64,000 nt of DNA from Asaia bogorensis (GTDB lineage Bacteria; Pseudomonadota; Alphaproteobacteria; Acetobacterales; Acetobacteraceae), in NCBI RefSeq assembly GCF_900465345.1, contig NZ_UEGO01000033.1, positions 1-64,000 on the forward strand, given 5' to 3'. The notes below the pieces were generated by a model. It did not search any database, was not told where the DNA came from, and worked only from the letters and a program-made list of their open reading frames with translations. This document shows, in pieces, positions 1 through 64,000 of this stretch; the first letter of the stretch is position 1; each line of letters opens with the position of its first letter. The translations under genes and the position numbers were made by a program.

Positions 1-195
1 ATGGCCACAGCCTACGCCACGATCAAGGGCTTCGAGGTCATGCGCGCCCTACGCAAAGGGCAGGCCCGGCCGTGGTGCCTGCAGCCAGGGATCAAGGGAG
101 AGGTGCGTCTGATCGAAAGATCATTTGGTATTGGCCCCACGGCCATGACCGAGGCCATGGACATGCTCAATCAGCATTTCGCCGATGCGGCCTGA
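1..195 (+). CDS. IS6-family transposase, C-terminal fragment
   Basis: The 64 residues visible match the C-terminal tail of IS6-family DDE transposases: the block IKGFEVMRALRKGQA followed by RLIERSFGIG and a closing helix. The ATG at base 1 is an internal methionine in a longer frame that starts outside the window, not the true start. The DDE catalytic residues lie upstream and cannot be checked. The stop codon at 193-195 sits about 40 bp before the terminal repeat, the normal spacing in this family. Family assignment is firm; activity is unknown. Confidence 0.85.
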   Translation: MATAYATIKGFEVMRALRKGQARPWCLQPGIKGEVRLIERSFGIGPTAMTEAMDMLNQHFADAA

Positions 196-248
196 TCCCA
201 AAATAAGTGCGATGCCGCTCGGCGGTCCCGAAGGTTTGCAACAGAGCC
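1..248 (+). mobile_element. Right end of an IS6-family insertion sequence (partial)
   Basis: The element runs in from before the window. It holds the C-terminal coding end of a transposase and finishes with TTTGCAACAGAGCC at 235-248. That is the reverse complement of GGCTCTGTTGCAAA, the 14-bp terminal inverted repeat typical of IS6-family elements such as IS6100. The host sequence therefore begins at about 249. IS6 elements make 8-bp target duplications, so 249-256 should be repeated at the unseen left end if this copy is simple. Whether the copy is complete cannot be judged from here. Confidence 0.85.
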
Positions 249-630
249 CTCATGCCCAATGCCCATGAACGTTACAAGAACGCAATCGGAACGACCTTCG
301 TTGAAATGAACGACGATATCATCACTATCGAAGAAAATTCTAGACGTCATTTCTGGACTCCGAGGAAGAATTATATGATAAATAACATCTATATTTATAT
401 TATGTTATTTTTTTACTTGTGTATCCACATATTATTGCATGAAATCGGATATCATCGCCTCCGACAGGCCCACCACTCGCACCGCCCGATTGTTGGGAGT
501 TGACCCCTCCCGACCAACATGAAGCCGTTGTCATCTCAGGTCATCTCTCCCGCATGACGCTGCACACTGTCGCACAGGTCAGAGCCTTGCGATCCTCAGG
601 TTCGATATCCCGACAGTGAGAGAATGCATC
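249..630. other. Intergenic stretch after the IS6 end, with an AT-rich core
   Basis: No convincing gene is seen. A strongly AT-rich block at about 360-440, with runs such as TATATTTATATTATG, stands out from the GC-rich surroundings. An open frame of 98 codons (207-503) crosses the IS terminal repeat and this block; its composition looks accidental. The segment before 631 must hold the promoter of the three-gene operon that follows, but I could not pick a credible -35/-10 pair. Confidence 0.5.
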
Positions 631-1194
631 ATGCCCACCACTCCCGCTCAAAGACCTTGGCGTTACGCCCTGACCGATCTCACCGGACTGCTGTTTGCCG
701 CGCTCTGGAGTATGAGAGGTCTTGCCGCCCTTGGAATTGCCCCGTCTCATGGACTGATCATCACAGTCTCAATCTCCCTGCCGCTGGCTTGGGGGTTCCT
801 CAGAAGAGACATCACACATCATGACCCCGAGATCGTTCACGATCATCAACTGGCTCGCCGCACGCGTCGGGCGCGAGTCGTTCTTCTCGTTGCGGCAGGT
901 ATGGTTCTGTCGGCCGTCCATCGGCCTGACCTGATGCTTGTTGTCGCAGGCCTCGTTATCGGCGCCTCCTACCTGCCTCTGGGACGTGCCATGCATGAGC
1001 CTGTGCATATCTATACGGGTGTTGGCATTCTCTTTGTGACTGCGGCCTCTCTCTTCCTGAATCAACCGCTTCACAGTGTCGTCGCCGGGCTCGGCACAGC
1101 CAGTGCCTGCTGGGTGGGTGCGTTATGTCGGCTTATGCGCAGCAGGCAGATCAGCTCTTCTGGCGCCGAGGCCCCAATCCGTACCATTGCCTGA
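631..1194 (+). CDS. Six-helix integral membrane protein, function unknown
   Basis: A 187-residue protein of about six hydrophobic segments: two in the N-terminal third, then a short charged cytoplasmic stretch (roughly residues 60-75, HDPEIVHDHQLARRTRR), then four more to the C-terminus. I do not recognise a family. The start is set at ATG 631 because GAGAGA lies about 8 bases upstream; an earlier GTG at 616 in the same frame is less well placed. It precedes the histidine kinase gene by 40 bp on the same strand, so the three genes look like one operon. It may be the input or the output partner of that two-component system, which is inference only. Confidence 0.6.
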   Translation: MPTTPAQRPWRYALTDLTGLLFAALWSMRGLAALGIAPSHGLIITVSISLPLAWGFLRRDITHHDPEIVHDHQLARRTRRARVVLLVAAGMVLSAVHRPDLMLVVAGLVIGASYLPLGRAMHEPVHIYTGVGILFVTAASLFLNQPLHSVVAGLGTASACWVGALCRLMRSRQISSSGAEAPIRTIA

Positions 1195-1234
1195 TTCCAT
1201 ACCTTCCCTCCCCGCGTCAGACCAAGGCCCCGTC

Positions 1235-2254
1235 ATGCCTACCACCCTCGGCCCCCGCTCCCGTATCGTGTTTCGCCGCAGCATCTCGGGCATTTATCTG
1301 CTTCTCTACCCGCTCCCCTGGCTCGCTCAGGGGACCACTCTTGCTGGCATTGCCGCATTCATTGCCGGTGCCACCGTTTTTCTTGTCCTGCCTTTCATGC
1401 CGGGCAGGCTCGCCATGCCAATCGCGTTTCGTGCCGTAACCTATGCGGTGATCGGAATATTGCTTATCCCGTTCCAAGGTTATTGGGGCGTGTTTTTCAT
1501 CTCGGCCGTCGCAACATGTGGTGCAATCCACAACCGACGGCTCGGCCTGTGCCTGATGATCGCCCTTCTGACCGTATGCGCGGCATTGGCCTGGTTTGCC
1601 TATCAGGATCTCATCGGCTGCCTGATCACCATCATTGTCGCCATCGGCACCTTTGCCACCATGACCCTCTCGATGGAACTCCACCAAAGAAACGAAGCCT
1701 TGGCTGCAGCACAGGAGGAGATACGTTCGCTCACATTGGTGGCCGAGCGCGAGCGCCTGGCCAGAGACCTGCACGACACTCTTGGCCAGTCCCTGACACT
1801 GATTGCTCTCAAGACCGATCTGGCACGCCGCCACCTGCCTCATGCTCCCAATGACGCAGAGAACGAGCTCAACGAGATTGGTCAGAAGGCACGTGACGCC
1901 CTGGCGGAAACACGCCTGGTCGTCTCGGATATGCGCATCGCATCGCTTGGCGACGAACTCGCATCGGGCGTGAGGGCGCTGCGTGACGCCGGGATAACGA
2001 CGGAAATCAGGGGCGGGCCGGAATTGATGCCTGCACATGCAGAAGCTGTGCTTGCACTCACCTTGCGCGAGGCCCTGACAAACATCCTGCGCCACGCCCA
2101 TGCCGGGTCTTGTCATATCGAATTCAGACAGCTCGCCTCAGGGGCAACGCAGCTTGTTGTCGCCGACCGAAAGGCTCACCCCACATCCGGCAATATTTTG
2201 TTATCATTTCGTGAAGGGAATGGTATAACCGGGATGCGCAGGCGGCTTTCCTAG
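1235..2254 (+). CDS. DesK/NarX-type sensor histidine kinase, truncated by an in-frame amber codon
   Basis: Membrane sensor kinase of 339 residues. The N-terminal 145 residues carry four to five hydrophobic helices, then a dimerisation helix with the HisKA_3 H-box ERERLARDLHDTLGQ, phosphoacceptor His180. The ATPase domain shows an N-box (LREALTNILRHAHA) and a G-box (GNGITGMRRRL). The start at 1235 has AAGG 7 bases upstream. TAG at 2252-2254 stops translation just after the G-box. The same frame stays open for 24 more codons encoding the expected last strands (IDGKLVFTHRPDGLTLII) and ends at 2329 in an ATGA overlap with the response regulator. The ancestral gene was therefore about 364 codons, and this copy is a recent nonsense mutant, a read-through gene or a sequencing error. 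Confidence 0.8.
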   Translation: MPTTLGPRSRIVFRRSISGIYLLLYPLPWLAQGTTLAGIAAFIAGATVFLVLPFMPGRLAMPIAFRAVTYAVIGILLIPFQGYWGVFFISAVATCGAIHNRRLGLCLMIALLTVCAALAWFAYQDLIGCLITIIVAIGTFATMTLSMELHQRNEALAAAQEEIRSLTLVAERERLARDLHDTLGQSLTLIALKTDLARRHLPHAPNDAENELNEIGQKARDALAETRLVVSDMRIASLGDELASGVRALRDAGITTEIRGGPELMPAHAEAVLALTLREALTNILRHAHAGSCHIEFRQLASGATQLVVADRKAHPTSGNILLSFREGNGITGMRRRLS

Positions 2255-2325
2255 ATCGATGGCAAGCTTGTCTTCACCCACCGACCCGATGGCCTGACAC
2301 TCATCATCACCCTTGGAGATCTGCA

Positions 2326-2940
2326 ATGAGGCAAAAGCTGCGCCTCGTCCTGGCTGAAGACCAGGCCATGTTGCGCGACGCTTTTGAGGCGCTTCTGTCG
2401 ATGGAACCCGATTTCGAAATCGTGGGCAAAGCCGCCAATGGCCCTGAAGCGCTCGCGCTGACACGAGCCGAACGACCTGACATTCTTCTGACCGATATCG
2501 AAATGCCGGGAATGAGCGGCATTGAACTGGCGGAAACCCTCCAGGCCGAAAAAGCCAGGAGTGTTGTTGTCATCGTCACCACATTCTCACGGGCGGGCTA
2601 TATGAAGCGGGCGCTCAACGCCGGAGTGCGTGGTTATCTTCTCAAGGATGCCCCCTTGAGTGAACTCGCCGGTGCTTTGCGTAATGTTGGACGTGGAGGG
2701 CGCGCCATTGATCCAGCCCTTGCGCAACAGGTCTGGGATGCCGCCCATGACCCGCTGAACTCGCGCGATCGCGCAATCCTGCGTCTGGTTGAGTCCGGTC
2801 GCTCCAGCGAGCAGATCGCAACATTCTTCGAGCTTACGCCCGGCACACTGCGCAACTGCTTTTCCGACATCATCCAGAAAATCGGCGCTCGCAACCGTAT
2901 CGAGGCAAGCCGCATCGCGAGGCAGAATGGCTGGCTCTGA
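2326..2940 (+). CDS. LuxR/NarL-family response regulator (DesR-like)
   Basis: DNA-binding regulator of 204 residues. The receiver domain has the acidic pair E11-D12, phosphoacceptor D57 (LLTDIEMPG) and the conserved Lys in YLLKDAPL. A C-terminal helix-turn-helix (about 143-200, LNSRDRAILRLVESGRSSEQIA) matches the LuxR output domain, though the recognition helix TPGTLRNCFSDIIQKIGA is a variant. Its ATG overlaps the ancestral end of the kinase frame (ATGA), so the pair was translationally coupled; with the premature amber codon in the kinase the coupling distance becomes 71 bases. Its stop codon abuts the stop of the convergent glycosyltransferase gene. Confidence 0.85.
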   Translation: MRQKLRLVLAEDQAMLRDAFEALLSMEPDFEIVGKAANGPEALALTRAERPDILLTDIEMPGMSGIELAETLQAEKARSVVVIVTTFSRAGYMKRALNAGVRGYLLKDAPLSELAGALRNVGRGGRAIDPALAQQVWDAAHDPLNSRDRAILRLVESGRSSEQIATFFELTPGTLRNCFSDIIQKIGARNRIEASRIARQNGWL

Positions 2941-4098
2941 TCAGCTCAGCAATGCCACCACGCGGGCCAGAACTTTCTTCTCATCATAAAGCTGCACAGC
3001 GCGCGCCCGACCAGCCTGCCCCATGATCGTCCGTAACGCAGGGTTTTTCACCAGCTGAACAAGTGCATCGGCAAGGGGTGCTGCCAGACCGGGAGGCACC
3101 AGAAAGCCGGTCTCGCCGTGCACCACCTGCTCATTCGGCCCACGTATATCGGTTGCCACTACCGGCAGACCACTCAGCATGGCCTCGATCACAGACATGG
3201 GCAGCCCCTCGAAGTGGCTGGGCAGGGCAAAGATATCGGCTGCGGCCAGCAGGCGGGACGTATCGCTCCGGTAGCCAAGAAGGCGCAACCGGTTACCCAG
3301 AACTTTTGCAGCCTCCGCAAATTCGGCTGCCATGCTATCGCCGTGATCGGAGGCGAGACGCTCTCCCACGATGAGGAGAACGGCATCAGGCACGGCGGCC
3401 ATCGCGCGCAGCAATTCAGGATATCCCTTGTGGCGCACGATGCGAGACACCGCGATGACCACTATCTGCGTATCATCAAGATCAAGCGCCTGACGACATT
3501 CCCGCCTCACCGACTCATCAGGACGATAAAGCTGCGGATCACGGCCATTACCAACGCCCTTTGGCCAGGGATGAATACGCAGACGGCGGGCATCGCGTGC
3601 CTCGGCCTGTGAGACTGTCATATAGCGGTCAGTTACCTGCCCCGCCAGCCACTCAAGGGCAAAAGACAACCCTCGTCGTCTCCACGATCCGGGCTGATTG
3701 AACAGGTAGCCGTGGCAGGTATAGGCAATGACAGGTACGTCGCACCACCAGGCCGCCATACGGGCCAGAAAACCGCTGATTGGCATATGACCATGCACAA
3801 GGTCTGGCCGGGTGCGCCTGATGAGGCGGATGATGGCTTTGAGCGCGCGCCATTGCGCAAACGGCGAATAGGACCGCGCCATCGGCAGCGGATGCACGAC
3901 AAAGCCGTCAGCCCGGACGGACGACAGGTGTTCTCCCTCGGCACAGCCTCCTTCAACGTCGTGGCCGGCATCGCGCAAGGCACGCATGAGGGGGTGGATA
4001 AACTGCCTCATGGCGAAATCAACATTGGTGATTTCGAGAATACGCAGTTTCTCGCGACTGCCGGGCTGGGGATTCCCGGATGAGCGGCGTTTTCTCAT
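2941..4098 (-). CDS. Family 4 glycosyltransferase
   Basis: A 385-residue retaining GT-B glycosyltransferase. The N-terminal Rossmann half has DLVHGHMPISG and the His/Tyr-rich acceptor region. The C-terminal GT4 half has VSRIVRHKGYPELL and the donor-binding motif FEGLPMSVIEAMLSGLPVVAT, with the two Glu residues of the EX7E signature. It probably adds a sugar to a surface polysaccharide or lipid-linked glycan; donor and acceptor cannot be read from sequence. It overlaps the upstream heparinase-like gene by ATGA, so the two are coupled in the rsmB-rpe-heparinase-GT operon. Confidence 0.87.
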   Translation of the reverse strand: MRKRRSSGNPQPGSREKLRILEITNVDFAMRQFIHPLMRALRDAGHDVEGGCAEGEHLSSVRADGFVVHPLPMARSYSPFAQWRALKAIIRLIRRTRPDLVHGHMPISGFLARMAAWWCDVPVIAYTCHGYLFNQPGSWRRRGLSFALEWLAGQVTDRYMTVSQAEARDARRLRIHPWPKGVGNGRDPQLYRPDESVRRECRQALDLDDTQIVVIAVSRIVRHKGYPELLRAMAAVPDAVLLIVGERLASDHGDSMAAEFAEAAKVLGNRLRLLGYRSDTSRLLAAADIFALPSHFEGLPMSVIEAMLSGLPVVATDIRGPNEQVVHGETGFLVPPGLAAPLADALVQLVKNPALRTIMGQAGRARAVQLYDEKKVLARVVALLS

Positions 4099-5927
4099 TC
4101 TGGCACGCGCTCCATCACCCAGTGTACGACCTGGCGCACCGTTCTTTGTTCGGAAAGTTGCGCAGGAGCCGAAGGTTGAGACACATCACCGACCAGAGCC
4201 GCGCTCTCTGGTCCGTGCGCTGAACCTGAAACTGTCGAGCCTGCGCTCTCCTCCGCTGAAGGATTTGCGGTCTCCTCAGAAGAACGGACATCTTCACTTG
4301 CCGCGCTTACCGGGGCCTCCGCATCGGCTACACCGCGATCCTCTGAAGCCTTCCCGGGTACTGCCTCGTCTTCGGTGCTCGATGTCACAGGGCGAACCAC
4401 AATCTGGAGACTGGAGACCGGCTTCTCCCCACCGGCATAGACACTCTTCTCCAGAGATAATCCACCGCCTTCCTGTCGAAAGCGCCAGATCATACCTCCA
4501 GCATGCATCAACACCTCGTCGCCATCAGGTGCCAGTTCGGCGTTTACGGTTGGATGCAGATGAAAACGCAAGGCAAAAGCCACACTGCGCTCGCCTTCCA
4601 CACACTCTTCACCCCTCAGATCCTCACCCGTTGGGCCGAGATAAAGGCGTCTGCGCCAGTGAATGCCGAAACCTGGATACCAGCCATCATGCTGTGCATC
4701 GATCCAGTGTGAGCCATCCTGGCTCTGATGGTTGAATGTGACATGAGCGGGCCGACGCGTAATCGTGCCATCCGTGGCAATGTCGCAGCACGAGGTGTTT
4801 TCTACAACAAGAGAGGAATGGGCCGCCGTCTGGCGCAGGGCCCGCTTCCACACACCTGTAATTGCCCCGCCACAGTTCACGAAAAGCCGCTGCCGCGCAT
4901 AGGAGAACTCGATAGCGAGCGGCGCCGCATGTGCATTCCTGTCATATCCGGGCGCAGGCGTCGCCCCACCGTCGATGAAAAGCAACGCCTTGCCCGCGCT
5001 GATACGCCAGAACGCCCCGTCAGGCATGGCGGAGGCCAGCAATCTCTGACGCGCCCCATACTGGATGATCCTGTCAATCTGACGATCATCCCCCTCCTTG
5101 CTTCCGTGAAACAGAGCCAGCCGCCCATCGCCATGCCGCAGGGCCCGCAAAACCGGGCACAGACGCGCAAGGGCGTTCTGAACGGATTCTGAAGGCGTCA
5201 TCTGGGCCATACGCATGAAAACGCTTATCTCGGCCAGTTCGCGTGTCGCCTCCATCTGGGCCAGGGGGCTGCGCTCGCGCAAGGTACCATCGGGAAGAAT
5301 CTGGCGAGTGATTTCCTGATCAAGATAGCGATGAAAACGCTGGAGAAATCCAGTTTGCGACGGTATGGCGGCTGCAACGGTCAGCAATCCCTTGAGGGCC
5401 GTGAAATTCCGCCATTCCTGCGCCTCAAGTGGCAACATGATAGAGACCAGGCGCCCTTCAACCAGGAGCCGGTCCATCAATCTCTGTCTGAACGCCTCAC
5501 TGGCCGACGCGGCAAAGAAATCGAAATGACCCAGCCAGGATGCCAGACGCGCGCCTGTTGCCGGCGCGTTGAGGACGAGAGGGTCGATAGGCGGCTGGTC
5601 GAGCCAGCTACTGACGATGGAACGAGCATAAAGACGCGCCTCATCGCTGCCGAGGGCACGCAGATCACGCAGCCAAGTAAACCCCTGTAGCCAGTCGCGG
5701 GTCGCGGGGGCAAGATCGGCATATTCCCAGTCATTGACCCGCAGCGGGATAAGGCGTCCTTCAAAACGTGCAGTGCCACTGACAAGCAGGGCACCATGAT
5801 CGGCATTGCCGGGCCAGATATCGCGAATGGCGTGCACAGGCCTGTCAGGTGCACGCGCAAGACCCGGCACGCTCGATGGCAGTCGGGCAAATGAAAGACG
5901 AGCCTCACGCGCCCAGCGTCCGAGCAT
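4095..5927 (-). CDS. Heparinase II/III-family protein with a long acidic tail insert
   Basis: A 610-residue protein of the heparinase II/III-like family: an alpha-helical toroid (about 1-290), then a beta-sandwich region (about 300-515) with AHSSLVVENTS and HDGWYPGFGIHWRRRLYL. Family members are polysaccharide lyases or bacterial cell-surface glycan enzymes. In alphaproteobacteria a copy often lies beside rsmB and rpe, as here. No signal peptide is visible. Residues about 512-594 form a low-complexity Glu/Ser/Ala/Asp-rich segment, after which a short strand-like end (RTVRQVVHWVMERVPE) resumes; this looks like an insert before the last strand. The stop overlaps the start of the glycosyltransferase gene, and rpe lies 27 bp upstream. 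Confidence 0.8.
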   Translation of the reverse strand: MLGRWAREARLSFARLPSSVPGLARAPDRPVHAIRDIWPGNADHGALLVSGTARFEGRLIPLRVNDWEYADLAPATRDWLQGFTWLRDLRALGSDEARLYARSIVSSWLDQPPIDPLVLNAPATGARLASWLGHFDFFAASASEAFRQRLMDRLLVEGRLVSIMLPLEAQEWRNFTALKGLLTVAAAIPSQTGFLQRFHRYLDQEITRQILPDGTLRERSPLAQMEATRELAEISVFMRMAQMTPSESVQNALARLCPVLRALRHGDGRLALFHGSKEGDDRQIDRIIQYGARQRLLASAMPDGAFWRISAGKALLFIDGGATPAPGYDRNAHAAPLAIEFSYARQRLFVNCGGAITGVWKRALRQTAAHSSLVVENTSCCDIATDGTITRRPAHVTFNHQSQDGSHWIDAQHDGWYPGFGIHWRRRLYLGPTGEDLRGEECVEGERSVAFALRFHLHPTVNAELAPDGDEVLMHAGGMIWRFRQEGGGLSLEKSVYAGGEKPVSSLQIVVRPVTSSTEDEAVPGKASEDRGVADAEAPVSAASEDVRSSEETANPSAEESAGSTVSGSAHGPESAALVGDVSQPSAPAQLSEQRTVRQVVHWVMERVPE

Positions 5928-5954
5928 ACCGATCAGCTCCTTTTGGTCAGGATG

Positions 5955-6629
5955 TCAGGACAGGCTTCCCGCCTGTCTCAAAGAATTGATTGCAGCAGCA
6001 TAATCATCCTGACCGTAGATGGAAGTCCCCGCGACCATCATATCCGCACCGGCACCCGTCGCAAGCGGCGCGGTGGCCAAGTCAATGCCGCCATCGACGC
6101 CGATACGAATATCCCGTCCCGTGGCGTCAGCCATCTGGCGCAGCTTGCGAATCTTGGGGACCTGGCTTTCCAGGAACTTCTGCCCCCCGAAACCAGGATT
6201 GACAGTCATGACCAGAATGATGTCGACGAGATCGAGCAGATATTCGAGCGCTTCGGGCGGCGTGCCGGGGCAGATGGCAATGCCGGGCTTCTTGCCGAGG
6301 GCGCGAATATGCTGAAGCGTGCGATGCACGTGCGGGTTATTTTCCACATGGACATGAATATGGTCCGCACCGGCCTTGGCGAAGGCCTCAATGAAGGCAT
6401 CGGCCGGTTCGATCATCAGATGCACGTCAAAGGGCCTGTCGGTACGATTGCGCAGTGCTGCCACCATGCCAGGGCCGAATGTCATGTTGGGCACGAAATG
6501 CCCGTCCATCACATCCAGATGCAGCCAGTCGGCCCCATCGCGCACCACGGCTTCAACTTCCTCGCCCATACGCGCAAAATCGGCGCTGAGAATGCTCGGT
6601 GCAATCAGGGGCGTTTTCAACTGGGGCAT
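5955..6629 (-). CDS. rpe: Ribulose-phosphate 3-epimerase
   Basis: A 224-residue TIM-barrel enzyme interconverting D-ribulose 5-phosphate and D-xylulose 5-phosphate in the pentose phosphate pathway, the main sugar route in acetic acid bacteria. Visible motifs are IAPSILSADFARMGEE at the N-terminus, the metal-binding DWLHLDVMDGHFVPNMT, HLMIEPAD, VMTVNPGFGGQKF and GVDGGI near the C-terminal phosphate site. The start at 6629 (MPQLKTPL) has an AGAAGG ribosome site just upstream; a longer frame reaching 6779 is not needed. It lies 89 bp after rsmB and 27 bp before the heparinase-like gene. Confidence 0.96.
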   Translation of the reverse strand: MPQLKTPLIAPSILSADFARMGEEVEAVVRDGADWLHLDVMDGHFVPNMTFGPGMVAALRNRTDRPFDVHLMIEPADAFIEAFAKAGADHIHVHVENNPHVHRTLQHIRALGKKPGIAICPGTPPEALEYLLDLVDIILVMTVNPGFGGQKFLESQVPKIRKLRQMADATGRDIRIGVDGGIDLATAPLATGAGADMMVAGTSIYGQDDYAAAINSLRQAGSLS

Positions 6630-6718
6630 CGTTCTACCTTCTCTCTGTGTCGATCGTTCCGTAGCAGGCCACTCAACTGGCGCCGCCCGAAAGGGCGACG
6701 CTCTCTGACCGGTCCATC

Positions 6719-7981
6719 TCAGGCCGTCTTGCGCAGCCTTGCAGCGAAAAAGCCATCCATACCGCCCTGCTCGGCCCACATGCCGGGATGCGTGCGGAAT
6801 GTTCCCTGTTTTGTGAGTGCCTCGGGCATGGTCGCGAGCTCTTCAGCCGTAAAAGGCTCAAGCACCCAGCCGCGTTTGACCGCTGCTGCCACGCGCTGAG
6901 GACCTTCCTCATCCTGAAGGGAGCAAACAGCGTAAAGCAGGATGCCGCCCGGCTTGAGCATGGCACCAGCGGCATCGATCAGGCGATCCTGATCCTTCGC
7001 AAGCGCCAGCACATCACGCGGGCGTTTCACCCACAGGACGTCCGGATGACGGCGCAATGTTCCCGTCGCAGAGCACGGCGCATCGAGCAGAACCGCGTCC
7101 ACTTTCTCTTCTGGCTGCCATTGCAGGGCATCGGCGACAACCACTTCGGCATCGAGCCTTAGGCGCTCGAGATTCTGCTTGAGGCGCCTGGCGCGGGTTT
7201 CCTCGCGTTCGACTGCATAGACCTTGGCCCCGGCCACAGCCAGCTGGGCTGTCTTGCCACCCGGTGCCGCGCAAAGATCGACAACGCTCTGTCCCGGCGA
7301 GATATTCAGCAGTCGCGCTGGCATGGTGGCAGCCGCATCCTGAACCCAGAACGCGCCTTCCTCGAAGCCTTCAAGCTCCGTCACCCGCGTCCCCGGTGCG
7401 AAACGAACACTGCCATTAGGCATCATTTCCCCGCCTTCCGGCGCCATAGCGCCCGGTTTCAGGGTCAGGTCGATCGGCGCCTCGCGATGCAGCCCGGCCG
7501 CGATATCGCGAGCCCGGTGCCCCCAGGCCGTCCAGAGCCAGGCCGGAACATCAAGCCGATCGGCATCAAGGCCCTCGGCCAGCTCGTCACCATCGCGCGC
7601 CACACGACGCAGCACGGCATTGGCAAGCCCGGCGAAAGGCGCCAGCCCACGACGACGCAGCAGGGAGACGATCGTACCCACGGCAGCATGAGGAGGGGTC
7701 TCGAGATGACGCAGCTGGGCCACGCCCATCAGCAACGCACAGCGCACGGGCGCAGGCGGCTCGCGACGAAGGAGCGGTTGCAGCAATTCGGTCATGCTGC
7801 CCATATGCCGCAGCACGGTGGCCGCAAGCCGGTGAGCGCTTGCACGATCCCTCGGATCGGTCAGCGGGCTGCGGTCGAGCGTCGTCTCCAGCATACGTCG
7901 ATGCTCGACGACACCGCAGACAATATCGAAAGCCAGATCGCGGGTCGGATCGGCGGGAATCTGAGAAGGTGCTTTGGACAT
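6719..7981 (-). CDS. rsmB: 16S rRNA (cytosine-967 C5)-methyltransferase RsmB
   Basis: A 420-residue protein. The N-terminal 130 residues form a NusB-like RNA-binding domain; the rest is an SAM-dependent Fmu/NOL1/NOP2 methyltransferase. The SAM site VDLCAAPGGKTAQL is present, as are the two cysteines of the mechanism: C303 in DAPCSATG and C353 in AVCSLQDEEG. It methylates C967 of 16S rRNA. It heads the minus-strand operon with rpe, the heparinase-like gene and the glycosyltransferase. About 70 bp separate it from the divergent PLP-protein gene, so that gap holds both promoters. Confidence 0.95.
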   Translation of the reverse strand: MSKAPSQIPADPTRDLAFDIVCGVVEHRRMLETTLDRSPLTDPRDRASAHRLAATVLRHMGSMTELLQPLLRREPPAPVRCALLMGVAQLRHLETPPHAAVGTIVSLLRRRGLAPFAGLANAVLRRVARDGDELAEGLDADRLDVPAWLWTAWGHRARDIAAGLHREAPIDLTLKPGAMAPEGGEMMPNGSVRFAPGTRVTELEGFEEGAFWVQDAAATMPARLLNISPGQSVVDLCAAPGGKTAQLAVAGAKVYAVEREETRARRLKQNLERLRLDAEVVVADALQWQPEEKVDAVLLDAPCSATGTLRRHPDVLWVKRPRDVLALAKDQDRLIDAAGAMLKPGGILLYAVCSLQDEEGPQRVAAAVKRGWVLEPFTAEELATMPEALTKQGTFRTHPGMWAEQGGMDGFFAARLRKTA

Positions 7982-8053
7982 TGCCTTGCCAATGGCATTT
8001 CGCGAAGCGCCGCGCTACCCCTTCGTGCATCTTAACAGCAATAACTTGCGGAT

Positions 8054-8737
8054 ATGGCCATGACAAACGACACGCTCTCCTCCCGTCTCGACCGGATTCG
8101 TGCGCGTATCAATGCCGCTTGCCTGACAGCCCAGCGCCCGAGGGACAGTGTTCAGCTCGTTGCCGTCAGCAAATTTCATCCGGCTGCCGCCATCGAGCAG
8201 GCTCTTGGAGCCGGGCAACGCCTGTTCGGCGAAAACCGCGTTCAGGAAGCCAGGGAGAAGTTCCCCGCCCTGCGCGAAACCTGGCCTGATTTGCGCCTTC
8301 ACATCATCGGTGGCCTGCAAACCAACAAGGCGCTGGACGCATGTCGCGTGGCCGATTGCATTGAATCCCTCGATCGACCTGGTCTGGCCAATGCCATCGC
8401 CCGGGCAGGTGACCGACTTGGCCGCCTGCCTGACCTGTTCGTTCAAGTCAACACAGGTGATGAGCCTCAGAAATCGGGTATCTCGCGTGAGGAGGCCGAT
8501 GCATTCATCACGCTGTGCAGGTCGCGTTTTGGCAACGTTGTGAAGGGACTGATGTGCATCCCCCCCGAGGATGAAGAACCAGCACCCCATTTTGCATACC
8601 TTGCGCAGCTGGCGCAGGCTCATGGTCTCGCAGAGTGCTCCATGGGCATGTCAGCCGATTTCGAAACCGCCATCGCTCACGGCGCAACACTCGTGCGCGT
8701 TGGGACCGCCATCTTCGGCAGCCGTCCCACAATCTGA
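8054..8737 (+). CDS. YggS/PROSC-family PLP-binding protein
   Basis: A 227-residue single-domain protein of the alanine-racemase-like fold (PLPBP/YggS), which buffers pyridoxal phosphate and affects vitamin B6 and amino-acid homeostasis. The PLP lysine lies in LVAVSKFHPA. FGENRVQEAREK, LHIIGGLQTNK, VNTGDEPQKSG and the C-terminal SMGMSADFETAIAHGATLVRVGTAIFG are all family landmarks. The start could be either ATG 8054 or ATG 8060. It is transcribed divergently from rsmB. Confidence 0.93.
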   Translation: MAMTNDTLSSRLDRIRARINAACLTAQRPRDSVQLVAVSKFHPAAAIEQALGAGQRLFGENRVQEAREKFPALRETWPDLRLHIIGGLQTNKALDACRVADCIESLDRPGLANAIARAGDRLGRLPDLFVQVNTGDEPQKSGISREEADAFITLCRSRFGNVVKGLMCIPPEDEEPAPHFAYLAQLAQAHGLAECSMGMSADFETAIAHGATLVRVGTAIFGSRPTI

Positions 8738-8877
8738 TTTCGGCTACGCCATGCTTGCGGCGACAGGACGAATGATCGTATGGCAGGCTTTATGTCAGTG
8801 ATCGCTCACATCTATGTGTATCACGCAACGTATTTGCCCCCGTGCTTGCCTCGCGCTTGCCATGAGATGGAACAGAA

Positions 8878-10866
8878 ATGACAGACAGGCCTGCCGGACA
8901 GCCAGGTTCCACCACCGCAGAACCAGGGTCCGTTGTCAGAAACGCAACCGACGGGCAGGGCTCCATCCGCGAGTTCGGCGCGAATGACGGCCTGCACAAG
9001 AAAGCCCCTGTCGGTCTGGCCGGTCTTCTGGGCGTTCTGGGGGTGGTTTATGGTGATATCGGCACCAGCCCGCTCTACGCCTTTCAGGCCTCTGTCCAGA
9101 TCGTCGGCTCGATCCGTCATCCGGCGGAAAGCTGGGAGATCATGGGCATTGAGAGCCTCATCTTCTGGGCGCTCATGCTGGTCGTTACCATCAAATACGT
9201 CATGCTTGTCATGCGCGCCGACCATGATGGCGAAGGCGGCATCATCGCGCTGATGTCTCTGGCACAGCGCGTTTGCAAATCGCCCAGATATCGCTGGTTC
9301 TTCGGCATTGTAGGTATTGGCGGGGCCTGCCTCTTCTTTGGTGATGGCATCATCACCCCAGCGGTTTCGGTTCTCTCGGCCATTGAAGGTATCGAGGTCT
9401 CGGTGCCATCAGCCTCCCACATCATCATACCGGTGGCGATCATCATCCTGATTGCCCTATTCAGCGCGCAGGCACTTGGCACCGGCAAGATCGGTCGTGC
9501 CTTTGGTCCGATCATGATGGTCTGGTTTCTGACGCTGGCCGTCATGGGCATCCATTCCATCGCCCAGACGCCCCATATCCTGATGGCGCTGTCGCCTTAT
9601 TACGCCGCGCAGTTCGTGCTCTATCACGGATGGCTGGCCTTCATCGCCCTGGGCTCTGTCGTTCTTTCCGTGACAGGTGCCGAGGCGCTTTATGCCGATA
9701 TGGGGCATTTCGGTCGGACACCCATCCGCTATGCGTGGCTGTTTTTCGTCCTGCCGTCCCTGACGCTGAATTATCTGGGTCAGGGTGCCCTGCTTCTGCG
9801 CAACCCGGCAGCGCTGCAAAATCCGTTTTACCATCTGGCCCCCGGCTGGGCCCAGATTCCACTTCTGCTCCTTGCCACCATGGCAACCGTGATTGCCAGC
9901 CAGGCCGGCATTTCCGGCGGCTTCTCGCTATGCCGTCAGCTTATCCAGCTGGGCTATCTGCCCCGTATGCGCATCACCCACACCAACGCGGAGGAAGAAG
10001 CGCAGATCTATCTTCCCGTGTTCAACTGGGTGCTTGCCCTGGGGTCGATCCTGCTCGTTCTCTCTTTCCGTTCTTCCTCGGCTCTGGCAGCGGCTTACGG
10101 CATTGCCGTGACAGGCACCTTCATGTGCACGGCCGTTCTGGCCATGGTGGTGTTCCGTCGCGTGTTCAACTGGAGCGCTCCTCTGGCAGGTCTTGTCTTC
10201 GGGTTTTTCCTGCTCAGCGATGGCACCTTCTTCGCGGCGAATGTGCTGAAGATCCCCGATGGCGGCTGGGTGCCTCTGGCCATCGGCGTTTCGGCCACTA
10301 TTCTCATGACCACATGGGCGCGCGGTCGCAGCCTGATCCGCACCCGCCAGATGGCAGATTCACTGCCCATGGCGTCCTTTCTGGCGCGACTGCCGCAATC
10401 ACGCACCGTCAGGGTGCCCGGCATGGCCGTGTTCCTGACAGCCAATCCCGATACCGTTCCCACCTGCCTCCTGCATAATCTCAAGCATAACAAGGTGCTG
10501 CACGACCACGTCCTGTTCGTGACGGTGCAGAACCTCGATCAGCCCGAAGCAGAGCGCGGCCATCGTGCGATGGTGCAGGAGCTGGCGCCGAATATTCATC
10601 GTGTGATCGTGCGTTACGGCTTCATGGAAATGCCCAATCTCCCCAAGGCGCTTGAGGAACTGAATGCGGCCGGGGTTGAGTTCGATGCCATTCAGGCCTC
10701 GTATTTCGTCTCGCGTGAGCTCGTCGTGCGCTCCACCCTGCCCAAGCTCTCGATCTGGCGCATGTGGCTGTTCCTGCTGATGGTACGCAATGCCGTACCC
10801 AGCACCGAATTCTTCCGTATTCCACCTGATCGTGTGGTCGAGCTTGGTGTGAGGATCGCAATCTGA
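8878..10866 (+). CDS. kup: Kup-family potassium/proton symporter
   Basis: A 662-residue inner-membrane transporter for low-affinity K+ uptake. The family hallmark GDIGTSPLYAF lies at residues 59-69 at the start of helix 1. About twelve hydrophobic helices follow, ending near residue 480, then a cytoplasmic C-terminal domain of about 170 residues (TVRVPGMAVFLTANPDTVP). The first 45 residues are a polar tail. The stop TGA (10864-10866) overlaps the apparent CTG start of hemW, so the two genes look translationally coupled. Confidence 0.96.
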   Translation: MTDRPAGQPGSTTAEPGSVVRNATDGQGSIREFGANDGLHKKAPVGLAGLLGVLGVVYGDIGTSPLYAFQASVQIVGSIRHPAESWEIMGIESLIFWALMLVVTIKYVMLVMRADHDGEGGIIALMSLAQRVCKSPRYRWFFGIVGIGGACLFFGDGIITPAVSVLSAIEGIEVSVPSASHIIIPVAIIILIALFSAQALGTGKIGRAFGPIMMVWFLTLAVMGIHSIAQTPHILMALSPYYAAQFVLYHGWLAFIALGSVVLSVTGAEALYADMGHFGRTPIRYAWLFFVLPSLTLNYLGQGALLLRNPAALQNPFYHLAPGWAQIPLLLLATMATVIASQAGISGGFSLCRQLIQLGYLPRMRITHTNAEEEAQIYLPVFNWVLALGSILLVLSFRSSSALAAAYGIAVTGTFMCTAVLAMVVFRRVFNWSAPLAGLVFGFFLLSDGTFFAANVLKIPDGGWVPLAIGVSATILMTTWARGRSLIRTRQMADSLPMASFLARLPQSRTVRVPGMAVFLTANPDTVPTCLLHNLKHNKVLHDHVLFVTVQNLDQPEAERGHRAMVQELAPNIHRVIVRYGFMEMPNLPKALEELNAAGVEFDAIQASYFVSRELVVRSTLPKLSIWRMWLFLLMVRNAVPSTEFFRIPPDRVVELGVRIAI

Positions 10867-12020
10867 GCGCAGCACCGCCGCTCTCGCTCTATGTGCACTG
10901 GCCCTTCTGTCTGGCCAAATGCCCCTATTGCGACTTCAACTCGCATGTGCGCGACGTCATCCCGCATGATCGCTTCACAGCGGCGCTGCGTCAGGAGCTC
11001 GCCCATGATGCTGCCCGCACGGGGCGGCGCAGCCTGCGCTCGATCTTTTTCGGTGGCGGCACACCGTCGCTCATGCACCCTGAAACTGTCGCCCTGATCA
11101 TTCAGGATGCCCTGCACCATTTCGACGCCGCGCCTGATCTGGAAATCACCCTCGAAGCCAATCCAACCAGTGTGGAGCGCGAGAAACTTGCCGGCTTTGC
11201 TCAGGCGGGGGTCAATCGGATATCGCTTGGCATCCAGAGCCTGAACGAGGACTCCCTGCGCTTTCTGGGCCGTGAACATTCGGCCGGACAGGCCGTGCAG
11301 GCGTTGGAGACAGCGCGCGCCCTCTTCCCGCGGCTTTCCTTCGACCTGATCTATGCCCGCCCCGGCCAGAGCCTGAGCGCCTGGGAGACAGAGCTGCGCG
11401 AGGCGCTTGCCCTCGCCTCCGATCACCTGTCCCTCTATCAGCTCACCATCGAACAGGGCACGAAATTCGAGGCACTCTATCGACAGGGGCGGTTCACCCT
11501 GCCCGAGGGAGATGAAGCCGCTCGCCTTTATGAAAAGACTGCCGAGATCGCAGGTCTCTTCGGAATGCGGGATTACGAAATTTCGAATTATGCCCGCCCC
11601 GGTGCCGAGAGCCGTCACAACCTCACTTACTGGCGTTATCAGGATTATATCGGCATCGGGCCGGGCGCACATGGCAGGCTGACGCTCGACAGCACACTTC
11701 TGGCAACAAGACGGCATCGCGCTCCGGAAATCTGGGCAGACCGTGTCGAACAGCGAGGAAGCGGGTCGACCGAGGAAACGCCCCTGTCATCCGAGGAACG
11801 CGGACGTGAGGCGCTCCTGATGGGGTTGCGCCTGCGCGAAGGGATTGATCTGGACTGGTTCGCAACGCGTACAGGACGCCAACTGGCCGAGTGTGTGGAC
11901 CCGATGATTTTCGAGGCGGCACAGGAAGAAAATTATCTCAGCCTTCAGGACAACCGGCTCATTGCCACGGACGAAGGTCGTGTGAGGCTCGAAGCCCTGC
12001 TGGGTGCTCTGGTCCTCTGA
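10863..12020 (+). CDS. hemW: HemW-like radical SAM protein, apparent CTG start
   Basis: A 385-residue radical SAM protein of the HemN/HemW group, the coproporphyrinogen III oxidase-like heme chaperone. The iron-sulfur motif is CLAKCPYCDFNSH (CX3CX2C), with the SAM glycine motif FFGGGTPSLM and the HemW C-terminal domain. Family members begin about ten residues before LYVHWPF with PPLSLY. That segment is in frame here, but no ATG, GTG or TTG exists between the upstream stop (TGA 10827) and GTG 10893. CTG at 10863 would give LSAAPPLSLYVHWPF, has GAGG 8 bases upstream and overlaps the kup stop as CTGA. GTG 10893 is the conventional alternative but removes conserved residues. Confidence 0.88.
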   Translation: MSAAPPLSLYVHWPFCLAKCPYCDFNSHVRDVIPHDRFTAALRQELAHDAARTGRRSLRSIFFGGGTPSLMHPETVALIIQDALHHFDAAPDLEITLEANPTSVEREKLAGFAQAGVNRISLGIQSLNEDSLRFLGREHSAGQAVQALETARALFPRLSFDLIYARPGQSLSAWETELREALALASDHLSLYQLTIEQGTKFEALYRQGRFTLPEGDEAARLYEKTAEIAGLFGMRDYEISNYARPGAESRHNLTYWRYQDYIGIGPGAHGRLTLDSTLLATRRHRAPEIWADRVEQRGSGSTEETPLSSEERGREALLMGLRLREGIDLDWFATRTGRQLAECVDPMIFEAAQEENYLSLQDNRLIATDEGRVRLEALLGALVL

Positions 12021-12179
12021 TCACCCGCAAATCACCGCCCTTCAGCCTTGTGATCGTTCAGGCTGCATGAACACCCTGCACGCCACGAGATGACGTTCAT
12101 CACCCCTTCCCTTAAGACTTTATTGCTCACAGTATGAGACACAGGGGACCGTCCCGCTTTTCCGGAGTCAAACCAGCCT

Positions 12180-13265
12180 ATGCGTTGTTTCCTTGCCAGT
12201 CTGGCGCTTGCCGCCCTCACCATCGGCACAGCCTCCGCCGAAACCCGGAACGGTCCGGAGCTTGTGATTGCCGACAATGACTATCTGGGGCCGGGCGGCT
12301 CGAACATTCAATCCGTTATTCCCCTGCTGAACAACCCGAAACTGAAGGTTCTTGGCCTGACGGTCGTCGCGGGCGATGACTGGGAAAATGCCGAAAGCGC
12401 GCGTATCCGCCGCTTCCTGGAAATTTCGGGGCATCGTGATGTGCCGGTTTATGACGGGGCAACCCAGCCCCTGATCAACACAGTGGCGCTCACCCGCCTG
12501 CGCGAGCAGCAATATGGCAGCCTGCCCTGGAAAGGCGCCTGGGGTGGCATGGGGTCTATGGACAAGACCCCTGACACGCAGCCCGCTGTTGCCCCGACCC
12601 CCGATGGTAAACCCGAGCTTCAGCCTCAGGGCATCCCTGCTGCGCTGTTCATGATCCAGCAGGTCCATGCTCACCCCCATGAGGTGACGATCATCGAAGC
12701 TGGCCCGATGACCAATCTGGCTTTGGCCATTCGTCTGGATCCGAGCTTTGCGAGCACGGCGAAGCAGCTTGTCTTTATGGGCGGCTATCTTGACCTGGCG
12801 ATGATGTCTGTCACCGGCAATGCCGATAACGGATCGGATTTCAATCTGATTTTCGATCCCGAGGCCGCCCATATCACCCTGACCGCGCCCTGGGCCCATA
12901 TCACCTCTGTCGCCAATGTCTCCAATGACGTGGTGCTCAGCAAGGCTGAGGTCGAGGCCATTGCGAAGGATCATCGCTCGGCCGCCACCGATTATCTCGT
13001 GCGCTACTATGTCCCGCTGGCCATGTGGGATGAAGTCACGAGCGCCATCGTGGCCGATCCCTCCCTCGTTACCAGAAAGCAGGACGCCTATATGGATGTC
13101 GAGATCGGCAAGGGCATTGGCTATGGCCACGCCTATGTCTGGCCCGATGCCCTGGCACCAAAGGCAATGGGCGTTCGAAAGGTCAGCATCGTGCAGGCCA
13201 TCGATGTCGATCGCTTCAAGAAGCTCTATGCCGGCTGGGCTCAGGGCTTCATGGGAAAGCACTGA
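12180..13265 (+). CDS. Secreted nucleoside hydrolase-family protein with altered metal motif
   Basis: A 361-residue protein with a clear Sec signal peptide (MRCFLASLALAALTIGTASA) and the inosine/uridine-preferring nucleoside hydrolase fold. Support comes from VLGLTVVAGDDW, PVYDGATQPL, EAGPMTNLALAI and the downstream VFMGGYLD with SDFNLIFDPEAA. A periplasmic enzyme of this kind would release bases from nucleosides for salvage. The N-terminal calcium motif, DXDXXXDD in well-studied members, reads DNDYLGPGGSN, so the last two aspartates are missing. The family still fits, but substrate or activity may differ. An SD-like GGAG lies about 13 bases before the ATG. Confidence 0.8.
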   Translation: MRCFLASLALAALTIGTASAETRNGPELVIADNDYLGPGGSNIQSVIPLLNNPKLKVLGLTVVAGDDWENAESARIRRFLEISGHRDVPVYDGATQPLINTVALTRLREQQYGSLPWKGAWGGMGSMDKTPDTQPAVAPTPDGKPELQPQGIPAALFMIQQVHAHPHEVTIIEAGPMTNLALAIRLDPSFASTAKQLVFMGGYLDLAMMSVTGNADNGSDFNLIFDPEAAHITLTAPWAHITSVANVSNDVVLSKAEVEAIAKDHRSAATDYLVRYYVPLAMWDEVTSAIVADPSLVTRKQDAYMDVEIGKGIGYGHAYVWPDALAPKAMGVRKVSIVQAIDVDRFKKLYAGWAQGFMGKH

Positions 13266-13268
13266 TCC

Positions 13269-13691
13269 TTGCTGCACATGATCAAACTGGTCGTCGGTTG
13301 CACGACCTTCGATGAACTCGCCGCCTGGATGCAGCGCGGCGAGCGTGTTGAGGGGTGCGGTGTCATACGCACACGCACAATGCCCAAACAGGCCGAGGAG
13401 ATCAGTGGGCAGGGCTCGCTTTTCAGGGTGATGGGCGGGCTGGTGCTCTGCCGTCAGCCGATTGTAGGGTTCCGCGCCTTTACGCGCCCTGATGGTCAGC
13501 TGGGCACTCATATCCTCGTTACTGACGAGATCATTCCGGTTCAGCCGCGCGCCATGCGGCCATTTCAGGGCTGGCGTTATCTGAAGCCCGAGGACGCGCC
13601 CATCGATCTGGGCTCGTCACCCGCAGCGACGGGGATCGAGAACCTCCCCCCGGCGCTCAGACGCAGCCTGTCCGAACTCTGCCTGATCTGA
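13269..13691 (+). CDS. DUF1489-family protein
   Basis: A 140-residue cytoplasmic protein matching the alphaproteobacterial DUF1489 family: an N-terminal LHMIKLVVGCTTFDELAAW, then RTRTMPKQAEEI and a C-terminal GWRYLKPEDAPIDL. No function is established. The TTG at 13269 gives the N-terminus MLHMIKL expected for the family; ATG 13278 is the alternative and removes only three residues. The gene starts 3 bp after the nucleoside hydrolase stop and is probably cotranscribed. It converges on the FUSC-family gene with about 40 bp between the stops. Confidence 0.78.
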   Translation: MLHMIKLVVGCTTFDELAAWMQRGERVEGCGVIRTRTMPKQAEEISGQGSLFRVMGGLVLCRQPIVGFRAFTRPDGQLGTHILVTDEIIPVQPRAMRPFQGWRYLKPEDAPIDLGSSPAATGIENLPPALRRSLSELCLI

Positions 13692-13730
13692 TTTCTCACT
13701 GCTCTGATTTTCGGGCAGGCGAGGGCGGCA

Positions 13731-15773
13731 TCATAGCGCGGCATCTCCTTCCAGCCTGCTCTGAAGCCCGGCCTTCTGCCCCAGCCGCATCAGAGCCGTC
13801 TCGTCATTGAGCCAGGTCAGAACTTCCTGCATGGCGAGAGGGCCCGTCCTTTCGGCATCTTGCGGCGCGATCTTCGCACCGCGGGACTTTCCCTCCGACG
13901 CGATCGCCTGCGCCCACCGCTCGAAGCGTTCCGCCTCCTGCAGGTCAGGGCTTCGCAGCCCGTTCTGCATATCGAAGCGATAGAGGGTCAGTTCGCCGCT
14001 CAGGCGACGCAGCGCCCGCAGGACGGCCTGCACATCCCGTGACTCCCCATCGCGCAGTTGCGTCACCAGCCCGCCGAACAAAGGCAGTCCCCCACGAGAG
14101 AACTCGGCAGCAATGGTTGTCATCCCGGCCTCACGCTGCGCCTTGTCGGTCTGGCCCTGATCCGTATCGCCCGAAAGAACAAGGCTGGCATAACGGCAAT
14201 GGGCCAGTATCGCACGCCGGACCAGCGTCTCCCGGTCGGAATCGCCGCGCTGGGGCCAGAGCAGCAGGACGCAAAGCAGAGCGATCCCGCTGCCGATCAG
14301 ATTGTCCAGCACGCGCGCCCACACGATGCCGCCCCCCGGCATCAGCGCCTCGGCAATAACGACCACCAGTCCGGTCAGGAAAAATACCAGCATGGTGTAA
14401 TTGACAGCCCGGGTCGCAATCGCTGCGAGAGAGAGAAAAACCGCTGCGATCAGGAGGGGGATTTTACCCGGCAGCACCAGAGCGCAAAGCGCCGCGAGCA
14501 GACTGCCCCCGATACTGCCCACAACACGCTCCATGCTGCGCACAATGGTCAGGTTGCCAGCTGGCTGCATGACCAGCAGTGCCGCGATCAGCGCCCAGTA
14601 GGAAAACCCTTCGCCGCCATACAGACAGACGATCTGGGTCAGGGTGAGCGCCAGAGAAAGACGAAGCGAGTGGCGCCATATCAAAGGAGTCAAAGCGCGA
14701 CCACGCCCGGATTGCCCCTCACTCTCCTCACGATGGCGGCGCGAAAACGCGGCGATCATTTGCTGGAAAGCCGCGGCGCAGGCGATGACAGGCATGGCGT
14801 TGACCACACCACCGTTGCGCGACTCCCTGTCGAGGCGCTGTGCAAGCTGCCCGAGAATACGAAAATCGGGCTCAGGCCGCGCGACCTGTCGCATGCACTC
14901 GTGGCAGGCCATGCCGAGCCGGCCAAGGAGGACGCGCAGCTCAGGCGATAAGGGCCCATTCTGCGAAAGATGCTCCAGCGCCAGCAACGCGGTAAAGACG
15001 CGCTCGGCTGCCATGAGTGTCGCTTCCATGCGCCGACGCAGGCGCATATTGCCATGACGCGCATCGAGCATCAGCAGCAAGGTTCTGGCACGCTCGATCG
15101 CGTTTCGCGCCGCCTGACGATGCACGGCCTCGCGCAGGCGGCCGGCTGACAACTCGCGCGCCATCAGATCGAGAATATAGAACGTTGCCGACAGGCTGCG
15201 GCGCGCCGGGGCATAAGGCTGCTGCCGCCAAAGCACCAGGCAGAACAGCGTCGCCAGGGCACCCCCCGCGAAGAACAGACCCGCAATCTCCGCTGCCTGA
15301 CGCGGAGGCGAGGGAAAACCGGTGGCTGCAACGGCGGCACATCCGGCCAGCGCCCAAAGCTGCATGACCGCCGGAGAGAACATACGCGCCAGACCGCAAC
15401 CCAGCCCGATGAGCGCCACAAGCGGCACAGTGGCCCAGGGACCAAACAGGCTCAGGCTGGAAACCCCGAACACAAGAAGGGTGCCAGCCAGCGTGAACCC
15501 GCCCAGAACCTGAAAGCGCTCGCGATTGGGGCCGCCCGGATCAATCAGACAGGCCCAGAAGCAGGCAAAGGCAATCCAGGCGAGAACAGGTTGATCGAAG
15601 AAGAGCGAGGGGGTCAGGGCGAGCGCCGTGACAAGGCCCGCCCGCGCGCCTTCGTACAGGCTCAACTGCTCGGGCGTGAGCGTGATGGCATAACGCGCGA
15701 GATGGTTTGTGGAGGTTGTGAGAAAGGCAGCCAGAGGGCGAGAGGCAGAAAGCCGGGTCTTGCCCTTCATCAT
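13731..15773 (-). CDS. FUSC/YccS-family inner-membrane protein (putative aromatic acid or xenobiotic exporter)
   Basis: A 680-residue protein with the duplicated architecture of the fusaric acid resistance/AaeB/YccS family: a membrane block of about six helices at 40-180, a soluble helical stretch at 180-360, a second membrane block at about 370-510 (SLALTLTQIVCLYGGEGFSYWALIAALLV) and a cytoplasmic C-terminus. Family members export aromatic carboxylic acids or toxic compounds. The start is placed at ATG 15773 because GGAGG precedes it; GTG 15785 overlaps that site. It lies close behind the nitronate monooxygenase-like gene on the same strand. Confidence 0.8.
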   Translation of the reverse strand: MMKGKTRLSASRPLAAFLTTSTNHLARYAITLTPEQLSLYEGARAGLVTALALTPSLFFDQPVLAWIAFACFWACLIDPGGPNRERFQVLGGFTLAGTLLVFGVSSLSLFGPWATVPLVALIGLGCGLARMFSPAVMQLWALAGCAAVAATGFPSPPRQAAEIAGLFFAGGALATLFCLVLWRQQPYAPARRSLSATFYILDLMARELSAGRLREAVHRQAARNAIERARTLLLMLDARHGNMRLRRRMEATLMAAERVFTALLALEHLSQNGPLSPELRVLLGRLGMACHECMRQVARPEPDFRILGQLAQRLDRESRNGGVVNAMPVIACAAAFQQMIAAFSRRHREESEGQSGRGRALTPLIWRHSLRLSLALTLTQIVCLYGGEGFSYWALIAALLVMQPAGNLTIVRSMERVVGSIGGSLLAALCALVLPGKIPLLIAAVFLSLAAIATRAVNYTMLVFFLTGLVVVIAEALMPGGGIVWARVLDNLIGSGIALLCVLLLWPQRGDSDRETLVRRAILAHCRYASLVLSGDTDQGQTDKAQREAGMTTIAAEFSRGGLPLFGGLVTQLRDGESRDVQAVLRALRRLSGELTLYRFDMQNGLRSPDLQEAERFERWAQAIASEGKSRGAKIAPQDAERTGPLAMQEVLTWLNDETALMRLGQKAGLQSRLEGDAAL

Positions 15774-15804
15774 GCCGTTTCGCACCTCCGCTGTTTGAGG
15801 GGGC

Positions 15805-17268
15805 TCAGCGCCCCGTCATGATCTGTTCGACAAGCTGACCGACTGTCGGCGTGAAGCCATCAGCATAGAACGGATCGGAACCGAAACGCCATGCGTTCGT
15901 CCCACCAAACATCAGGTTATGATCGACCAACAGGTCGGCGGCCTCGATCCCCATGCTGTCATCGGCATGAGCAATGTCCTGCAGGCTCTTCTGGATGCAG
16001 AAGGAACGCGGATCGGACTTCGCCCCGTTGGTATAGTTCGGGCCGCGCTGGCTCCAGTTGGAGAAGCGACATTCCGAAAGACAGCCCATGCAGGCCACCT
16101 GATCGGCCACGATCACGCGGCTTTCCTCAGGCGTGACGAAAACGAGTGTCGAATCCGGCGTACGCATGGCCTCGGTATAGCCCGCAGCTTCCCACGCCAG
16201 AACATGCTCGCGATCCGTTGCAGTCATCCAGACCTCGCGCTTGCGCGCGCCGATCCCGTGAGCGGTATCATGCTCGCCCACAGGTTCGCTGCTATAGGCC
16301 ACCTGACGTTCGGAACGCCCACGCAGGTTTTGCATGAAGCTGTTGTTCACAGCCGATGAGTAAAAGCCCGTGGGTGAGAAGCGATTGAGATACACATCGC
16401 CTTCATGCAGGCGGCGCAGGCGGCGCTTCCATGCATCAGGGATAGGGCTCTCCTGTGTCAGCAACGGGCGTGTGCCGAACTGGAATACGATCGGGCCGAT
16501 CTCGGGATTATTGAACCAGTGCGCCCATTCCTCGAGCCACCAGACACCGCCGGCCATGATGATCGGCACGGTCTCGAGACCGAACTGGTTCATGGACTTG
16601 CGCAGCGCGGCAACGCGAGGATAGGGGTCTTCCGGCTTGAGCGGGTTCTCGGTGTTCGACAGCCCGTTATGGCCGCCCGCCCGCCAGGGATCCTCATAAA
16701 CCACGCCGCCCAGCAATTCGGATGTCTTGCTATACGAACGCTTCCACAGCGCGTTGAAAGCGCGCGCCGAGGAGACGATCGGATAATAATGCACCTTGTG
16801 ACGTGCGGCAATTTCCGACAGACGATACGGCATGCCTGCGCCGCAGGTCAGCCCGTCGATCATCCCGGGGGCACCCTCGAGGATGCCCTCGATCACCTGC
16901 TCGGCACCGCCCATCTCCCACAGGAGATTGGCGTTGATCATGCCCTTGCTGCCTGCAATTTCGCGGGCAATGCGAACCTGGGTGATACCGCCCTCGATCG
17001 CGTAGCGGATCAGTTCCTCATGACGCTCACGGCGCGTACGGCCCGAATAGATCTGGAGGATACGGTTGCCATCTGCATCATAGCTGTCGGCATTGACGGC
17101 AGAGACAGTGCCCACGCCACCAGCAGCAGCCCAGTGGCCTGCTGATATACCGGTCGAAACCGAGACGCCCTTGCCACCCTCAACGAGGGGGAGAACCTCC
17201 CGGCCAGCCATGCGGACGGTATCAATCGACATCATAATCTGTGTTGTACTCCGAGGGAGGAGGCCCAT
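15805..17268 (-). CDS. Nitronate monooxygenase-family flavoprotein with a C-terminal cysteine cluster
   Basis: A 487-residue protein of the FMN-dependent nitronate monooxygenase/2-nitropropane dioxygenase superfamily: VSTGISAGHWAAAGGVGTVSAVN at the N-terminus, QVRIAREIAGSKGMINANLLW, VYEDPWRAGGHNG, and the barrel end MAGGVWWLEEW. Longer than typical family members, it has a C-terminal extension containing ACMGCLSECRFSNW, a CX2CX3C cluster that could bind iron-sulfur or another metal. The reaction is unknown. A strong AGGAGGAGG lies about 8 bases before the ATG at 17268. It follows pnp by 27 bp, so it may be cotranscribed with the translation operon. Confidence 0.78.
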   Translation of the reverse strand: MGLLPRSTTQIMMSIDTVRMAGREVLPLVEGGKGVSVSTGISAGHWAAAGGVGTVSAVNADSYDADGNRILQIYSGRTRRERHEELIRYAIEGGITQVRIAREIAGSKGMINANLLWEMGGAEQVIEGILEGAPGMIDGLTCGAGMPYRLSEIAARHKVHYYPIVSSARAFNALWKRSYSKTSELLGGVVYEDPWRAGGHNGLSNTENPLKPEDPYPRVAALRKSMNQFGLETVPIIMAGGVWWLEEWAHWFNNPEIGPIVFQFGTRPLLTQESPIPDAWKRRLRRLHEGDVYLNRFSPTGFYSSAVNNSFMQNLRGRSERQVAYSSEPVGEHDTAHGIGARKREVWMTATDREHVLAWEAAGYTEAMRTPDSTLVFVTPEESRVIVADQVACMGCLSECRFSNWSQRGPNYTNGAKSDPRSFCIQKSLQDIAHADDSMGIEAADLLVDHNLMFGGTNAWRFGSDPFYADGFTPTVGQLVEQIMTGR

Positions 17269-17295
17269 TCATGGCCCTCCTCCTGAAACGGGAGA

Positions 17296-19449
17296 TCAGT
17301 CAGCGTCACGCTGCCTGGTCGGACGAGCAGCCTTTGCACCGACGCTCTCCGAGATATCGGCGCCGGTCTGCTGATCGACAACGCGCATCGACAGCTTGAC
17401 CTTGCCGCGGTCGTCAAAACCGACAACCTTCACCTTCACGGCATCGCCCTGCTTCACGACATCGGTGGTCTTGGCAACGCGACCATCGGTCAGCTCGGAG
17501 ATATGCACCAGACCGTCGCGCGGCCCGAGGAAGTTCACGAAGGCACCGAAATCGGCGGTCTTGACGACCTTGCCATCGTAGATACGGCCGATTTCCGGCT
17601 CAGCCACGATACCTTCGATGCGCGAGATGGCCTTCTGGGCCTGCTCGTCATTCGAGGCAGCGATGGTGATGACACCTTCGTCGTTGATATCAACCTTGGC
17701 ACCCGAGAACTCGACGATCTCACGAATGACCTTGCCACCCGAACCGATCACATCGCGGATCTTCTCCTTGGCGATGTTCATGGTGGTGATCTTCGGCGCA
17801 TTGCGCGAGACCCCCTCACGACCTTCATCGATCGCCTTGGCCATCTCGCCGAGGATGTGGATACGACCGTCACGGGCCTGCTCGAGCGCCACCTTCATGA
17901 TTTCAGGCGTGATCGAGGTGATCTTGATATCCATCTGCAGCGCAGTGATACCGGATTCGGTACCGGCCACCTTGAAGTCCATGTCACCAAGGTGATCTTC
18001 GTCACCCAGGATGTCGGACAGCACGGCGTAGCCACGATCTTCCTTGATCAGGCCCATGGCGATACCGGCAACGGGGCGCGGCAAGGGCACGCCGGCATCC
18101 ATCAGCGCCAGCGAGGAACCGCAAACGGTGGCCATCGAGGACGACCCGTTGCTCTCGGTGATTTCGGAAACGATACGCACCGTGTAGGGGAAGCGGTCCT
18201 TGCCAGGCAGGAGCGGATGCAGGGCACGCCATGCCAGCTTGCCATGGCCGATCTCGCGACGACCCGGGCTTCCCATGCGACCGCACTCACCAACCGAATA
18301 GGGCGGGAAGTTGTAGTGCAGCATGAAGTTCGAGCGGTACTCGCCTTCAAGGGCGTCGATGATCTGCTCGTCCTGGGTGGTGCCCAGCGTGGCAACGACC
18401 AGAGCCTGCGTCTCACCGCGCGTGAAGAGCGAGGAGCCATGGGCGCGCGGCAGGATGCCGACTTCGGACACGATCGGGCGCACCGTCTTGGTGTCGCGAC
18501 CATCGATACGGATGCCGGTCTTCAGGATGGCGCCGCGAACGACCTGGGCCTCAAGCTCCTTGAGCATCGGCTTGGCCATATCGACGTCCAGACCTTCCTC
18601 GGTCAGGCCTTCGATGATGCGCGCCTTGGCTGTCGCGATCTTCTCGTAGCGTGCCTGCTTGGCCTTTTCCTTATAGGCATCGGCCATCAGCTTGGTGCCG
18701 ATCTTCTCCACGCGCTTGCGCAGGGCGATCTGCTCCTTGGTGGGGCCTTCGAGGTCCCAGGGCTGCTTGGCGGCGTGCTCGGCCAGATCGATGATCGCAT
18801 CGATCACGGGCTGGAAGGCTGCATGGCCAGCGGTCACGGCTTCGAGCATGATCTCTTCCGAAAGCTCGGAAGCTTCGGATTCAACCATCAGCACGCCTTC
18901 GCTCGTCCCGGCGACGACGAGATCGAGCGCGCTCTCCTTCATCTCCGCAATGGTCGGGTTGATGACAAGCTGGTCATTGATGCGGGCCACGCGCGCCACG
19001 CCAACCGGACCATAGAAGGGAATACCCGAAAGGGTGAGCGCGGCCGAGCAGCCGATCAGCGCAACCAGGGCGGGGTCATTTTCCATGTCATGGCTGAGAA
19101 CGGTCGCCGTGACCTGCACTTCATTGCGGAAGTTCTCAGGGAAGAGCGGGCGGATCGGACGGTCGATCAGACGCGAGATCAGGGTCTCGCTCTCGGACGG
19201 ACGGCCCTCACGCTTGAAGAAGCCACCAGGAATACGGCCAGCTGCATAGGCCTTTTCCTGATAGTTGACGGTCATCGGGAAGAAGTCCTGGCCCGGCTTG
19301 ACCGACTTGGCGCCAACGGCGGTGCAGAGCACAACCGTATCGCCATAGGTGGCGACAACCGCACCATCAGCCTGACGGGCAATCTTGCCGGTTTCCAGAA
19401 CGAGCGGGCGTCCGGCCCAGTCGATTTCCTTGCGGAAGTAGTTGAACAT
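17296..19449 (-). CDS. pnp: Polynucleotide phosphorylase
   Basis: A 717-residue 3'-5' phosphorolytic exoribonuclease, core of the RNA degradosome. Two RNase PH-like domains are joined by a helical linker; the second carries the catalytic region ([51 protein letters not shown]). A KH domain ([14 protein letters not shown]) and an S1 domain ([22 protein letters not shown]) follow. The start MFNYFRKEI at 19449 has AGGA 7 bases upstream; an adjacent ATG at 19452 is the alternative. It is preceded by a 245-bp leader after rpsO, which holds a hairpin that may be a processing site. Confidence 0.97.
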
Positions 19450-19667
19450 CATTCTGTCCTGATTAGGGGGCTTTGGCACCGGTTGCGGTGATCTGAAGGG
19501 AACGGGCCCTGACTGGCTGGCAGCGTTTCGGACGGCATGGCAAGAAAGGCCGGGATCGGACCGGCATGTCACCATGTGGCCTGAAACGCCGAAGGCCGGT
19601 TCTGTCTCCAGCTTCAACGTTCAGTGACGAAGCCTGGTATCCCGCCGCCGGAATGACGACGGGAGGC

Positions 19668-19689
19668 GGCGGAGGCATGACCCTCCGCC
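19668..19689 (-). promoter_or_regulatory. Hairpin in the rpsO-pnp intergenic region
   Basis: A perfect 8-bp stem (GGCGGAGG/CCTCCGCC) with a 6-nt loop begins just after the rpsO stop in the direction of transcription. No T-run follows, so it does not look like a full intrinsic terminator. In other proteobacteria the rpsO-pnp leader is an RNase III/RNase E processing and PNPase autoregulation site; that role is plausible by position only. Confidence 0.5.
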
Positions 19690-19697
19690 CGAGCATA

Positions 19698-19967
19698 TTA
19701 GCGGCGCAGGCCGAGACGCTCGATAAGGGTCTGGTAGCGGCCCTGATCCTTGCGCTTGAGATAGTCAAGCAGGCCACGACGCTGGCCAACGAGCATCAGA
19801 AGACCACGACGTGAGTGGAAGTCCTTCTTGTGCGTCTGCAGATGGCCCGTCAGGTTGACGATACGCTCGCTCAGCAGTGCAACCTGCACTTCCGGCGACC
19901 CGGTGTCGGTCGGGTTGGTCTTGAATTCTTCGATCAGCGCCGTGCGGCGTTCAGCTGTAATCGACAT
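19698..19967 (-). CDS. rpsO: Small ribosomal subunit protein uS15
   Basis: An 89-residue ribosomal protein that binds the 16S rRNA three-way junction. It has the family core [35 protein letters not shown] and [13 protein letters not shown]. The start MSITAERR at 19967 is the family start. Its first 17 bases overlap the 3' end of truB, tighter than the usual arrangement and suggesting coupled translation. Terminal gene of the ribosome-assembly part of the operon before pnp. Confidence 0.97.
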
Positions 19968-20904
19968 CTCTGTCTCCGTATTTAAACGACTCGAATATCC
20001 GTATCGGCTTGAGACGGCCCTCCTGGACACGGCACAAACCGACAAGACACCCCCCCTCCTGGGCCTGCAGGACGTCACCCTCCTGCGGTGTCAGCATCAG
20101 AGCGGCGCAATCGGCCAGAGAAAGACTCTGTCCAAAGCGCAAGGCCTGTGCTTCTGCGTCGGTCACGGCCAGAGCCGGGATGTCGGCCAGCGCGGTCGAG
20201 ACCGGGCGCAGAAGCGCTGAAAGTGCATCGGCCTTGTCGTCATTTTGAACCAGCTTGTCCAGTGTTATCGCATGGGTCTCGTCAAACGGGCCGCATTTGG
20301 TCCTGCGCAATACGGCAATATGCCCGACTGTCCCGCAGGCCAGAGCGATGTCACGTGCAAGGCTGCGCATATACACGCCCTTGCCCGACTGAACCTCGAA
20401 CACGGCATGGTCACGATCAGGACGGTCGATAAGCGTGATGGAGTCAACGCGCGCAGGCCTGGGCGGCAGATCGGGCGGTCGCCCGGCCCGTGCGAGGTCA
20501 TAGGATCGCTCGCCATCCACCTTGAGCGCCGAATAGACCGGCGGCACCTGCATGATATCACCGATGAGCGCGGGAAGAGCCGCGCGCAGTTCGGCATCAC
20601 TGGGGCGATGCTCGCTTGTCAGCACGACCTCGCCCTCGCGGTCATCGGTTGTGCGCGACTCACCAAGGAACAGCGTGAAGCGATAACGCTTGGTGGCATC
20701 CATGATATAGGGGATCGTCTTGGTAGCCTGACCAAAAGCAACCGGCAGAATGCCCGTCGCCAAGGGGTCCAGCGTGCCGCCATGTCCAGCCTTTTTGGCA
20801 TCGAACAGGCGGCGTGCCTTGTTCACCACATCGGTCGAACCGACTTTCAGGCTCTTGTCGACGACCAGCCAGCCGTCGATATCCTGCCCTTTTTTGCGTC
20901 CCAT
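19951..20904 (-). CDS. truB: tRNA pseudouridine-55 synthase
   Basis: A 317-residue enzyme making pseudouridine 55 in the T-loop of tRNAs. It has the family opening [38 protein letters not shown] with the catalytic Asp, the RNA-binding [19 protein letters not shown], and [12 protein letters not shown]. The start at ATG 20904 ([11 protein letters not shown]) has GGAG about 9 bases upstream; a GTG at 20919 directly after the rbfA stop is possible. Its 3' end overlaps rpsO by 17 bp. Confidence 0.96.
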
Positions 20905-20919
20905 GACGGGTCGCTCCAC

Positions 20920-21345
20920 TCAGTCTTCGGAATCAAGATCGCGACGGACTTCCGGTGTGCGCATCAGCGCATCCATTTCCATCGCATGTTCGAGCGCGGT
21001 ATCGGGCTGGAAATGAATTTCCGGCACGATGCGCGAGCGCAGGGTCTTGGAAAGTCCTGTACGCAGGAACGGCGCCACGCGCTTGAGCGCAGGCAGCACT
21101 TCCTCGATATCGCTACGCCCCAGACGGCTGACAAAAGCCGTGGCGTGGCGAAAATCGGGGGAGATACGCACTTCAGTGACCGTCACATGCACGCCCGAAA
21201 GTTCCGGATCACGGAACTCGGTGCGGGCGAAGAGATCCGAAAGAACACGACGGACCTCTTCGGACATTCTCAGCTGACGCTGTGAAGGGCCACCGGCGTC
21301 GCCGGGCCCTGAAAAGCCCGGCACCTTGGAACGCGAACCCCTCAT
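20920..21345 (-). CDS. rbfA: Ribosome-binding factor A
   Basis: A 141-residue KH-fold protein for late 30S maturation and cold adaptation. Visible are [40 protein letters not shown] and the C-terminal [22 protein letters not shown]. The first 20 residues are a Gly/Ser/Arg-rich tail. The start ATG at 21345 overlaps the infB stop as ATGA, so translation is coupled; a longer frame back to 21372 lies inside infB. truB follows immediately. Confidence 0.95.
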
Positions 21346-24149
21346 GCAGGGATCACTTCCATCTCGTAGCACTCAACCATGTCGCCTTCGCGCAGGTCGT
21401 TGTAGCCAGCGAAGGAGAGACCGCACTCATAGTTGCGAGCCACTTCCTTGACGTCATCCTTGAAGCGCTTGAGCTGGCTCAGTTCGCCTTCATGGATCAC
21501 CACGTTGTCACGCAGCAGACGCACGCCACAGCCACGCTTGACCACGCCCTCGGTGACATAGCAACCCGCGACCTTGCCGACCTTCGTGATGTTGAAGACC
21601 TGACGGATCTCGGCGTAACCGAGGAACTTCTCGCGATGCTTGGGCGCAACCTTGCCCTTGACCAGCTGCTCCACATCGTCGGTCACCTGATAGATGATCG
21701 AGTAGTAGCGGATATCCACATCCTCACGCTGGGCCATTTCACGAGCCTGCGTGGTGGCGCGGACATTGAAGGCCACGATGATGGCATTCGATGCCTTGGC
21801 CAGCTGGATGTCGCTCTCGGTGATCTGACCGACAGAGGCGTTCAGCACGCGGATACGAACTTCTTCATGCTCGAGCTTGAGCACCGAAGCCTCGATAGCC
21901 TCGGCAGAGCCCTGCACGTCTGCCTTGATGAGCAGAGCCACTTCCTTCTGCTCACCCGCCTGGATACGGGCCAGCATCTGGTCAAGCGTACCGCGGGCTG
22001 CGGCACGACCGGCTGCCATCTTGTCCTTCTGCTTGCGCTGACGGAACTCGCAGATCTCGCGGGCACGGTTCTCGTTCTCGACGACCACGAAGGGCTCGCC
22101 GGCACCGGGAACACCCGTGATACCCAGAAGTTCGACCGGCATGGACGGACCGGCTTCCTTGAGCTGGCGTCCCTTGTCATCCAGCATGGCACGAACACGA
22201 CCCCACTCGGCACCCGCCACGACGATGTCGGAGCGATTGAGTGTGCCCTTCTGCACCAGAACCGTTGCCACCGGACCGCGACCGCGATCCAGACGGCTTT
22301 CGATGACCGAGCCTTCAGCCACGCGGTTCGGATTCGCCTTCAGGTCGAGTACTTCTGCCTGGAGCAGAATGGCCTCTTCCAGCTTGTCCAGACCCGTACG
22401 CTTGAGCGCCGAAACCTCGACATCCTGCACGTCACCGCCGAGAGCTTCCACCACGATTTCGTGGCTCAGCAGGGCCTGACGCACGCGGTCAGGATTTGCA
22501 CCCGGCTTGTCCATCTTGTTGATCGCCACAATGATCGGCGCATCAGCAGCCTTGGCATGCTTGATGGCCTCGATCGTCTGCGGCATCACACCGTCATCTG
22601 CGGCCACAACCAGCACAACCACGTCGGTGACCGAAGCACCACGGGCGCGCATCGAGGTGAAGGCCTCATGGCCCGGGGTGTCAACGAAGGTGATTTTCGC
22701 GCCGCTGGGCACTGTCACCTGATAGGCGCCGATATGCTGGGTAATGCCACCGGCCTCGCCCGCGGCGACGTCGGTTGTGCGCAGCGCATCGAGCAGCGAG
22801 GTCTTGCCGTGGTCGACATGGCCCATGACGGTCACGACCGGAGCGCGTGTCACGAGGTCTTCCTCGCGATCTTCCACACCTTCGATGCCCAGTTCCACGT
22901 CGCTCTCGGCAACGCGACGGACACGATGGCCGAATTCGCTGATGACCAGTTCGGCCGTATCGGCGTCGATCAGCTGCGTGGCCGTGGCCATCACACCCAT
23001 CTTCATGAGCGCCTTGACGACTTCGGCCTGACGCAGCGCCATACGGTTGGCGAGCTCGGCCACCGTAATGGATTCCGGCAGGATCACGTCACGCACCACG
23101 CGGACCTGATCGGCGCGGAGACGCTCAAGCTCAGCCTGACGGCGCTCGCGGTCACGCTGACGACGAACCGAAGCGAGCGAACGCGTCTTGTCGTCATCAC
23201 CTTCAATGGCTGCACGAACGTCGATACGGCCCGAACGACGCGAATCACCGCTCTTCTTGGGCGCAGCTGGCGCACCACGGCGCGGCGGCGCGGCCGGGGC
23301 ACGGCGCGGACCAGCGCGACGATCGTCCTCGGTTTCGCCACCAGCGCCACCGCGACGCAGATGCAGTGTTTCATTGCGAGGTGCTGCGGCTGCAGCACCG
23401 GCCGCCGCAGGAGCGGGCTTGGGCGTTACAGGACGCGGGGCCATGACGGCGCGCTCGGCCAGCGGGCGCAGGCGCTCCATAGGGGCGGCAAGCTGCACGC
23501 CACCGGTACGGCGGGCCGTCTCCGTTGCCTCAAGCGGCGCACGGCGTGCGGCTTCCTCGCGCTCGCGCTCGGCGGCGCGCGCCTTGCGCTGCTCCTCAAG
23601 GGCTTCCTGCTTGGCCTGATCTTCAGCGGCAGCTGCCATCTGGCGGCCATGCTCTTCAGCTTCACGCTGGGCTTCGACCTCGCGGGCTGCTGCCTCGGCA
23701 CGTGCCTCTTCCTCTCGCTTGGCCTCTTCGGCTGCGGAGAGGATACGGATCTTCTCTTCTTCGAGACGCGCCGCCTCGCGTGCTGCTTCCTTGCGCTGCT
23801 CTTCGAGCACGCGCTGTCGGATGGCGAGTTCCGCGGGAGTCAGTGCGCGTCCTGCACCGGCACGGCCACCACGGCCACCGGCGGCACCGCGACCGTCCTT
23901 GCGTTCATTGGTCTCGCGCTTCTTGCGCACCTCAACCTGCACCACCTTGGAGCGGCCGTGACTGAAGCTCTGACGCACAGAGCCCGCGTCCACTGTCCGC
24001 CCGACTTCCGTGCGCCCGCCCGGACGCAGGGACAGACGTCCCTTACCCTGGTCACCCTGAGCCTGGGCGCCCTGATCCTGGACATTCTGGCCATCTGTCT
24101 GACCGCCCTGAGCCTGAGTGCCCTGGTTCCGTTCGTTGCCTTCGCTCAT
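21342..24149 (-). CDS. infB: Translation initiation factor IF-2
   Basis: A 935-residue GTPase placing initiator tRNA on the 30S subunit. The N-terminal 430 residues are a long charged Ala/Glu/Arg/Gly-rich region with a coiled-coil stretch ([24 protein letters not shown] part) and an IF2_N helix near 340. The G domain has G1 GHVDHGKT at 443-450, DTPGHEAF, and NKMDKP, followed by domains II to IV. Starts by ATGA overlap with the YlxR-like gene and ends by ATGA overlap with rbfA. Confidence 0.97.
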
Positions 24150-24880
24150 ATACCTGCCTGTTCCCGTCCGAGCCGCCCGTTGCGCGGCTCAGGAACCAAC
24201 CCATCGGTCAGCCCCAAAAATCGTTCATGCTCAGCCATCAGACGCTGTGCCAGCGCACCGGGCGCTATCACAACATAGACCGCATGTTCCCGCCCGAATG
24301 CCGTCGCGAGCATCTGGGCCGGTAACGTCAGTACCGGAAGCTTGCTGTTTCCCGATATCAGACGCCGCAACTCATCCGGGCTTCCGCCCGATCCCTGGAT
24401 CACCAAGCCGGCTTTTCCGGCAGCAATCCATTCGCGACACTTAACAAACCCACAGAGAGCCTGCCCGGCCCGACGCGCGAGCCCAAGGCCCTGCACCAGC
24501 CGCGCTTCTATTCCTGAAACCAGTACCTGCGCAATATCTTCAGGCACCTTTACCGGCTGACGCGCTGCCCGAGAGAACAGGTGACGCGTCCGCGCGGTTT
24601 CTAGCACATCCCGTCTGGCACTCAACCAGATTCCCCGCCCCGGCAGCTTGGCCGCCAGATCGGGAACGACCGTCCCATCGGGCGCGATGACAAAACGCAG
24701 CATGACTTCAGGGTTCCCGCTCTCGCGGGACACGATGCAGCGCCGCTGCGGCCCCTTCTCGTCATCAAGTTCGATCGGGTCAAGCTCGATATCGGAGTCG
24801 GGACTCGGTGCCTGCGTTTGCTGGATCTCAGACGTCGGAAGCCTCCCCTTCCTCGGGGGCCGCTTCTGCCTGCTCACCAT
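24146..24880 (-). CDS. YlxR-L7Ae fusion RNA-binding protein
   Basis: A 244-residue two-domain protein. The YlxR (DUF448) domain is at about 40-115, with GPQRRCIVSRESGNP, MLRFVIAPDGTVVPDLAAKLPGRGIWLS. An L7Ae-like RNA-binding domain follows (ARRAGQALCGFVKCREWI, and LPVLTLPAQMLATAFGREHAVYVVI). This fusion is usual between nusA and infB in alphaproteobacteria; in other bacteria YlxR affects RNase P or transcription. The start is uncertain: ATG 24880 overlaps the nusA end by 53 bp and has no clear ribosome site, yet no standard start codon exists between the nusA stop and the conserved core. Confidence 0.85.
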   Translation of the reverse strand: MVSRQKRPPRKGRLPTSEIQQTQAPSPDSDIELDPIELDDEKGPQRRCIVSRESGNPEVMLRFVIAPDGTVVPDLAAKLPGRGIWLSARRDVLETARTRHLFSRAARQPVKVPEDIAQVLVSGIEARLVQGLGLARRAGQALCGFVKCREWIAAGKAGLVIQGSGGSPDELRRLISGNSKLPVLTLPAQMLATAFGREHAVYVVIAPGALAQRLMAEHERFLGLTDGLVPEPRNGRLGREQAGI

Positions 24881-26372
24881 CAAACCAGTGGGCACGGGCT
24901 GCCATGATGATCTCATTGGCAGCGTCTTCATCTATATTGTCACTGCCGAGCATTTCGACAAGCTCATCGCCCGCAAGATCGGCCAGATCATCGAGTGATT
25001 TCACACCCTTCTCACCCAGCGTCACCAGCTTGGCGTTGGTAAACACGCCAAGCTCGGCAATCGAATCCTCAACGCCAAGACCCCGACGCTTGTCGTCCAG
25101 CTCCTGCTCCTTCTGCACAAGGAATTCCTCGGCACGGCGCATCAACTCTTCAGCCACACTCTCATCGAAGCCTTCGATGGCATGCAGCTCATCCGGATCG
25201 GCATAAGCCAGCTCTTCGATGGTGTGGAAACCTTCGGTCACCAGCAGGCCAGCAATCACGTCATCGACATCGAGCGCATCGACGAAGAGCTGGGTACGCT
25301 TGCGGAATTCTTCCTGACGACGCTCGGATTCTTCAGCCTCGGTCAGAATGTCGATGTCCCAGCGTGTAAGCTGGCTTGCCAGACGCACGTTCTGACCACG
25401 ACGACCGATGGCAAGCGAAAGCTGCTCGTTCGGCACGACAACTTCCACGCGACCGGCTTCCTCATCCATGACCACCTTGGTCACTTCTGCGGGAGCCAGA
25501 GCATTCACCACAAAGGTTGCGGCCTGAGGGCTCCAGGGGATGATGTCGATCTTCTCGCCCTGCAGCTCGGCCACCACAGCCTGAACGCGTGAGCCGCGCA
25601 TACCAACGCAGGCACCAACCGGGTCGATGGATGCATCCTTGGAGACAACGGCCATCTTGGCGCGCGATCCCGGATCACGGGCCACGGCCTTGATCTCGAT
25701 GATGCCGTCATAGATTTCCGGCACTTCCTGCGCAAACAGCTTGGCAAGGAAAGCAGGATGGGTGCGGCTCAGGAAGATCTGCGGGCCACGCGTTTCGTCA
25801 CGCACGTCATAGATGTAGGCGCGCACGCGATCGGAATTGCGGAACGACTCGCGGGGGATCAGTTCGTCACGACGGAGCAGCGCTTCCGTATGACCGATCT
25901 CGACCATAAGGTTGCCGTATTCCGTGCGCTTGACCGTGCCGTTGACGATCTCGCCCACGCGATCCTTGAACTCGTTATACTGCTTCTTGCGCTCATATTC
26001 GCGAACACGCTGCACGATAACCTGCTTGGCGGTCTGGGCAGCGATACGGCCGAAATCGATGGGCGGCAGCGGGTCGACCAGATGCTCGCCCAGCTTGATC
26101 TCAGGCTGGAACTTCACCGCAATAGCAAGAGGAATCTGGGTGTCCTCGTTTTCCACGGTCTCGACCACTTCGGTCCAGCGTGACAGACGAACCTCACCGG
26201 AGCGGCGATCGATCGTCGCGCGGATATCCTTTTCGTGGCCGTACTTGGCGCGCCCGGCCTTCTGGATGGCCTGCTCCATCGCCTCCAGCACTTCTTCACG
26301 ATCGATGTTCTTTTCACGCGAAACAGCGTCTGCCACCAGAAGCAGCTCAGGACGGGTAACGGAGGTGTCCAT
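24828..26372 (-). CDS. nusA: Transcription termination/antitermination factor NusA
   Basis: A 514-residue RNA polymerase-binding elongation factor. In order: N-terminal RNAP-binding domain (1-130), S1 domain (GEIVNGTVKRTEYGNLMVEIG), KH1 and KH2 (VGACVGMRGSRVQAVVAELQGEKIDIIPW and LAIGRRGQNVRLASQLTRWDIDI), then two C-terminal acidic helix-hairpin-helix repeats (370-495). An acidic tail ends EEGEASDV. GAGG lies 9 bases before the ATG. Second gene of the operon, 83 bp after rimP. Confidence 0.97.
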   Translation of the reverse strand: MDTSVTRPELLLVADAVSREKNIDREEVLEAMEQAIQKAGRAKYGHEKDIRATIDRRSGEVRLSRWTEVVETVENEDTQIPLAIAVKFQPEIKLGEHLVDPLPPIDFGRIAAQTAKQVIVQRVREYERKKQYNEFKDRVGEIVNGTVKRTEYGNLMVEIGHTEALLRRDELIPRESFRNSDRVRAYIYDVRDETRGPQIFLSRTHPAFLAKLFAQEVPEIYDGIIEIKAVARDPGSRAKMAVVSKDASIDPVGACVGMRGSRVQAVVAELQGEKIDIIPWSPQAATFVVNALAPAEVTKVVMDEEAGRVEVVVPNEQLSLAIGRRGQNVRLASQLTRWDIDILTEAEESERRQEEFRKRTQLFVDALDVDDVIAGLLVTEGFHTIEELAYADPDELHAIEGFDESVAEELMRRAEEFLVQKEQELDDKRRGLGVEDSIAELGVFTNAKLVTLGEKGVKSLDDLADLAGDELVEMLGSDNIDEDAANEIIMAARAHWFDGEQAEAAPEEGEASDV

Positions 26373-26455
26373 CAGACGAAATCCTCAAATGCGGCGCGCC
26401 GGTGCGGCGCGGACCATCAGAAACGGGAAAGGCGGAAAACCCAGTAACGCTAACT

Positions 26456-27082
26456 TCAGTGTGTCTTTCGTCCGGGCCGCGATCCCTTGCCCGGCTTGGC
26501 AGGATTAAGCTTCGGCGTCTTGCGACGCGGTGCTTCCTCTTCTTCTGCCCCTTCATCCTCCGATGCAATGCCCAGCATCGCGGCACTTGCCTCGATCAGC
26601 GCATCGGTCAGCACAAGACGGGCCTTGCGGATCGTGTCGATGGGCAGAACGGCTTCCTCGCCATCATCCAGACGAATCACGGCTGCACCGTCGCGCGTTC
26701 CGGTGATGATACCCGAAAAACGCTTGCGGCCATTGAGCGGCAGATCGAGCTCAGCCTTGACCAGATGACCCGCAAAACGGTCCCAGTCCTTCAGGCGCGT
26801 CAGCGGGCGATCGATTCCGGCAGAGGAAACCTCAAGCGTCCATGCGCCAGGGATCGGATCATCCACATCCAGCACGGCGCCGACAGCGTGGCTGATCTGC
26901 TCACAATCCTCGATTCCGATAAGGGACCCATCGGCGCGATCAGCCATGATCTGGATGGTCGGCGTCTCGCGGCCCAGCACGCTCAGGCGCACGAGCTCGT
27001 AACCGAGATCGGTCAGTGTCGGCTCGATCTGCTGCGCGATACGCGCTTCAAGACCGTTCAGGCTGGGAATTTCATTGGCCAA
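26456..27082 (-). CDS. rimP: Ribosome maturation factor RimP
   Basis: A 208-residue 30S assembly factor: an N-terminal alpha/beta domain ([55 protein letters not shown]) and a C-terminal SH3-like barrel ([34 protein letters not shown]). A Glu-rich then Lys/Arg/Pro-rich tail of about 35 residues is attached. TTG at 27082 is the likely start, since no in-frame ATG gives the conserved N-terminus. First gene of the rimP-nusA-ylxR-infB-rbfA-truB-rpsO-pnp operon, whose promoter must lie in the 198 bp shared with the divergent membrane AAA+ operon. Confidence 0.93.
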
Positions 27083-27233
27083 GACAAAAAAGGCGGCCCG
27101 TCAAGGCCACCCCCCGATAAGACGAAAGATGAAAGGAATACGGTCTATTTAGGCCAAGATGGCCGTTGATGCAAGACTCGCGGAAGGAAACGGACGAGTC
27201 ACGAACGTTACATACGCTTACATTATTGGACTA

Positions 27234-27277
27234 CCGTAACGGTTGCGAGGGAATGACGGGCCCTGCCATCGTTACGG
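27234..27277 (+). promoter_or_regulatory. Inverted repeat immediately before the membrane AAA+ operon
   Basis: CCGTAACG (27234-27241) and CGTTACGG (27270-27277) are perfect inverted copies 28 bp apart; the right arm ends three bases before the ATG at 27281. It could be an operator for a dimeric repressor or a 5' mRNA stem covering the ribosome-binding region. Only the symmetry is seen; function is inferred from position. Confidence 0.45.
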
Positions 27278-27280
27278 GAC

Positions 27281-27919
27281 ATGAGCAATGAAGAGCATCC
27301 CGCCCCGCAATTGATGGAAATGCGCCCTGATGATGCTGCGCATAAGGGACGAGGAATCTCGCGCCTTGGCGGTTGCATTATTGTCGCTGCGCTCGCTCTG
27401 TCAGGCCTTGCGGTGGTGCATCAGTTCGGTGCTGACCCTTCCCATTCTGGTCACTCGGGCACGAACCAGACGACTGCCGAATCTGCAGCGGCGCCCACTG
27501 GAACACAAACCCCTGCTACGGCGTCGCATATGGGGGCCGACCTGCCCATGATTCCAGAAGGCCGAGCGGCGCTCGCACTGGCCCATTCGAACTACAGTGC
27601 CCAGGATCAGGCGCGTATTCTTGCAGCTTACAAGAGACGGGACATTTCGCTCGTTCAGATGCCTATCGCTGAAATCGACGGCAAGGCAGGAACAAGTGTC
27701 AGGATCGACACGGGAGGGTTCTCCCAGATCGTCACTCTGAGCCCTGCGCTCAAGGCCGTCACCATTCCGATTTACCATGCCGGCGAAGTGACGATTTCAC
27801 CCATCCATATGCTTGCGGGCAACACGCTTGCCGCCAGCGTGTTGACTGTCTACGGGATGTATAACCTCCCCACACTGAGCTCCTCGGAGCTGGTTACCCT
27901 GGACGTCATCGCGCAATGA
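27281..27919 (+). CDS. Single-pass membrane protein, first gene of the AAA+ operon, function unknown
   Basis: A 212-residue protein I do not recognise. Residues 1-28 are polar and cytoplasmic, about 29-47 form one transmembrane helix (GGCIIVAALALSGLAVV), 50-85 are a Ser/Thr/Ala/Gly-rich linker, and 86-212 form a compact, probably periplasmic domain (SLVQMPIAEIDGKAG, FSQIVTLSPALKAVTIPIYH) rich in predicted beta strands. The stop overlaps the ATG of the AAA+ ATPase (ATGA), which implies stoichiometric coupling with it. An inverted repeat sits just before the start codon. Confidence 0.75.
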   Translation: MSNEEHPAPQLMEMRPDDAAHKGRGISRLGGCIIVAALALSGLAVVHQFGADPSHSGHSGTNQTTAESAAAPTGTQTPATASHMGADLPMIPEGRAALALAHSNYSAQDQARILAAYKRRDISLVQMPIAEIDGKAGTSVRIDTGGFSQIVTLSPALKAVTIPIYHAGEVTISPIHMLAGNTLAASVLTVYGMYNLPTLSSSELVTLDVIAQ

Positions 27920-29184
27920 AAGCCCTGCTTCCTGCCCTGAACCGTCTCATGCCTGTCATGATGGTTATCTTCCTGCTTCTGGCGAGCATTCAGGCTGCCG
28001 TAGCCCTGCATCTCTCAGGGGGTATGTTCGTGCGCTTTTTCTCCTGGGCGCGCGAGGCCTACCTTCCTCTGGCCGGGATTTCGGCGATCGCGGTACTGAG
28101 CGGCCTTCTCTTTGAAACACATTCCGAAAAGCTGATCCGAAAAGGCCTTCGCAGAAGGAGAGGTATTCTTATGGACTCACTGGCGAGACTGACCAACCGC
28201 GACATGCTTGAAGCCCTCATGGCGCAGGAACAGCGCGAGACAACGATTGACGCCGAGGAGCTTGCCGCAGCGCTGCGCGCCCGTGTTATCGGACAAGACC
28301 AGGTTTGCGAGGATATTGCCCAGCAGCTTCGCCGGCGCCTTGCCCTGCATGTGCGCAACAAACCGGTCGGTATCTTCCTGATGGCCGGCCCTCCCGGAAC
28401 AGGCAAGACCTATCTTGCCAAGCAGATCGCGCGCCAGATGGAGCGCCCCCTACTGCATTTTGACATGACCCAGATGTCCAGCCCCCATGCAGCCACGCAG
28501 CTGTTTGGCTCCCCGAAGGGCTATGTCGGGTCAGACAGCTTCGGCAAACTCACCGGGGGGTTGCAGGAAAAACCCGATGCGGTCGTGCTGCTCGATGAAA
28601 TCGAGAAAGCCCATCCGGACGTCTTCAAGAAGTTTCTCACTGCCTGGAATGATGGTCATGTGACCGAGGCCTCCACAGGGGCACAGATCTCGACAACGCG
28701 TGCGATCTTCATGCTGACGTCGAACATTGCGACTGAAGAGCTCACGGAGATCGCTGACAGGTTGCATGACGACGCCGAGCGGATGCGTGCCGAGTCCACC
28801 GAAGCCCTGCGCAAGGCCGGCTTTGCCCCCGAGGTTCTCAATCGCCTCGACCGCATATTCGTCTTCCGTCGTCTCCACGGCCTCGATCTGGCCCGTGTCG
28901 CGGCTCTCGAAATCGAGGCCATGATCAAGGGATACGGCCTTAACGTGGAAGCGGGCGGCATCGACGCCCATCTTCTGTTCCAGTTGCTTCAAAGGCAGCA
29001 GAAGCTCGGAACGGGTGCCTCGGCACGTGATCTTGTCAGATCGATTGAGGATATGGTTAGTGAAAGTCTCATCCTCGCCCGTCAGAACGGCGCCAAGCTT
29101 GTGCGTCTGGTCATGACAGATAACGGCGTGGTGGCTGAAATCGCTGAAGAGAAACAAGCCCTCAATGCCCGTCTTACGCCTTGA
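27916..29184 (+). CDS. Membrane-anchored ClpA/B-type AAA+ ATPase with a single AAA-2 domain
   Basis: A 422-residue ATPase. Two hydrophobic helices (about 11-31 and 50-66) anchor it, followed by a basic stretch (KLIRKGLRRRRG) expected on the cytoplasmic side. One AAA-2 domain resembles the second ring of ClpA/ClpB: VIGQDQV, Walker A GPPGTGKT (158-165), pore loop KGYVG (201-205), Walker B VVLLDEIE (223-230, D227/E228), sensor 1 in MLTSN (N270), an arginine-finger region in APEVLNRLDRIF, and a C-terminal small D2 domain. The Clp N-domain, first ATPase ring, middle domain and ClpP-docking loop are absent. It is probably a membrane-tethered unfoldase or remodeller. It is flanked by two single-pass proteins with large predicted periplasmic domains. 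Confidence 0.85.
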   Translation: MKALLPALNRLMPVMMVIFLLLASIQAAVALHLSGGMFVRFFSWAREAYLPLAGISAIAVLSGLLFETHSEKLIRKGLRRRRGILMDSLARLTNRDMLEALMAQEQRETTIDAEELAAALRARVIGQDQVCEDIAQQLRRRLALHVRNKPVGIFLMAGPPGTGKTYLAKQIARQMERPLLHFDMTQMSSPHAATQLFGSPKGYVGSDSFGKLTGGLQEKPDAVVLLDEIEKAHPDVFKKFLTAWNDGHVTEASTGAQISTTRAIFMLTSNIATEELTEIADRLHDDAERMRAESTEALRKAGFAPEVLNRLDRIFVFRRLHGLDLARVAALEIEAMIKGYGLNVEAGGIDAHLLFQLLQRQQKLGTGASARDLVRSIEDMVSESLILARQNGAKLVRLVMTDNGVVAEIAEEKQALNARLTP

Positions 29185-29205
29185 TATCTCTGGTCTGATT
29201 TCCTG

Positions 29206-30171
29206 ATGTCTGCATCGTCGCGCCTGTGGCGCCGTGCCCCTGCGTGGCGCTTTTTTCTCTACACGACATTCCTGTTTCTGGTGCTGGGCCTGATCTTTCC
29301 TACACCGTTCGTCTCGCAACATACCGGGTGGCTGCACGCTCTGACCCGTCACCTGCCCTCTTTTGGCAGCAAGACGCCGTCAGACCCTGATGCCCCCCCT
29401 GGAACAGACGAGACGCGCGGCAACAGCACTGGCAGCGCAGGTCCCGACCTGAACGACCCCGAGCGCTTCGTGACACCTGATATTGCGACGGCCATTACGG
29501 GCGCCATCCCGTTTGGCGGCCATAGCCTGCCTTTGCCTGCCGGGGTGTGGCACCCAGTGCTGAGCGGCCAATACGGGCTGAACGGCATGATGTCGCTCAA
29601 CGTTCTCGTGCGAACCGATCGCGGTATCGTCACAGGGGTCCTGATTGCCAATACGACCAATCAGGAACTGCCACGCGAGATCATCGAGGATGCCTATAAT
29701 CACTGTCACGATGACAGGAACTACCATTCCACCATCCTGGCTGATCATCCTGATGGCAAGACTGAATGTGCTTATCTTACGGCGGCCTATCTGGGGCCAA
29801 GCGGCATCTTATCCACAGATCCACTGATCCAGCTCGCCTTCAAACGCCTGACGACGTTGGGCTTTCCCATGTCGTCCCTGTTCGTTGTTGCGAGCTGGCT
29901 CAACAGTAGCGGCGCCGGTGAGAGCACGAAGGGCTCCACCAACGTAACGCTCCTTCTCTCGCCGACCCGCCCCGGCACAGTGGTTCTGCGGGCCCCGCTC
30001 CCCTATTGGGACAAACGTCTCATCAACCGGGCACCGGACGCGCTCGAATTTGTACGACACGTCGATAGCTGGTTTGCAGAATGGGTCCCAGTCATGCGTC
30101 ATGGCATGACCACTGACTATAGCGGTACAGTTCCTGACGCTGCGCTGGCCAAAGACCCTGCTGCCCCTTAG
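29206..30171 (+). CDS. Single-pass membrane protein, third gene of the AAA+ operon, function unknown
   Basis: A 321-residue protein I do not recognise. One N-terminal transmembrane helix (about 15-35, FFLYTTFLFLVLGLIFP) is followed by a Pro/Asp/Gly-rich linker (50-85) and a predicted periplasmic domain of about 230 residues. That domain holds a His/Cys-rich segment (YNHCHDDRNYHS, then DHPDGKTECAYL) that could bind a metal or form a disulfide. It starts 21 bp after the AAA+ gene and a hairpin follows its stop, so it closes the operon. Confidence 0.7.
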   Translation: MSASSRLWRRAPAWRFFLYTTFLFLVLGLIFPTPFVSQHTGWLHALTRHLPSFGSKTPSDPDAPPGTDETRGNSTGSAGPDLNDPERFVTPDIATAITGAIPFGGHSLPLPAGVWHPVLSGQYGLNGMMSLNVLVRTDRGIVTGVLIANTTNQELPREIIEDAYNHCHDDRNYHSTILADHPDGKTECAYLTAAYLGPSGILSTDPLIQLAFKRLTTLGFPMSSLFVVASWLNSSGAGESTKGSTNVTLLLSPTRPGTVVLRAPLPYWDKRLINRAPDALEFVRHVDSWFAEWVPVMRHGMTTDYSGTVPDAALAKDPAAP

Positions 30172-30696
30172 GCGGGATGGGCGCATGGGCCGGTTTATGA
30201 TGGGCCGAACGGCCGGGAAGCGCGCTCCTGTGGGCGCTTCCCTCCCCTCTGAACGACCCCTGACATCACCATCATGATCGTATGCGTTGGCGGGGCGGAA
30301 GCGGCTTCAGCGAACACTCACTCCGCTCGTTGTACTCAATGCCTCGTACGACTTGATCTGGCGTGATACATGATCGCCATCCCGATGAACCGCACTATCT
30401 CATGAGCGTGAAAGGCCTTCGCGAATAGGTCGAAGGGGAAACGGCCCGTCCTTTTTCGACATGTTCTAGGCACTGGCTGCGTCCCTCCTGCTCGCTCAGC
30501 GTATCGACAGGCTGTGAAGGCAGGCTGGCTCACGCGCTGCAAGCCGCAGCACTTTGCTCACACAGCGCCTGCTGCGTCAGAACATCGTCACCAATATCTT
30601 GCGGCTTCTCGCCATCCTCATGCCCACTGCTCACGATCCTGCTGCGAAGGACGCGCTTGGCTCTGCATCGGACTCAGAAGTTTTGTAACAGACTTC
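30172..30696. other. 525-bp gap between the AAA+ operon and the ABC transporter, no gene recognised
   Basis: The two flanking genes converge here. Apart from the hairpin at 30215-30242, I see no gene. Short open frames on both strands (for example 30336-30542 minus and 30514-30837 plus) have no recognisable motifs. The gap is longer than normal for convergent genes in this window and could be the remains of a decayed gene. Confidence 0.5.
30215..30242 (+). terminator. Hairpin after the AAA+ operon, probable terminator
   Basis: GGGAAGCGC (30215-30223) pairs perfectly with GCGCTTCCC (30234-30242) around a 10-nt loop, 44 bp after the last stop codon. No good T-run follows, so termination may be weak or factor-dependent, or the hairpin may only protect the 3' end. 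Confidence 0.55.
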
Positions 30697-32268
30697 TCAG
30701 TGGTGTCCCGAGCGTGTGAGGCTCTGCCCCAGTCGGCGTTCCACATGGCGGGCAAAACGGACGAAAGGCAGTCCGAGCAGCAGATAGGCCGCACCGATCA
30801 GAAGCCCTGTACCGATATAGTCGTAATAGGTCGATGAAAGCCGGATATAGGTCTTTGTCAGCTCGGTCAGTGTGATCACACTCACCAGCGAAGAATCCTT
30901 GAGCAGGGCAATGAAGTCGTTGGTCATGACCGGCAGGACCGTGCGGAAAGCCTGCGGCACGATCACCAGCCGAACAGCCTTGGCGCGCGTCATGTTGAGC
31001 GCAATTGCCGCCTCCATTTGCCCGCGTGGCACAGAGGAGAGGCCAGCCCGATAATTTTCGGCTTCATAGGCCGCATAGTTCAGGCCCAAGGCCAGAACGC
31101 CCGCGAAGAAAGGCGACAGTTTGATGCCTATGCCCGGCAGACCATAGAAGATGAAGAGCACCTGAATAAGCAGGGGCGTGCCGCGCACAACCTCGATGTA
31201 AAGTCCGCTCAGCCATTGCAGGGGGCGTGCGCCGTAGTGGCGACACAAGGCAAGCACGAGCCCCAGACTGACGGCAAGGATCATGGAAAGAGCCGACACC
31301 ACAAGGGTCAGCACGGCCGCCTTTCCGATAATGGGCAAAAATCCGAGATAACGATGGAACAGCCCCACCCAGCCAAGCTGACTGCGCATGGCGTCACGAT
31401 AGCGCAGCCATGCGACAGGAGGCACCTCACGCACCGTATGGTCGCCGGTCATGGCTGCCATCTCTGGCGCCCAAAGATTCCAGCGCCGCAGAATGGTCTG
31501 AAGCGTCCCGTCGCTCATCATGTCGCCCAACACACGATCGACAGAATCGTGAAGCGCGACATTGCCCGGCTTGAAGGCAATGCCATAGCGGGTCTGCCCC
31601 ACCGGCTCGCCAACGATCACCAGATCATCGGTCACCCCGGCATAGAAAAGCGCGATGGGTCCGTCGAGCAGCAGCGCATCCAGACGCCCGTTGCGCAGGT
31701 CCGAAAAGGCATAGGTCTCCTCTTCGTAAGAACGTGTGGTAATGCTCGGCTCGTTCTGCAACAGCCGTTCGGCCAGCGTCTCCTTGATCGTTCCGACCAC
31801 ATGCCCCTTGAGGGCCGCGAAACTGGCGAGGTCCTGACGGTCGCGACGCACGACGATGCGATCGCCGGTCACATAGTAAGGCCGTGAGAAGAGCGCCGCC
31901 TTCACATGGTCGGGCGTCATCTCGATGCCGTCGACCACCATGTCATACATGCCGCGCTGGAGGCCGGGTATCAGGCCGTCCCAATCGTTCTGCACGAAAT
32001 GCGGTGTACGCTTCAGGCGCCGGGCGATCTCCTGCACCATGTCGAACTCGAATCCCTCAAGACGATCCGTGTCCGCCGGGTCGTGAAAGACATAGGGAAC
32101 ATTGGCCTCACCATCCGAGGCCCAGTTCAGAACCGACGATGAAGCCGTATTGCTTATCACTGGCGGGAGTGAAGATGTCTGGGCATGGACAGAACGGCCA
32201 CCGATCAGAAGCATCACCCCCATCAGAGCGCCGGCTAGAACCCGCCCTGACACGATGCGGGCCATCAC
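30697..32268 (-). CDS. Amino-acid ABC transporter: periplasmic binding protein fused to permease
   Basis: A 523-residue fusion. Residues 1-29 are a signal peptide or first helix; about 55-285 form a family 3 solute-binding domain (GFEFDMVQEIARRL, DMVVDGIEMTPDH, GTIKETLAERLL). Residues about 305-515 form a HisM/GlnP permease (ISALSMILAVSLGLVLALCR-like helix, EVVRGTPLLIQVLFIFYGLP and the EAA-type loop GQMEAAIALNMTRAKAVRLVIVPQAFR). It should import a polar or charged amino acid. The start GTG 32268 (or ATG 32265) overlaps the stop of the ATPase gene, so the two subunits are coupled. Confidence 0.88.
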   Translation of the reverse strand: MMARIVSGRVLAGALMGVMLLIGGRSVHAQTSSLPPVISNTASSSVLNWASDGEANVPYVFHDPADTDRLEGFEFDMVQEIARRLKRTPHFVQNDWDGLIPGLQRGMYDMVVDGIEMTPDHVKAALFSRPYYVTGDRIVVRRDRQDLASFAALKGHVVGTIKETLAERLLQNEPSITTRSYEEETYAFSDLRNGRLDALLLDGPIALFYAGVTDDLVIVGEPVGQTRYGIAFKPGNVALHDSVDRVLGDMMSDGTLQTILRRWNLWAPEMAAMTGDHTVREVPPVAWLRYRDAMRSQLGWVGLFHRYLGFLPIIGKAAVLTLVVSALSMILAVSLGLVLALCRHYGARPLQWLSGLYIEVVRGTPLLIQVLFIFYGLPGIGIKLSPFFAGVLALGLNYAAYEAENYRAGLSSVPRGQMEAAIALNMTRAKAVRLVIVPQAFRTVLPVMTNDFIALLKDSSLVSVITLTELTKTYIRLSSTYYDYIGTGLLIGAAYLLLGLPFVRFARHVERRLGQSLTRSGHH

Positions 32269-33035
32269 AGCAGTGACCTCAGGAAGCGGCGCGTTCTGGC
32301 ATCTTCGGGAGCCGCAAAGACTTCTTCAGGATCGCCGCTTTCGATGATGCGGCCCCCCTCGACATACAGCACGCGGTTCGACGCCGCACGGGCAAAGCGC
32401 ATATCGTGCGTCACGACGATCTGGGTCATGCCCTCCTCGTCCAGTTTGCGCATGACCTGCAAAACTTCTTCTGCCAGTTCGGGGTCCAGCGCAGAGGTCG
32501 GCTCGTCATAGAGCATGATGGCCGGTTTCATGGCCAGGGCGCGGGCAATGGCCGCACGCTGCTGCTGACCGCCAGACAGTGTCGAGGGATAACGGTCAGC
32601 CAGACCATCGAGCCCGACCTTCGCCAGCAGACCACGCGCCAGCGGCGCGATATCGCCAGTTGCCATGCCTTTAACCGCCCGTGGCGCCAGCATGACATTG
32701 TCCAGAACCGTGCGATGGGGAAACAGGTTGAACGACTGGAAAACCATGCCGACATGGGCACGCAGCTTATGGGCACGACGCTCCTGGGCGCGGTTCCAAC
32801 CCTGACCGGCGACCGTGTCGATTTCGATATCCCGTATCCGGATCGTTCCGGAATCGGGTATCTCAAGAAAATTGAGACAGCGGAGAAAGGTCGATTTCCC
32901 GCAGCCCGAAGGCCCGATGATGGAAATCAGGTCACCACGCCTAACGCGAAGCGACATGTCGTGCAGCACGACATGTCGCCCAAAGCTCTTGGTGATGTTT
33001 CTGGCGTCGAGAACGGTCTCGGCGTGATCAGTCAG
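32265..33035 (-). CDS. Amino-acid ABC transporter ATP-binding protein, apparent CTG start overlapping acnA
   Basis: A 256-residue polar amino-acid-type ABC ATPase: Walker A GPSGCGKS, Q-loop VFQSFNLFPH, signature LSGGQQQR, Walker B IMLYDEPTSALD, switch His in VVTHDM. The only standard start, GTG 32969, would remove the first strand and the A-loop (VLDARNITKSFGRHVV), which are present in frame upstream. CTG at 33035 gives LTDHAETVLDARNITKSFG, a normal family N-terminus, and overlaps the acnA stop as CTGACTGA. A stop in this frame at 33044 excludes a longer protein. It partners the binding-protein/permease fusion downstream. Confidence 0.85.
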   Translation of the reverse strand: MTDHAETVLDARNITKSFGRHVVLHDMSLRVRRGDLISIIGPSGCGKSTFLRCLNFLEIPDSGTIRIRDIEIDTVAGQGWNRAQERRAHKLRAHVGMVFQSFNLFPHRTVLDNVMLAPRAVKGMATGDIAPLARGLLAKVGLDGLADRYPSTLSGGQQQRAAIARALAMKPAIMLYDEPTSALDPELAEEVLQVMRKLDEEGMTQIVVTHDMRFARAASNRVLYVEGGRIIESGDPEEVFAAPEDARTRRFLRSLL

Positions 33036-35721
33036 TTTCGGTCATCCCGCGCAGCACATAAGGGAGAATCCCTCCATGCCTGTAATAGGCGACTTCATCA
33101 AGCGTATCGATGCGGCAAAGAAGTTCGACCTGCTCGGTCTCGCCGCTGGCGCGGGTGATGGTCATGGGTACGGTCATACGCGGGGTAATGGACTCGAGCC
33201 CACCCAGTGAGATCGTTTCAGTGCCATCCAGCCCCAGCGTCTTGCGCGTCGTGCCCTCACGGAACGTCAGAGGCAGAACGCCCATGCCCACGAGATTGGA
33301 ACGATGGATACGCTCGAAGCTCTCTGCAATCACGGCCTTGATGCCCAGCAGATTCGTGCCCTTGGCAGCCCAGTCACGCGAGGAGCCCATGCCGTATTCA
33401 CGCCCGCCAATCACGACCAGAGGCGTGCCATCCTGCTGATAGCGATGCGCCACGTCATAGATCGACGCCACCGTGCCATCAGGCAGGTATTTCGACATGC
33501 CGCCCTCGACGCCCGGAAGCATCTCGTTGCGGATACGGATATTGGCAAAGGTGCCACGCACCATCACGCGGTCATTGCCACGGCGCGACCCGTAGGAATT
33601 GTAATCCGCAACCGCCACCTGATGCTCGCTCAGGAACTTGCCCGCCGGGGAAGACGGCTTGATGGCGCCTGCCGGTGAGATGTGGTCGGTCGTGATGTTG
33701 TCGCCCAGCAGTGCAAGAATACGCGCATTTTCGATGTCATGCGTCTCGCCCGGTTCCTTGGTCAGCCCTTCGAAATAGGGCGGCTTCTGGATATAGGTCG
33801 AGCTGTCCGACCACGCGAAGGTACGGGCGTCGCTGGCTACGGCCAGAGCCTGCCACTGCTTCGTGCCCTTCGAGATGCTGCCATAACGCTCGACAAAGCT
33901 CTCACGCGTGACGGAGGACTTGATGAGCGCTGCGATCTCTTCATTGCTCGGCCAGATATCGCGCAGGAAGATTTCCTTGCCATCTTTCGAAATGCCGAGA
34001 GGCTCTTTCGTGATGTCCTTGCGCAGGGTGCCAAGTAGGGCATAGGCCACAACAAGCGGCGGGCTGGCGAGGTAGTTGGCGCGCACGTTGGGCGAGATGC
34101 GCCCTTCGAAGTTACGGTTACCCGAAAGCACCGACGTCGCCACCAGACCATTGCCTTCGATCGCATCCACGATCGGCTGGGCGATGGGACCTGAATTGCC
34201 GATACAGGTGGTACAGCCATAACCGACCGTCTCGAAGCCGAGCGCGTCGAGATCGGCGCTGAGCCCGGCCTTGTCGAGATAATCCGTCACCACCTGCGAG
34301 CCGGGTGCCAGCGAGGTCTTGACCCAGGGCTTGGGCTTGAGACCGAGCGCACGGGCCTTGCGTGCCACCAGACCCGCCGCCACCAGAACCGCCGGATTGG
34401 AGGTATTGGTGCAGGACGTGATAGCGGCAATCACCACATCGCCATGACCGATATCGTAATCCGACCCGGCCACGATGGCGCGCTTGCGCACGTCGTCAGG
34501 CTTTACGCCCAGCGTGGTGGTCAAAGCTTCCTCGAAAGCCGCCGTCGCATTGGTCAGCGCAACGCGATCCTGCGGACGCTTCGGGCCAGCCAGTGAGGGG
34601 ATGATGGTCGAAAGATCGAGCGACAGAACCTTCGAGAACACAGGCTCAGGCGTATCGGCATCGCGGAACATGCCCTGGGCGCGCAGATAGGCCTCGGTGA
34701 GACGGATGCGATGCTCGTCGCGTCCTGTCTGGTGCAGATAATCCAGCGTCAGCGCATCGACCGGGAAGAACCCGCAGGTTGCGCCATATTCGGGCGCCAT
34801 ATTGGCGATGGTCGAGCGATCAGCCACGGGCAGATGATCAAGGGCAGGACCGAAGAACTCAACGAACTTACCAACCACGCCCTCGGCGCGCAGCATTTCG
34901 GTGATCGTCAGCACGAGATCGGTCGCGGTCGCGCCCTCAGGCAGAACGCCCTCAAGACGCACGCCAATCACATCCGGGATCAGCATGGCAATAGGCTGGC
35001 CGAGCATGGCAGCCTCGGCCTCGATGCCGCCCACACCCCAGCCGAGCACGCCCATACCATTCACCATGGTGGTGTGGCTGTCCGTACCATAAAGCGTATC
35101 GGGATAGGCGTAGTCCTTGCCATCGACCTTTCCGGTCCAGACGGCCTGCGCCAGATATTCGAGATTGACCTGATGGCAGATGCCCGCACCAGGCGGCACA
35201 ACGCGGAAGTTCTCGAATGCGCCTTGGCCCCAGCGCAGGAAGGCATAACGCTCGCCATTGCGCTCGAACTCGATCTCGACATTGCGTTCCAGCGCATCGG
35301 CGCTGCCCGCGACATCCACCATGACCGAGTGATCGATCACGAGATCGACCGGCACCAGCGGGTTCACCTTCTCCGGGTCGCCATCAAGGGCAATGATGCC
35401 GTCGCGCATGGCAGCGAGATCGACCACGGCCGGAACGCCGGTGAAATCCTGCATGAGGATACGCGCCGGTTTGAAGGGCACTTCCTGATCCGAATGGCCC
35501 TTTGCCGTCCAGTCGACAATGGCCTGCGCATCTTCAGTGCGATAGCTCAGCCCGTCCTCGAAACGCAGAACGTTCTCGAGAAGAACCTTGAGGCTGACCG
35601 GCAGGCGGGACAGATTGCCCAGCTTGGCCGCCGCCTCTGGCAGGGAGAAGATGTGGTACTTTCGGCCATCAACCTCCAGATCCCGCATCACGCCCAGGGA
35701 ATCCCGTCCAACGGTTCTCAT
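33028..35721 (-). CDS. acnA: Aconitate hydratase A
   Basis: An 897-residue [4Fe-4S] enzyme interconverting citrate and isocitrate in the TCA cycle. Cluster cysteines lie in SCTNTSNP and CTTCIGNSGP; DSHTTMVNGMGVLGWGVGGIEAEA and the C-terminal swivel domain (YGMGSSRDWAAKGT) are present. The length fits the AcnA/IRP group. AGGAGG lies about 7 bases before ATG 35721. Its 3' end overlaps the reading frame of an amino-acid ABC ATPase, linking aconitase and transporter expression. It is divergent from ccmA across 116 bp. Confidence 0.97.
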   Translation of the reverse strand: MRTVGRDSLGVMRDLEVDGRKYHIFSLPEAAAKLGNLSRLPVSLKVLLENVLRFEDGLSYRTEDAQAIVDWTAKGHSDQEVPFKPARILMQDFTGVPAVVDLAAMRDGIIALDGDPEKVNPLVPVDLVIDHSVMVDVAGSADALERNVEIEFERNGERYAFLRWGQGAFENFRVVPPGAGICHQVNLEYLAQAVWTGKVDGKDYAYPDTLYGTDSHTTMVNGMGVLGWGVGGIEAEAAMLGQPIAMLIPDVIGVRLEGVLPEGATATDLVLTITEMLRAEGVVGKFVEFFGPALDHLPVADRSTIANMAPEYGATCGFFPVDALTLDYLHQTGRDEHRIRLTEAYLRAQGMFRDADTPEPVFSKVLSLDLSTIIPSLAGPKRPQDRVALTNATAAFEEALTTTLGVKPDDVRKRAIVAGSDYDIGHGDVVIAAITSCTNTSNPAVLVAAGLVARKARALGLKPKPWVKTSLAPGSQVVTDYLDKAGLSADLDALGFETVGYGCTTCIGNSGPIAQPIVDAIEGNGLVATSVLSGNRNFEGRISPNVRANYLASPPLVVAYALLGTLRKDITKEPLGISKDGKEIFLRDIWPSNEEIAALIKSSVTRESFVERYGSISKGTKQWQALAVASDARTFAWSDSSTYIQKPPYFEGLTKEPGETHDIENARILALLGDNITTDHISPAGAIKPSSPAGKFLSEHQVAVADYNSYGSRRGNDRVMVRGTFANIRIRNEMLPGVEGGMSKYLPDGTVASIYDVAHRYQQDGTPLVVIGGREYGMGSSRDWAAKGTNLLGIKAVIAESFERIHRSNLVGMGVLPLTFREGTTRKTLGLDGTETISLGGLESITPRMTVPMTITRASGETEQVELLCRIDTLDEVAYYRHGGILPYVLRGMTETD

Positions 35722-35837
35722 GGCTTGTCCTCCTGCCTTGTCAACTGGCCCTCAAGGGCTGAGCCTTCTATACAGTCTCGACCCTTATTCGCACAGAGTC
35801 GAATAAAACTCTCTCAGGAAGATGTTATTTCCGCACA

Positions 35838-36527
35838 ATGTCAGGTTTTCCCTCGCCTCCAGCGCCCTGGCTCAGTTTGCATGACGTAACCGTGATACGC
35901 GGCGATCGTCTGGTGCTGGATGGACTCAGCCTGTCGCTCGCGCCAGGTGAGGCTATCCTGCTCACGGGTCCGAACGGTGCGGGCAAATCGACCCTGCTCC
36001 GTTTTCTGGCCGGACTCTGCCCCGCACAGGGTGGTCAGGTCACCTGGAATGGCGAGACAAGGTCAGCCGACAGGCTCGATCCGACACAGGCTCTGGATAT
36101 CGCGTATCTCGGCCATCAGGATGCGCTCAAGCCTGCCCTTACCCTGCGTCAGAACCTGAGCCTTGAGGCCGGGTTATTTGGGACACGAACAACAAAAGGG
36201 GACGAGGGTGCAGCGCTGGATCAGGCTCTCGACCTCCTTGGCCTGACAACGCTGGCTGATCTGCCGACGCGCCTTCTTTCGGCAGGCCAGAAAAGACGCG
36301 GCGCTTTCGCCCGCCTCCTTCTGCGCCATGCGCCCCTCTGGTTGCTGGATGAACCGAGCCTCGGGCTGGATGCACATGCCGTCGAAACACTCGGGCATGT
36401 GATGGCCCGGCATCGTGCCCAGGGTGGCATGATCATCGCCACAACCCATGTTCCCCTGCCCCTGACCGATGCCATGACCCTCGCTCTCACTCCCACGGCT
36501 TTTCAGGGGAGTGACCCATGCTGGTGA
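35838..36527 (+). CDS. ccmA: Heme exporter ATPase CcmA
   Basis: A 229-residue ABC ATPase of the cytochrome c maturation heme-handling complex (CcmABCD). It has Walker A GPNGAGKS, the signature [16 protein letters not shown] typical of CcmA, and Walker [13 protein letters not shown]. It overlaps ccmB by 10 bp. An AGGAAG lies about 18 bases before the ATG, farther than ideal. Acetic acid bacteria need abundant c-type cytochromes for periplasmic oxidations, which fits. Confidence 0.93.
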
Positions 36528-37189
36528 GCGCTTTCCTCTCCCTCATCCGGCGCGACCTGTCTCTTGCCGTGCGCTTTGGGGCCGACACGCTCGCGGCTGT
36601 TCTTTTCTTCGTGCTCTGTGCCAGCCTCTTTCCGCTGGCGCTTGGACCATCGCCGGTTCTGCTTCACCGCATGGCCCCAGGCATTATCTGGGTCTGCGCG
36701 CTGCTGGCCAGCCTGTTGCCGCTCGACCGGCTTTTTGGTGCCGAACTTGATGATGGCGGCCTCGATCACCTCCTGCTTCTGGGCCTGCCCCCTTCGCTGG
36801 TGGCGCTTGCCAAGATCATCGCGCACTGGCTGACAACCGGCGTGCCCCTGCTCGTTGCGGCCGGCCCTCTTACACTCATGCTGGGGGGCACGCCGGGCGA
36901 TATCCTGCCACTGCTTGCCGGGCTCGTGCCGGGCACGGCGCTGCTTTCGCTTCTGGGGGGAATGGCGGCGGGGCTCGTGCTGGGCGCGCGCCGTGGCAGC
37001 ATCCTGCTGCCGCTTCTGACCCTGCCCCTCGCCTCACCTGTGCTGATCTTTGGCGCAGCCGCCGCCGATGCGGCGGCCAATGGTCAGAGCAACAGGGTGG
37101 AGCTGAGCATACTTGGCGCCTTTCTGGCGCTGGCACTGCCTTTGTGCCCCCTGGCGGCGGGGAGCGGATTACGCGCCGCTACCAGCTGA
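36518..37189 (+). CDS. ccmB: Heme exporter membrane subunit CcmB
   Basis: A 223-residue protein with six hydrophobic helices and the CcmB landmarks [48 protein letters not shown] and [17 protein letters not shown]. It forms the membrane part of the CcmAB transporter acting on heme delivery to CcmE. ccmA overlaps its start. ccmC, ccmD and the remaining maturation genes do not follow; the next gene is a protease. Confidence 0.93.
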
Positions 37190-37361
37190 GGCCCCTCCCG
37201 ATGCCGTTTCCTGCGCCGTACCGTTCCTTCTCTGCACCCGGATACAGGCCATAAGGCTTGCGTTTGGGGACACTTCACAGTTTCTATTTGCAACCCCGTC
37301 GAGGTGAGGCTTCCGCGCCACGCTCCCGCATCACAGAATTTCGTTGCTCCAGAAGGTGTTC

Positions 37362-40300
37362 ATGCGTCTCTCCTCCCTTCTCGCCAGTACCGCTATTGCC
37401 AGCCTGACCCTGCTTGGCCTTGCCTCGCCTCCGGCTCAGGCTGCGCCCGGCTATCTGCGTGATCCCGCGCTGTCAGGCACGACCCTTGTTTTCGATGACG
37501 AGCAATCGGTGTGGAGCGCCCCTTTGCAGGGCGGCAACGCAACGCGCCTGACCGCACCAATCGGCACGGATCCGCATCCCATTCTCTCACCGGATGGCAA
37601 GCAGGTCGCCTTTCTGGCCAATTATGACGGCCCGCAGGAAATCTATGCCATGCCGGTCGAAGGGGGGACGGCCAGGCGCGTCACCTTCGAGAACCAGAAT
37701 GTCATGCCCATTGGCTGGGACAGAAAGGCGGGTATTCTTTACAGTTCTGCTCCCGCGACGGGCCCGGGACTGAGCCGCGTGGTAAGCGCGATCCTTCCCG
37801 TAAGCGGCACGAAGCGCACCTACCCTCTGGCCGATGCCAATGACGCTGCCCTGAGCGCTGACGGACAATGGCTTTATTTTGTCCGTTTCGGCACGGCCGT
37901 CTCCCATGATCACCTCAGGCTGTATCGCGGCGGGGCTGTGGCGCAACTTTGGCGCTATCGCCTCAAGGGCGGCGGTGAAGCCGAACGTCTGGGGCCGCAA
38001 AACGTCAATCTGCGCCGCCCGATGCTCTGGAAAGACCGGCTGATCGTCATCAGCGACCAGAGCGGCCGCGACAATCTCTGGAGCTATGCGCTGGATGGCA
38101 CGGATGGCCATCCGCTCACGCAACATGATGATTTCGGCATCAGACAGGCCAGCCTGAGCGGCCACGATGTGGTTTATCAGCGCGGAGCCGATCTCTATCA
38201 CTTCGACCTCGATACCGGCGCCGAGACGCTCATTCCCGTTGATGTTATCAGTGACAATGCGGCGCGGCGGCCTCAGTGGCTTGATAATCCTTTCCCCTAT
38301 CTGACCGATATCGATCTCGCGCCCAACGGCAAGCAGGTCGCCCTGACCCTGCGTGGTCACGTGGCGCTCGCCAGCGCGGGGCCGCAAAGACGCATCACGC
38401 TGGCAACCGCAGCGAGCACACGGTTGCGTCATGCCAGCCTCTCCCCTGACAGCAAGACGCTTTATGCATTCAGTGACAAGGGCGGGGAATCCGAGCTCTG
38501 GGCATTTCCGGCCACGGGAGGAGCAGAAGGCACGGCCCTGACCCATGCCAGCAAGAGCGAGCCTACCGGGCTCTGGGTGTCGCCCGATGGCACCCATATC
38601 GCTCATACCGATCTTGCCGGGCATCTGTATGTTCTGGACGTTGCGACACGCACCGACAAACTCATCGACGATGCTCGTCTCGACGGGCAGAGCGATTATG
38701 AGTCGGTGGTCTGGTCCCATGATGGCCGGGCGCTGGCCTTTACACGGGCGCGGGGGGATAATGTCCGGCGCCAGATCGCACTTTATCCTCTCGAAACAGG
38801 GGTCACGCTCTGGGCCACGACGCCGGACTACGATTCCTATGCGCCGCGCTTCAGCCCGGATGGTCACTTCCTGTGGTTCCTGTCCGACAGGCTTTTCAAG
38901 CTGAGCAATGGCAGCCCCTGGGGGGATCGCAACCCCGCACCCGTGTTCGGGCCTCGTACGGGAATTTTCGCGCTGGCCCTGCACAAGAGCGCGCGTTTCC
39001 CCTTTGCACCGCACAATGAACTCGAACCGGCAGCCCCGACCAAGCCCCCCGAGAAGCCAGCCGCGCCGTCGAACGCCAAGACCCCGGTTTTCGACCCCGA
39101 CGGTCTGGCCGCACGCCTGTATCAACTGCCCGTCCCGGCGGCGGATTACAGCCAGATCGAGATCGCACCTGACTATCTCTACCTGCTGGCAAGAAAGCCG
39201 GACGACCTGACAGCCAAGAACGACGGAATGACGCTGTATTCCGTCAAGGTGACCCGTGACGAGATCAAGCCCAAGGTCTTTGCAGCAGATCTCAGGGATT
39301 TCAGCCTGACACCGGACGGCAAGACACTCATGCTGGTCTCCGGCAAGGAAAAGCAGCGACCCAAGATCCAGCTTGTCCCGGCAGGCGCGACGCTGGGTGA
39401 TGCTGGAGGGCCGGAGTCACAGGTCAGTCTCGACGGCCTGCGACTGCGCATCGACCCCGGTGCGGAATGGCAGGACATGTTCACCGATGCGTGGCGTCTG
39501 CATCGTGACCATTTTTATGACCCTGCACTGCATGGCGTGGACTGGAACAGTATTCGCGAACGCTACCGGCCGCTTCTGGCCCGCATAGGTGACCGCTCGG
39601 ATCTGGACGATCTGCTCGGCCAGATGATGGGTGAACTCAATGCGCTTCACTCGCAGCTTCGCCCTGCCGAAACCACAACCCGCGACAATGAAACCCTGAT
39701 TGCCGGCCTTGGTGCCCATCTGACACGCCAGCCGGGCGGCTTTCTGATTGATCGCATCTACACGGGCAACCCGGATCTTCCGCAGGATCGCGCGCCGCTG
39801 GCGGCACCGGATGTCGATGCGCAGCCGGGTGATCTGATTGTCTCCCTCAACGGTCAAAGCCTGGCCGACCTGCCGGATCTGTCTTCGTTGCTCGCCAATC
39901 AGGCGGGCAAGCAGGTGCTTCTGACGCTCAAACGCAAGGACAGGCAGTTCCAGACCATCGTCACGCCTGTGTCCGCCAAGCAGGAGATGAGTCTGCGTCT
40001 GCGTGCCTGGGAAAGCGAGCGCGCCACGCGTGTCGAAAAGGACAGCCACGGGCGGATAGGCTACCTGCACCTGCGCGCCATGGGCCCGGATGATATTGCA
40101 GCGTTCACGCGCGATTTCTATGCCCAGACCGATAAGGACGGGCTGATTATCGATGTTCGTCGCAATCTGGGTGGCAATATCGATTCCTGGGTGCTTTCGC
40201 AGCTGTTACGCAAGGTCTGGATGTTCTGGTCCGACCACGGCAAGGCATCGCAAGGCAACATGCAACAGGCCTTCAGGGGGCATATCGTTGTTCTGTGCGA

Positions 40301-40667
40301 TGAATTCACCTACTCGGATGGCGAGACCTTCTCGCAAGGCGTGAAGGCGCTCGGCATCGGGCCGTTGATTGGCATGCGCACAGCCGGAGCGGGCGTATGG
40401 CTTTCAGACTCCGACCGTCTGGCCGATAACGGCCTGCCCCGGACTGCACAGCATCCCTATTTCGACATGAAGGGCCATTGGCTTGTCGAGAACCACGGCG
40501 TGGAGCCCGACATTGCCGTCGAGAACATGCCGGTCGCGACCTTCAACGGTCAGGACCAGCAACTCGACAAGGCGTTGGAAACCCTGAACGGGCTGCTGCA
40601 AAAGCAGCCCATTACCCCAATGGCGGCTGAGGGCTTCTCGGGCGCCGCGGAAGCTTTGCCGCACTGA
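37362..40667 (+). CDS. Secreted tricorn-type S41 protease
   Basis: An 1101-residue protein with a signal peptide (ending near PAQA). Residues about 30-350 form a TolB-like beta-propeller (LSPDGKQVAFLANYDGPQEIY), then a second propeller to about 690, a helical C1 region, a PDZ domain (about 790-870, QPGDLIVSLNGQSLADL) and an S41 protease core. By alignment with archaeal tricorn, catalytic candidates are H763 (LNALHSQL), S985-D986 (TYSDGETFSQG) and E1048 (GVEPDI). Archaeal tricorn degrades peptides released by the proteasome; a periplasmic copy would trim peptides or misfolded exported proteins. AGAAGG lies just before ATG 37362; an upstream TTG at 37344 is less likely. Confidence 0.9.
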   Translation: MRLSSLLASTAIASLTLLGLASPPAQAAPGYLRDPALSGTTLVFDDEQSVWSAPLQGGNATRLTAPIGTDPHPILSPDGKQVAFLANYDGPQEIYAMPVEGGTARRVTFENQNVMPIGWDRKAGILYSSAPATGPGLSRVVSAILPVSGTKRTYPLADANDAALSADGQWLYFVRFGTAVSHDHLRLYRGGAVAQLWRYRLKGGGEAERLGPQNVNLRRPMLWKDRLIVISDQSGRDNLWSYALDGTDGHPLTQHDDFGIRQASLSGHDVVYQRGADLYHFDLDTGAETLIPVDVISDNAARRPQWLDNPFPYLTDIDLAPNGKQVALTLRGHVALASAGPQRRITLATAASTRLRHASLSPDSKTLYAFSDKGGESELWAFPATGGAEGTALTHASKSEPTGLWVSPDGTHIAHTDLAGHLYVLDVATRTDKLIDDARLDGQSDYESVVWSHDGRALAFTRARGDNVRRQIALYPLETGVTLWATTPDYDSYAPRFSPDGHFLWFLSDRLFKLSNGSPWGDRNPAPVFGPRTGIFALALHKSARFPFAPHNELEPAAPTKPPEKPAAPSNAKTPVFDPDGLAARLYQLPVPAADYSQIEIAPDYLYLLARKPDDLTAKNDGMTLYSVKVTRDEIKPKVFAADLRDFSLTPDGKTLMLVSGKEKQRPKIQLVPAGATLGDAGGPESQVSLDGLRLRIDPGAEWQDMFTDAWRLHRDHFYDPALHGVDWNSIRERYRPLLARIGDRSDLDDLLGQMMGELNALHSQLRPAETTTRDNETLIAGLGAHLTRQPGGFLIDRIYTGNPDLPQDRAPLAAPDVDAQPGDLIVSLNGQSLADLPDLSSLLANQAGKQVLLTLKRKDRQFQTIVTPVSAKQEMSLRLRAWESERATRVEKDSHGRIGYLHLRAMGPDDIAAFTRDFYAQTDKDGLIIDVRRNLGGNIDSWVLSQLLRKVWMFWSDHGKASQGNMQQAFRGHIVVLCDEFTYSDGETFSQGVKALGIGPLIGMRTAGAGVWLSDSDRLADNGLPRTAQHPYFDMKGHWLVENHGVEPDIAVENMPVATFNGQDQQLDKALETLNGLLQKQPITPMAAEGFSGAAEALPH

Positions 40668-41018
40668 CTGCGATCCTGTCTCCCACCTTCGAGCGGGGGA
40701 CAGGATACTGGCCTGCCGACGCCGGTCATGCAGACAGCCTGATCCCGGCGGTCGGGCGATATGTTTTCGCAGAGCGATATCGCCCCCGGTGCTAGAGGAG
40801 ACCGGACAAGCCGGATCGAAGGAATGGGCGCATTTGACCGACACCCGGTCTGTACCCTTGGCAAGTACCCTGCGATTCGAGAGATTTGCTGGCGCAACAA
40901 TCTGGCCACTCAGCCGAACGGACCCGTCACCGTTGGTCCCTGCCCAGGATGGAACGACATCCCTTCCCGCGCTTCGGTCATCCGACGCGCTGGGCGTTAA
41001 GCCCCAACGGCGTTACCG
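40668..41018. other. 351-bp convergent gap with two strong hairpins, no gene recognised
   Basis: The gap lies between the convergent tricorn and NIPSNAP genes. It holds a stem of ATCCTGTC/GACAGGAT plus CCC/GGG at 40673-40706, and a stem GGGCGATAT/ATATCGCCC at 40754-40785. An open frame at 40789-41022 (77 codons) shows no recognisable features. A small RNA is possible because of the structure, but no known RNA family could be matched by eye. Confidence 0.5.
40673..40706 (+). terminator. Hairpin after the tricorn gene, probable terminator
   Basis: ATCCTGTC (40673-40680) pairs with GACAGGAT (40699-40706), and the inner CCC can extend onto the GGG run, giving a stem of about 11 bp directly after the stop codon of the protease. 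No T-run follows. Confidence 0.5.
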
Positions 41019-41588
41019 CTAACGGCTCGGCGAGAAAGCCACTGGCGTCAGGATGCTGCTTTGCATGGTGCCGAGCAGGGGCAGGATATTTTTTGGCGGC
41101 CATGCACCACTTTCCACCGCCAGCTTCCGCTTGGCAGCACGGTCAGCGAGATCGGCATAGGGCCAGATGTGAAGGAGGCGTGATGCGCCCTGGGAGGCGG
41201 TCATGACGGCATAGGCGGGGGAGATTTCGGCCCGCGCGGGGGTCGAGGCCTCCATCAGACCGACGACCTGCGCCTCGCACCCGTCCAGGATATCATAGAG
41301 ACGCCATTCATAGGCACCGCCATGCGTGCCGGGCTGCGGGGACGTTCCAGCGTGGAGCGTCCATTCCTGCTGCACAATGCCCTGCACGCCGTGATCAGAG
41401 CCGGGCCACACGATGTCGTCCGGCAGCTTCTCGAACATGACGACAACCTGATTCAGGATGCCCAGTTCGGTTGTCCAGCATCCAAGGAAACCGGCACGCC
41501 CCACAAGTGGCGCCTCAAGCGCGGCGACAACCTGAGGAACGCTGCCCGAGCGGCAGGTGAGAACAAAGGTTTCAACACATACCGACAT
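41019..41588 (-). CDS. NIPSNAP-family protein
   Basis: A 189-residue protein with two ferredoxin-like halves of the NIPSNAP/dimeric alpha-beta barrel type: VCVETFVLTCRSGSVPQVVAAL and YEWRLYDILDGCEAQVVGLMEA, followed by HIWPYADLADRAAKRKLAVESGAWPP, which is typical of the family. No biochemical role is established for bacterial members. It starts 21 bp after accC and is probably in the aroQ-accB-accC transcript. Confidence 0.7.
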   Translation of the reverse strand: MSVCVETFVLTCRSGSVPQVVAALEAPLVGRAGFLGCWTTELGILNQVVVMFEKLPDDIVWPGSDHGVQGIVQQEWTLHAGTSPQPGTHGGAYEWRLYDILDGCEAQVVGLMEASTPARAEISPAYAVMTASQGASRLLHIWPYADLADRAAKRKLAVESGAWPPKNILPLLGTMQSSILTPVAFSPSR

Positions 41589-41609
41589 CGGGGCTTTTCC
41601 TTGCGCTTC

Positions 41610-42956
41610 TTACTTCTTGAGTGAGTCGACGAATTTTTCCAGCCAGTGAATCGTGTAGTCACCCTTCTGGAACTGCGGGTCCGCCAGAATCTTGCGATGC
41701 AGCGGAATGACCGTTTTTACGCCATCGACCACACATTCATCCAGCGCACGCATCATGCGGGCAATGGCTTCCGCACGGGTCGGCGCATGGACAATGAGCT
41801 TGGCAATCATGCTGTCGTAGTAAGGGGGCACGCGATAACCCGCATAGATGGCGCTATCGATGCGCACACCCAGCCCGCCTGGTGCATGGAACACCTTGAT
41901 CGTGCCCGGGTTAGGCATGAACGTCTCGGGGTCTTCAGCATTGATGCGGCACTCGATGGCATGACCGCTGAACGTGATGTCCGACTGCTCGTAACCGAGG
42001 GCTTCGCCAGCCGCGACACGGATCTGCTCACGTACCAGATCGACATCGCAGACCATCTCGGTCACCGGATGCTCGACCTGCAGACGCGTATTCATCTCGA
42101 TGAAGCAGAACTGGCCGTCCTGATACAGGAATTCGAGCGTACCGGCATTGCGATAGCCCATCTTCTTCAACGCTGACGTTGCGGTGGCGCCAATCGCGTC
42201 ACGCTCTTCGGCGGTCAGAACGGGTGAGCCAGCCTCTTCCAGGAGCTTCTGGTGGCGACGCTGCAGCGAGCAGTCACGCTCGCCGAAATGCACGACATTG
42301 CCATGCGTGTCGGCCATGATCTGCAGCTCGATATGACGCGGCTTGTCGAGATATTTCTCGAGATAGACCTCGTCATTACCAAACGCTGCGCGTGCCTCGG
42401 TACGAGCAACCGACCAGGCTTCCTCGATCTCATCCTCGGTCTGAGCGACCTTCATGCCGCGACCACCGCCACCGGCGGCGGCCTTGATCAGCACAGGATA
42501 GCCGACCTTTGCGGCAACTTCCCGCGCTGCTGCCAGATCGCGCAAGGCACCATCAGAGCCAGGCACAAGCGGCACACCAAGCTCACGCATAGTGGTCTTG
42601 GCCATGATCTTGTCACCCATCGTACGGATATGATGGGCGGTCGGGCCGATGAACACGAAGCCATGCTCCTCGACCGTCTCGGCAAAATCGGCATTCTCGG
42701 ACAGGAAGCCATACCCCGGATGAATGGCTTCTGCCCCGGTGATGGTCGCTGCGGAGAGGATGGCCGCTACGTTCAGATAGGATTCGCGCGACGAAGGCGG
42801 GCCGATGCAGACCGCCTCATCCGCCAGTCGGACATGCATGGCATCGGCATCGGCCGTGGAATGCACGGCAACCGTTGCAATGCCCAGTTCACGGCAGGCG
42901 CGCAGGATGCGAAGCGCGATTTCGCCGCGATTGGCGATCAGGATCTTGGAAAACAT
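41610..42956 (-). CDS. accC: Acetyl-CoA carboxylase, biotin carboxylase subunit
   Basis: A 448-residue ATP-grasp enzyme carboxylating the biotin on AccB, the first step in malonyl-CoA and fatty-acid synthesis. Visible are the N-terminal [22 protein letters not shown], the glycine-rich ATP loop [44 protein letters not shown], and the catalytic [16 protein letters not shown]. Length and motifs are standard. It lies 26 bp after accB. Confidence 0.97.
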
Positions 42957-42982
42957 CAGGCCCCAGACTCAGTCAGTAATGC

Positions 42983-43438
42983 TTATTCTATGATGGCGAG
43001 CGCTTCGCCGAATTCAACCGGGTCACCGCTGGAAACCAGGATACGCTTCAATGTGCCGCCACGCGGCGCCTTGATCTGATTGAAGGTCTTCATGGCCTCG
43101 ATCAGCATCAGGGTCTGACCGGCTGTCACGGCCTGACCTTCCTGCACGAAGGGCGGTGCCGATGGATCGGGCGCCAGATAGGCAATACCGACCATCGGGC
43201 TGTTGACGGCACCGGGGTGGCTTGCGGCATCGACCGGCGCAGCAGCCGGAGCAGGCGCTGCAACCGGTGCTGCGGCAACAGGGGCCGCGCCCATAGCGTG
43301 CACAACCTGACCACCGGCATTGCGGGCCACACGAATGCGGCTGTCCTTTTCCGCGACCTCGATCTCGGTCAGTCCGGTTTCGGTCAGAATATCAGCCAAT
43401 GCCCGGATGGCATCCGCGTCCACGAGCATACGGCTCAT
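42983..43438 (-). CDS. accB: Acetyl-CoA carboxylase, biotin carboxyl carrier protein
   Basis: A 151-residue carrier: an N-terminal helical part (ADILTETGLTEIEVAEKDSRIRVAR), an Ala/Pro-rich linker at about 55-80 and a C-terminal biotinyl domain. The biotinylated lysine is in EAMKTFNQIKAP, where TFN replaces the commoner LMN after the lysine. ATG 43438 overlaps the aroQ stop as ATGA. Confidence 0.96.
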   Translation of the reverse strand: MSRMLVDADAIRALADILTETGLTEIEVAEKDSRIRVARNAGGQVVHAMGAAPVAAAPVAAPAPAAAPVDAASHPGAVNSPMVGIAYLAPDPSAPPFVQEGQAVTAGQTLMLIEAMKTFNQIKAPRGGTLKRILVSSGDPVEFGEALAIIE

Positions 43439-43890
43439 CGTTCGTCCTCGTCTTCAATCATGTCATAGAGTGCACGCAATGCCATGGCATAGCCACGCAC
43501 ACCAAACCCGCAGATTACGCCAATTGCGGCCTGGGAGGTATAGGTGTGGTGACGAAAGGCATCGCGGCGATGGATATTGGAGATATGAACCTCCACCGTC
43601 GGCAGACCGGTGGCCAGCAGCGCATCGAGCAGAGCGATGGAGGTATGGCCATAGGCCGCTGGATTGATCACGATGCCACGCGCCCTTCCCCGGCATTCCT
43701 GGATCCAGGAAACCAGTTCACCCTCGATATTCGTCTGACGAAAATCGATGGCGACGTCGAGTTGCTCGGCTGCCTGGATACAAACCTGTTCAAGGTCGTC
43801 CAGCGTCGCATGACCGTAGATTTCCGGCTGGCGCATACCAAGCATGTTGAGGTTGGGGCCGTTGAGCACGGCAATCATCGGGCGAATCAT
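43435..43890 (-). CDS. aroQ: Type II 3-dehydroquinate dehydratase
   Basis: A 151-residue enzyme of the shikimate pathway. It shows VLNGPNLNMLGMRQPEIYG with the catalytic Tyr loop, FRQTNIEGELVSWIQE, INPAAYGHTSIALLDAL, EVHISNIHRRDAFRHHTYTS with the catalytic His, and GFGVRGYAMAL. The start is set at 43890 (MIRPMIAVLNG); 43878 is the other likely start, and the longer frame to 43992 adds a basic stretch not expected in the family. Its stop overlaps accB. Linkage of aroQ with accBC is common in alphaproteobacteria. Confidence 0.94.
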   Translation of the reverse strand: MIRPMIAVLNGPNLNMLGMRQPEIYGHATLDDLEQVCIQAAEQLDVAIDFRQTNIEGELVSWIQECRGRARGIVINPAAYGHTSIALLDALLATGLPTVEVHISNIHRRDAFRHHTYTSQAAIGVICGFGVRGYAMALRALYDMIEDEDER

Positions 43891-44215
43891 GAAAGGAGCC
43901 CGTAGCACTTTCGCATGGGGCATAAAAGCCTTAGCGTACCGCCGAGCCGGTTTACGCCTCATTCCTGCCCTGTTTATAGGCTCACTTGCCACAAAGGAGA
44001 CAGACAGGCACCTGTTTCACGGTGATGATGCGGTACAGGAGCCCTGCCCCGCCTCAGGATTTCGTGATCGAGCCGGTCTGTGATACACACGTCGTTCGCC
44101 GCCTCGGCTTGTCGGGGCAATCGTTCGTTCGGAGTAACTGGGCAAAAGGCTGTACGCTGTCGTGACATCAATCAAAAGCAGAAAACTCGCTTTCAGTTCC
44201 ACGGAACGCTGCAAG
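43891..44215. other. Divergent promoter region between aroQ and the RlpA gene
   Basis: This 325-bp stretch separates aroQ-accBC from the RlpA-family gene. Frames from both genes can be extended into it but the extensions lack family residues. It must carry promoters for both directions. I saw no clear operator, riboswitch or RNA gene. Confidence 0.4.
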
Positions 44216-44860
44216 ATGCGTCTCCGCGCCCGAATCGGCGGTATCGCTCTGCTTTGCACAGTGCTCGCACCGAAACATGCAGCCCATGCCGCCGCAAATG
44301 CACAGCCCGAACAACTTATCCAAGGCACCCCGGATCACGCGCCCTGGGCTTCCTCGGTACGCCTGGCCCTCGCCAAGCGCGCCCATCGTATTGCCTTAGC
44401 GAGCCATAATGTTCTGGCCTGGTCGGAACACGGGGTTGCAAGCTGGTATGGTCGACGTCTGGCCGGCCACCGCACCAGCAGCGGTGAGCGCCTTGACAGT
44501 CATGCCCTGACCGCAGCCCATCCGACCCTGCCCATGGGGTCAAAGGTTCTTGTACAGAATGAGGATACAGGGCGATCAGTCATCGTCACGGTCAATGATC
44601 GGGGCCCTTTCAATAGCCGCATCATCGACCTCTCTCATGCAGCGGCCGCAGAAATTGGCATGCTGGGCAGTGGCACGGCACATGTGAAGATTGCACCGAT
44701 CCCTGCCGGATCTCCAATCAAGGAAGATGAACCTATCGAAGTCGCCGAAGCCGAAGCTGACGACACCAATGCACAGGCACTGGACGCCGTAACGCCTGTC
44801 ATGACGCATCATGAAGCCAAGGCAGCCACACCGCACCACGTTCGGCACCACCACAAATAA
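44216..44860 (+). CDS. RlpA-family septal lytic transglycosylase-like protein
   Basis: A 214-residue exported protein with a signal peptide (MRLRARIGGIALLCTVLAP, cleavage near AAHA). The double-psi beta-barrel runs at about 75-165: GVASWYGRRLAGHRTSSGERLD, ALTAAHPTLPMGSKVLV, and VTVNDRGPFNSRIIDLSHAAA with the catalytic-type Asp. RlpA proteins cleave denuded peptidoglycan at the septum. No lipobox and no SPOR domain; instead it ends in an acidic then His-rich tail (HHVRHHHK), unusual for the family. ATG 44216 is chosen for the signal peptide; an upstream GTG at 44162 would bury it. Confidence 0.85.
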   Translation: MRLRARIGGIALLCTVLAPKHAAHAAANAQPEQLIQGTPDHAPWASSVRLALAKRAHRIALASHNVLAWSEHGVASWYGRRLAGHRTSSGERLDSHALTAAHPTLPMGSKVLVQNEDTGRSVIVTVNDRGPFNSRIIDLSHAAAAEIGMLGSGTAHVKIAPIPAGSPIKEDEPIEVAEAEADDTNAQALDAVTPVMTHHEAKAATPHHVRHHHK

Positions 44861-44934
44861 GTCCGTATCACCCCCGGGAAAAACTGGCCGGTCTCTGCCG
44901 GCTCTACACCGCAGGGCGACAGATCGAAACAGCG

Positions 44935-44965
44935 AAGGCGTCAGGAATCCCTGACGCCTTTTTTC
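44935..44965. terminator. Intrinsic terminator between RlpA and BrkB-family genes
   Basis: AAGGCGTCAGG and CCTGACGCCTT form a perfect 11-bp stem with a 4-nt loop (44935-44960), followed by a T-run on the plus strand and preceded by AA on the other side. It should stop transcription of the RlpA gene and may work in both directions between these convergent genes. Confidence 0.9.
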
Positions 44966-44991
44966 GTACCGCCAGAACCAGAGCCTTGCAC

Positions 44992-46179
44992 TCAGGCTTC
45001 GGTTTGCGCCGTTGCAGGTTCCGTTTCTTCCTGTACACGGGTGATGCCAGGGACTTTGGGGTTGAAACCTTTCATCCGGTCCTCAAGCCCTGCGTTGAGC
45101 TCCGCCCCGAACAACACGACATAGGTGCCCACGAAGAACCACATCATGATGGCAGCCACCGCACCAAGGGGGCCATAGGTCGAGCCATAACTCGCAAAAT
45201 GACTGACATAATAAGAGAAGGCCAGAGACGTCAGTACCCACAGGAAAGTGGCGATCAGCGAGCCAGGAACAATCCAGCGCCAGTCAGGCTTGTCGCGGCA
45301 GGGCCCATACCGGAACAGCAGCGATACGGCGATGAAGACAAACAGGAGCATCAGGGCCGGTGCGCCAAAATGCACGATATAACGCGTGCTGTAGCTCATC
45401 AGATAATCAGTGAGATACAGGATTTCCGGCGGGAGGTTGCGCAAACCAAACCGGTTGAGCAGATCGGGCAGGTAATCAATCAGCGCCGGGAAAGCCACCA
45501 TGAGTGCGAGCGTCATGCACGCGCCGACAACGGCGCCAAACGTCACGCCCAGGGCCAGAAACTGAAACCTGAAAAAACCGCGTGTCTCCAGAACATCATA
45601 GGCAAGATTGAGCGCCGACAGCACAGATTTGGTGCTGGCTGATGCGGACCATAACGCTATGGCCGTGGAAAATATCAGACCGACAGTCAGTGACGAATGG
45701 GGCTGGGCGATAAGTGTGTGAATCTGCGAAGCAATCAGGTCAAACGCGGTCGGCGGAAGCAGATTGCGCAACACATTCAATTGCGGCTCGACCGTCTGCA
45801 GATCAAAGATCAGCCCATAGACCGAAATCAGGGACGAGATCGCCGGAAACAGGGAGAGCGTGGCGTAGAAGGCGCAACCTGCGGCCGAGAGACTGGTCTG
45901 GCTGGAACCCAGATTGCTGAATGTCTGGCGCATGACCAGCTTCCATCCACCCAGCGGCATATGGATAGGGCTACGCGCACCCGTGCCAGGTGCTTCGCGG
46001 CCAAGCGCCTCATCCGAAACGTCATCCTGCGCAGCCGAGGCATTCTCTGCGGGCCCGGCCGAGACTGCAATGTGCGTTGCAGTCGTATCAAGCTCGGTCG
46101 GACGTGCTTCCCCAAGGGCACCGCCCGATTCTGCAGCAGCTCGCGACAACTGAGTTTTCTGGGTCGGTGACTCGTCCAC
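44992..46179 (-). CDS. YihY/BrkB-family inner-membrane protein
   Basis: A 395-residue protein. The first 80 residues are polar; then six hydrophobic helices carry YihY/BrkB landmarks: AAGCAFYATLSLFPAISSLISVYGL, SASTKSVLSALNLAYDVLETRGFFRF, and LGAVAAIMMWFFVGTYVVLFGAELNA. Function is not settled; members were once annotated as ribonuclease BN. The start GTG 46179 has GAAGGAAG about 6 bases upstream. It is divergent from the decarboxylase gene. Confidence 0.87.
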   Translation of the reverse strand: MDESPTQKTQLSRAAAESGGALGEARPTELDTTATHIAVSAGPAENASAAQDDVSDEALGREAPGTGARSPIHMPLGGWKLVMRQTFSNLGSSQTSLSAAGCAFYATLSLFPAISSLISVYGLIFDLQTVEPQLNVLRNLLPPTAFDLIASQIHTLIAQPHSSLTVGLIFSTAIALWSASASTKSVLSALNLAYDVLETRGFFRFQFLALGVTFGAVVGACMTLALMVAFPALIDYLPDLLNRFGLRNLPPEILYLTDYLMSYSTRYIVHFGAPALMLLFVFIAVSLLFRYGPCRDKPDWRWIVPGSLIATFLWVLTSLAFSYYVSHFASYGSTYGPLGAVAAIMMWFFVGTYVVLFGAELNAGLEDRMKGFNPKVPGITRVQEETEPATAQTEA

Positions 46180-46582
46180 TAATACTTCCTTCTATCAATG
46201 CGGCCCCGTTCCGCCTGATGAACACAGCATATGTCACCCGACGCACGGCACAGATTTACTGTCGGAATGACGCCCCGGCACGAGAAACGTTGCAGGCCCA
46301 CCGACGTTGAAACGCGACAACTGCGGCCCCCATGTGAAAAATACAAGTCCGGCCCATTTTTTAGTTGCAACAGGGGGGCTTTGGTCCCATATGCGCCGCA
46401 CGCAGCAACGCACGTGCCACTGGCCCTCTGTAGGTTACGCAACGACGTCAAGCGTTCTGGCAATCGGGCTGATCCTGCTCACTTTCATGAGCACTCAGCC
46501 TCGTCCTGATCGCCGGTCCGTTCGACCGTTTCGCAACAATTCCGCCCGTGCAGTTCCGGGCGGATTTCGGGAGGAGTGACTC
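46180..46582. other. 403-bp leader region before the ornithine-type decarboxylase
   Basis: The region holds the promoter of the BrkB-family gene and a long 5' region of the decarboxylase. A 62-codon frame (46391-46579) starts at ATG, has a hydrophobic centre (SVLAIGLILLTFM) and an Arg-rich end, and stops 3 bases before the decarboxylase ATG; no ribosome site precedes it. Its end overlaps the hairpin at 46541-46564. A leader peptide or riboregulator for polyamine control is possible but unproven. Confidence 0.4.
46541..46564 (+). promoter_or_regulatory. Hairpin directly before the decarboxylase ribosome-binding site
   Basis: TCCGCCCG (46541-46548) pairs perfectly with CGGGCGGA (46557-46564), followed by TTT and then the strong ribosome site GGGAGGAG (46569-46576). 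The layout suits translational or attenuation control of the decarboxylase. The structure is seen; regulation is inferred. Confidence 0.55.
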
Positions 46583-47716
46583 ATGACTCCGAAAATCGTC
46601 CGCTATCTTGCCGAGCAGCAGCCGGCAACCCCCTGCCTCGTGGTCGATGTCGATCATGTCGAGGCACGCTATCATGCCCTGCGTGATGCCCTGCCGCTTG
46701 CGCAGATCTATTACGCCGTCAAAGCCAACCCGGCTGCCCCGATCCTTGAGCGCCTCGTGCGTCTGGGCTCCTCTTTCGACGCGGCCTCCATTGGTGAAAT
46801 CCACCAGTGCCTTACCGCTGGCGCACAGCCCAGCCAGATTTCGTTTGGCAACACCGTCAAGAAGGTCTCGTCCATTCGCGAGGCGTTCGGTCTTGGCGTC
46901 GACCTGTTCGTTTTCGACAGCGAGGAAGAGCTGGCGAAGCTGGCTGAACACGCCCCCGGCTCGCGCGTTTTCTGCCGCCTTGCCGTCGAAAATGAAGGCG
47001 CTGACTGGCCGCTGTCGCGCAAGTTCGGCACCACGGTCAACCACGCCAGGGATCTGCTGCTGAAGTCGGTCGAGCTCGGCCTCGAGCCCTATGGCCTATC
47101 CTTCCATGTGGGTAGCCAGCAGACCAGCACGGCTGCCTATGAGGCGGCGATTGCCAAGGTTGCCATGCTGTTCACCGATCTCTCGGCGGCTGGCATCGAC
47201 CTCAAGATGGTCAATCTCGGTGGCGGCTTCCCCGTGCGTTACCGCGACGACATTCCCGAGATCGAACAGTTCGGTCTGGCCATTGGTCGCGCCATGACCG
47301 AGCATTTCGGCAACGCCCTGCCGCAGATGCTGATTGAACCCGGCCGCTTCATGGTAGCTGAAGCCGGGGTCGTCTCGACCGAAGTCGTGCTTGTCAGCCG
47401 TCGTGGTGGCAAGGAGAGCGATCCGCGCTGGGTCTATCTCGATATCGGTCGTTTCGGCGGTCTGGCCGAGACCGAAGGCGAGGCCATCCGCTATCGTTTC
47501 CGCACCCCGCATGACGGTCTGCCCACGGGTGAGACGGTCGTTGCCGGCCCGAGCTGCGATGGCGTCGATATCATGTATGAGAAGAACCGCGTTCAGCTGC
47601 CACACGCCCTGAACTCGGGGGACCGTATCGAGCTGCTGACCACCGGCGCTTATGTCACCACCTACTGCTCCACCGGCTTCAACGGCTTTGCCCCGCTGAG
47701 CGAGCATTACATCTGA
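46583..47716 (+). CDS. Ornithine/lysine-type group IV PLP decarboxylase
   Basis: A 377-residue alanine-racemase-fold decarboxylase of the eukaryotic-type ODC group, as used by alphaproteobacteria to make putrescine (or cadaverine). It has the PLP lysine in YYAVKANP, LSFHVGSQQ, NLGGGFPVRY, EPGRFMVAEAG, and the active-site Cys motif AGPSCDGVDIM. Length fits single-function ODC rather than diaminopimelate decarboxylase. Substrate choice between ornithine and lysine cannot be fixed by eye. Strong ribosome site GGGAGGAG; structured long leader upstream. Confidence 0.9.
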   Translation: MTPKIVRYLAEQQPATPCLVVDVDHVEARYHALRDALPLAQIYYAVKANPAAPILERLVRLGSSFDAASIGEIHQCLTAGAQPSQISFGNTVKKVSSIREAFGLGVDLFVFDSEEELAKLAEHAPGSRVFCRLAVENEGADWPLSRKFGTTVNHARDLLLKSVELGLEPYGLSFHVGSQQTSTAAYEAAIAKVAMLFTDLSAAGIDLKMVNLGGGFPVRYRDDIPEIEQFGLAIGRAMTEHFGNALPQMLIEPGRFMVAEAGVVSTEVVLVSRRGGKESDPRWVYLDIGRFGGLAETEGEAIRYRFRTPHDGLPTGETVVAGPSCDGVDIMYEKNRVQLPHALNSGDRIELLTTGAYVTTYCSTGFNGFAPLSEHYI

Positions 47717-47813
47717 GCGCTTAATCAGGCCTTGGCTGGCGGCGGTCATGAACGCTGACCACCACCAGCTTCCTGTCTGAAGCCTTCAGGACCCGGTCTG
47801 TTGCGAAACGGAG

Positions 47814-47860
47814 AAAGCGCCTCTCGCTCCCCTACGGGACCGAAGGCGCTTTTTTCTTTT
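47814..47860 (+). terminator. Intrinsic terminator after the decarboxylase
   Basis: AAAGCGCCT (47814-47822) pairs with AGGCGCTTT (47844-47852) and runs into a T-rich tract (TTTTTTCTTTT), about 100 bp after the decarboxylase stop codon. Confidence 0.85.
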
Positions 47861-48009
47861 AGGCTGGATGATGTTTCCTCCGGAAGCCGCACCGCCTTGT
47901 GGTGCTGGCTAACTCACTGCGGGCCAGTGCAGGTCCTTCATTGCTCCCTTGCGCGTAATCGCTCTAGTTTGGCCCGCCCGAACCCGCATGTGCCCGAAGG
48001 ACCCCCGCC

Positions 48010-49116
48010 ATGAAACGCCGTGCTTTCTGCCTTGCCAGCCTGGCAGCGACAGCGCTTGCGAGCACACGCAAGACCCGCGCTGCGTCACACGGCCATGTGG
48101 GGCAATCCAACACACTCGCCGATGTTGCGGGCCTCAAGATCGGGCAGGCGCAGGACAGCGTGCGCCGCACTGGTGTGACCGTCATTCTGCCGGACCAGCC
48201 CGTACCCTGTGCTGTCGATGTGCGCGGCGGCGGTCCCGGCACGCGTGAAACCGACGCGCTGAATGGCTGGAATCTCGTCCATCGCATCGATGCCCTCACC
48301 CTCTCGGGCGGGTCGGTTTACGGCCTGGCCGCTGCCGATGGGGTGGCCGCATGGCTCGGCGCGCAGGGGCGTGGCTTTGCCATGCGCCGTGTTGCGGGTG
48401 TGCCCGTCTCACCCATCGTTCCAGCGGCCATCCTGTATGACCTTGATAATGGCGGAGACAAGAACTGGGGCGAAACCCCACCCTATCGGGCCCTCGGTAT
48501 GCAGGCCGTGCGCGATGCGCAGCCCAACCTCAAACTTGGCACAATTGGCGCGGGATACGGTGCGACATCGGGCCGGCTCAAGGGGGGTATTGGTTCAGCC
48601 TCCTGGGTCACGGCCGATGGAATCACAGTTGCAGCCCTTGTTGCCGTCAACAGCCTTGGTGCCGTGACACCTCCGCACCAGCGTCAGTTCTGGGCCGCCC
48701 CTTTCGAGCAGGGGCAGGAGTTTGGCGGCCTTGGAATCTCCTCCGCCAACGTCGCCCCCGATGACTGGACCGGCACGAAACTCGACCCCGCCCCACGTGC
48801 CAACACGACTCTGGCCAGCATCGCCACGGATGCGACCCTCGACCAGGACGACCTCAAGCGCATTGCCATGATGGCACAGGATGGGCTCGCCCGGGCCATT
48901 CACCCCGTCCACTCGCCTTTCGATGGCGATACGATCTTCGCACTCTCAACGCAGCGCCGCACGATAAAGGACGAAGGGCGGGCTCTGATGGTGGCTCGTC
49001 TGGGCAGTATCGCCGCCGATGTGCTGGCCCGCGCCGTCGCGAGAGGGGTTTACACCGCAACGCGCCCACCGGGCATGAAAGTCGACCTGTGGTCGGACAT
49101 ACCGTCGCGCCAGTAA
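48010..49116 (+). CDS. P1-family (DmpA-like) aminopeptidase, exported
   Basis: A 368-residue S58/P1-family peptidase. The N-terminus MKRRAFCLASLAATALAS looks like a twin-arginine-like or Sec signal. DVAGLKIGQAQD, VDVRGGGPGTRETD, LSGGSVYGLAAADGV, GTIGAGYGAT and PRANTTLASIATDA follow the DmpA/L-aminopeptidase D-Ala-esterase family; the Asn-Thr-Thr block is where autoproteolysis would expose the nucleophile. It would act on N-terminal residues of peptides in the periplasm. GAAGGA lies 8 bases before the ATG. Confidence 0.85.
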   Translation: MKRRAFCLASLAATALASTRKTRAASHGHVGQSNTLADVAGLKIGQAQDSVRRTGVTVILPDQPVPCAVDVRGGGPGTRETDALNGWNLVHRIDALTLSGGSVYGLAAADGVAAWLGAQGRGFAMRRVAGVPVSPIVPAAILYDLDNGGDKNWGETPPYRALGMQAVRDAQPNLKLGTIGAGYGATSGRLKGGIGSASWVTADGITVAALVAVNSLGAVTPPHQRQFWAAPFEQGQEFGGLGISSANVAPDDWTGTKLDPAPRANTTLASIATDATLDQDDLKRIAMMAQDGLARAIHPVHSPFDGDTIFALSTQRRTIKDEGRALMVARLGSIAADVLARAVARGVYTATRPPGMKVDLWSDIPSRQ

Positions 49117-49336
49117 TCACGCACCCTTAATCACGCACCGGTAATTCCACCCCGGCGCAACAGCCACCCTATTGGACCGACAACACAGAGGGCGGGGCAG
49201 GAAAACAATGCCGGGATAATAACGCTGCGATCACGTTAGCTCTATCAGGGCTCGCCACATGACTCAGCATATGTTTTTCTTCCTGCCCGCGATTTCTGGC
49301 GAAACCGCCCCGACCATTTTTTCCGGAGACAAGCCC

Positions 49337-50989
49337 ATGACCAGAACGCTGTCTGTTGCGCTCTCGGGGCAGGATCTGCTCAACCATCCCTTCCTCAACA
49401 AGGGCCTCGCCTTTTCCAGCGAGGAGCGTGACGCTTTCGAGCTGCATGGCCTCCTGCCCAAAGCCGTCCAGACGCTGGACCAGCAGGTTGAGGCGGCGCT
49501 GAAATTCCTCGATGCCCTGCCCTCGCCTTTTGCACGCCATGTGCATCTGCGCGAATTGCAGGATACGAACGAAACGCTGTTCTACGCGCTGCTGACCCGC
49601 AAGATCGATGCCATGCTGCCGCTGGTCTATACCCCCACCGTAGGTGAAGCCTGTCAGCGTTTCTCCGAGATCTGGCGTCGTCCGCGCGGCCTGTTCCTGA
49701 GCTACCCCGAGCGCGAGTCGATGGAAGATATCCTCGACAACCCGGCCTATGACGATGTGCGTGTGATTGTCGTCACAGACGGTGAGCGTATCCTTGGCCT
49801 GGGCGATCAGGGCGCAGGCGGCATGGGTATCCCCATTGGCAAGCTGTCGCTCTACACCACCTGCGCGGGTATCTCGCCTGACCAGACTCTGCCGATCGTG
49901 CTCGATACCGGCACCAATAATCAGGATCTGCTGCAGAACCCGGCCTATATCGGCTGGCGTCACGAGCGCGTACGCGGCGCAGAATATGACGCCTTCATCG
50001 AGCGTTTCGTGACCGCCGTGCAGACACGCTGGCCCCATGTGGCCCTGCACTGGGAAGATTTCAGCGGCGCCAATGCGGCCCCCATTCTTGAGCGCTATCG
50101 CGACCGGCTCTGCACCTTCAATGATGACATCCAGGGCACGGCGGCCGTCACCACTGCCGCCATTCTAAGCGCCAATGCGGCCCATGACGGCAAGCTCAAG
50201 GACGAGACCATCGTCATGCTGGGCGCGGGCTCGGCGGGTGTGGGCATTGCCAAGCTGCTGCTTCAGGTCATGCTCGACGAGGGCGCGAGCGAGGAAAACG
50301 CGCTGGCCCGCTTCTACATGCTCGATCAGGACGGGCTGTTGCTGGACGGGCGCGAAGGGCTGACCGACGGTCAGGCGCTTTTTGCCCGCAAGGACTGGAA
50401 AGACCGCCCCACCGATTTCGAAAGTGTCATGCGCGAGTGCAAGGCCAGCATCCTGATTGGCGTGTCCGGCGTGAAGGGGCTGTTTACCGAGACCATCGTG
50501 CGCGAGATGAGCAAGACCTGCAAACGCCCGATCATCTTCCCCCTATCCAACCCGACCTCCCATTCCGAAGCGACCCCCGAGGACATCATGGCCTGGTCGG
50601 ATGAGCGCGCACTGGTCAGCACGGGCAGCCCCTTTCCGCCGCTCGACCTGCATGGCCGCACCCATCGCGTGGACCAGACCAACAACGCCTATATCTTCCC
50701 CGGTCTCGGGCTCTGCCTGCTGGCCACCGGCGCGACCCGCGTGACGGATTCCATGTTCATGGCCGCAGCCCGCGGGCTTGCTTCGCTTTCACCGCTGCGC
50801 AGCAACCCCGATGGCAATCTGCTGCCGCCCGTCACGCAGCTGCGCAAGGTGGCTCTGGCCGTGGCCGAAGCCGCCGCCCGTCAGGCGCGTGAAGATGGCG
50901 TTTGCCCCTCTTTCAGCGATGACGAATTGCTTGAACGCATCCAGTCTCTGGTCTGGACGCCCGAATATTGTGCTTATGAGAAGATCTGA
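49337..50989 (+). CDS. maeA: NAD-dependent malic enzyme
   Basis: A 550-residue enzyme oxidatively decarboxylating malate to pyruvate. The SfcA-type opening [28 protein letters not shown] is followed by [12 protein letters not shown] with the catalytic Tyr, [27 protein letters not shown], the metal and substrate site [12 protein letters not shown], and the NAD fold [14 protein letters not shown]. The start at 49337 ([10 protein letters not shown]) has GGAG 9 bases upstream; a frame opening at 49259 adds 26 unlikely residues. fumC follows 1 bp later, making a malate/fumarate unit. Confidence 0.95.
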
Positions 50990-50990
50990 C

Positions 50991-52394
50991 ATGACCGATA
51001 CACGCATTGAAAGCGACGGCCTCGGCGAAATCGAAATCCAGGCCGACAAGCTCTGGGGGGCGCAAACGCAGCGCTCGCTTCATTATTTCAGCATCGGCCG
51101 CGAGTTGATGCCGCGCGAGATGATCGAGGCCTATGCCATCGTCAAGCGCGCCTGTGCGAGCGCCAACCATCAGAGCGGCCGTCTGGGTGAGACGCAGTAC
51201 AATCTGATCACCACAGTCTGCGATGAAATCCTGACCGGTCAGCACGCCGACATGTTCCCGCTTCATGTCTGGATGACCGGCTCTGGCACCCAGTTCAACA
51301 TGAACATCAACGAGGTCATCTCGAACCGCGCCTGCCAGCTTTCCGGCGAGGCTCTGGGCAGCAAGCGCCCGGTTCATCCCAATGACCACGTCAACATGTC
51401 GCAGTCCTCCAACGACAACTTCCCCACCGCCATGCATGTGGCCGTCGTGCTGGGCAGCCGTCGCAGGTTGATCCCGGCCCTGACCCGTCTGGCGGAATCC
51501 ATCGAGGCCAAGGCCGAGGAATGGAAGGACATCGTCAAGATTGGCCGCACCCATATGCAGGATGCCGTGCCGGTCACGCTGGGTCAGGAATTCCACGGCT
51601 ATGCCGGAATGTTGCGCGAGAACATCGCCCGCCTTCAGGAAGCCGAAAAGGGTCTCTACCCCCTCGCCCTTGGCGGCACAGCACTTGGCACCGGCATCAA
51701 CACCGATGCCCCCTTTGCCGGTCGTGCCTGCGCCGAAATTGCCCGCCTGAGCGATGCCGCCTTTATCAGCGGCGAAAACAAATTCGCCCTGCAAGGCGCG
51801 CATGATGCACTCGTGCATTTCTCTGGCGCGCTGCGCACCACGGCAGGCGCGCTTTATAAAATCGCGAACGATATCCGCCTGCTCTCCTGCGGCCCGCGCG
51901 CCGGTTTTGCCGAGCTGCATCTGCCCGAGAACGAGCCCGGCTCGTCCATCATGCCCGGCAAGGTTAACCCGACCCAGGTCGAAGCGCTGGCCATGCTGGC
52001 CGTGCAGGTGATGGCCAATGACGTGGCGGTTGGGTTCGGTGGCGCCGGTGGCCTGCTGGAAATGAACGTCTATAAGCCACTCATCATCCAGAACATCATG
52101 CAGAGCATCACCCTGCTGCATGACGGCAGCGAGAATTTCCGCACCTTCCTGATTGAAGGCACCAAGCCGAATCTCGCCCGCATTGAGCGCTATGTGGCGG
52201 AGTCCGTCATGCTGGTGACGGCCCTCGCCCCCACCATCGGCTACGACACGGCCTCAAAAGTCGCGCATCACGCCATGGACCATGATTGCACGCTGAAAGA
52301 GGCTGCCCTGGCCCTAAACGCCGTCAGCGAAGCCGATTTCGACCGACTGGTTGACCCGCGCACCATGCTGGCACCGAATTTAAAGGGAAAGTAA
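50991..52394 (+). CDS. fumC: Class II fumarate hydratase
   Basis: A 467-residue homotetrameric enzyme interconverting fumarate and malate. It has [63 protein letters not shown] and the superfamily signature [13 protein letters not shown] with the catalytic serine. The start [16 protein letters not shown] lies 1 bp after the malic enzyme stop, so the two are coupled in one operon. Confidence 0.97.
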
Positions 52395-52690
52395 AGGAAA
52401 GCGGGGCTCTGCCCCGCCCCCCGGAAAGGGGCAGAAGCCCCTTTCATCCCGATAAATGCAGTATATCGTTGCATCCGCTTGGGGGAAAGCATCCCCTCCG
52501 CCTTGGACCAGGCGGGCGTTCTTATCATGTTGTGGCAATTATTTAGAAGAACCCCTCAACGGAAATCTCAGATCACTCGAGAGCAGATTCCGTTCGAACG
52601 CATGAATTCAACCAAGTGAAAATGATCTATAACGGTCTCTATTCGAAGAATCAGACGAAATGCTTTCTCCATATTTTATTCGATCTCTCA
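52395..52690. other. Gap between fumC and the SIR2-STAND gene, changing from repeat to low-GC DNA
   Basis: The first 50 bp hold the double hairpin repeat that probably ends the fumC transcript. A second GC-rich inverted patch (GGGGGAAAGCATCCCC) lies at about 52490. From about 52520 the sequence turns visibly AT-richer and carries nothing recognisable up to the stop codon of the minus-strand SIR2-STAND gene. Confidence 0.5.
52401..52444. repeat. Dispersed GC-rich double-hairpin repeat, left copy
   Basis: Two perfect stems in tandem: GCGGGGC/GCCCCGC (52401-52417, 3-nt loop) and AAAGGGGC/GCCCCTTT (52425-52444, 4-nt loop), starting 7 bp after the fumC stop. Read in this orientation it resembles the reverse complement of the copy at 55484-55539. 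Probably a terminator or REP-like element. Confidence 0.65.
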
Positions 52691-55138
52691 CTATTGTATG
52701 ACAGCCTTATTAATCGCCGATTGAGCCCTGCCCTTTTGATATCCGGGTAGCAGCACGCCAATTCGCTCACGGCCATAGTTCACGAGTGGCTCTAACCAGC
52801 TTTTGATCTGGATTTTATGCCCACTGTCTAAGCGGACACTTACCAGATTATACGTTCGCACGATCTCTGCTAGAGTTTCAAAAGGATAGTGCTGCGGGTC
52901 GTTTTGGCGCAGAACCTTATCATTAAGAAGAATTGCTTCTCTGAAATCTCTAAACAGGTCGGCTGTTGCACGAGTGGTTTGTGCCGCTCGCATCATTAGG
53001 AATTTTGCGCGCCGGTCGTTGAGTTGACGACGGTCGTAAGTCCCCTTGGTGCGGCGCTCGATTTCAGAGGCTTCCGTATATCCCTGGTTGAGAAACTTTT
53101 CTGCGTCATTAAAGGAGCCGACCTCGCATTTGGCCATGTGCCACTGAAGCCAGAAAAGTGGCCTTCGTCGGATTTGCAATTTTTGCTTGTTATGTTCGAA
53201 GAAATTTTCAATCGCATCGCTATCAGCGACGACCTTAGAAAGAATAGAAAAACGCATCAGTTGCTCGAACATACGCTGCTCGAAATGATTTCGGTTGACT
53301 GAGGCAAGATTTTTAAGAACAAATACTATGGTGTCAACTATTTCTTTGTCGTCGAACAGATTCTGAAGAATATTCTGAGCCCCGATTGAGGGTATGGTTT
53401 CTACAATTCCGGCGTTTCGGCGGAGAAGGCGAAAAGCGCCATCACCGGCCCTCACATTTATCCTGTCAATCAGCGCGCCATAGTCTATTTCCATCATGTT
53501 AGACAGAAAAGTGAGCGGTACATTTTCCCCAATATTAGTTATATACAGCGCAGCAATAACCGCATCTCGTTCATCTTTATTGAGAGATAGCTTACTGAAC
53601 TCCTCCCGATAACGTCCAGCAACGTAATCCGAGCGAAGTAACTTCAAAAGAAAATGCGGTAGGCTTGCCTGACATGTATCGTTAATGAAACGAAGCCGTG
53701 CATCTTGATCAAGCTTATGAAAATCACGCCATCCAGCGATTTGATCGACCAGTTCGCTCAGATCACGCGCTTCACCCTGAGAGAGTGTGGCCAGAGTAAT
53801 TTTTTGAAAACTCCGGAAATTGAGGAGAGACCTGAGGCTATCAGAGCTAGCATCTAGCGCAACTGCCCGGCTTGTTAATATCAGAACGCCGCCCTGGCCA
53901 TCAAACTGACGTGCGATGCTCACGAGCCGTTCCCTCGGCAGATCAAAGCAGTTCTCAATGATCAGTGCGGCGTTCGGTACATAGCTCAGAATTTCTGCAA
54001 CTTCGTTAAGTATATTCTCATAAGCCTGCCGCAGTAAGTAGACAGGCCTCGCGCCCGAGAGGTGATAAGCAACATCGGTTGTAACTATAGATTTGCCATC
54101 ACAAGCGTAACCATCATAGAGTATGATGCGGATATCACCTGCGATTGCGTCAAGCGTATGTTGGACGGCGCTGCGTTGTATGTGGTACTCTGATACATCG
54201 TTGGAGGCGTCCCGCGCAAGTTGTGACGGCTCGATCTTACCATAGAGAAACAAGTCCTCGATCTCTGCTTGTGTAGGAACCGTTGTGGCGGGATTCGGCG
54301 GTGTATACTTCACGAAGCTGGCAAGGTGTGGCTCTCTCGGTGCTTCCTTGGCTAAAAGCTGCTTGATGATGGTGGCAAACCCGCTCCTCCCAATGAAGAG
54401 TGGGGTGCCAAGCCGCATTTGAGCTGCTGCAATATCAGGGTCGGCGTTGGCGGTCGGGCGATTGATGAAAAAGGCTTTGGCGCGTAAACCCGTCAGATCG
54501 TTGATCGCCTGGTTGAGGTGGAAATCGCCAGCATTGAACCCGACAAAAACCACTATTTGGGCTTGGTCGATGTCACGTCGGAAGCGTTCAAGCCAGCTCT
54601 TTACATGGGTGAGCTTCGAGTAACTTTCGGCACCAAGTACGCAGCTTTCGCGAAAGTTATGTATGTCCCATTTCGACACATAGCCGTGCAGATGGATAAT
54701 CTCGAGATTTGCTGTAGCCGTTTTGGGGTCATCGGTGTTGTTGAGGGAATCGACCTGTCTGCGTGCAGCCTGCGCCGCAATCTCGAGCGCATTATCGTAA
54801 TTTGTCGTGTAGACGACTTGCCAGGGATAGCGCAACAGATCGGTCATATCGCCGGTCGAGTTCGAAACCGTGAATTGTTCTTTCAGGAGCGTCATCATGC
54901 CATTGTCGGCAATCTTCCCATGAAGTGCATCGGCAGCGTTTTGTAGGTTTTTATATGGGGGGATCTGATTAAGTGCAGTGTTAAAGATGTCTAGTAGTTG
55001 TGCACCCGCGCCGAGCGTTTCATCAGGCTTGAAATTTAGACAATCCGCGGAAAACCCGGCGCCGCAAAACAGAATACCACCTCCCTTGCGAGCTAGGTCC
55101 AGACGCCGCGCCAACTCATCCAACGTATTCCGTTCCAC
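52691..55138 (-). CDS. SIR2-STAND protein, probable antiphage defence (Avs5-like architecture)
   Basis: An 815-residue three-part protein. N-terminal SIR2 domain (about 15-265): GAGFS (26-30), TTNYDNALE (111-119), HLHGY with likely catalytic H151, VGFNAGDFHL (199-208). Central STAND/AP-type NTPase (about 315-560): Walker A GYACDGKS (343-350), an acidic strand AALIIENC as Walker B, and the sensor LILTSR (419-424). The C-terminal 250 residues are helical and repeat-like, the usual ligand-sensing part. SIR2-STAND proteins of the Avs5 type sense phage proteins and destroy NAD+. It stands alone, in clearly lower-GC DNA than both neighbours, so it was probably acquired by transfer. Family placement within SIR2 defence proteins is not certain. 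Confidence 0.82.
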   Translation of the reverse strand: MERNTLDELARRLDLARKGGGILFCGAGFSADCLNFKPDETLGAGAQLLDIFNTALNQIPPYKNLQNAADALHGKIADNGMMTLLKEQFTVSNSTGDMTDLLRYPWQVVYTTNYDNALEIAAQAARRQVDSLNNTDDPKTATANLEIIHLHGYVSKWDIHNFRESCVLGAESYSKLTHVKSWLERFRRDIDQAQIVVFVGFNAGDFHLNQAINDLTGLRAKAFFINRPTANADPDIAAAQMRLGTPLFIGRSGFATIIKQLLAKEAPREPHLASFVKYTPPNPATTVPTQAEIEDLFLYGKIEPSQLARDASNDVSEYHIQRSAVQHTLDAIAGDIRIILYDGYACDGKSIVTTDVAYHLSGARPVYLLRQAYENILNEVAEILSYVPNAALIIENCFDLPRERLVSIARQFDGQGGVLILTSRAVALDASSDSLRSLLNFRSFQKITLATLSQGEARDLSELVDQIAGWRDFHKLDQDARLRFINDTCQASLPHFLLKLLRSDYVAGRYREEFSKLSLNKDERDAVIAALYITNIGENVPLTFLSNMMEIDYGALIDRINVRAGDGAFRLLRRNAGIVETIPSIGAQNILQNLFDDKEIVDTIVFVLKNLASVNRNHFEQRMFEQLMRFSILSKVVADSDAIENFFEHNKQKLQIRRRPLFWLQWHMAKCEVGSFNDAEKFLNQGYTEASEIERRTKGTYDRRQLNDRRAKFLMMRAAQTTRATADLFRDFREAILLNDKVLRQNDPQHYPFETLAEIVRTYNLVSVRLDSGHKIQIKSWLEPLVNYGRERIGVLLPGYQKGRAQSAINKAVIQ

Positions 55139-55604
55139 GAATCGCCACCCCTGAGCTTAATGTTGTTTCCGAAGAACACTACATTTTCTTATCTACACTG
55201 TCTCACAGAAACGTCGGGACACTTTGGGCGAGTTAGTCCAGATGGCTTCAATATGCGTGAGTGGCCCAAGGAAAAGGACCTTATCAGAGGTCGGATCCCA
55301 ACATTTCTGCATGTTAATATCCGTTTTTTTTGCGGCCACACATCCGGAAAATATCTTCATTCTTATTGCGCCACTCGGCAACCAAGAGATTGTGGCGCTT
55401 ATACCTGCTGTCCGGAGAGCTTTACCAAGCAGCTATACCTAAGATGCTGGCTAAAGCTGCCACTCGGGAACCAACACTCCGTAACGGATTTCCAAAGGAT
55501 GACGGCCCTTTGGCGGGCTTCGGGGCAGCGCCCTAATCCTCTCCTCCCCGCATTGCACCCCCTTCCGAGATTGTTATACTGTTCCAAACTCGAAAGGACT
55601 TTGC
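55139..55604. other. 466-bp gap upstream of the SIR2-STAND gene and the S10 peptidase
   Basis: AT-richer DNA to about 55480 continues the island; it should hold the promoter of the SIR2-STAND gene. Overlapping frames here (for example 55160-55687 and 55224-55442, plus strand) show no family motifs and are probably chance. The right repeat copy follows at 55484-55539, then the promoter region of the S10 peptidase. Confidence 0.45.
55484..55539. repeat. Dispersed GC-rich hairpin repeat, right copy, opposite orientation
   Basis: It contains CCAAAGG (55492-55498) pairing with CCTTTGG (55507-55513), then CGGGCTTCGGGGCAGCGCCC. Its reverse complement (beginning GGATTAGGGCGCTGCCCCG) shares order and motifs with the left copy at 52401-52444 (GGGGCTCTGCCCCG, then AAAGGGGC and a final CATCC). 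The two copies bracket the low-GC SIR2-STAND island. Confidence 0.55.
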
Positions 55605-57104
55605 ATGTCGCGCAAGACTCTTGTTGCGGCGTTGCTGGCTTCGGCCTGCTTCGCCCTGCCCCTCCTCCCCGCCGCCCACGCAGCTGAGCCTGCCAAGAGC
55701 GAGGCGCCGAAGGAGGGATTGGCGGCGCTGCTGCCTGCGGATTCCATCACCAAGCATCATCTGACCGCAGGCGGGCAGAGCATTGCCTATACTGCCCATG
55801 CGGGCACGGTCACGCTGCGTGACAAGGAGGGCAAGCCCTCCGCCAAGGTCTTCTACGTGGCCTATACGAAGGACGGGGCGAATGCCCACACGCGCCCGGT
55901 GTCGTTCTTCTTCAATGGCGGCCCCGGCGCAGGCACGGCCTATCTGAATCTCGGTGCGGCTGGCCCGCGCGTGCTGCAGTTCCCGGCGGATCATCCGGAA
56001 GATGGCGCGCGCGCCCATCTGGCCGACAACCCGGATAGCTGGCTGCCCGCCACCGACATGGTGTTCATCGATGCCGTGGGTACGGGTTATTCGCAGCCGA
56101 CCGACCCGAAAAAGGCTGCCGAGCAGTTCTACAGCGTCACCAAGGATGGTGAGGCTTTCGCCAAGGCCATTGCGCTCTGGGTGGGTGAAAACGGGCGTCA
56201 GGCCTCGCCGCATTATCTGGTGGGCGAGAGCTATGGCGGCATCCGCTCGGCACAAGTAGCTGATGCGTTGCAGCAGCAGCAGAACCTCATCGTCAATGGC
56301 ATCGTGATGATCTCGCCCGCTATCCAGATGCAGTTTCTGGACAACACGAACAACCCGATGGCCTCGGCCATGGCGCTGCCGACGTTCATCGCCTCGCATC
56401 TGTCGCAAACCGGCAAGCTGACGCCGCAGGCGGTGGATGAGGCCTATCACTATGCGCTCGGGCCGTATCTGACCACCATCGCCAATGCCCCGCCCAAAGG
56501 CGATGACGCGAAGAAATTCTATACCGATCTAGCCGCCCGCACCGGCCTGCCGGTGGATGTCATTACCAAGGAAATGGGCGAGCCCAACCCGTTTGCGCAT
56601 GACGTGCGCAGCCGCGATGGCCGCCTGTACGGCATTTACGACTTCACCCAGTCGATCCCTGACCCGTATGCCGATGGCATCGAAAACGGCCAGAGCCCGG
56701 AAATGACGCTGTCCGGCTTCGGTCGCGCTTATGGCAATGCCTATAGCGGCTATCTGGCCAATGAGCTCGGCTACAAGACCGACCTCACCTATGATTTGCT
56801 GAGCATGGAAGTGAACGGCGCCTGGAAATTCACCAGCTCCGGCTCACAACTGACCGATCAGGTCGGCATCCTGCGCAAGATGCTGGCGCTCGACCCCAGC
56901 CTGCATATCTTCATCGCCAATGGCTATTTCGACATGGCCTGCCCGTTCGGCACTACGCGCTGGACCAAGGACCACATCCCAGTCGGGGCCGAACGTATCG
57001 CGCTGCATCTCTATGAAGGCGGGCATATGCTCTACACCCGCCCTGCCAGCCGCGCCGCGCTCACGCGTGACGTCTCGGCATTTTATAACGACACGTCCAA
57101 GTAA
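55605..57104 (+). CDS. S10-family serine carboxypeptidase-like protein, exported
   Basis: A 499-residue alpha/beta-hydrolase-fold peptidase with a signal peptide (cleavage near AAHAAEP). S10 landmarks are FFNGGPGAG (102-110), IDAVGTGYSQP (155-165), catalytic Ser209 in GESYGG, the Asp in NGYFDMACPF and the His in GGHMLYTRP. It would remove C-terminal residues from periplasmic peptides. Its neighbours on the left are the repeat and the SIR2-STAND island; it converges with the aldehyde dehydrogenase gene. Confidence 0.92.
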   Translation: MSRKTLVAALLASACFALPLLPAAHAAEPAKSEAPKEGLAALLPADSITKHHLTAGGQSIAYTAHAGTVTLRDKEGKPSAKVFYVAYTKDGANAHTRPVSFFFNGGPGAGTAYLNLGAAGPRVLQFPADHPEDGARAHLADNPDSWLPATDMVFIDAVGTGYSQPTDPKKAAEQFYSVTKDGEAFAKAIALWVGENGRQASPHYLVGESYGGIRSAQVADALQQQQNLIVNGIVMISPAIQMQFLDNTNNPMASAMALPTFIASHLSQTGKLTPQAVDEAYHYALGPYLTTIANAPPKGDDAKKFYTDLAARTGLPVDVITKEMGEPNPFAHDVRSRDGRLYGIYDFTQSIPDPYADGIENGQSPEMTLSGFGRAYGNAYSGYLANELGYKTDLTYDLLSMEVNGAWKFTSSGSQLTDQVGILRKMLALDPSLHIFIANGYFDMACPFGTTRWTKDHIPVGAERIALHLYEGGHMLYTRPASRAALTRDVSAFYNDTSK

Positions 57105-57112
57105 AACGGTCA

Positions 57113-57161
57113 GGCACGGGGTTGATCGCCCCGTGCCACGGAGAGGGGCAACGGCCCTCTC
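57113..57161. terminator. Double hairpin between convergent S10 peptidase and aldehyde dehydrogenase genes
   Basis: GGCACGGGG/CCCCGTGCC (57113-57137, 7-nt loop) and GAGAGGG/CCCTCTC (57141-57161, 7-nt loop) are perfect stems in tandem. Layout and composition resemble the double-hairpin repeat after fumC. Probably a bidirectional terminator of the same repeat type. Confidence 0.6.
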
Positions 57162-57171
57162 CCCTCCCGTC

Positions 57172-58677
57172 TCAGAAGAAACCAAGCTTCGTCTCGCTAT
57201 AGCTCACCAGCAGGTTCTTGGTTTGCTGGTAGTGGTCGAGCAGCATCTTGTGCGTTTCGCGACCAATACCGGATTTCTTGTAGCCACCGAAGGCCGCGTG
57301 GGCGGGATAGGCGTGGTAGCAATTCACCCATACGCGCCCGGCCTGTAGCCCACGCCCCATGCGGTAGCAGGTATTCGCGTCGCGGCTCCATACACCCGCA
57401 CCCAGACCGAACTCAGTGTCATTGGCAATGGCCAGGGCTTCTTCCTCGGTCTTGAAGGTCGTTACTGCCAGAACAGGGCCGAAGATCTCCTCCTGGAAAA
57501 TACGCATCTTGTTATTGCCACGGAACACAGTCGGCTCGATGTAAAAGCCGTCATCCAGCGTTCCGCCAAGTTTTGCCGCCTTGCCGCCCGTCAGAAGCTC
57601 GGCCCCTTCTTCCTTGCCGATAGCGATATAGGACAGGATCTTGTCCTGCTGCATCTGCGAGTTCTGGGCCCCCATCATGGTGGCGGGATCGAGCGGGTCA
57701 CCCTGTTTGATGGCCCGCACGCGCGGCAGCACTTTCTCCATAAAGTGCTCATAGATGGATTCATGCACCAGCGCACGGCTCGGGCAGGAGCAGATCTGCC
57801 CCTGATTGAGCGCGAACATGGCGAAACCCTCAATGGCCTTGTCGAGATAGGAATCATCACGATCCATCACGTCGGCAAAGAAGATATTGGGAGATTTGCC
57901 ACCCAGTTCGAGCGTTGCAGGAATAAGGTTTTCTGCCGCGGCATGAGCGATGGTCTTGCCCACGCCGGTCGAACCCGTGAAGGCCACTTTGGCGATGCGC
58001 GGGCTTTTCGCGAGGTAATCCCCTACATCGCGCCCGCTGCCATTGACGATATTGAGCACGCCCGGCGGAAACAGATCACCGATGATATCCATCACCACCA
58101 GAATACTGGCGGGCGTCGTCTGGGCGGGCTTCATGACCACGCAGTTACCGGCGGCAAGCGCAGGTGCCAGCTTCCATGCGGCCATCAGGATTGGGAAATT
58201 CCAGGGAATGATCTGCGCGACAACACCCAGCGGCTCATGAAAATGATAGGCCACGGTGGTGTCGTTGATCTCGCCCAGACTACCTTCCTGCGCCCGAATG
58301 CACCCGGCAAAATAGCGGAAATGGTCAATCGCCAGCGGAATATCGGCGTTGAGCGTCTCACGCACCGGTTTGCCGTTATCCCAGGTTTCGGCACGGGCAA
58401 TGAGGTCGAGATTGGCCTCCATACGGTCCGCTGCCTTAAGCAGAAGAAGCGCCCGGTCAGCCACCGAGGTCCGGCCCCAGGACTCACGCGCCTGCTCGGC
58501 GGCATCGAGCGCCATATCGATATCAGCAGGGGTGGAATGGGGAACCTGGCACAGCACGCGGCCATCGACTGGCGAGTGATTATCGACATACTGGCCGGAA
58601 ACTGGCTCACGCCACTGTCCGCCGATGAAATTGCCATAGCGTTCGCGAAATGGAGGGGCTGCCTTGTTTCCCGACAT
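57172..58677 (-). CDS. NAD(P)-dependent aldehyde dehydrogenase (AldB/ExaC type)
   Basis: A 501-residue aldehyde dehydrogenase of the group oxidising acetaldehyde and related aldehydes. It has [39 protein letters not shown], the catalytic Glu in [10 protein letters not shown], the nucleophile C296 in [13 protein letters not shown] (CSC rather than CTA), and [10 protein letters not shown]. The C-terminal block [34 protein letters not shown] is typical of AldB. The start at 58677 has AAGG about 8 bases upstream; the longer frame to 58704 is possible. A cytosolic enzyme of this kind would clear aldehydes from ethanol oxidation. Confidence 0.92.
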
Positions 58678-58925
58678 TTTATCTACCTTTTCAGCAGGCG
58701 GCATGGCGACATCTTTGGGGGATGTCTGAGCCTAACCACCCGAACTCAATATAGCCGTTATCAGCAACAGAATTACTGTGCCGTTTAACGTTATTCATGA
58801 GATAAACATGAAAAAGCCGGTCGGGTTTACTCAAGCTCGCGAGAGGTCACCGCTTCGTGAGAGCGCTGCAAGGGCAGCACTGTCGCCAGAAAGAGGCGAT
58901 CCCGCCTTGCATCTTCGCTGCACTC

Positions 58926-59717
58926 TCAAAGATCGTCGCGCAGAACAGGCGCAGCGAAGCGCCGGTTTTCGAGCACGGGCAATATGCGCCTGACCTCCTG
59001 CACATGGCTCTGGTCGAGTGTCGCCATGATCAACCCCGGTCGGGCGCCCTGCGCGGCCACCACCACGCCAAGCGGGTCGATCACCATGCTGTTGCCGATA
59101 TTCTGCGGACCGCACTCGCCCGCCCCCAGCACATAACAGGTGTTTTCAAGCGCTCTGGCCGCCAGCATGATTTCCCAGTGCCGCTCCTTGCCTGGCCCGC
59201 GCAACCACGCGGCAGGCACAACAATCGCCTCCGCACCCGAGAGCGCCAGATGACGCGCGATTTCCGGAAAGCGCACATCATAGCAGGTCATGAACCCGAT
59301 CCGCACGCCACCGATATCGAGAACAGGTGGCAGGTCATGGCCGGGGGCAATCAGGCGTGATTCCTGCATGGCGAAGGCATCGTAGAGATGCAGCTTTCTG
59401 TAGCAGGCCAGGATAGCACCATCGGCCATGACAACGAGCGTGTTATGAAACCGCCCTGCCCCATCAGGCACGTTCACGCAAAACGCGACCGTAATATCCT
59501 GTGTGACCGCCAGCAACCCGGTCACAAACGGCCCATCCAGCTTCTGCGCCGTGCGCAGAACATGATCCGGGTCTGCCGGATCGCGCGCCAGGATCCCTTC
59601 GGGCAGAACAAGCAGCTTTGCGCCACCCGCTCGGGCCTCCGCGATCATTCCGCTCGCTATGGCAAGGTTTTCTTCCCATTGGGCCGAAACGATGAATTGT
59701 CCAAGCGCGACGCGCAT
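58926..59717 (-). CDS. Nitrilase-superfamily amidase (Nit1/deaminated glutathione amidase-like)
   Basis: A 263-residue carbon-nitrogen hydrolase with the Glu-Lys-Cys triad: Glu in LLVLPEGIL, Lys in ACYRKLHLYDAF, Cys in GFMTCYDVRFPE. The CYDVRFPE form and INPLG-like C-terminal MVIDPLGVVVA fit Nit1-type enzymes that repair deaminated glutathione. The start at 59717 (MRVALGQF) has GGAG 7 bases upstream; earlier ATGs add unneeded residues. It stands between the aldehyde dehydrogenase and the GlcNAc-kinase gene. Confidence 0.88.
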   Translation of the reverse strand: MRVALGQFIVSAQWEENLAIASGMIAEARAGGAKLLVLPEGILARDPADPDHVLRTAQKLDGPFVTGLLAVTQDITVAFCVNVPDGAGRFHNTLVVMADGAILACYRKLHLYDAFAMQESRLIAPGHDLPPVLDIGGVRIGFMTCYDVRFPEIARHLALSGAEAIVVPAAWLRGPGKERHWEIMLAARALENTCYVLGAGECGPQNIGNSMVIDPLGVVVAAQGARPGLIMATLDQSHVQEVRRILPVLENRRFAAPVLRDDL

Positions 59718-59829
59718 CGCAAGCTCCATTCCGGTGCGTGATCTCGCCACCCTAGACCGGCGAGGCACGCCTTGCCATCACGTCGTCACCGTTGTTACGC
59801 GATAGAGGCTGCGAAATTGCCGAAGCGCC

Positions 59830-60783
59830 CTAGCTGATCCCGGCAGCCTCCAGCGCCTCACCCAGGCGCGCGACAAAGGCGCTGTCCGTAACCCAGCCCG
59901 CCAGCTGTGCGGCAACGAGCACGGCTCCTCCTATGGGGGGCAAACCCGGCGCGACAGGTACGCCACATTGCTGCGTGATACGCTCGCGCAGAACAGGACT
60001 GCGCATGGTTCCCCCGGCATAGCTCCATGCCAGATGCGGCGCGTCGAGCCTGTGACGCAGGGCATGAACATGCCGCGCAAGGTGCTCGGCCGCCTGCGCA
60101 AACAGGTCATGCGAGACGATACACCCCTGCTCTGCCAGTCGCCCCAGCCCTGCTGTGAGGGCTGCCACGGCCGGTCGGGCCTCGTGCAGCCCTGCATACC
60201 ATTCCTGAAGAGCACTCGTGCACCCGGTAGTTTCCTCCGGCCAGCCCTGCATCCTTGCAAAACGCGCCTGAAAGCCGGTCTCGTCAGGGAGGCGCCCATC
60301 CAGAACCTGCGCCAGATGCGCAAGGGCCAGACGCCCGATCCAGTAGGCACTTCCTTCATCACCGAAGAGACTGCCCCAGCCACCTACACGGGCTGTCCGC
60401 CCCTGCTCATCCTGCCCCCAGGCCATCGACCCTGTGCCGGAAAGCAGCAGCACACCCGGCCCGTTAAGAAAGGCACCCCGACAGGCCATATCGACATCAT
60501 TATGGATGACATGAGGCGCGGGACAGGCTGCACCAAGTGTCTGCGCCAGTTCGCGGCTGAGACGCCCGCTCTCGCCAAATCCAGCCATGCCGAAAGCAGC
60601 CGCACGAATATAGGGCTGCTGTCCCTCCAGCAGCCCTGTAATCACGCTCCGCCACTCTGGTACGTCAAACGGGTTCGACCCACCGGCCTTGCGTATGTCG
60701 GCAAGGGAGGCGTCAGGTCTGACGCGCAGGAGAAGTGTTTTCGTGCCACCGCCATCAATGGCGACAATATCGTTGTTCCGCAC
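59830..60783 (-). CDS. N-acetylglucosamine kinase-type sugar kinase (BadF/BadG family)
   Basis: A 317-residue ASKHA-fold kinase: phosphate-1 loop AIDGGGTKTLLLRV, FGMAGFG, VIHNDVDMACRGAF, adenosine-side LLLSGTGSMAWG, RVGGWGSLFGDEGSAYWIGR and a C-terminal APGLPPIGGAVLVA. This is the pattern of bacterial GlcNAc kinases of the NAGK/BadF group. Its position beside a TonB-dependent receptor and a glucosamine-6-phosphate deaminase supports an amino-sugar role. It lies 94 bp after the receptor stop on the same strand. Confidence 0.83.
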   Translation of the reverse strand: MRNNDIVAIDGGGTKTLLLRVRPDASLADIRKAGGSNPFDVPEWRSVITGLLEGQQPYIRAAAFGMAGFGESGRLSRELAQTLGAACPAPHVIHNDVDMACRGAFLNGPGVLLLSGTGSMAWGQDEQGRTARVGGWGSLFGDEGSAYWIGRLALAHLAQVLDGRLPDETGFQARFARMQGWPEETTGCTSALQEWYAGLHEARPAVAALTAGLGRLAEQGCIVSHDLFAQAAEHLARHVHALRHRLDAPHLAWSYAGGTMRSPVLRERITQQCGVPVAPGLPPIGGAVLVAAQLAGWVTDSAFVARLGEALEAAGIS

Positions 60784-60876
60784 GTGTTTCCCGTCTCTAG
60801 GCCATTGAAACGCGCCCGGACATTCCCCGGGCGGGGGCGATGAGTCAAGTCGATCCGGTTATTGATCCACGCCGGA

Positions 60877-63351
60877 TCAGAACCCGGTCGAGAGTGAAAC
60901 CAGAGCCGCGAAATTGCCACCAACGAGATAGATGGGTGAGCCAGCCTTGGTCTGATTACCGTAAATTCCTGTGCGGCTCTGGGCGCTGGTGACGAAACTG
61001 GCTGGTGCGGAACGATAGATGTTGTTGCCGATATTGACCAGATTGAGCTGGATTTTCGGGCCGTTCAAATGCGCGACATGAGGCAGGCGATAACCAAGCG
61101 TGATGTCTGACACGACATAGCCCGGCATGCGCTGGTCATTCATGAACGTGGAATATTGCGAGCTGATATAACGCAGGCTGAAATTCCCGAAAAACTGCCT
61201 GTTGTCGTCATAGGCAAGACCAACGGACGCTGTCACATGCGGTGTGGCCACCATCGTCTTCCCCGCCGTTGGCAGATAATCGATGACAGACTGACCCGCT
61301 GCGTTGGTCGCCGAGACAGGCAGATTATTATCCGTTGTCGCGTGCAGGTACTGGGCCGAGACATAAGGGCTGAAATGATGCCAGGGCTTGAGCCCCAGCT
61401 CACCCTGAATACCGCGGATCGTCTCGCCACCCACATTGATGGGCATGGAAACCAGCGTATTGGTGCCAGGAATATAGGAGGTGGAGCTTACCTGATGATT
61501 GGTCAGGTTCATGTTGAACGCCGAAACCTGAAAATGGATCAGCGTGCCGTTATGGCGATAACCGATTTCCTCACCAATACCGTACTCGCCCTTCAGGCTG
61601 CCTGGCTGTGACGTGGCACCCACTGAGTTGGGATCGAAAATCTGGCTATAGGCCTGCACCGAAGCCGGCGCACGGAATGAGGTCGTGCCATTGATATAGA
61701 TCTGGTCCTTGGATGTCAGCGCATAGCTGATGGCCACCTGTGGCAGAGGTGCGAAGTAATTGCGCACTGTCTTGTAGGGATCGGCTCCGGGTACGTCATT
61801 CGTCCCCTGACGTGACACCATGACCGTACGAAAGCCCGCGCTCAGTGTCAGCTTGTCATTGAGCAGTTTGAGCGTGTCGGCAATGAACAGCGCGTTGATC
61901 TGCTGCATGAAATTGAGGTTGTAGCCGCTCAGCAGATCACCGCCCGGCACGCGGATGCCATAGGCTCCATAAGAATTGGCAGCCTTGCCCGAGAAATCCA
62001 CTGTCGCGAAGGTCGAGTGCTCCTCATGCGTTGCATAGGAATACCAGTAACCGCCAGACAGCGTGTTGTGCCCGGAGGTCCAGTCCAGAGACGTATTGAT
62101 GGCACCGACTTTCTGGTTCCACGGATCGACCGCAACCGTCGTGATCTTGCCGTTGGTAACGTAAGGCTGGTTCAGATTGCCATAGACCTGCGTCCCGAAA
62201 GTACCACCGGATGCCGGAATATTCTCACCACCCACAGCGGGGCCGAACTGATGAACATAATAAGGCGTGACACTCAGCTTGAGCCCGCGTGCCAGCGTGA
62301 AATGCATAGGCACCACGACATCCTGCGAGTTCAGATTGCTCAACTGAAGCTTGTAGTAGCTGGCATCCCCTGGCGTGTAGTGATCACTGTAGGTCAGCCC
62401 CTCGCCCCATTGCTTCCACTGGGCCGCCGTTGGCGACCGAAAAGGCGTCTGCTCCTGTTTGTTGAAGCCGAAAATGGCGCTGATCGAGTTGCCATCACCC
62501 CATTCCTTCACGAATTTCGCATCGACATGGTAGCGCTTCAGCCCGCCGGGACCACGCCAGTTAGTGTTCGATTGGTGCGAAAACGATACGAAACCACGAA
62601 TGCCCGTCTGCCCGATATCACCCGTATCCAGACGGAGGAATTCCTTGTTGGCGCTCTTGTTGCCCCCCATCAGATTGATGAAGCCACCATATTTGTGCGA
62701 CGGGTTGAGCGCTGTTGCCGAGATCTGCCCACCAACCGCGTTGAATGTCGGCGCATTGAGATCGGGCGAGCCTTGTGAGACCGTCACAGAACCCAGATTT
62801 TCCGTATCGACAAGCATCGCCGTGTAAGGCTCGTAATTGATCGGATCAGCCAGCGGTGCGCCTTCAAACAGATAACCGATCTGGCTCTGGTTCATGCCAC
62901 GCATGGTGATATTGTCACCTGCCGTCGCAAGCGGGCTTTGATTGGCATAGACCACGCCCGGGAGATTGGCGATCATCGACGAGATATTGCCCGTGGGCGC
63001 CTGCTTGGCGATAAAATCGCGCGTCACCCCGCTCTGTGAGCGCGGCGCAGTCTGCTTTGGCATCAACCCGCCGCCCGGGGTGGTATTAGTCGTCCCATCT
63101 GCATGACGGCTGGATGATCTGACCGAGATTTCCTCTGCCTGCGGGTTGGGCCCCAGGACTGAACCCTCTGTCGCGCTTCCTGCGCGGCGATGCGAGATAC
63201 CGGATTTCTGGTCAGACATCTTCGCCTGGGAATTTTCAGCCTGCCCGCCTTCTCCGGGCTTCGCCGCCGCCTGGGCAAGAGCAGCACCGGCGGCACAGTT
63301 CATTGCGATAGCGGAACAGAAAACAAGGAGATCACGTCTCATATGGCGCAT
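60877..63351 (-). CDS. TonB-dependent outer-membrane receptor, probably for amino sugars or chitooligosaccharides
   Basis: An 824-residue outer-membrane receptor. A signal peptide (MRHMRRDLLVFCSAIAMNCAAG, cleavage after ALAQA) is followed by a low-complexity N-terminus to about 115, a plug domain (SMIANLPGVVYANQSPLATAGDNITMRGMNQSQIGYLFEGAPL) and a 22-strand barrel ending in the C-terminal Phe signature (FAALVSLSTGF). The substrate is inferred from the adjacent sugar kinase and deaminase. The start at 63351 has GGGAG 7 bases upstream; a frame to 63435 is not needed. Confidence 0.88.
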   Translation of the reverse strand: MRHMRRDLLVFCSAIAMNCAAGAALAQAAAKPGEGGQAENSQAKMSDQKSGISHRRAGSATEGSVLGPNPQAEEISVRSSSRHADGTTNTTPGGGLMPKQTAPRSQSGVTRDFIAKQAPTGNISSMIANLPGVVYANQSPLATAGDNITMRGMNQSQIGYLFEGAPLADPINYEPYTAMLVDTENLGSVTVSQGSPDLNAPTFNAVGGQISATALNPSHKYGGFINLMGGNKSANKEFLRLDTGDIGQTGIRGFVSFSHQSNTNWRGPGGLKRYHVDAKFVKEWGDGNSISAIFGFNKQEQTPFRSPTAAQWKQWGEGLTYSDHYTPGDASYYKLQLSNLNSQDVVVPMHFTLARGLKLSVTPYYVHQFGPAVGGENIPASGGTFGTQVYGNLNQPYVTNGKITTVAVDPWNQKVGAINTSLDWTSGHNTLSGGYWYSYATHEEHSTFATVDFSGKAANSYGAYGIRVPGGDLLSGYNLNFMQQINALFIADTLKLLNDKLTLSAGFRTVMVSRQGTNDVPGADPYKTVRNYFAPLPQVAISYALTSKDQIYINGTTSFRAPASVQAYSQIFDPNSVGATSQPGSLKGEYGIGEEIGYRHNGTLIHFQVSAFNMNLTNHQVSSTSYIPGTNTLVSMPINVGGETIRGIQGELGLKPWHHFSPYVSAQYLHATTDNNLPVSATNAAGQSVIDYLPTAGKTMVATPHVTASVGLAYDDNRQFFGNFSLRYISSQYSTFMNDQRMPGYVVSDITLGYRLPHVAHLNGPKIQLNLVNIGNNIYRSAPASFVTSAQSRTGIYGNQTKAGSPIYLVGGNFAALVSLSTGF

Positions 63352-63677
63352 GGTCCACTCCCGTTTGCGTGGAGGATTCAGAATATACTGGCCACGATGG
63401 AAAGAAATCGTTGTTATCTTTCCGTATCGTTCCACCTTGAACCGAAACGTTAGACGGCAGAATTTTGAGCCGCAATAGTTTATTCTGAAAACTAAGTGAT
63501 TATTGAAATTTATCAGAAAATAACCCTGTTTTTTCCGTTGATCGTCACATCTGGGTGTCTTGAATGCGAATTCTGCTTAATTTATGTCGATAAACAAAGG
63601 GGGAGGTTTTACTAGGGAGGGAATCGGTATCTCCTCTTACCCGCCCACAGCCTCACAAAACAGGATCATGACCGTCC
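63352..63677. other. Divergent promoter region of the amino-sugar locus
   Basis: The 326-bp region separates the receptor and the deaminase genes. Its centre (about 63470-63600) is AT-rich. TTATTCTGA near 63480 and TCAGAAAATAA near 63520 form an imperfect inverted pair, and GGGGGAGG occurs at about 63600. A shared operator for both operons is likely by layout but no known regulator site was identified. Confidence 0.45.
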
Positions 63678-64000
63678 ATGCGCCTTATCATTATGCCTGA
63701 ATCCAGCTCCGCCATGCGACTCGCCGCTGCCGAAATCGCTTCTGTGATGACCTCCTGCGCGTCACCTGTGCTTGGCCTGGCGACCGGGCGGACCATGGAG
63801 GGCGTCTACGGAGACCTTGTCAGGCTGCATCAGAAGCAGGGACTCGATTTTTCTCAGACTACCACCTTCAATCTTGATGAATATGTAGGGCTCCCTGCCG
63901 ATGACCGTAGGTCATATCATTATTACATGAATGATCTGCTCTTCCGGCACGTCAATATTTCCCCTGAAAACGTCCACCTTCCTGATGGCATGGCCACCGA
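63678..64000 (+). CDS. nagB: Glucosamine-6-phosphate deaminase, N-terminal part
   Basis: The 107 codons present open with MRLIIMPESSSAMRLAAAEI and show LGLATGRTMEGVYGDL and the family signature FNLDEYVGLPADDRRSYHYYMNDLLF, with the substrate-binding Asp, then VHLPDG at the window end. NagB converts glucosamine 6-phosphate to fructose 6-phosphate and ammonia. The gene is cut by the end of the window. Divergent from the receptor and sugar kinase, with which it makes an amino-sugar uptake and catabolism locus. Confidence 0.92.
   Translation, partial: MRLIIMPESSSAMRLAAAEIASVMTSCASPVLGLATGRTMEGVYGDLVRLHQKQGLDFSQTTTFNLDEYVGLPADDRRSYHYYMNDLLFRHVNISPENVHLPDGMAT

Follow-up and report, generated by a model that had tools for sequence, protein, structure and literature searches.

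A predicted antiphage SIR2-STAND gene of the Avs5 type at a variable site between fumC and an S10 peptidase gene in Asaia bogorensis

Results

The SIR2-STAND gene and its surroundings

An uninterrupted open reading frame on the minus strand at 52691-55138 of the 64-kb window, which is the whole stretch of A. bogorensis DNA that was analyzed, encodes an Avs5-like SIR2-STAND protein of 815 aa from a GTG start. Residue 1 is the invariant start in an 11-member family alignment, and a search of the same genome with the protein returned this single locus. The gene is flanked by fumC (50991-52394, plus strand, start inferred) and by a gene for an S10-type serine peptidase (55605-57104, plus strand), both named by eye from their translations. 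No partner gene beside it was evident in the list of open reading frames for the 64-kb window, and the description of an orphan gene in the original prediction stands. Repeats that would mark a transposon were not found in 52380-55640.

The composition of the gene differs from that of its surroundings. Its GC content is 0.493 and its GC3 is 0.513, compared to a GC content of 0.583-0.621 and a GC3 of 0.689-0.776 for five nearby genes. The GC content calculated in 1-kb windows is 0.46-0.51 across the gene versus 0.53-0.69 away from it.

Domain organization and conserved motifs

The N-terminal region (residues 1-270; 54329-55138, minus strand) is a predicted SIR2-like NADase domain defined by Pfam and motif matches, and its end is approximate. 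Pfam SIR2_2 (PF13289) matches residues 108-217 with E = 9e-15, and the SIR2 motifs GAGFS (26-30), TTNYD (111-115) and His151-Gly152 are invariant in all 11 family members. Residues 271-500 (53639-54328, minus strand) were assigned by Pfam and alignment to a linker plus a STAND-type NTPase with approximate limits. The Walker A sequence is GYACDGKS (343-350), with Gly348-Lys349 invariant in 11/11, and a Walker B-like ALIIE (391-395) contains an LIIE (392-395) that is invariant in 11/11, as is TSR (422-424). "Walker B-like" and "TSR motif" are names given by eye. The nSTAND_NTPase5 match in the 815-aa protein is weak (residues 316-424, E = 0.0022) and falls under the Pfam cut-off, and every one of the 11 family members matches this model at E = 0.1 or better, the best with E = 1.1e-5. 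The nSTAND3 model (PF20720) had no match in the protein at E = 1 and matched four of the 11 members weakly. Among six other SIR2-STAND relatives, nSTAND3 was over the cut-off in two (L063, which is the Escherichia coli plasmid protein WP_206343558.1, and L066), under it in three, and without a match in one.

The C-terminal region (residues 501-815; 52694-53638, minus strand) is a putative helical-repeat phage sensor, assigned by colinear homology that extends to residue 792. No Pfam repeat was matched in this region, and its helical nature is putative. The last ~50 residues are the most variable part: column identity across the 11 members is lowest at 766-815, and the mean drops to 0.54 in residues 766-810.

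Similarity to Avs5 and other SIR2 defense proteins

A search of the PDB with the 815-aa protein gave 12 distinct sequences at E = 1 or better, and only 9jap (869 aa, eight chains) was matched nearly end to end. The match covers residues 7-719 with E = 8e-48. A family-profile search of the PDB (9 distinct sequences) again gave 9jap, at residues 5-731 with E = 3e-57. The PDB names this entry 'SIR2-like domain-containing protein', and we take it to be the Avs5 filament structure published by Wang et al. 2025. 9jap is colinear with the window protein over almost the whole length, and the match of L063 to 9jap is full-length and scores 1846 bits. Profile-profile comparison of the window family with a set of eight SIR2-STAND proteins that includes L063 was colinear across 758 columns (15-792 versus 31-813; probability 100, E = 1.4e-51, identity 21%). 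The continuation of this match to residue 792 means that the homology covers the C-terminal part and not the SIR2 domain alone. The Avs5-like SIR2-STAND architecture that had been proposed for the gene is thus borne out by the SIR2_2 match, the detection of nSTAND_NTPase5 across the family, and the 9jap alignment.

Avs5 is among the closest known systems, with PaAvs5-1 of Pseudomonas aeruginosa as an example. According to PMC12931631, its domains run in the order SIR2, STAND NTPase and C-terminal region; its motifs include GAGxS, TTNxD, Walker A and a Walker B-like motif in which Glu occurs once, and the numbering of its C-terminal deletions goes up to residue 828. PaAvs5-1 depends on its Walker A as well as on the residues of TTNxD and of the HG/NG position, HG and NG are about equally frequent among Avs5 homologues, and nSTAND3 is the NTPase family reported for PaAvs5 (PMC12931631). 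PaAvs5-1, as described there, shares with the window protein the domain order, a length of about 815-830 aa, a single-gene arrangement, GAGxS, TTNxD, Walker A, and a single acidic Walker B-like residue; this likeness is drawn from the published description (PMC12931631). The two differ in that PaAvs5-1 has NG where the window protein has HG, and in that the window protein is unmatched by nSTAND3 and belongs to a mainly alphaproteobacterial lineage. The original prediction considered the C-terminal sensor to be short for Avs5. About 315 residues follow the NTPase, PaAvs5-1 has the same layout in about 828 aa (PMC12931631), and colinearity reaches residue 792, so this claim fails.

The 9jap-like L063 has an NG motif (CLHINGRI), and the first glycine is missing from its P-loop, whereas the window protein has HG. 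The same departure from the window lineage is seen in the 9jap-like proteins L063, L065, L074, L076 and L080 together: NG replaces HG, and there is no exact G4-GK[STN], with GNGK kept.

NCBIfam NF041814, the Avs5 equivalog model with a cut-off over 1000 bits, had no match in the 815-aa protein at E = 1. The model also misses L063 (E limit 0.01) despite the full-length match of this protein to 9jap, and NF041814 therefore looks narrow. Across 398 genomes of the phylum it had four matches at E = 0.001 or better with none over the cut-off, and it matched 0 of 14 control genomes. PADLOC was uninformative as an Avs5 test, because its Avs5 models did not pick up L063 either (E limit 0.01). Judged by sequence, the protein is Avs5-like in the broad sense; the status of an Avs5 equivalog is not claimed for it.

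PADLOC did match the 815-aa protein to LmuA, Dsr2 and ThsA in the SIR2 part only, and DSR2 entries appear among the PDB matches, as would be expected of a DSR2-, Thoeris- or Lamassu-like SIR2 effector controlled by another sensor or a partner instead of a STAND NTPase. We consider such an effector very unlikely since these matches end inside the SIR2 domain by residue 223, the remainder of the protein is colinear with 9jap, Walker A is present, and a partner gene is not evident. DSR2 (8wkt, 8k98 and others), with chains of about 1005 aa, has the SIR2 domain in common with the window protein (about residues 75-223 of the latter) and no match outside it, and the DSR2 model NF041819 scored 22.8 bits against a cut-off of 1400, at residues 6-154 only. 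ThsA consists of SIR2 plus a SLOG domain and works with a ThsB partner; its matches are confined to residues 24-211, and no ThsB-type partner gene was evident in the open reading frame list. Two further kinds of match were weak: iSirtuin (E = 0.11) and chains annotated as deacetylase (E = 0.005-0.03). Defense-type SIR2 proteins gave the best family and structure matches, in support of the defense role proposed at the outset, and placement in a non-defense SIR2 group was not borne out by the HMM search.

A separate, mainly alphaproteobacterial lineage

A scan of genome contigs gave a family consisting of the window protein and 10 full-length relatives that are 67-88% identical. The hosts of the relatives are Acetobacteraceae, Rhizobiales, Roseobacteraceae, Rhodospirillales, one alphaproteobacterial MAG and one Salinicola MAG. 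Maximum-likelihood trees of 32 and 28 rows unite the 11 proteins in a clade with support of 100/99. The neighbor of this clade is a viral-contig locus (L070, 100/100), and the 9jap group lies apart. The 32-row tree had long branches, four of which were dropped for the rebuilt 28-row tree with the same placement; both trees include several rows, among them members of the window clade, whose residue composition deviates. Identity between the window lineage and the 9jap group is about 21-25% (~21-24% for the window protein itself). There were no NF041814 matches over the cut-off, so the trees hold no true equivalog and give no assignment to the four published Avs5 clades. The suggestion of a distinct subgroup is upheld as far as the trees place the protein in a separate lineage; the sensor-length argument offered for it is not, the length being ordinary for Avs5. 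Our reading is that the protein is a predicted NADase of the Avs5 type and that its lineage is distinct and mainly alphaproteobacterial. The lineage is what is new; the kind of defense protein is already known.

The distribution of the family is patchy. With the window protein as query, a match was obtained in 5 of 385 class-level genomes and in 14 of the 299 genomes from the family Acetobacteraceae, and an alignment search gave matches in 10 of 398 genomes of the phylum, with the source genome counted each time. The other class and family matches are 20-30% identical, and many cover the SIR2 part only. Distant relatives, all under 60% identity, were present in 23 plasmid records. Twelve loci were found on viral contigs, one at 38% identity and the others at 23-26%, and no match was found in 50,697 phage records. 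In the open-access literature, no paper linking Avs5 with Acetobacter was found, and only HicAB work was found for acetic acid bacteria and anti-phage defense systems.

Horizontal acquisition as a 2.8-kb cassette

The gene is absent from all eight sister species, two of which are represented by genomes that are 85-88% complete. A 2.8-kb cassette (52622-55461) is common to the window and Gluconacetobacter azotocaptans (85.1% identity), and the corresponding match to Acetobacter fabarum covers 52631-55436 with 84.0% identity. The cassette consists of the gene, about 300-320 bp upstream of it, and 60-70 bp downstream. Beyond the cassette, 50000-58500 is unmatched in the two loci apart from one 45-base piece in G. 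azotocaptans, whose contig reaches just 177 bases past the gene and leaves the second flank outside view. The malic enzyme-fumC DNA (49259-52394) is 96% and 89% identical in two sister species versus short pieces of 65-76%, and one 32-base piece of 91%, in the G. azotocaptans and A. fabarum genomes; these short matches may not be true counterparts. The G. azotocaptans and A. fabarum coding sequences are 95.0% identical to each other. The gene thus appears to be foreign, and horizontal transfer is the simplest account. A low-GC foreign island had been predicted, and both the GC3 difference and the absence from the eight sister species, which means that the gene is not genus-wide with native composition, are in agreement with it.

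Comparison with the G. azotocaptans and A. fabarum copies gave a dN/dS of 0.12-0.13. The gene is under purifying selection, with a dN/dS of about 0.12. The ratio is higher in residues 701-814 (0.31-0.35); because dS is also lower there, the increase does not prove positive selection. An acquired gene that has fallen silent or is decaying, and that now serves no role, would fit the occurrence of the gene in just one of nine genomes of the genus and the lack of a promoter-like site found upstream on its own strand. The uninterrupted frame, the retention of the catalytic motifs and the low dN/dS against two relatives make this account highly improbable.

The neighbors of some relatives are defense- or phage-related. 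A 16-kb stretch of A. fabarum encodes CcdA, CcdB, a D12 methylase, an Eco57I-type methylase, an AAA protein and McrBC. In the alphaproteobacterial MAG, a TIR protein is encoded immediately upstream and a phage terminase at a greater distance, and the Salinicola MAG has a phage integrase and an AbiEi-type protein nearby. The neighbors of two other relatives (L004, L005) look like housekeeping genes by eye. The data comprise ten flanking proteins from three loci chosen by eye and so serve as illustration, not as an enrichment count.

Proposed function

We propose, with a probability of roughly 85%, that the gene encodes an Avs5-type immune receptor that acts against phages as a single protein, and that the gene moves as a cassette. 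The NADase activity, oligomerization, trigger and protection in this proposal are inferred from the analogy to Avs5. The C-terminal region would sense and bind a phage protein, and NTP binding by the STAND NTPase would then lead to oligomerization, probably into filaments like those of Avs5. Brought together in this way, the N-terminal SIR2 domains would hydrolyze NAD+, and infection would stop. According to the FAM118 study PMC12700824, Avs5 assembles its filaments from homodimers and seems to require them in order to be active. The 2.8-kb cassette presumably carries its own promoter. The proposal would extend Avs5-type immunity to a separate, mainly alphaproteobacterial lineage that retains the canonical HG motif and that the NCBI equivalog model does not pick up.

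The fumC-S10 site varies within the genus

The interval between fumC and the S10 peptidase gene varies between species and holds other defense-type cargo in some of them, a feature that the original prediction had not noted. The flanks are conserved in all eight sister species, with 92-95% identity over 51000-52400 (fumC) and 83-96% identity for the S10 peptidase gene. The left border of the variable site is a GC-rich hairpin region after fumC (52396-52450) that is conserved in the sisters; terminator-like matches in it were not in excess over chance (4 versus 3.8). Seven aligned sisters are alike up to the hairpin, and the window diverges at about 52450; this alignment omits G007 because of an N gap. 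The BLAST match of G006 extends some 30 bases past this point, and G004 is split over two contig ends. Nothing in sister genome G002 matches 52451-55487 (3037 bp), the longest unmatched segment of the 64-kb window. Compared with G002, the whole window contains three such stretches of at least 300 bp, grouped in two patches, which places the fumC-S10 site among few variable places in the window.

Abortive-infection-type cargo was found at the site in four of the eight sisters, once as a fragment, and the other four have no clear defense family. G002 carries AbiJ_NTD4 plus DUF7014 (PADLOC PDC-S32, E = 3e-7), G003 carries AIPR (PADLOC AbiU, E = 5e-28), and G008 carries GmrSD_N (PADLOC NsnA, E = 5e-57, and PD-T4-2_A, E = 1e-31) next to a HEPN protein (RiboL-PSP / MAE_28990). 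The G004 cargo is an AbiJ_NTD4 fragment with a broken frame and a match under the cut-off. G007 has a radical SAM protein (426 aa) and a short membrane-like protein of no family (L057, 6169-7993), and the radical SAM protein matched no PADLOC model at E = 0.01. In G001 the site holds a 194-aa protein whose CdiI match falls under the cut-off, and in G005 and G006 it holds proteins without a family match. PADLOC covered five of the ten cargo proteins.

Certain SIR2 proteins, such as short Argonaute-SIR2, act against plasmids, and distant relatives of the window protein occur on plasmids (the 23 records above). A SIR2-STAND role outside phage defense, for example in plasmid exclusion or a stress response and still through NAD+ hydrolysis, would accommodate both points. 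The abortive-infection-type cargo at the site in four of eight sisters and the neighbors of some relatives fit antiphage islands and leave this role improbable, and an antiphage receptor remains the preferred reading.

Core defense hotspots of P. aeruginosa, as presented in the available part of PMC10250203, are likewise core-genome places with differing defense cargo; the fumC-S10 site differs in being short, in holding mostly one or two genes, and in being seen in nine genomes of one genus. A wider, tentative proposal, which we regard as possible and less likely to hold in full than to fail in some part, joins the site and the gene. The fumC-S10 interval would be a core defense hotspot where promoter-bearing cassettes of one or two genes are swapped by recombination in the flanks without an integrase. 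The SIR2-STAND protein would represent an Avs5 clade outside those tested, with its variable last 50 residues reading a different trigger, and the unassigned cargo (the radical-SAM pair and the 294-aa and 175-aa proteins) would be new defense. Such a site would be a compact location, constant in position, at which defense genes of acetic acid bacteria, unannotated ones included, could be harvested and tested.

Other variable features were seen in the genus. The second patch that distinguishes the window from G002 (27181-30631) encodes an AAA protein (Clp-like by eye) and two unknown proteins, with 73% or no match. G002 has an extra 3.9 kb directly after the S10 gene and before an aldehyde dehydrogenase gene (L114), and the genus thus shows variation on either side of S10. 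In G005 and G006 (L058, L059), the 5' part of the S10 gene is duplicated, and a 12-kb insert between fumC and S10 separates this duplicate from the complete gene. By eye, the insert encodes PEP carboxykinase-like, LysR, BCCT transporter and TetR proteins together with aldehyde and choline dehydrogenase-like and porin-like proteins.
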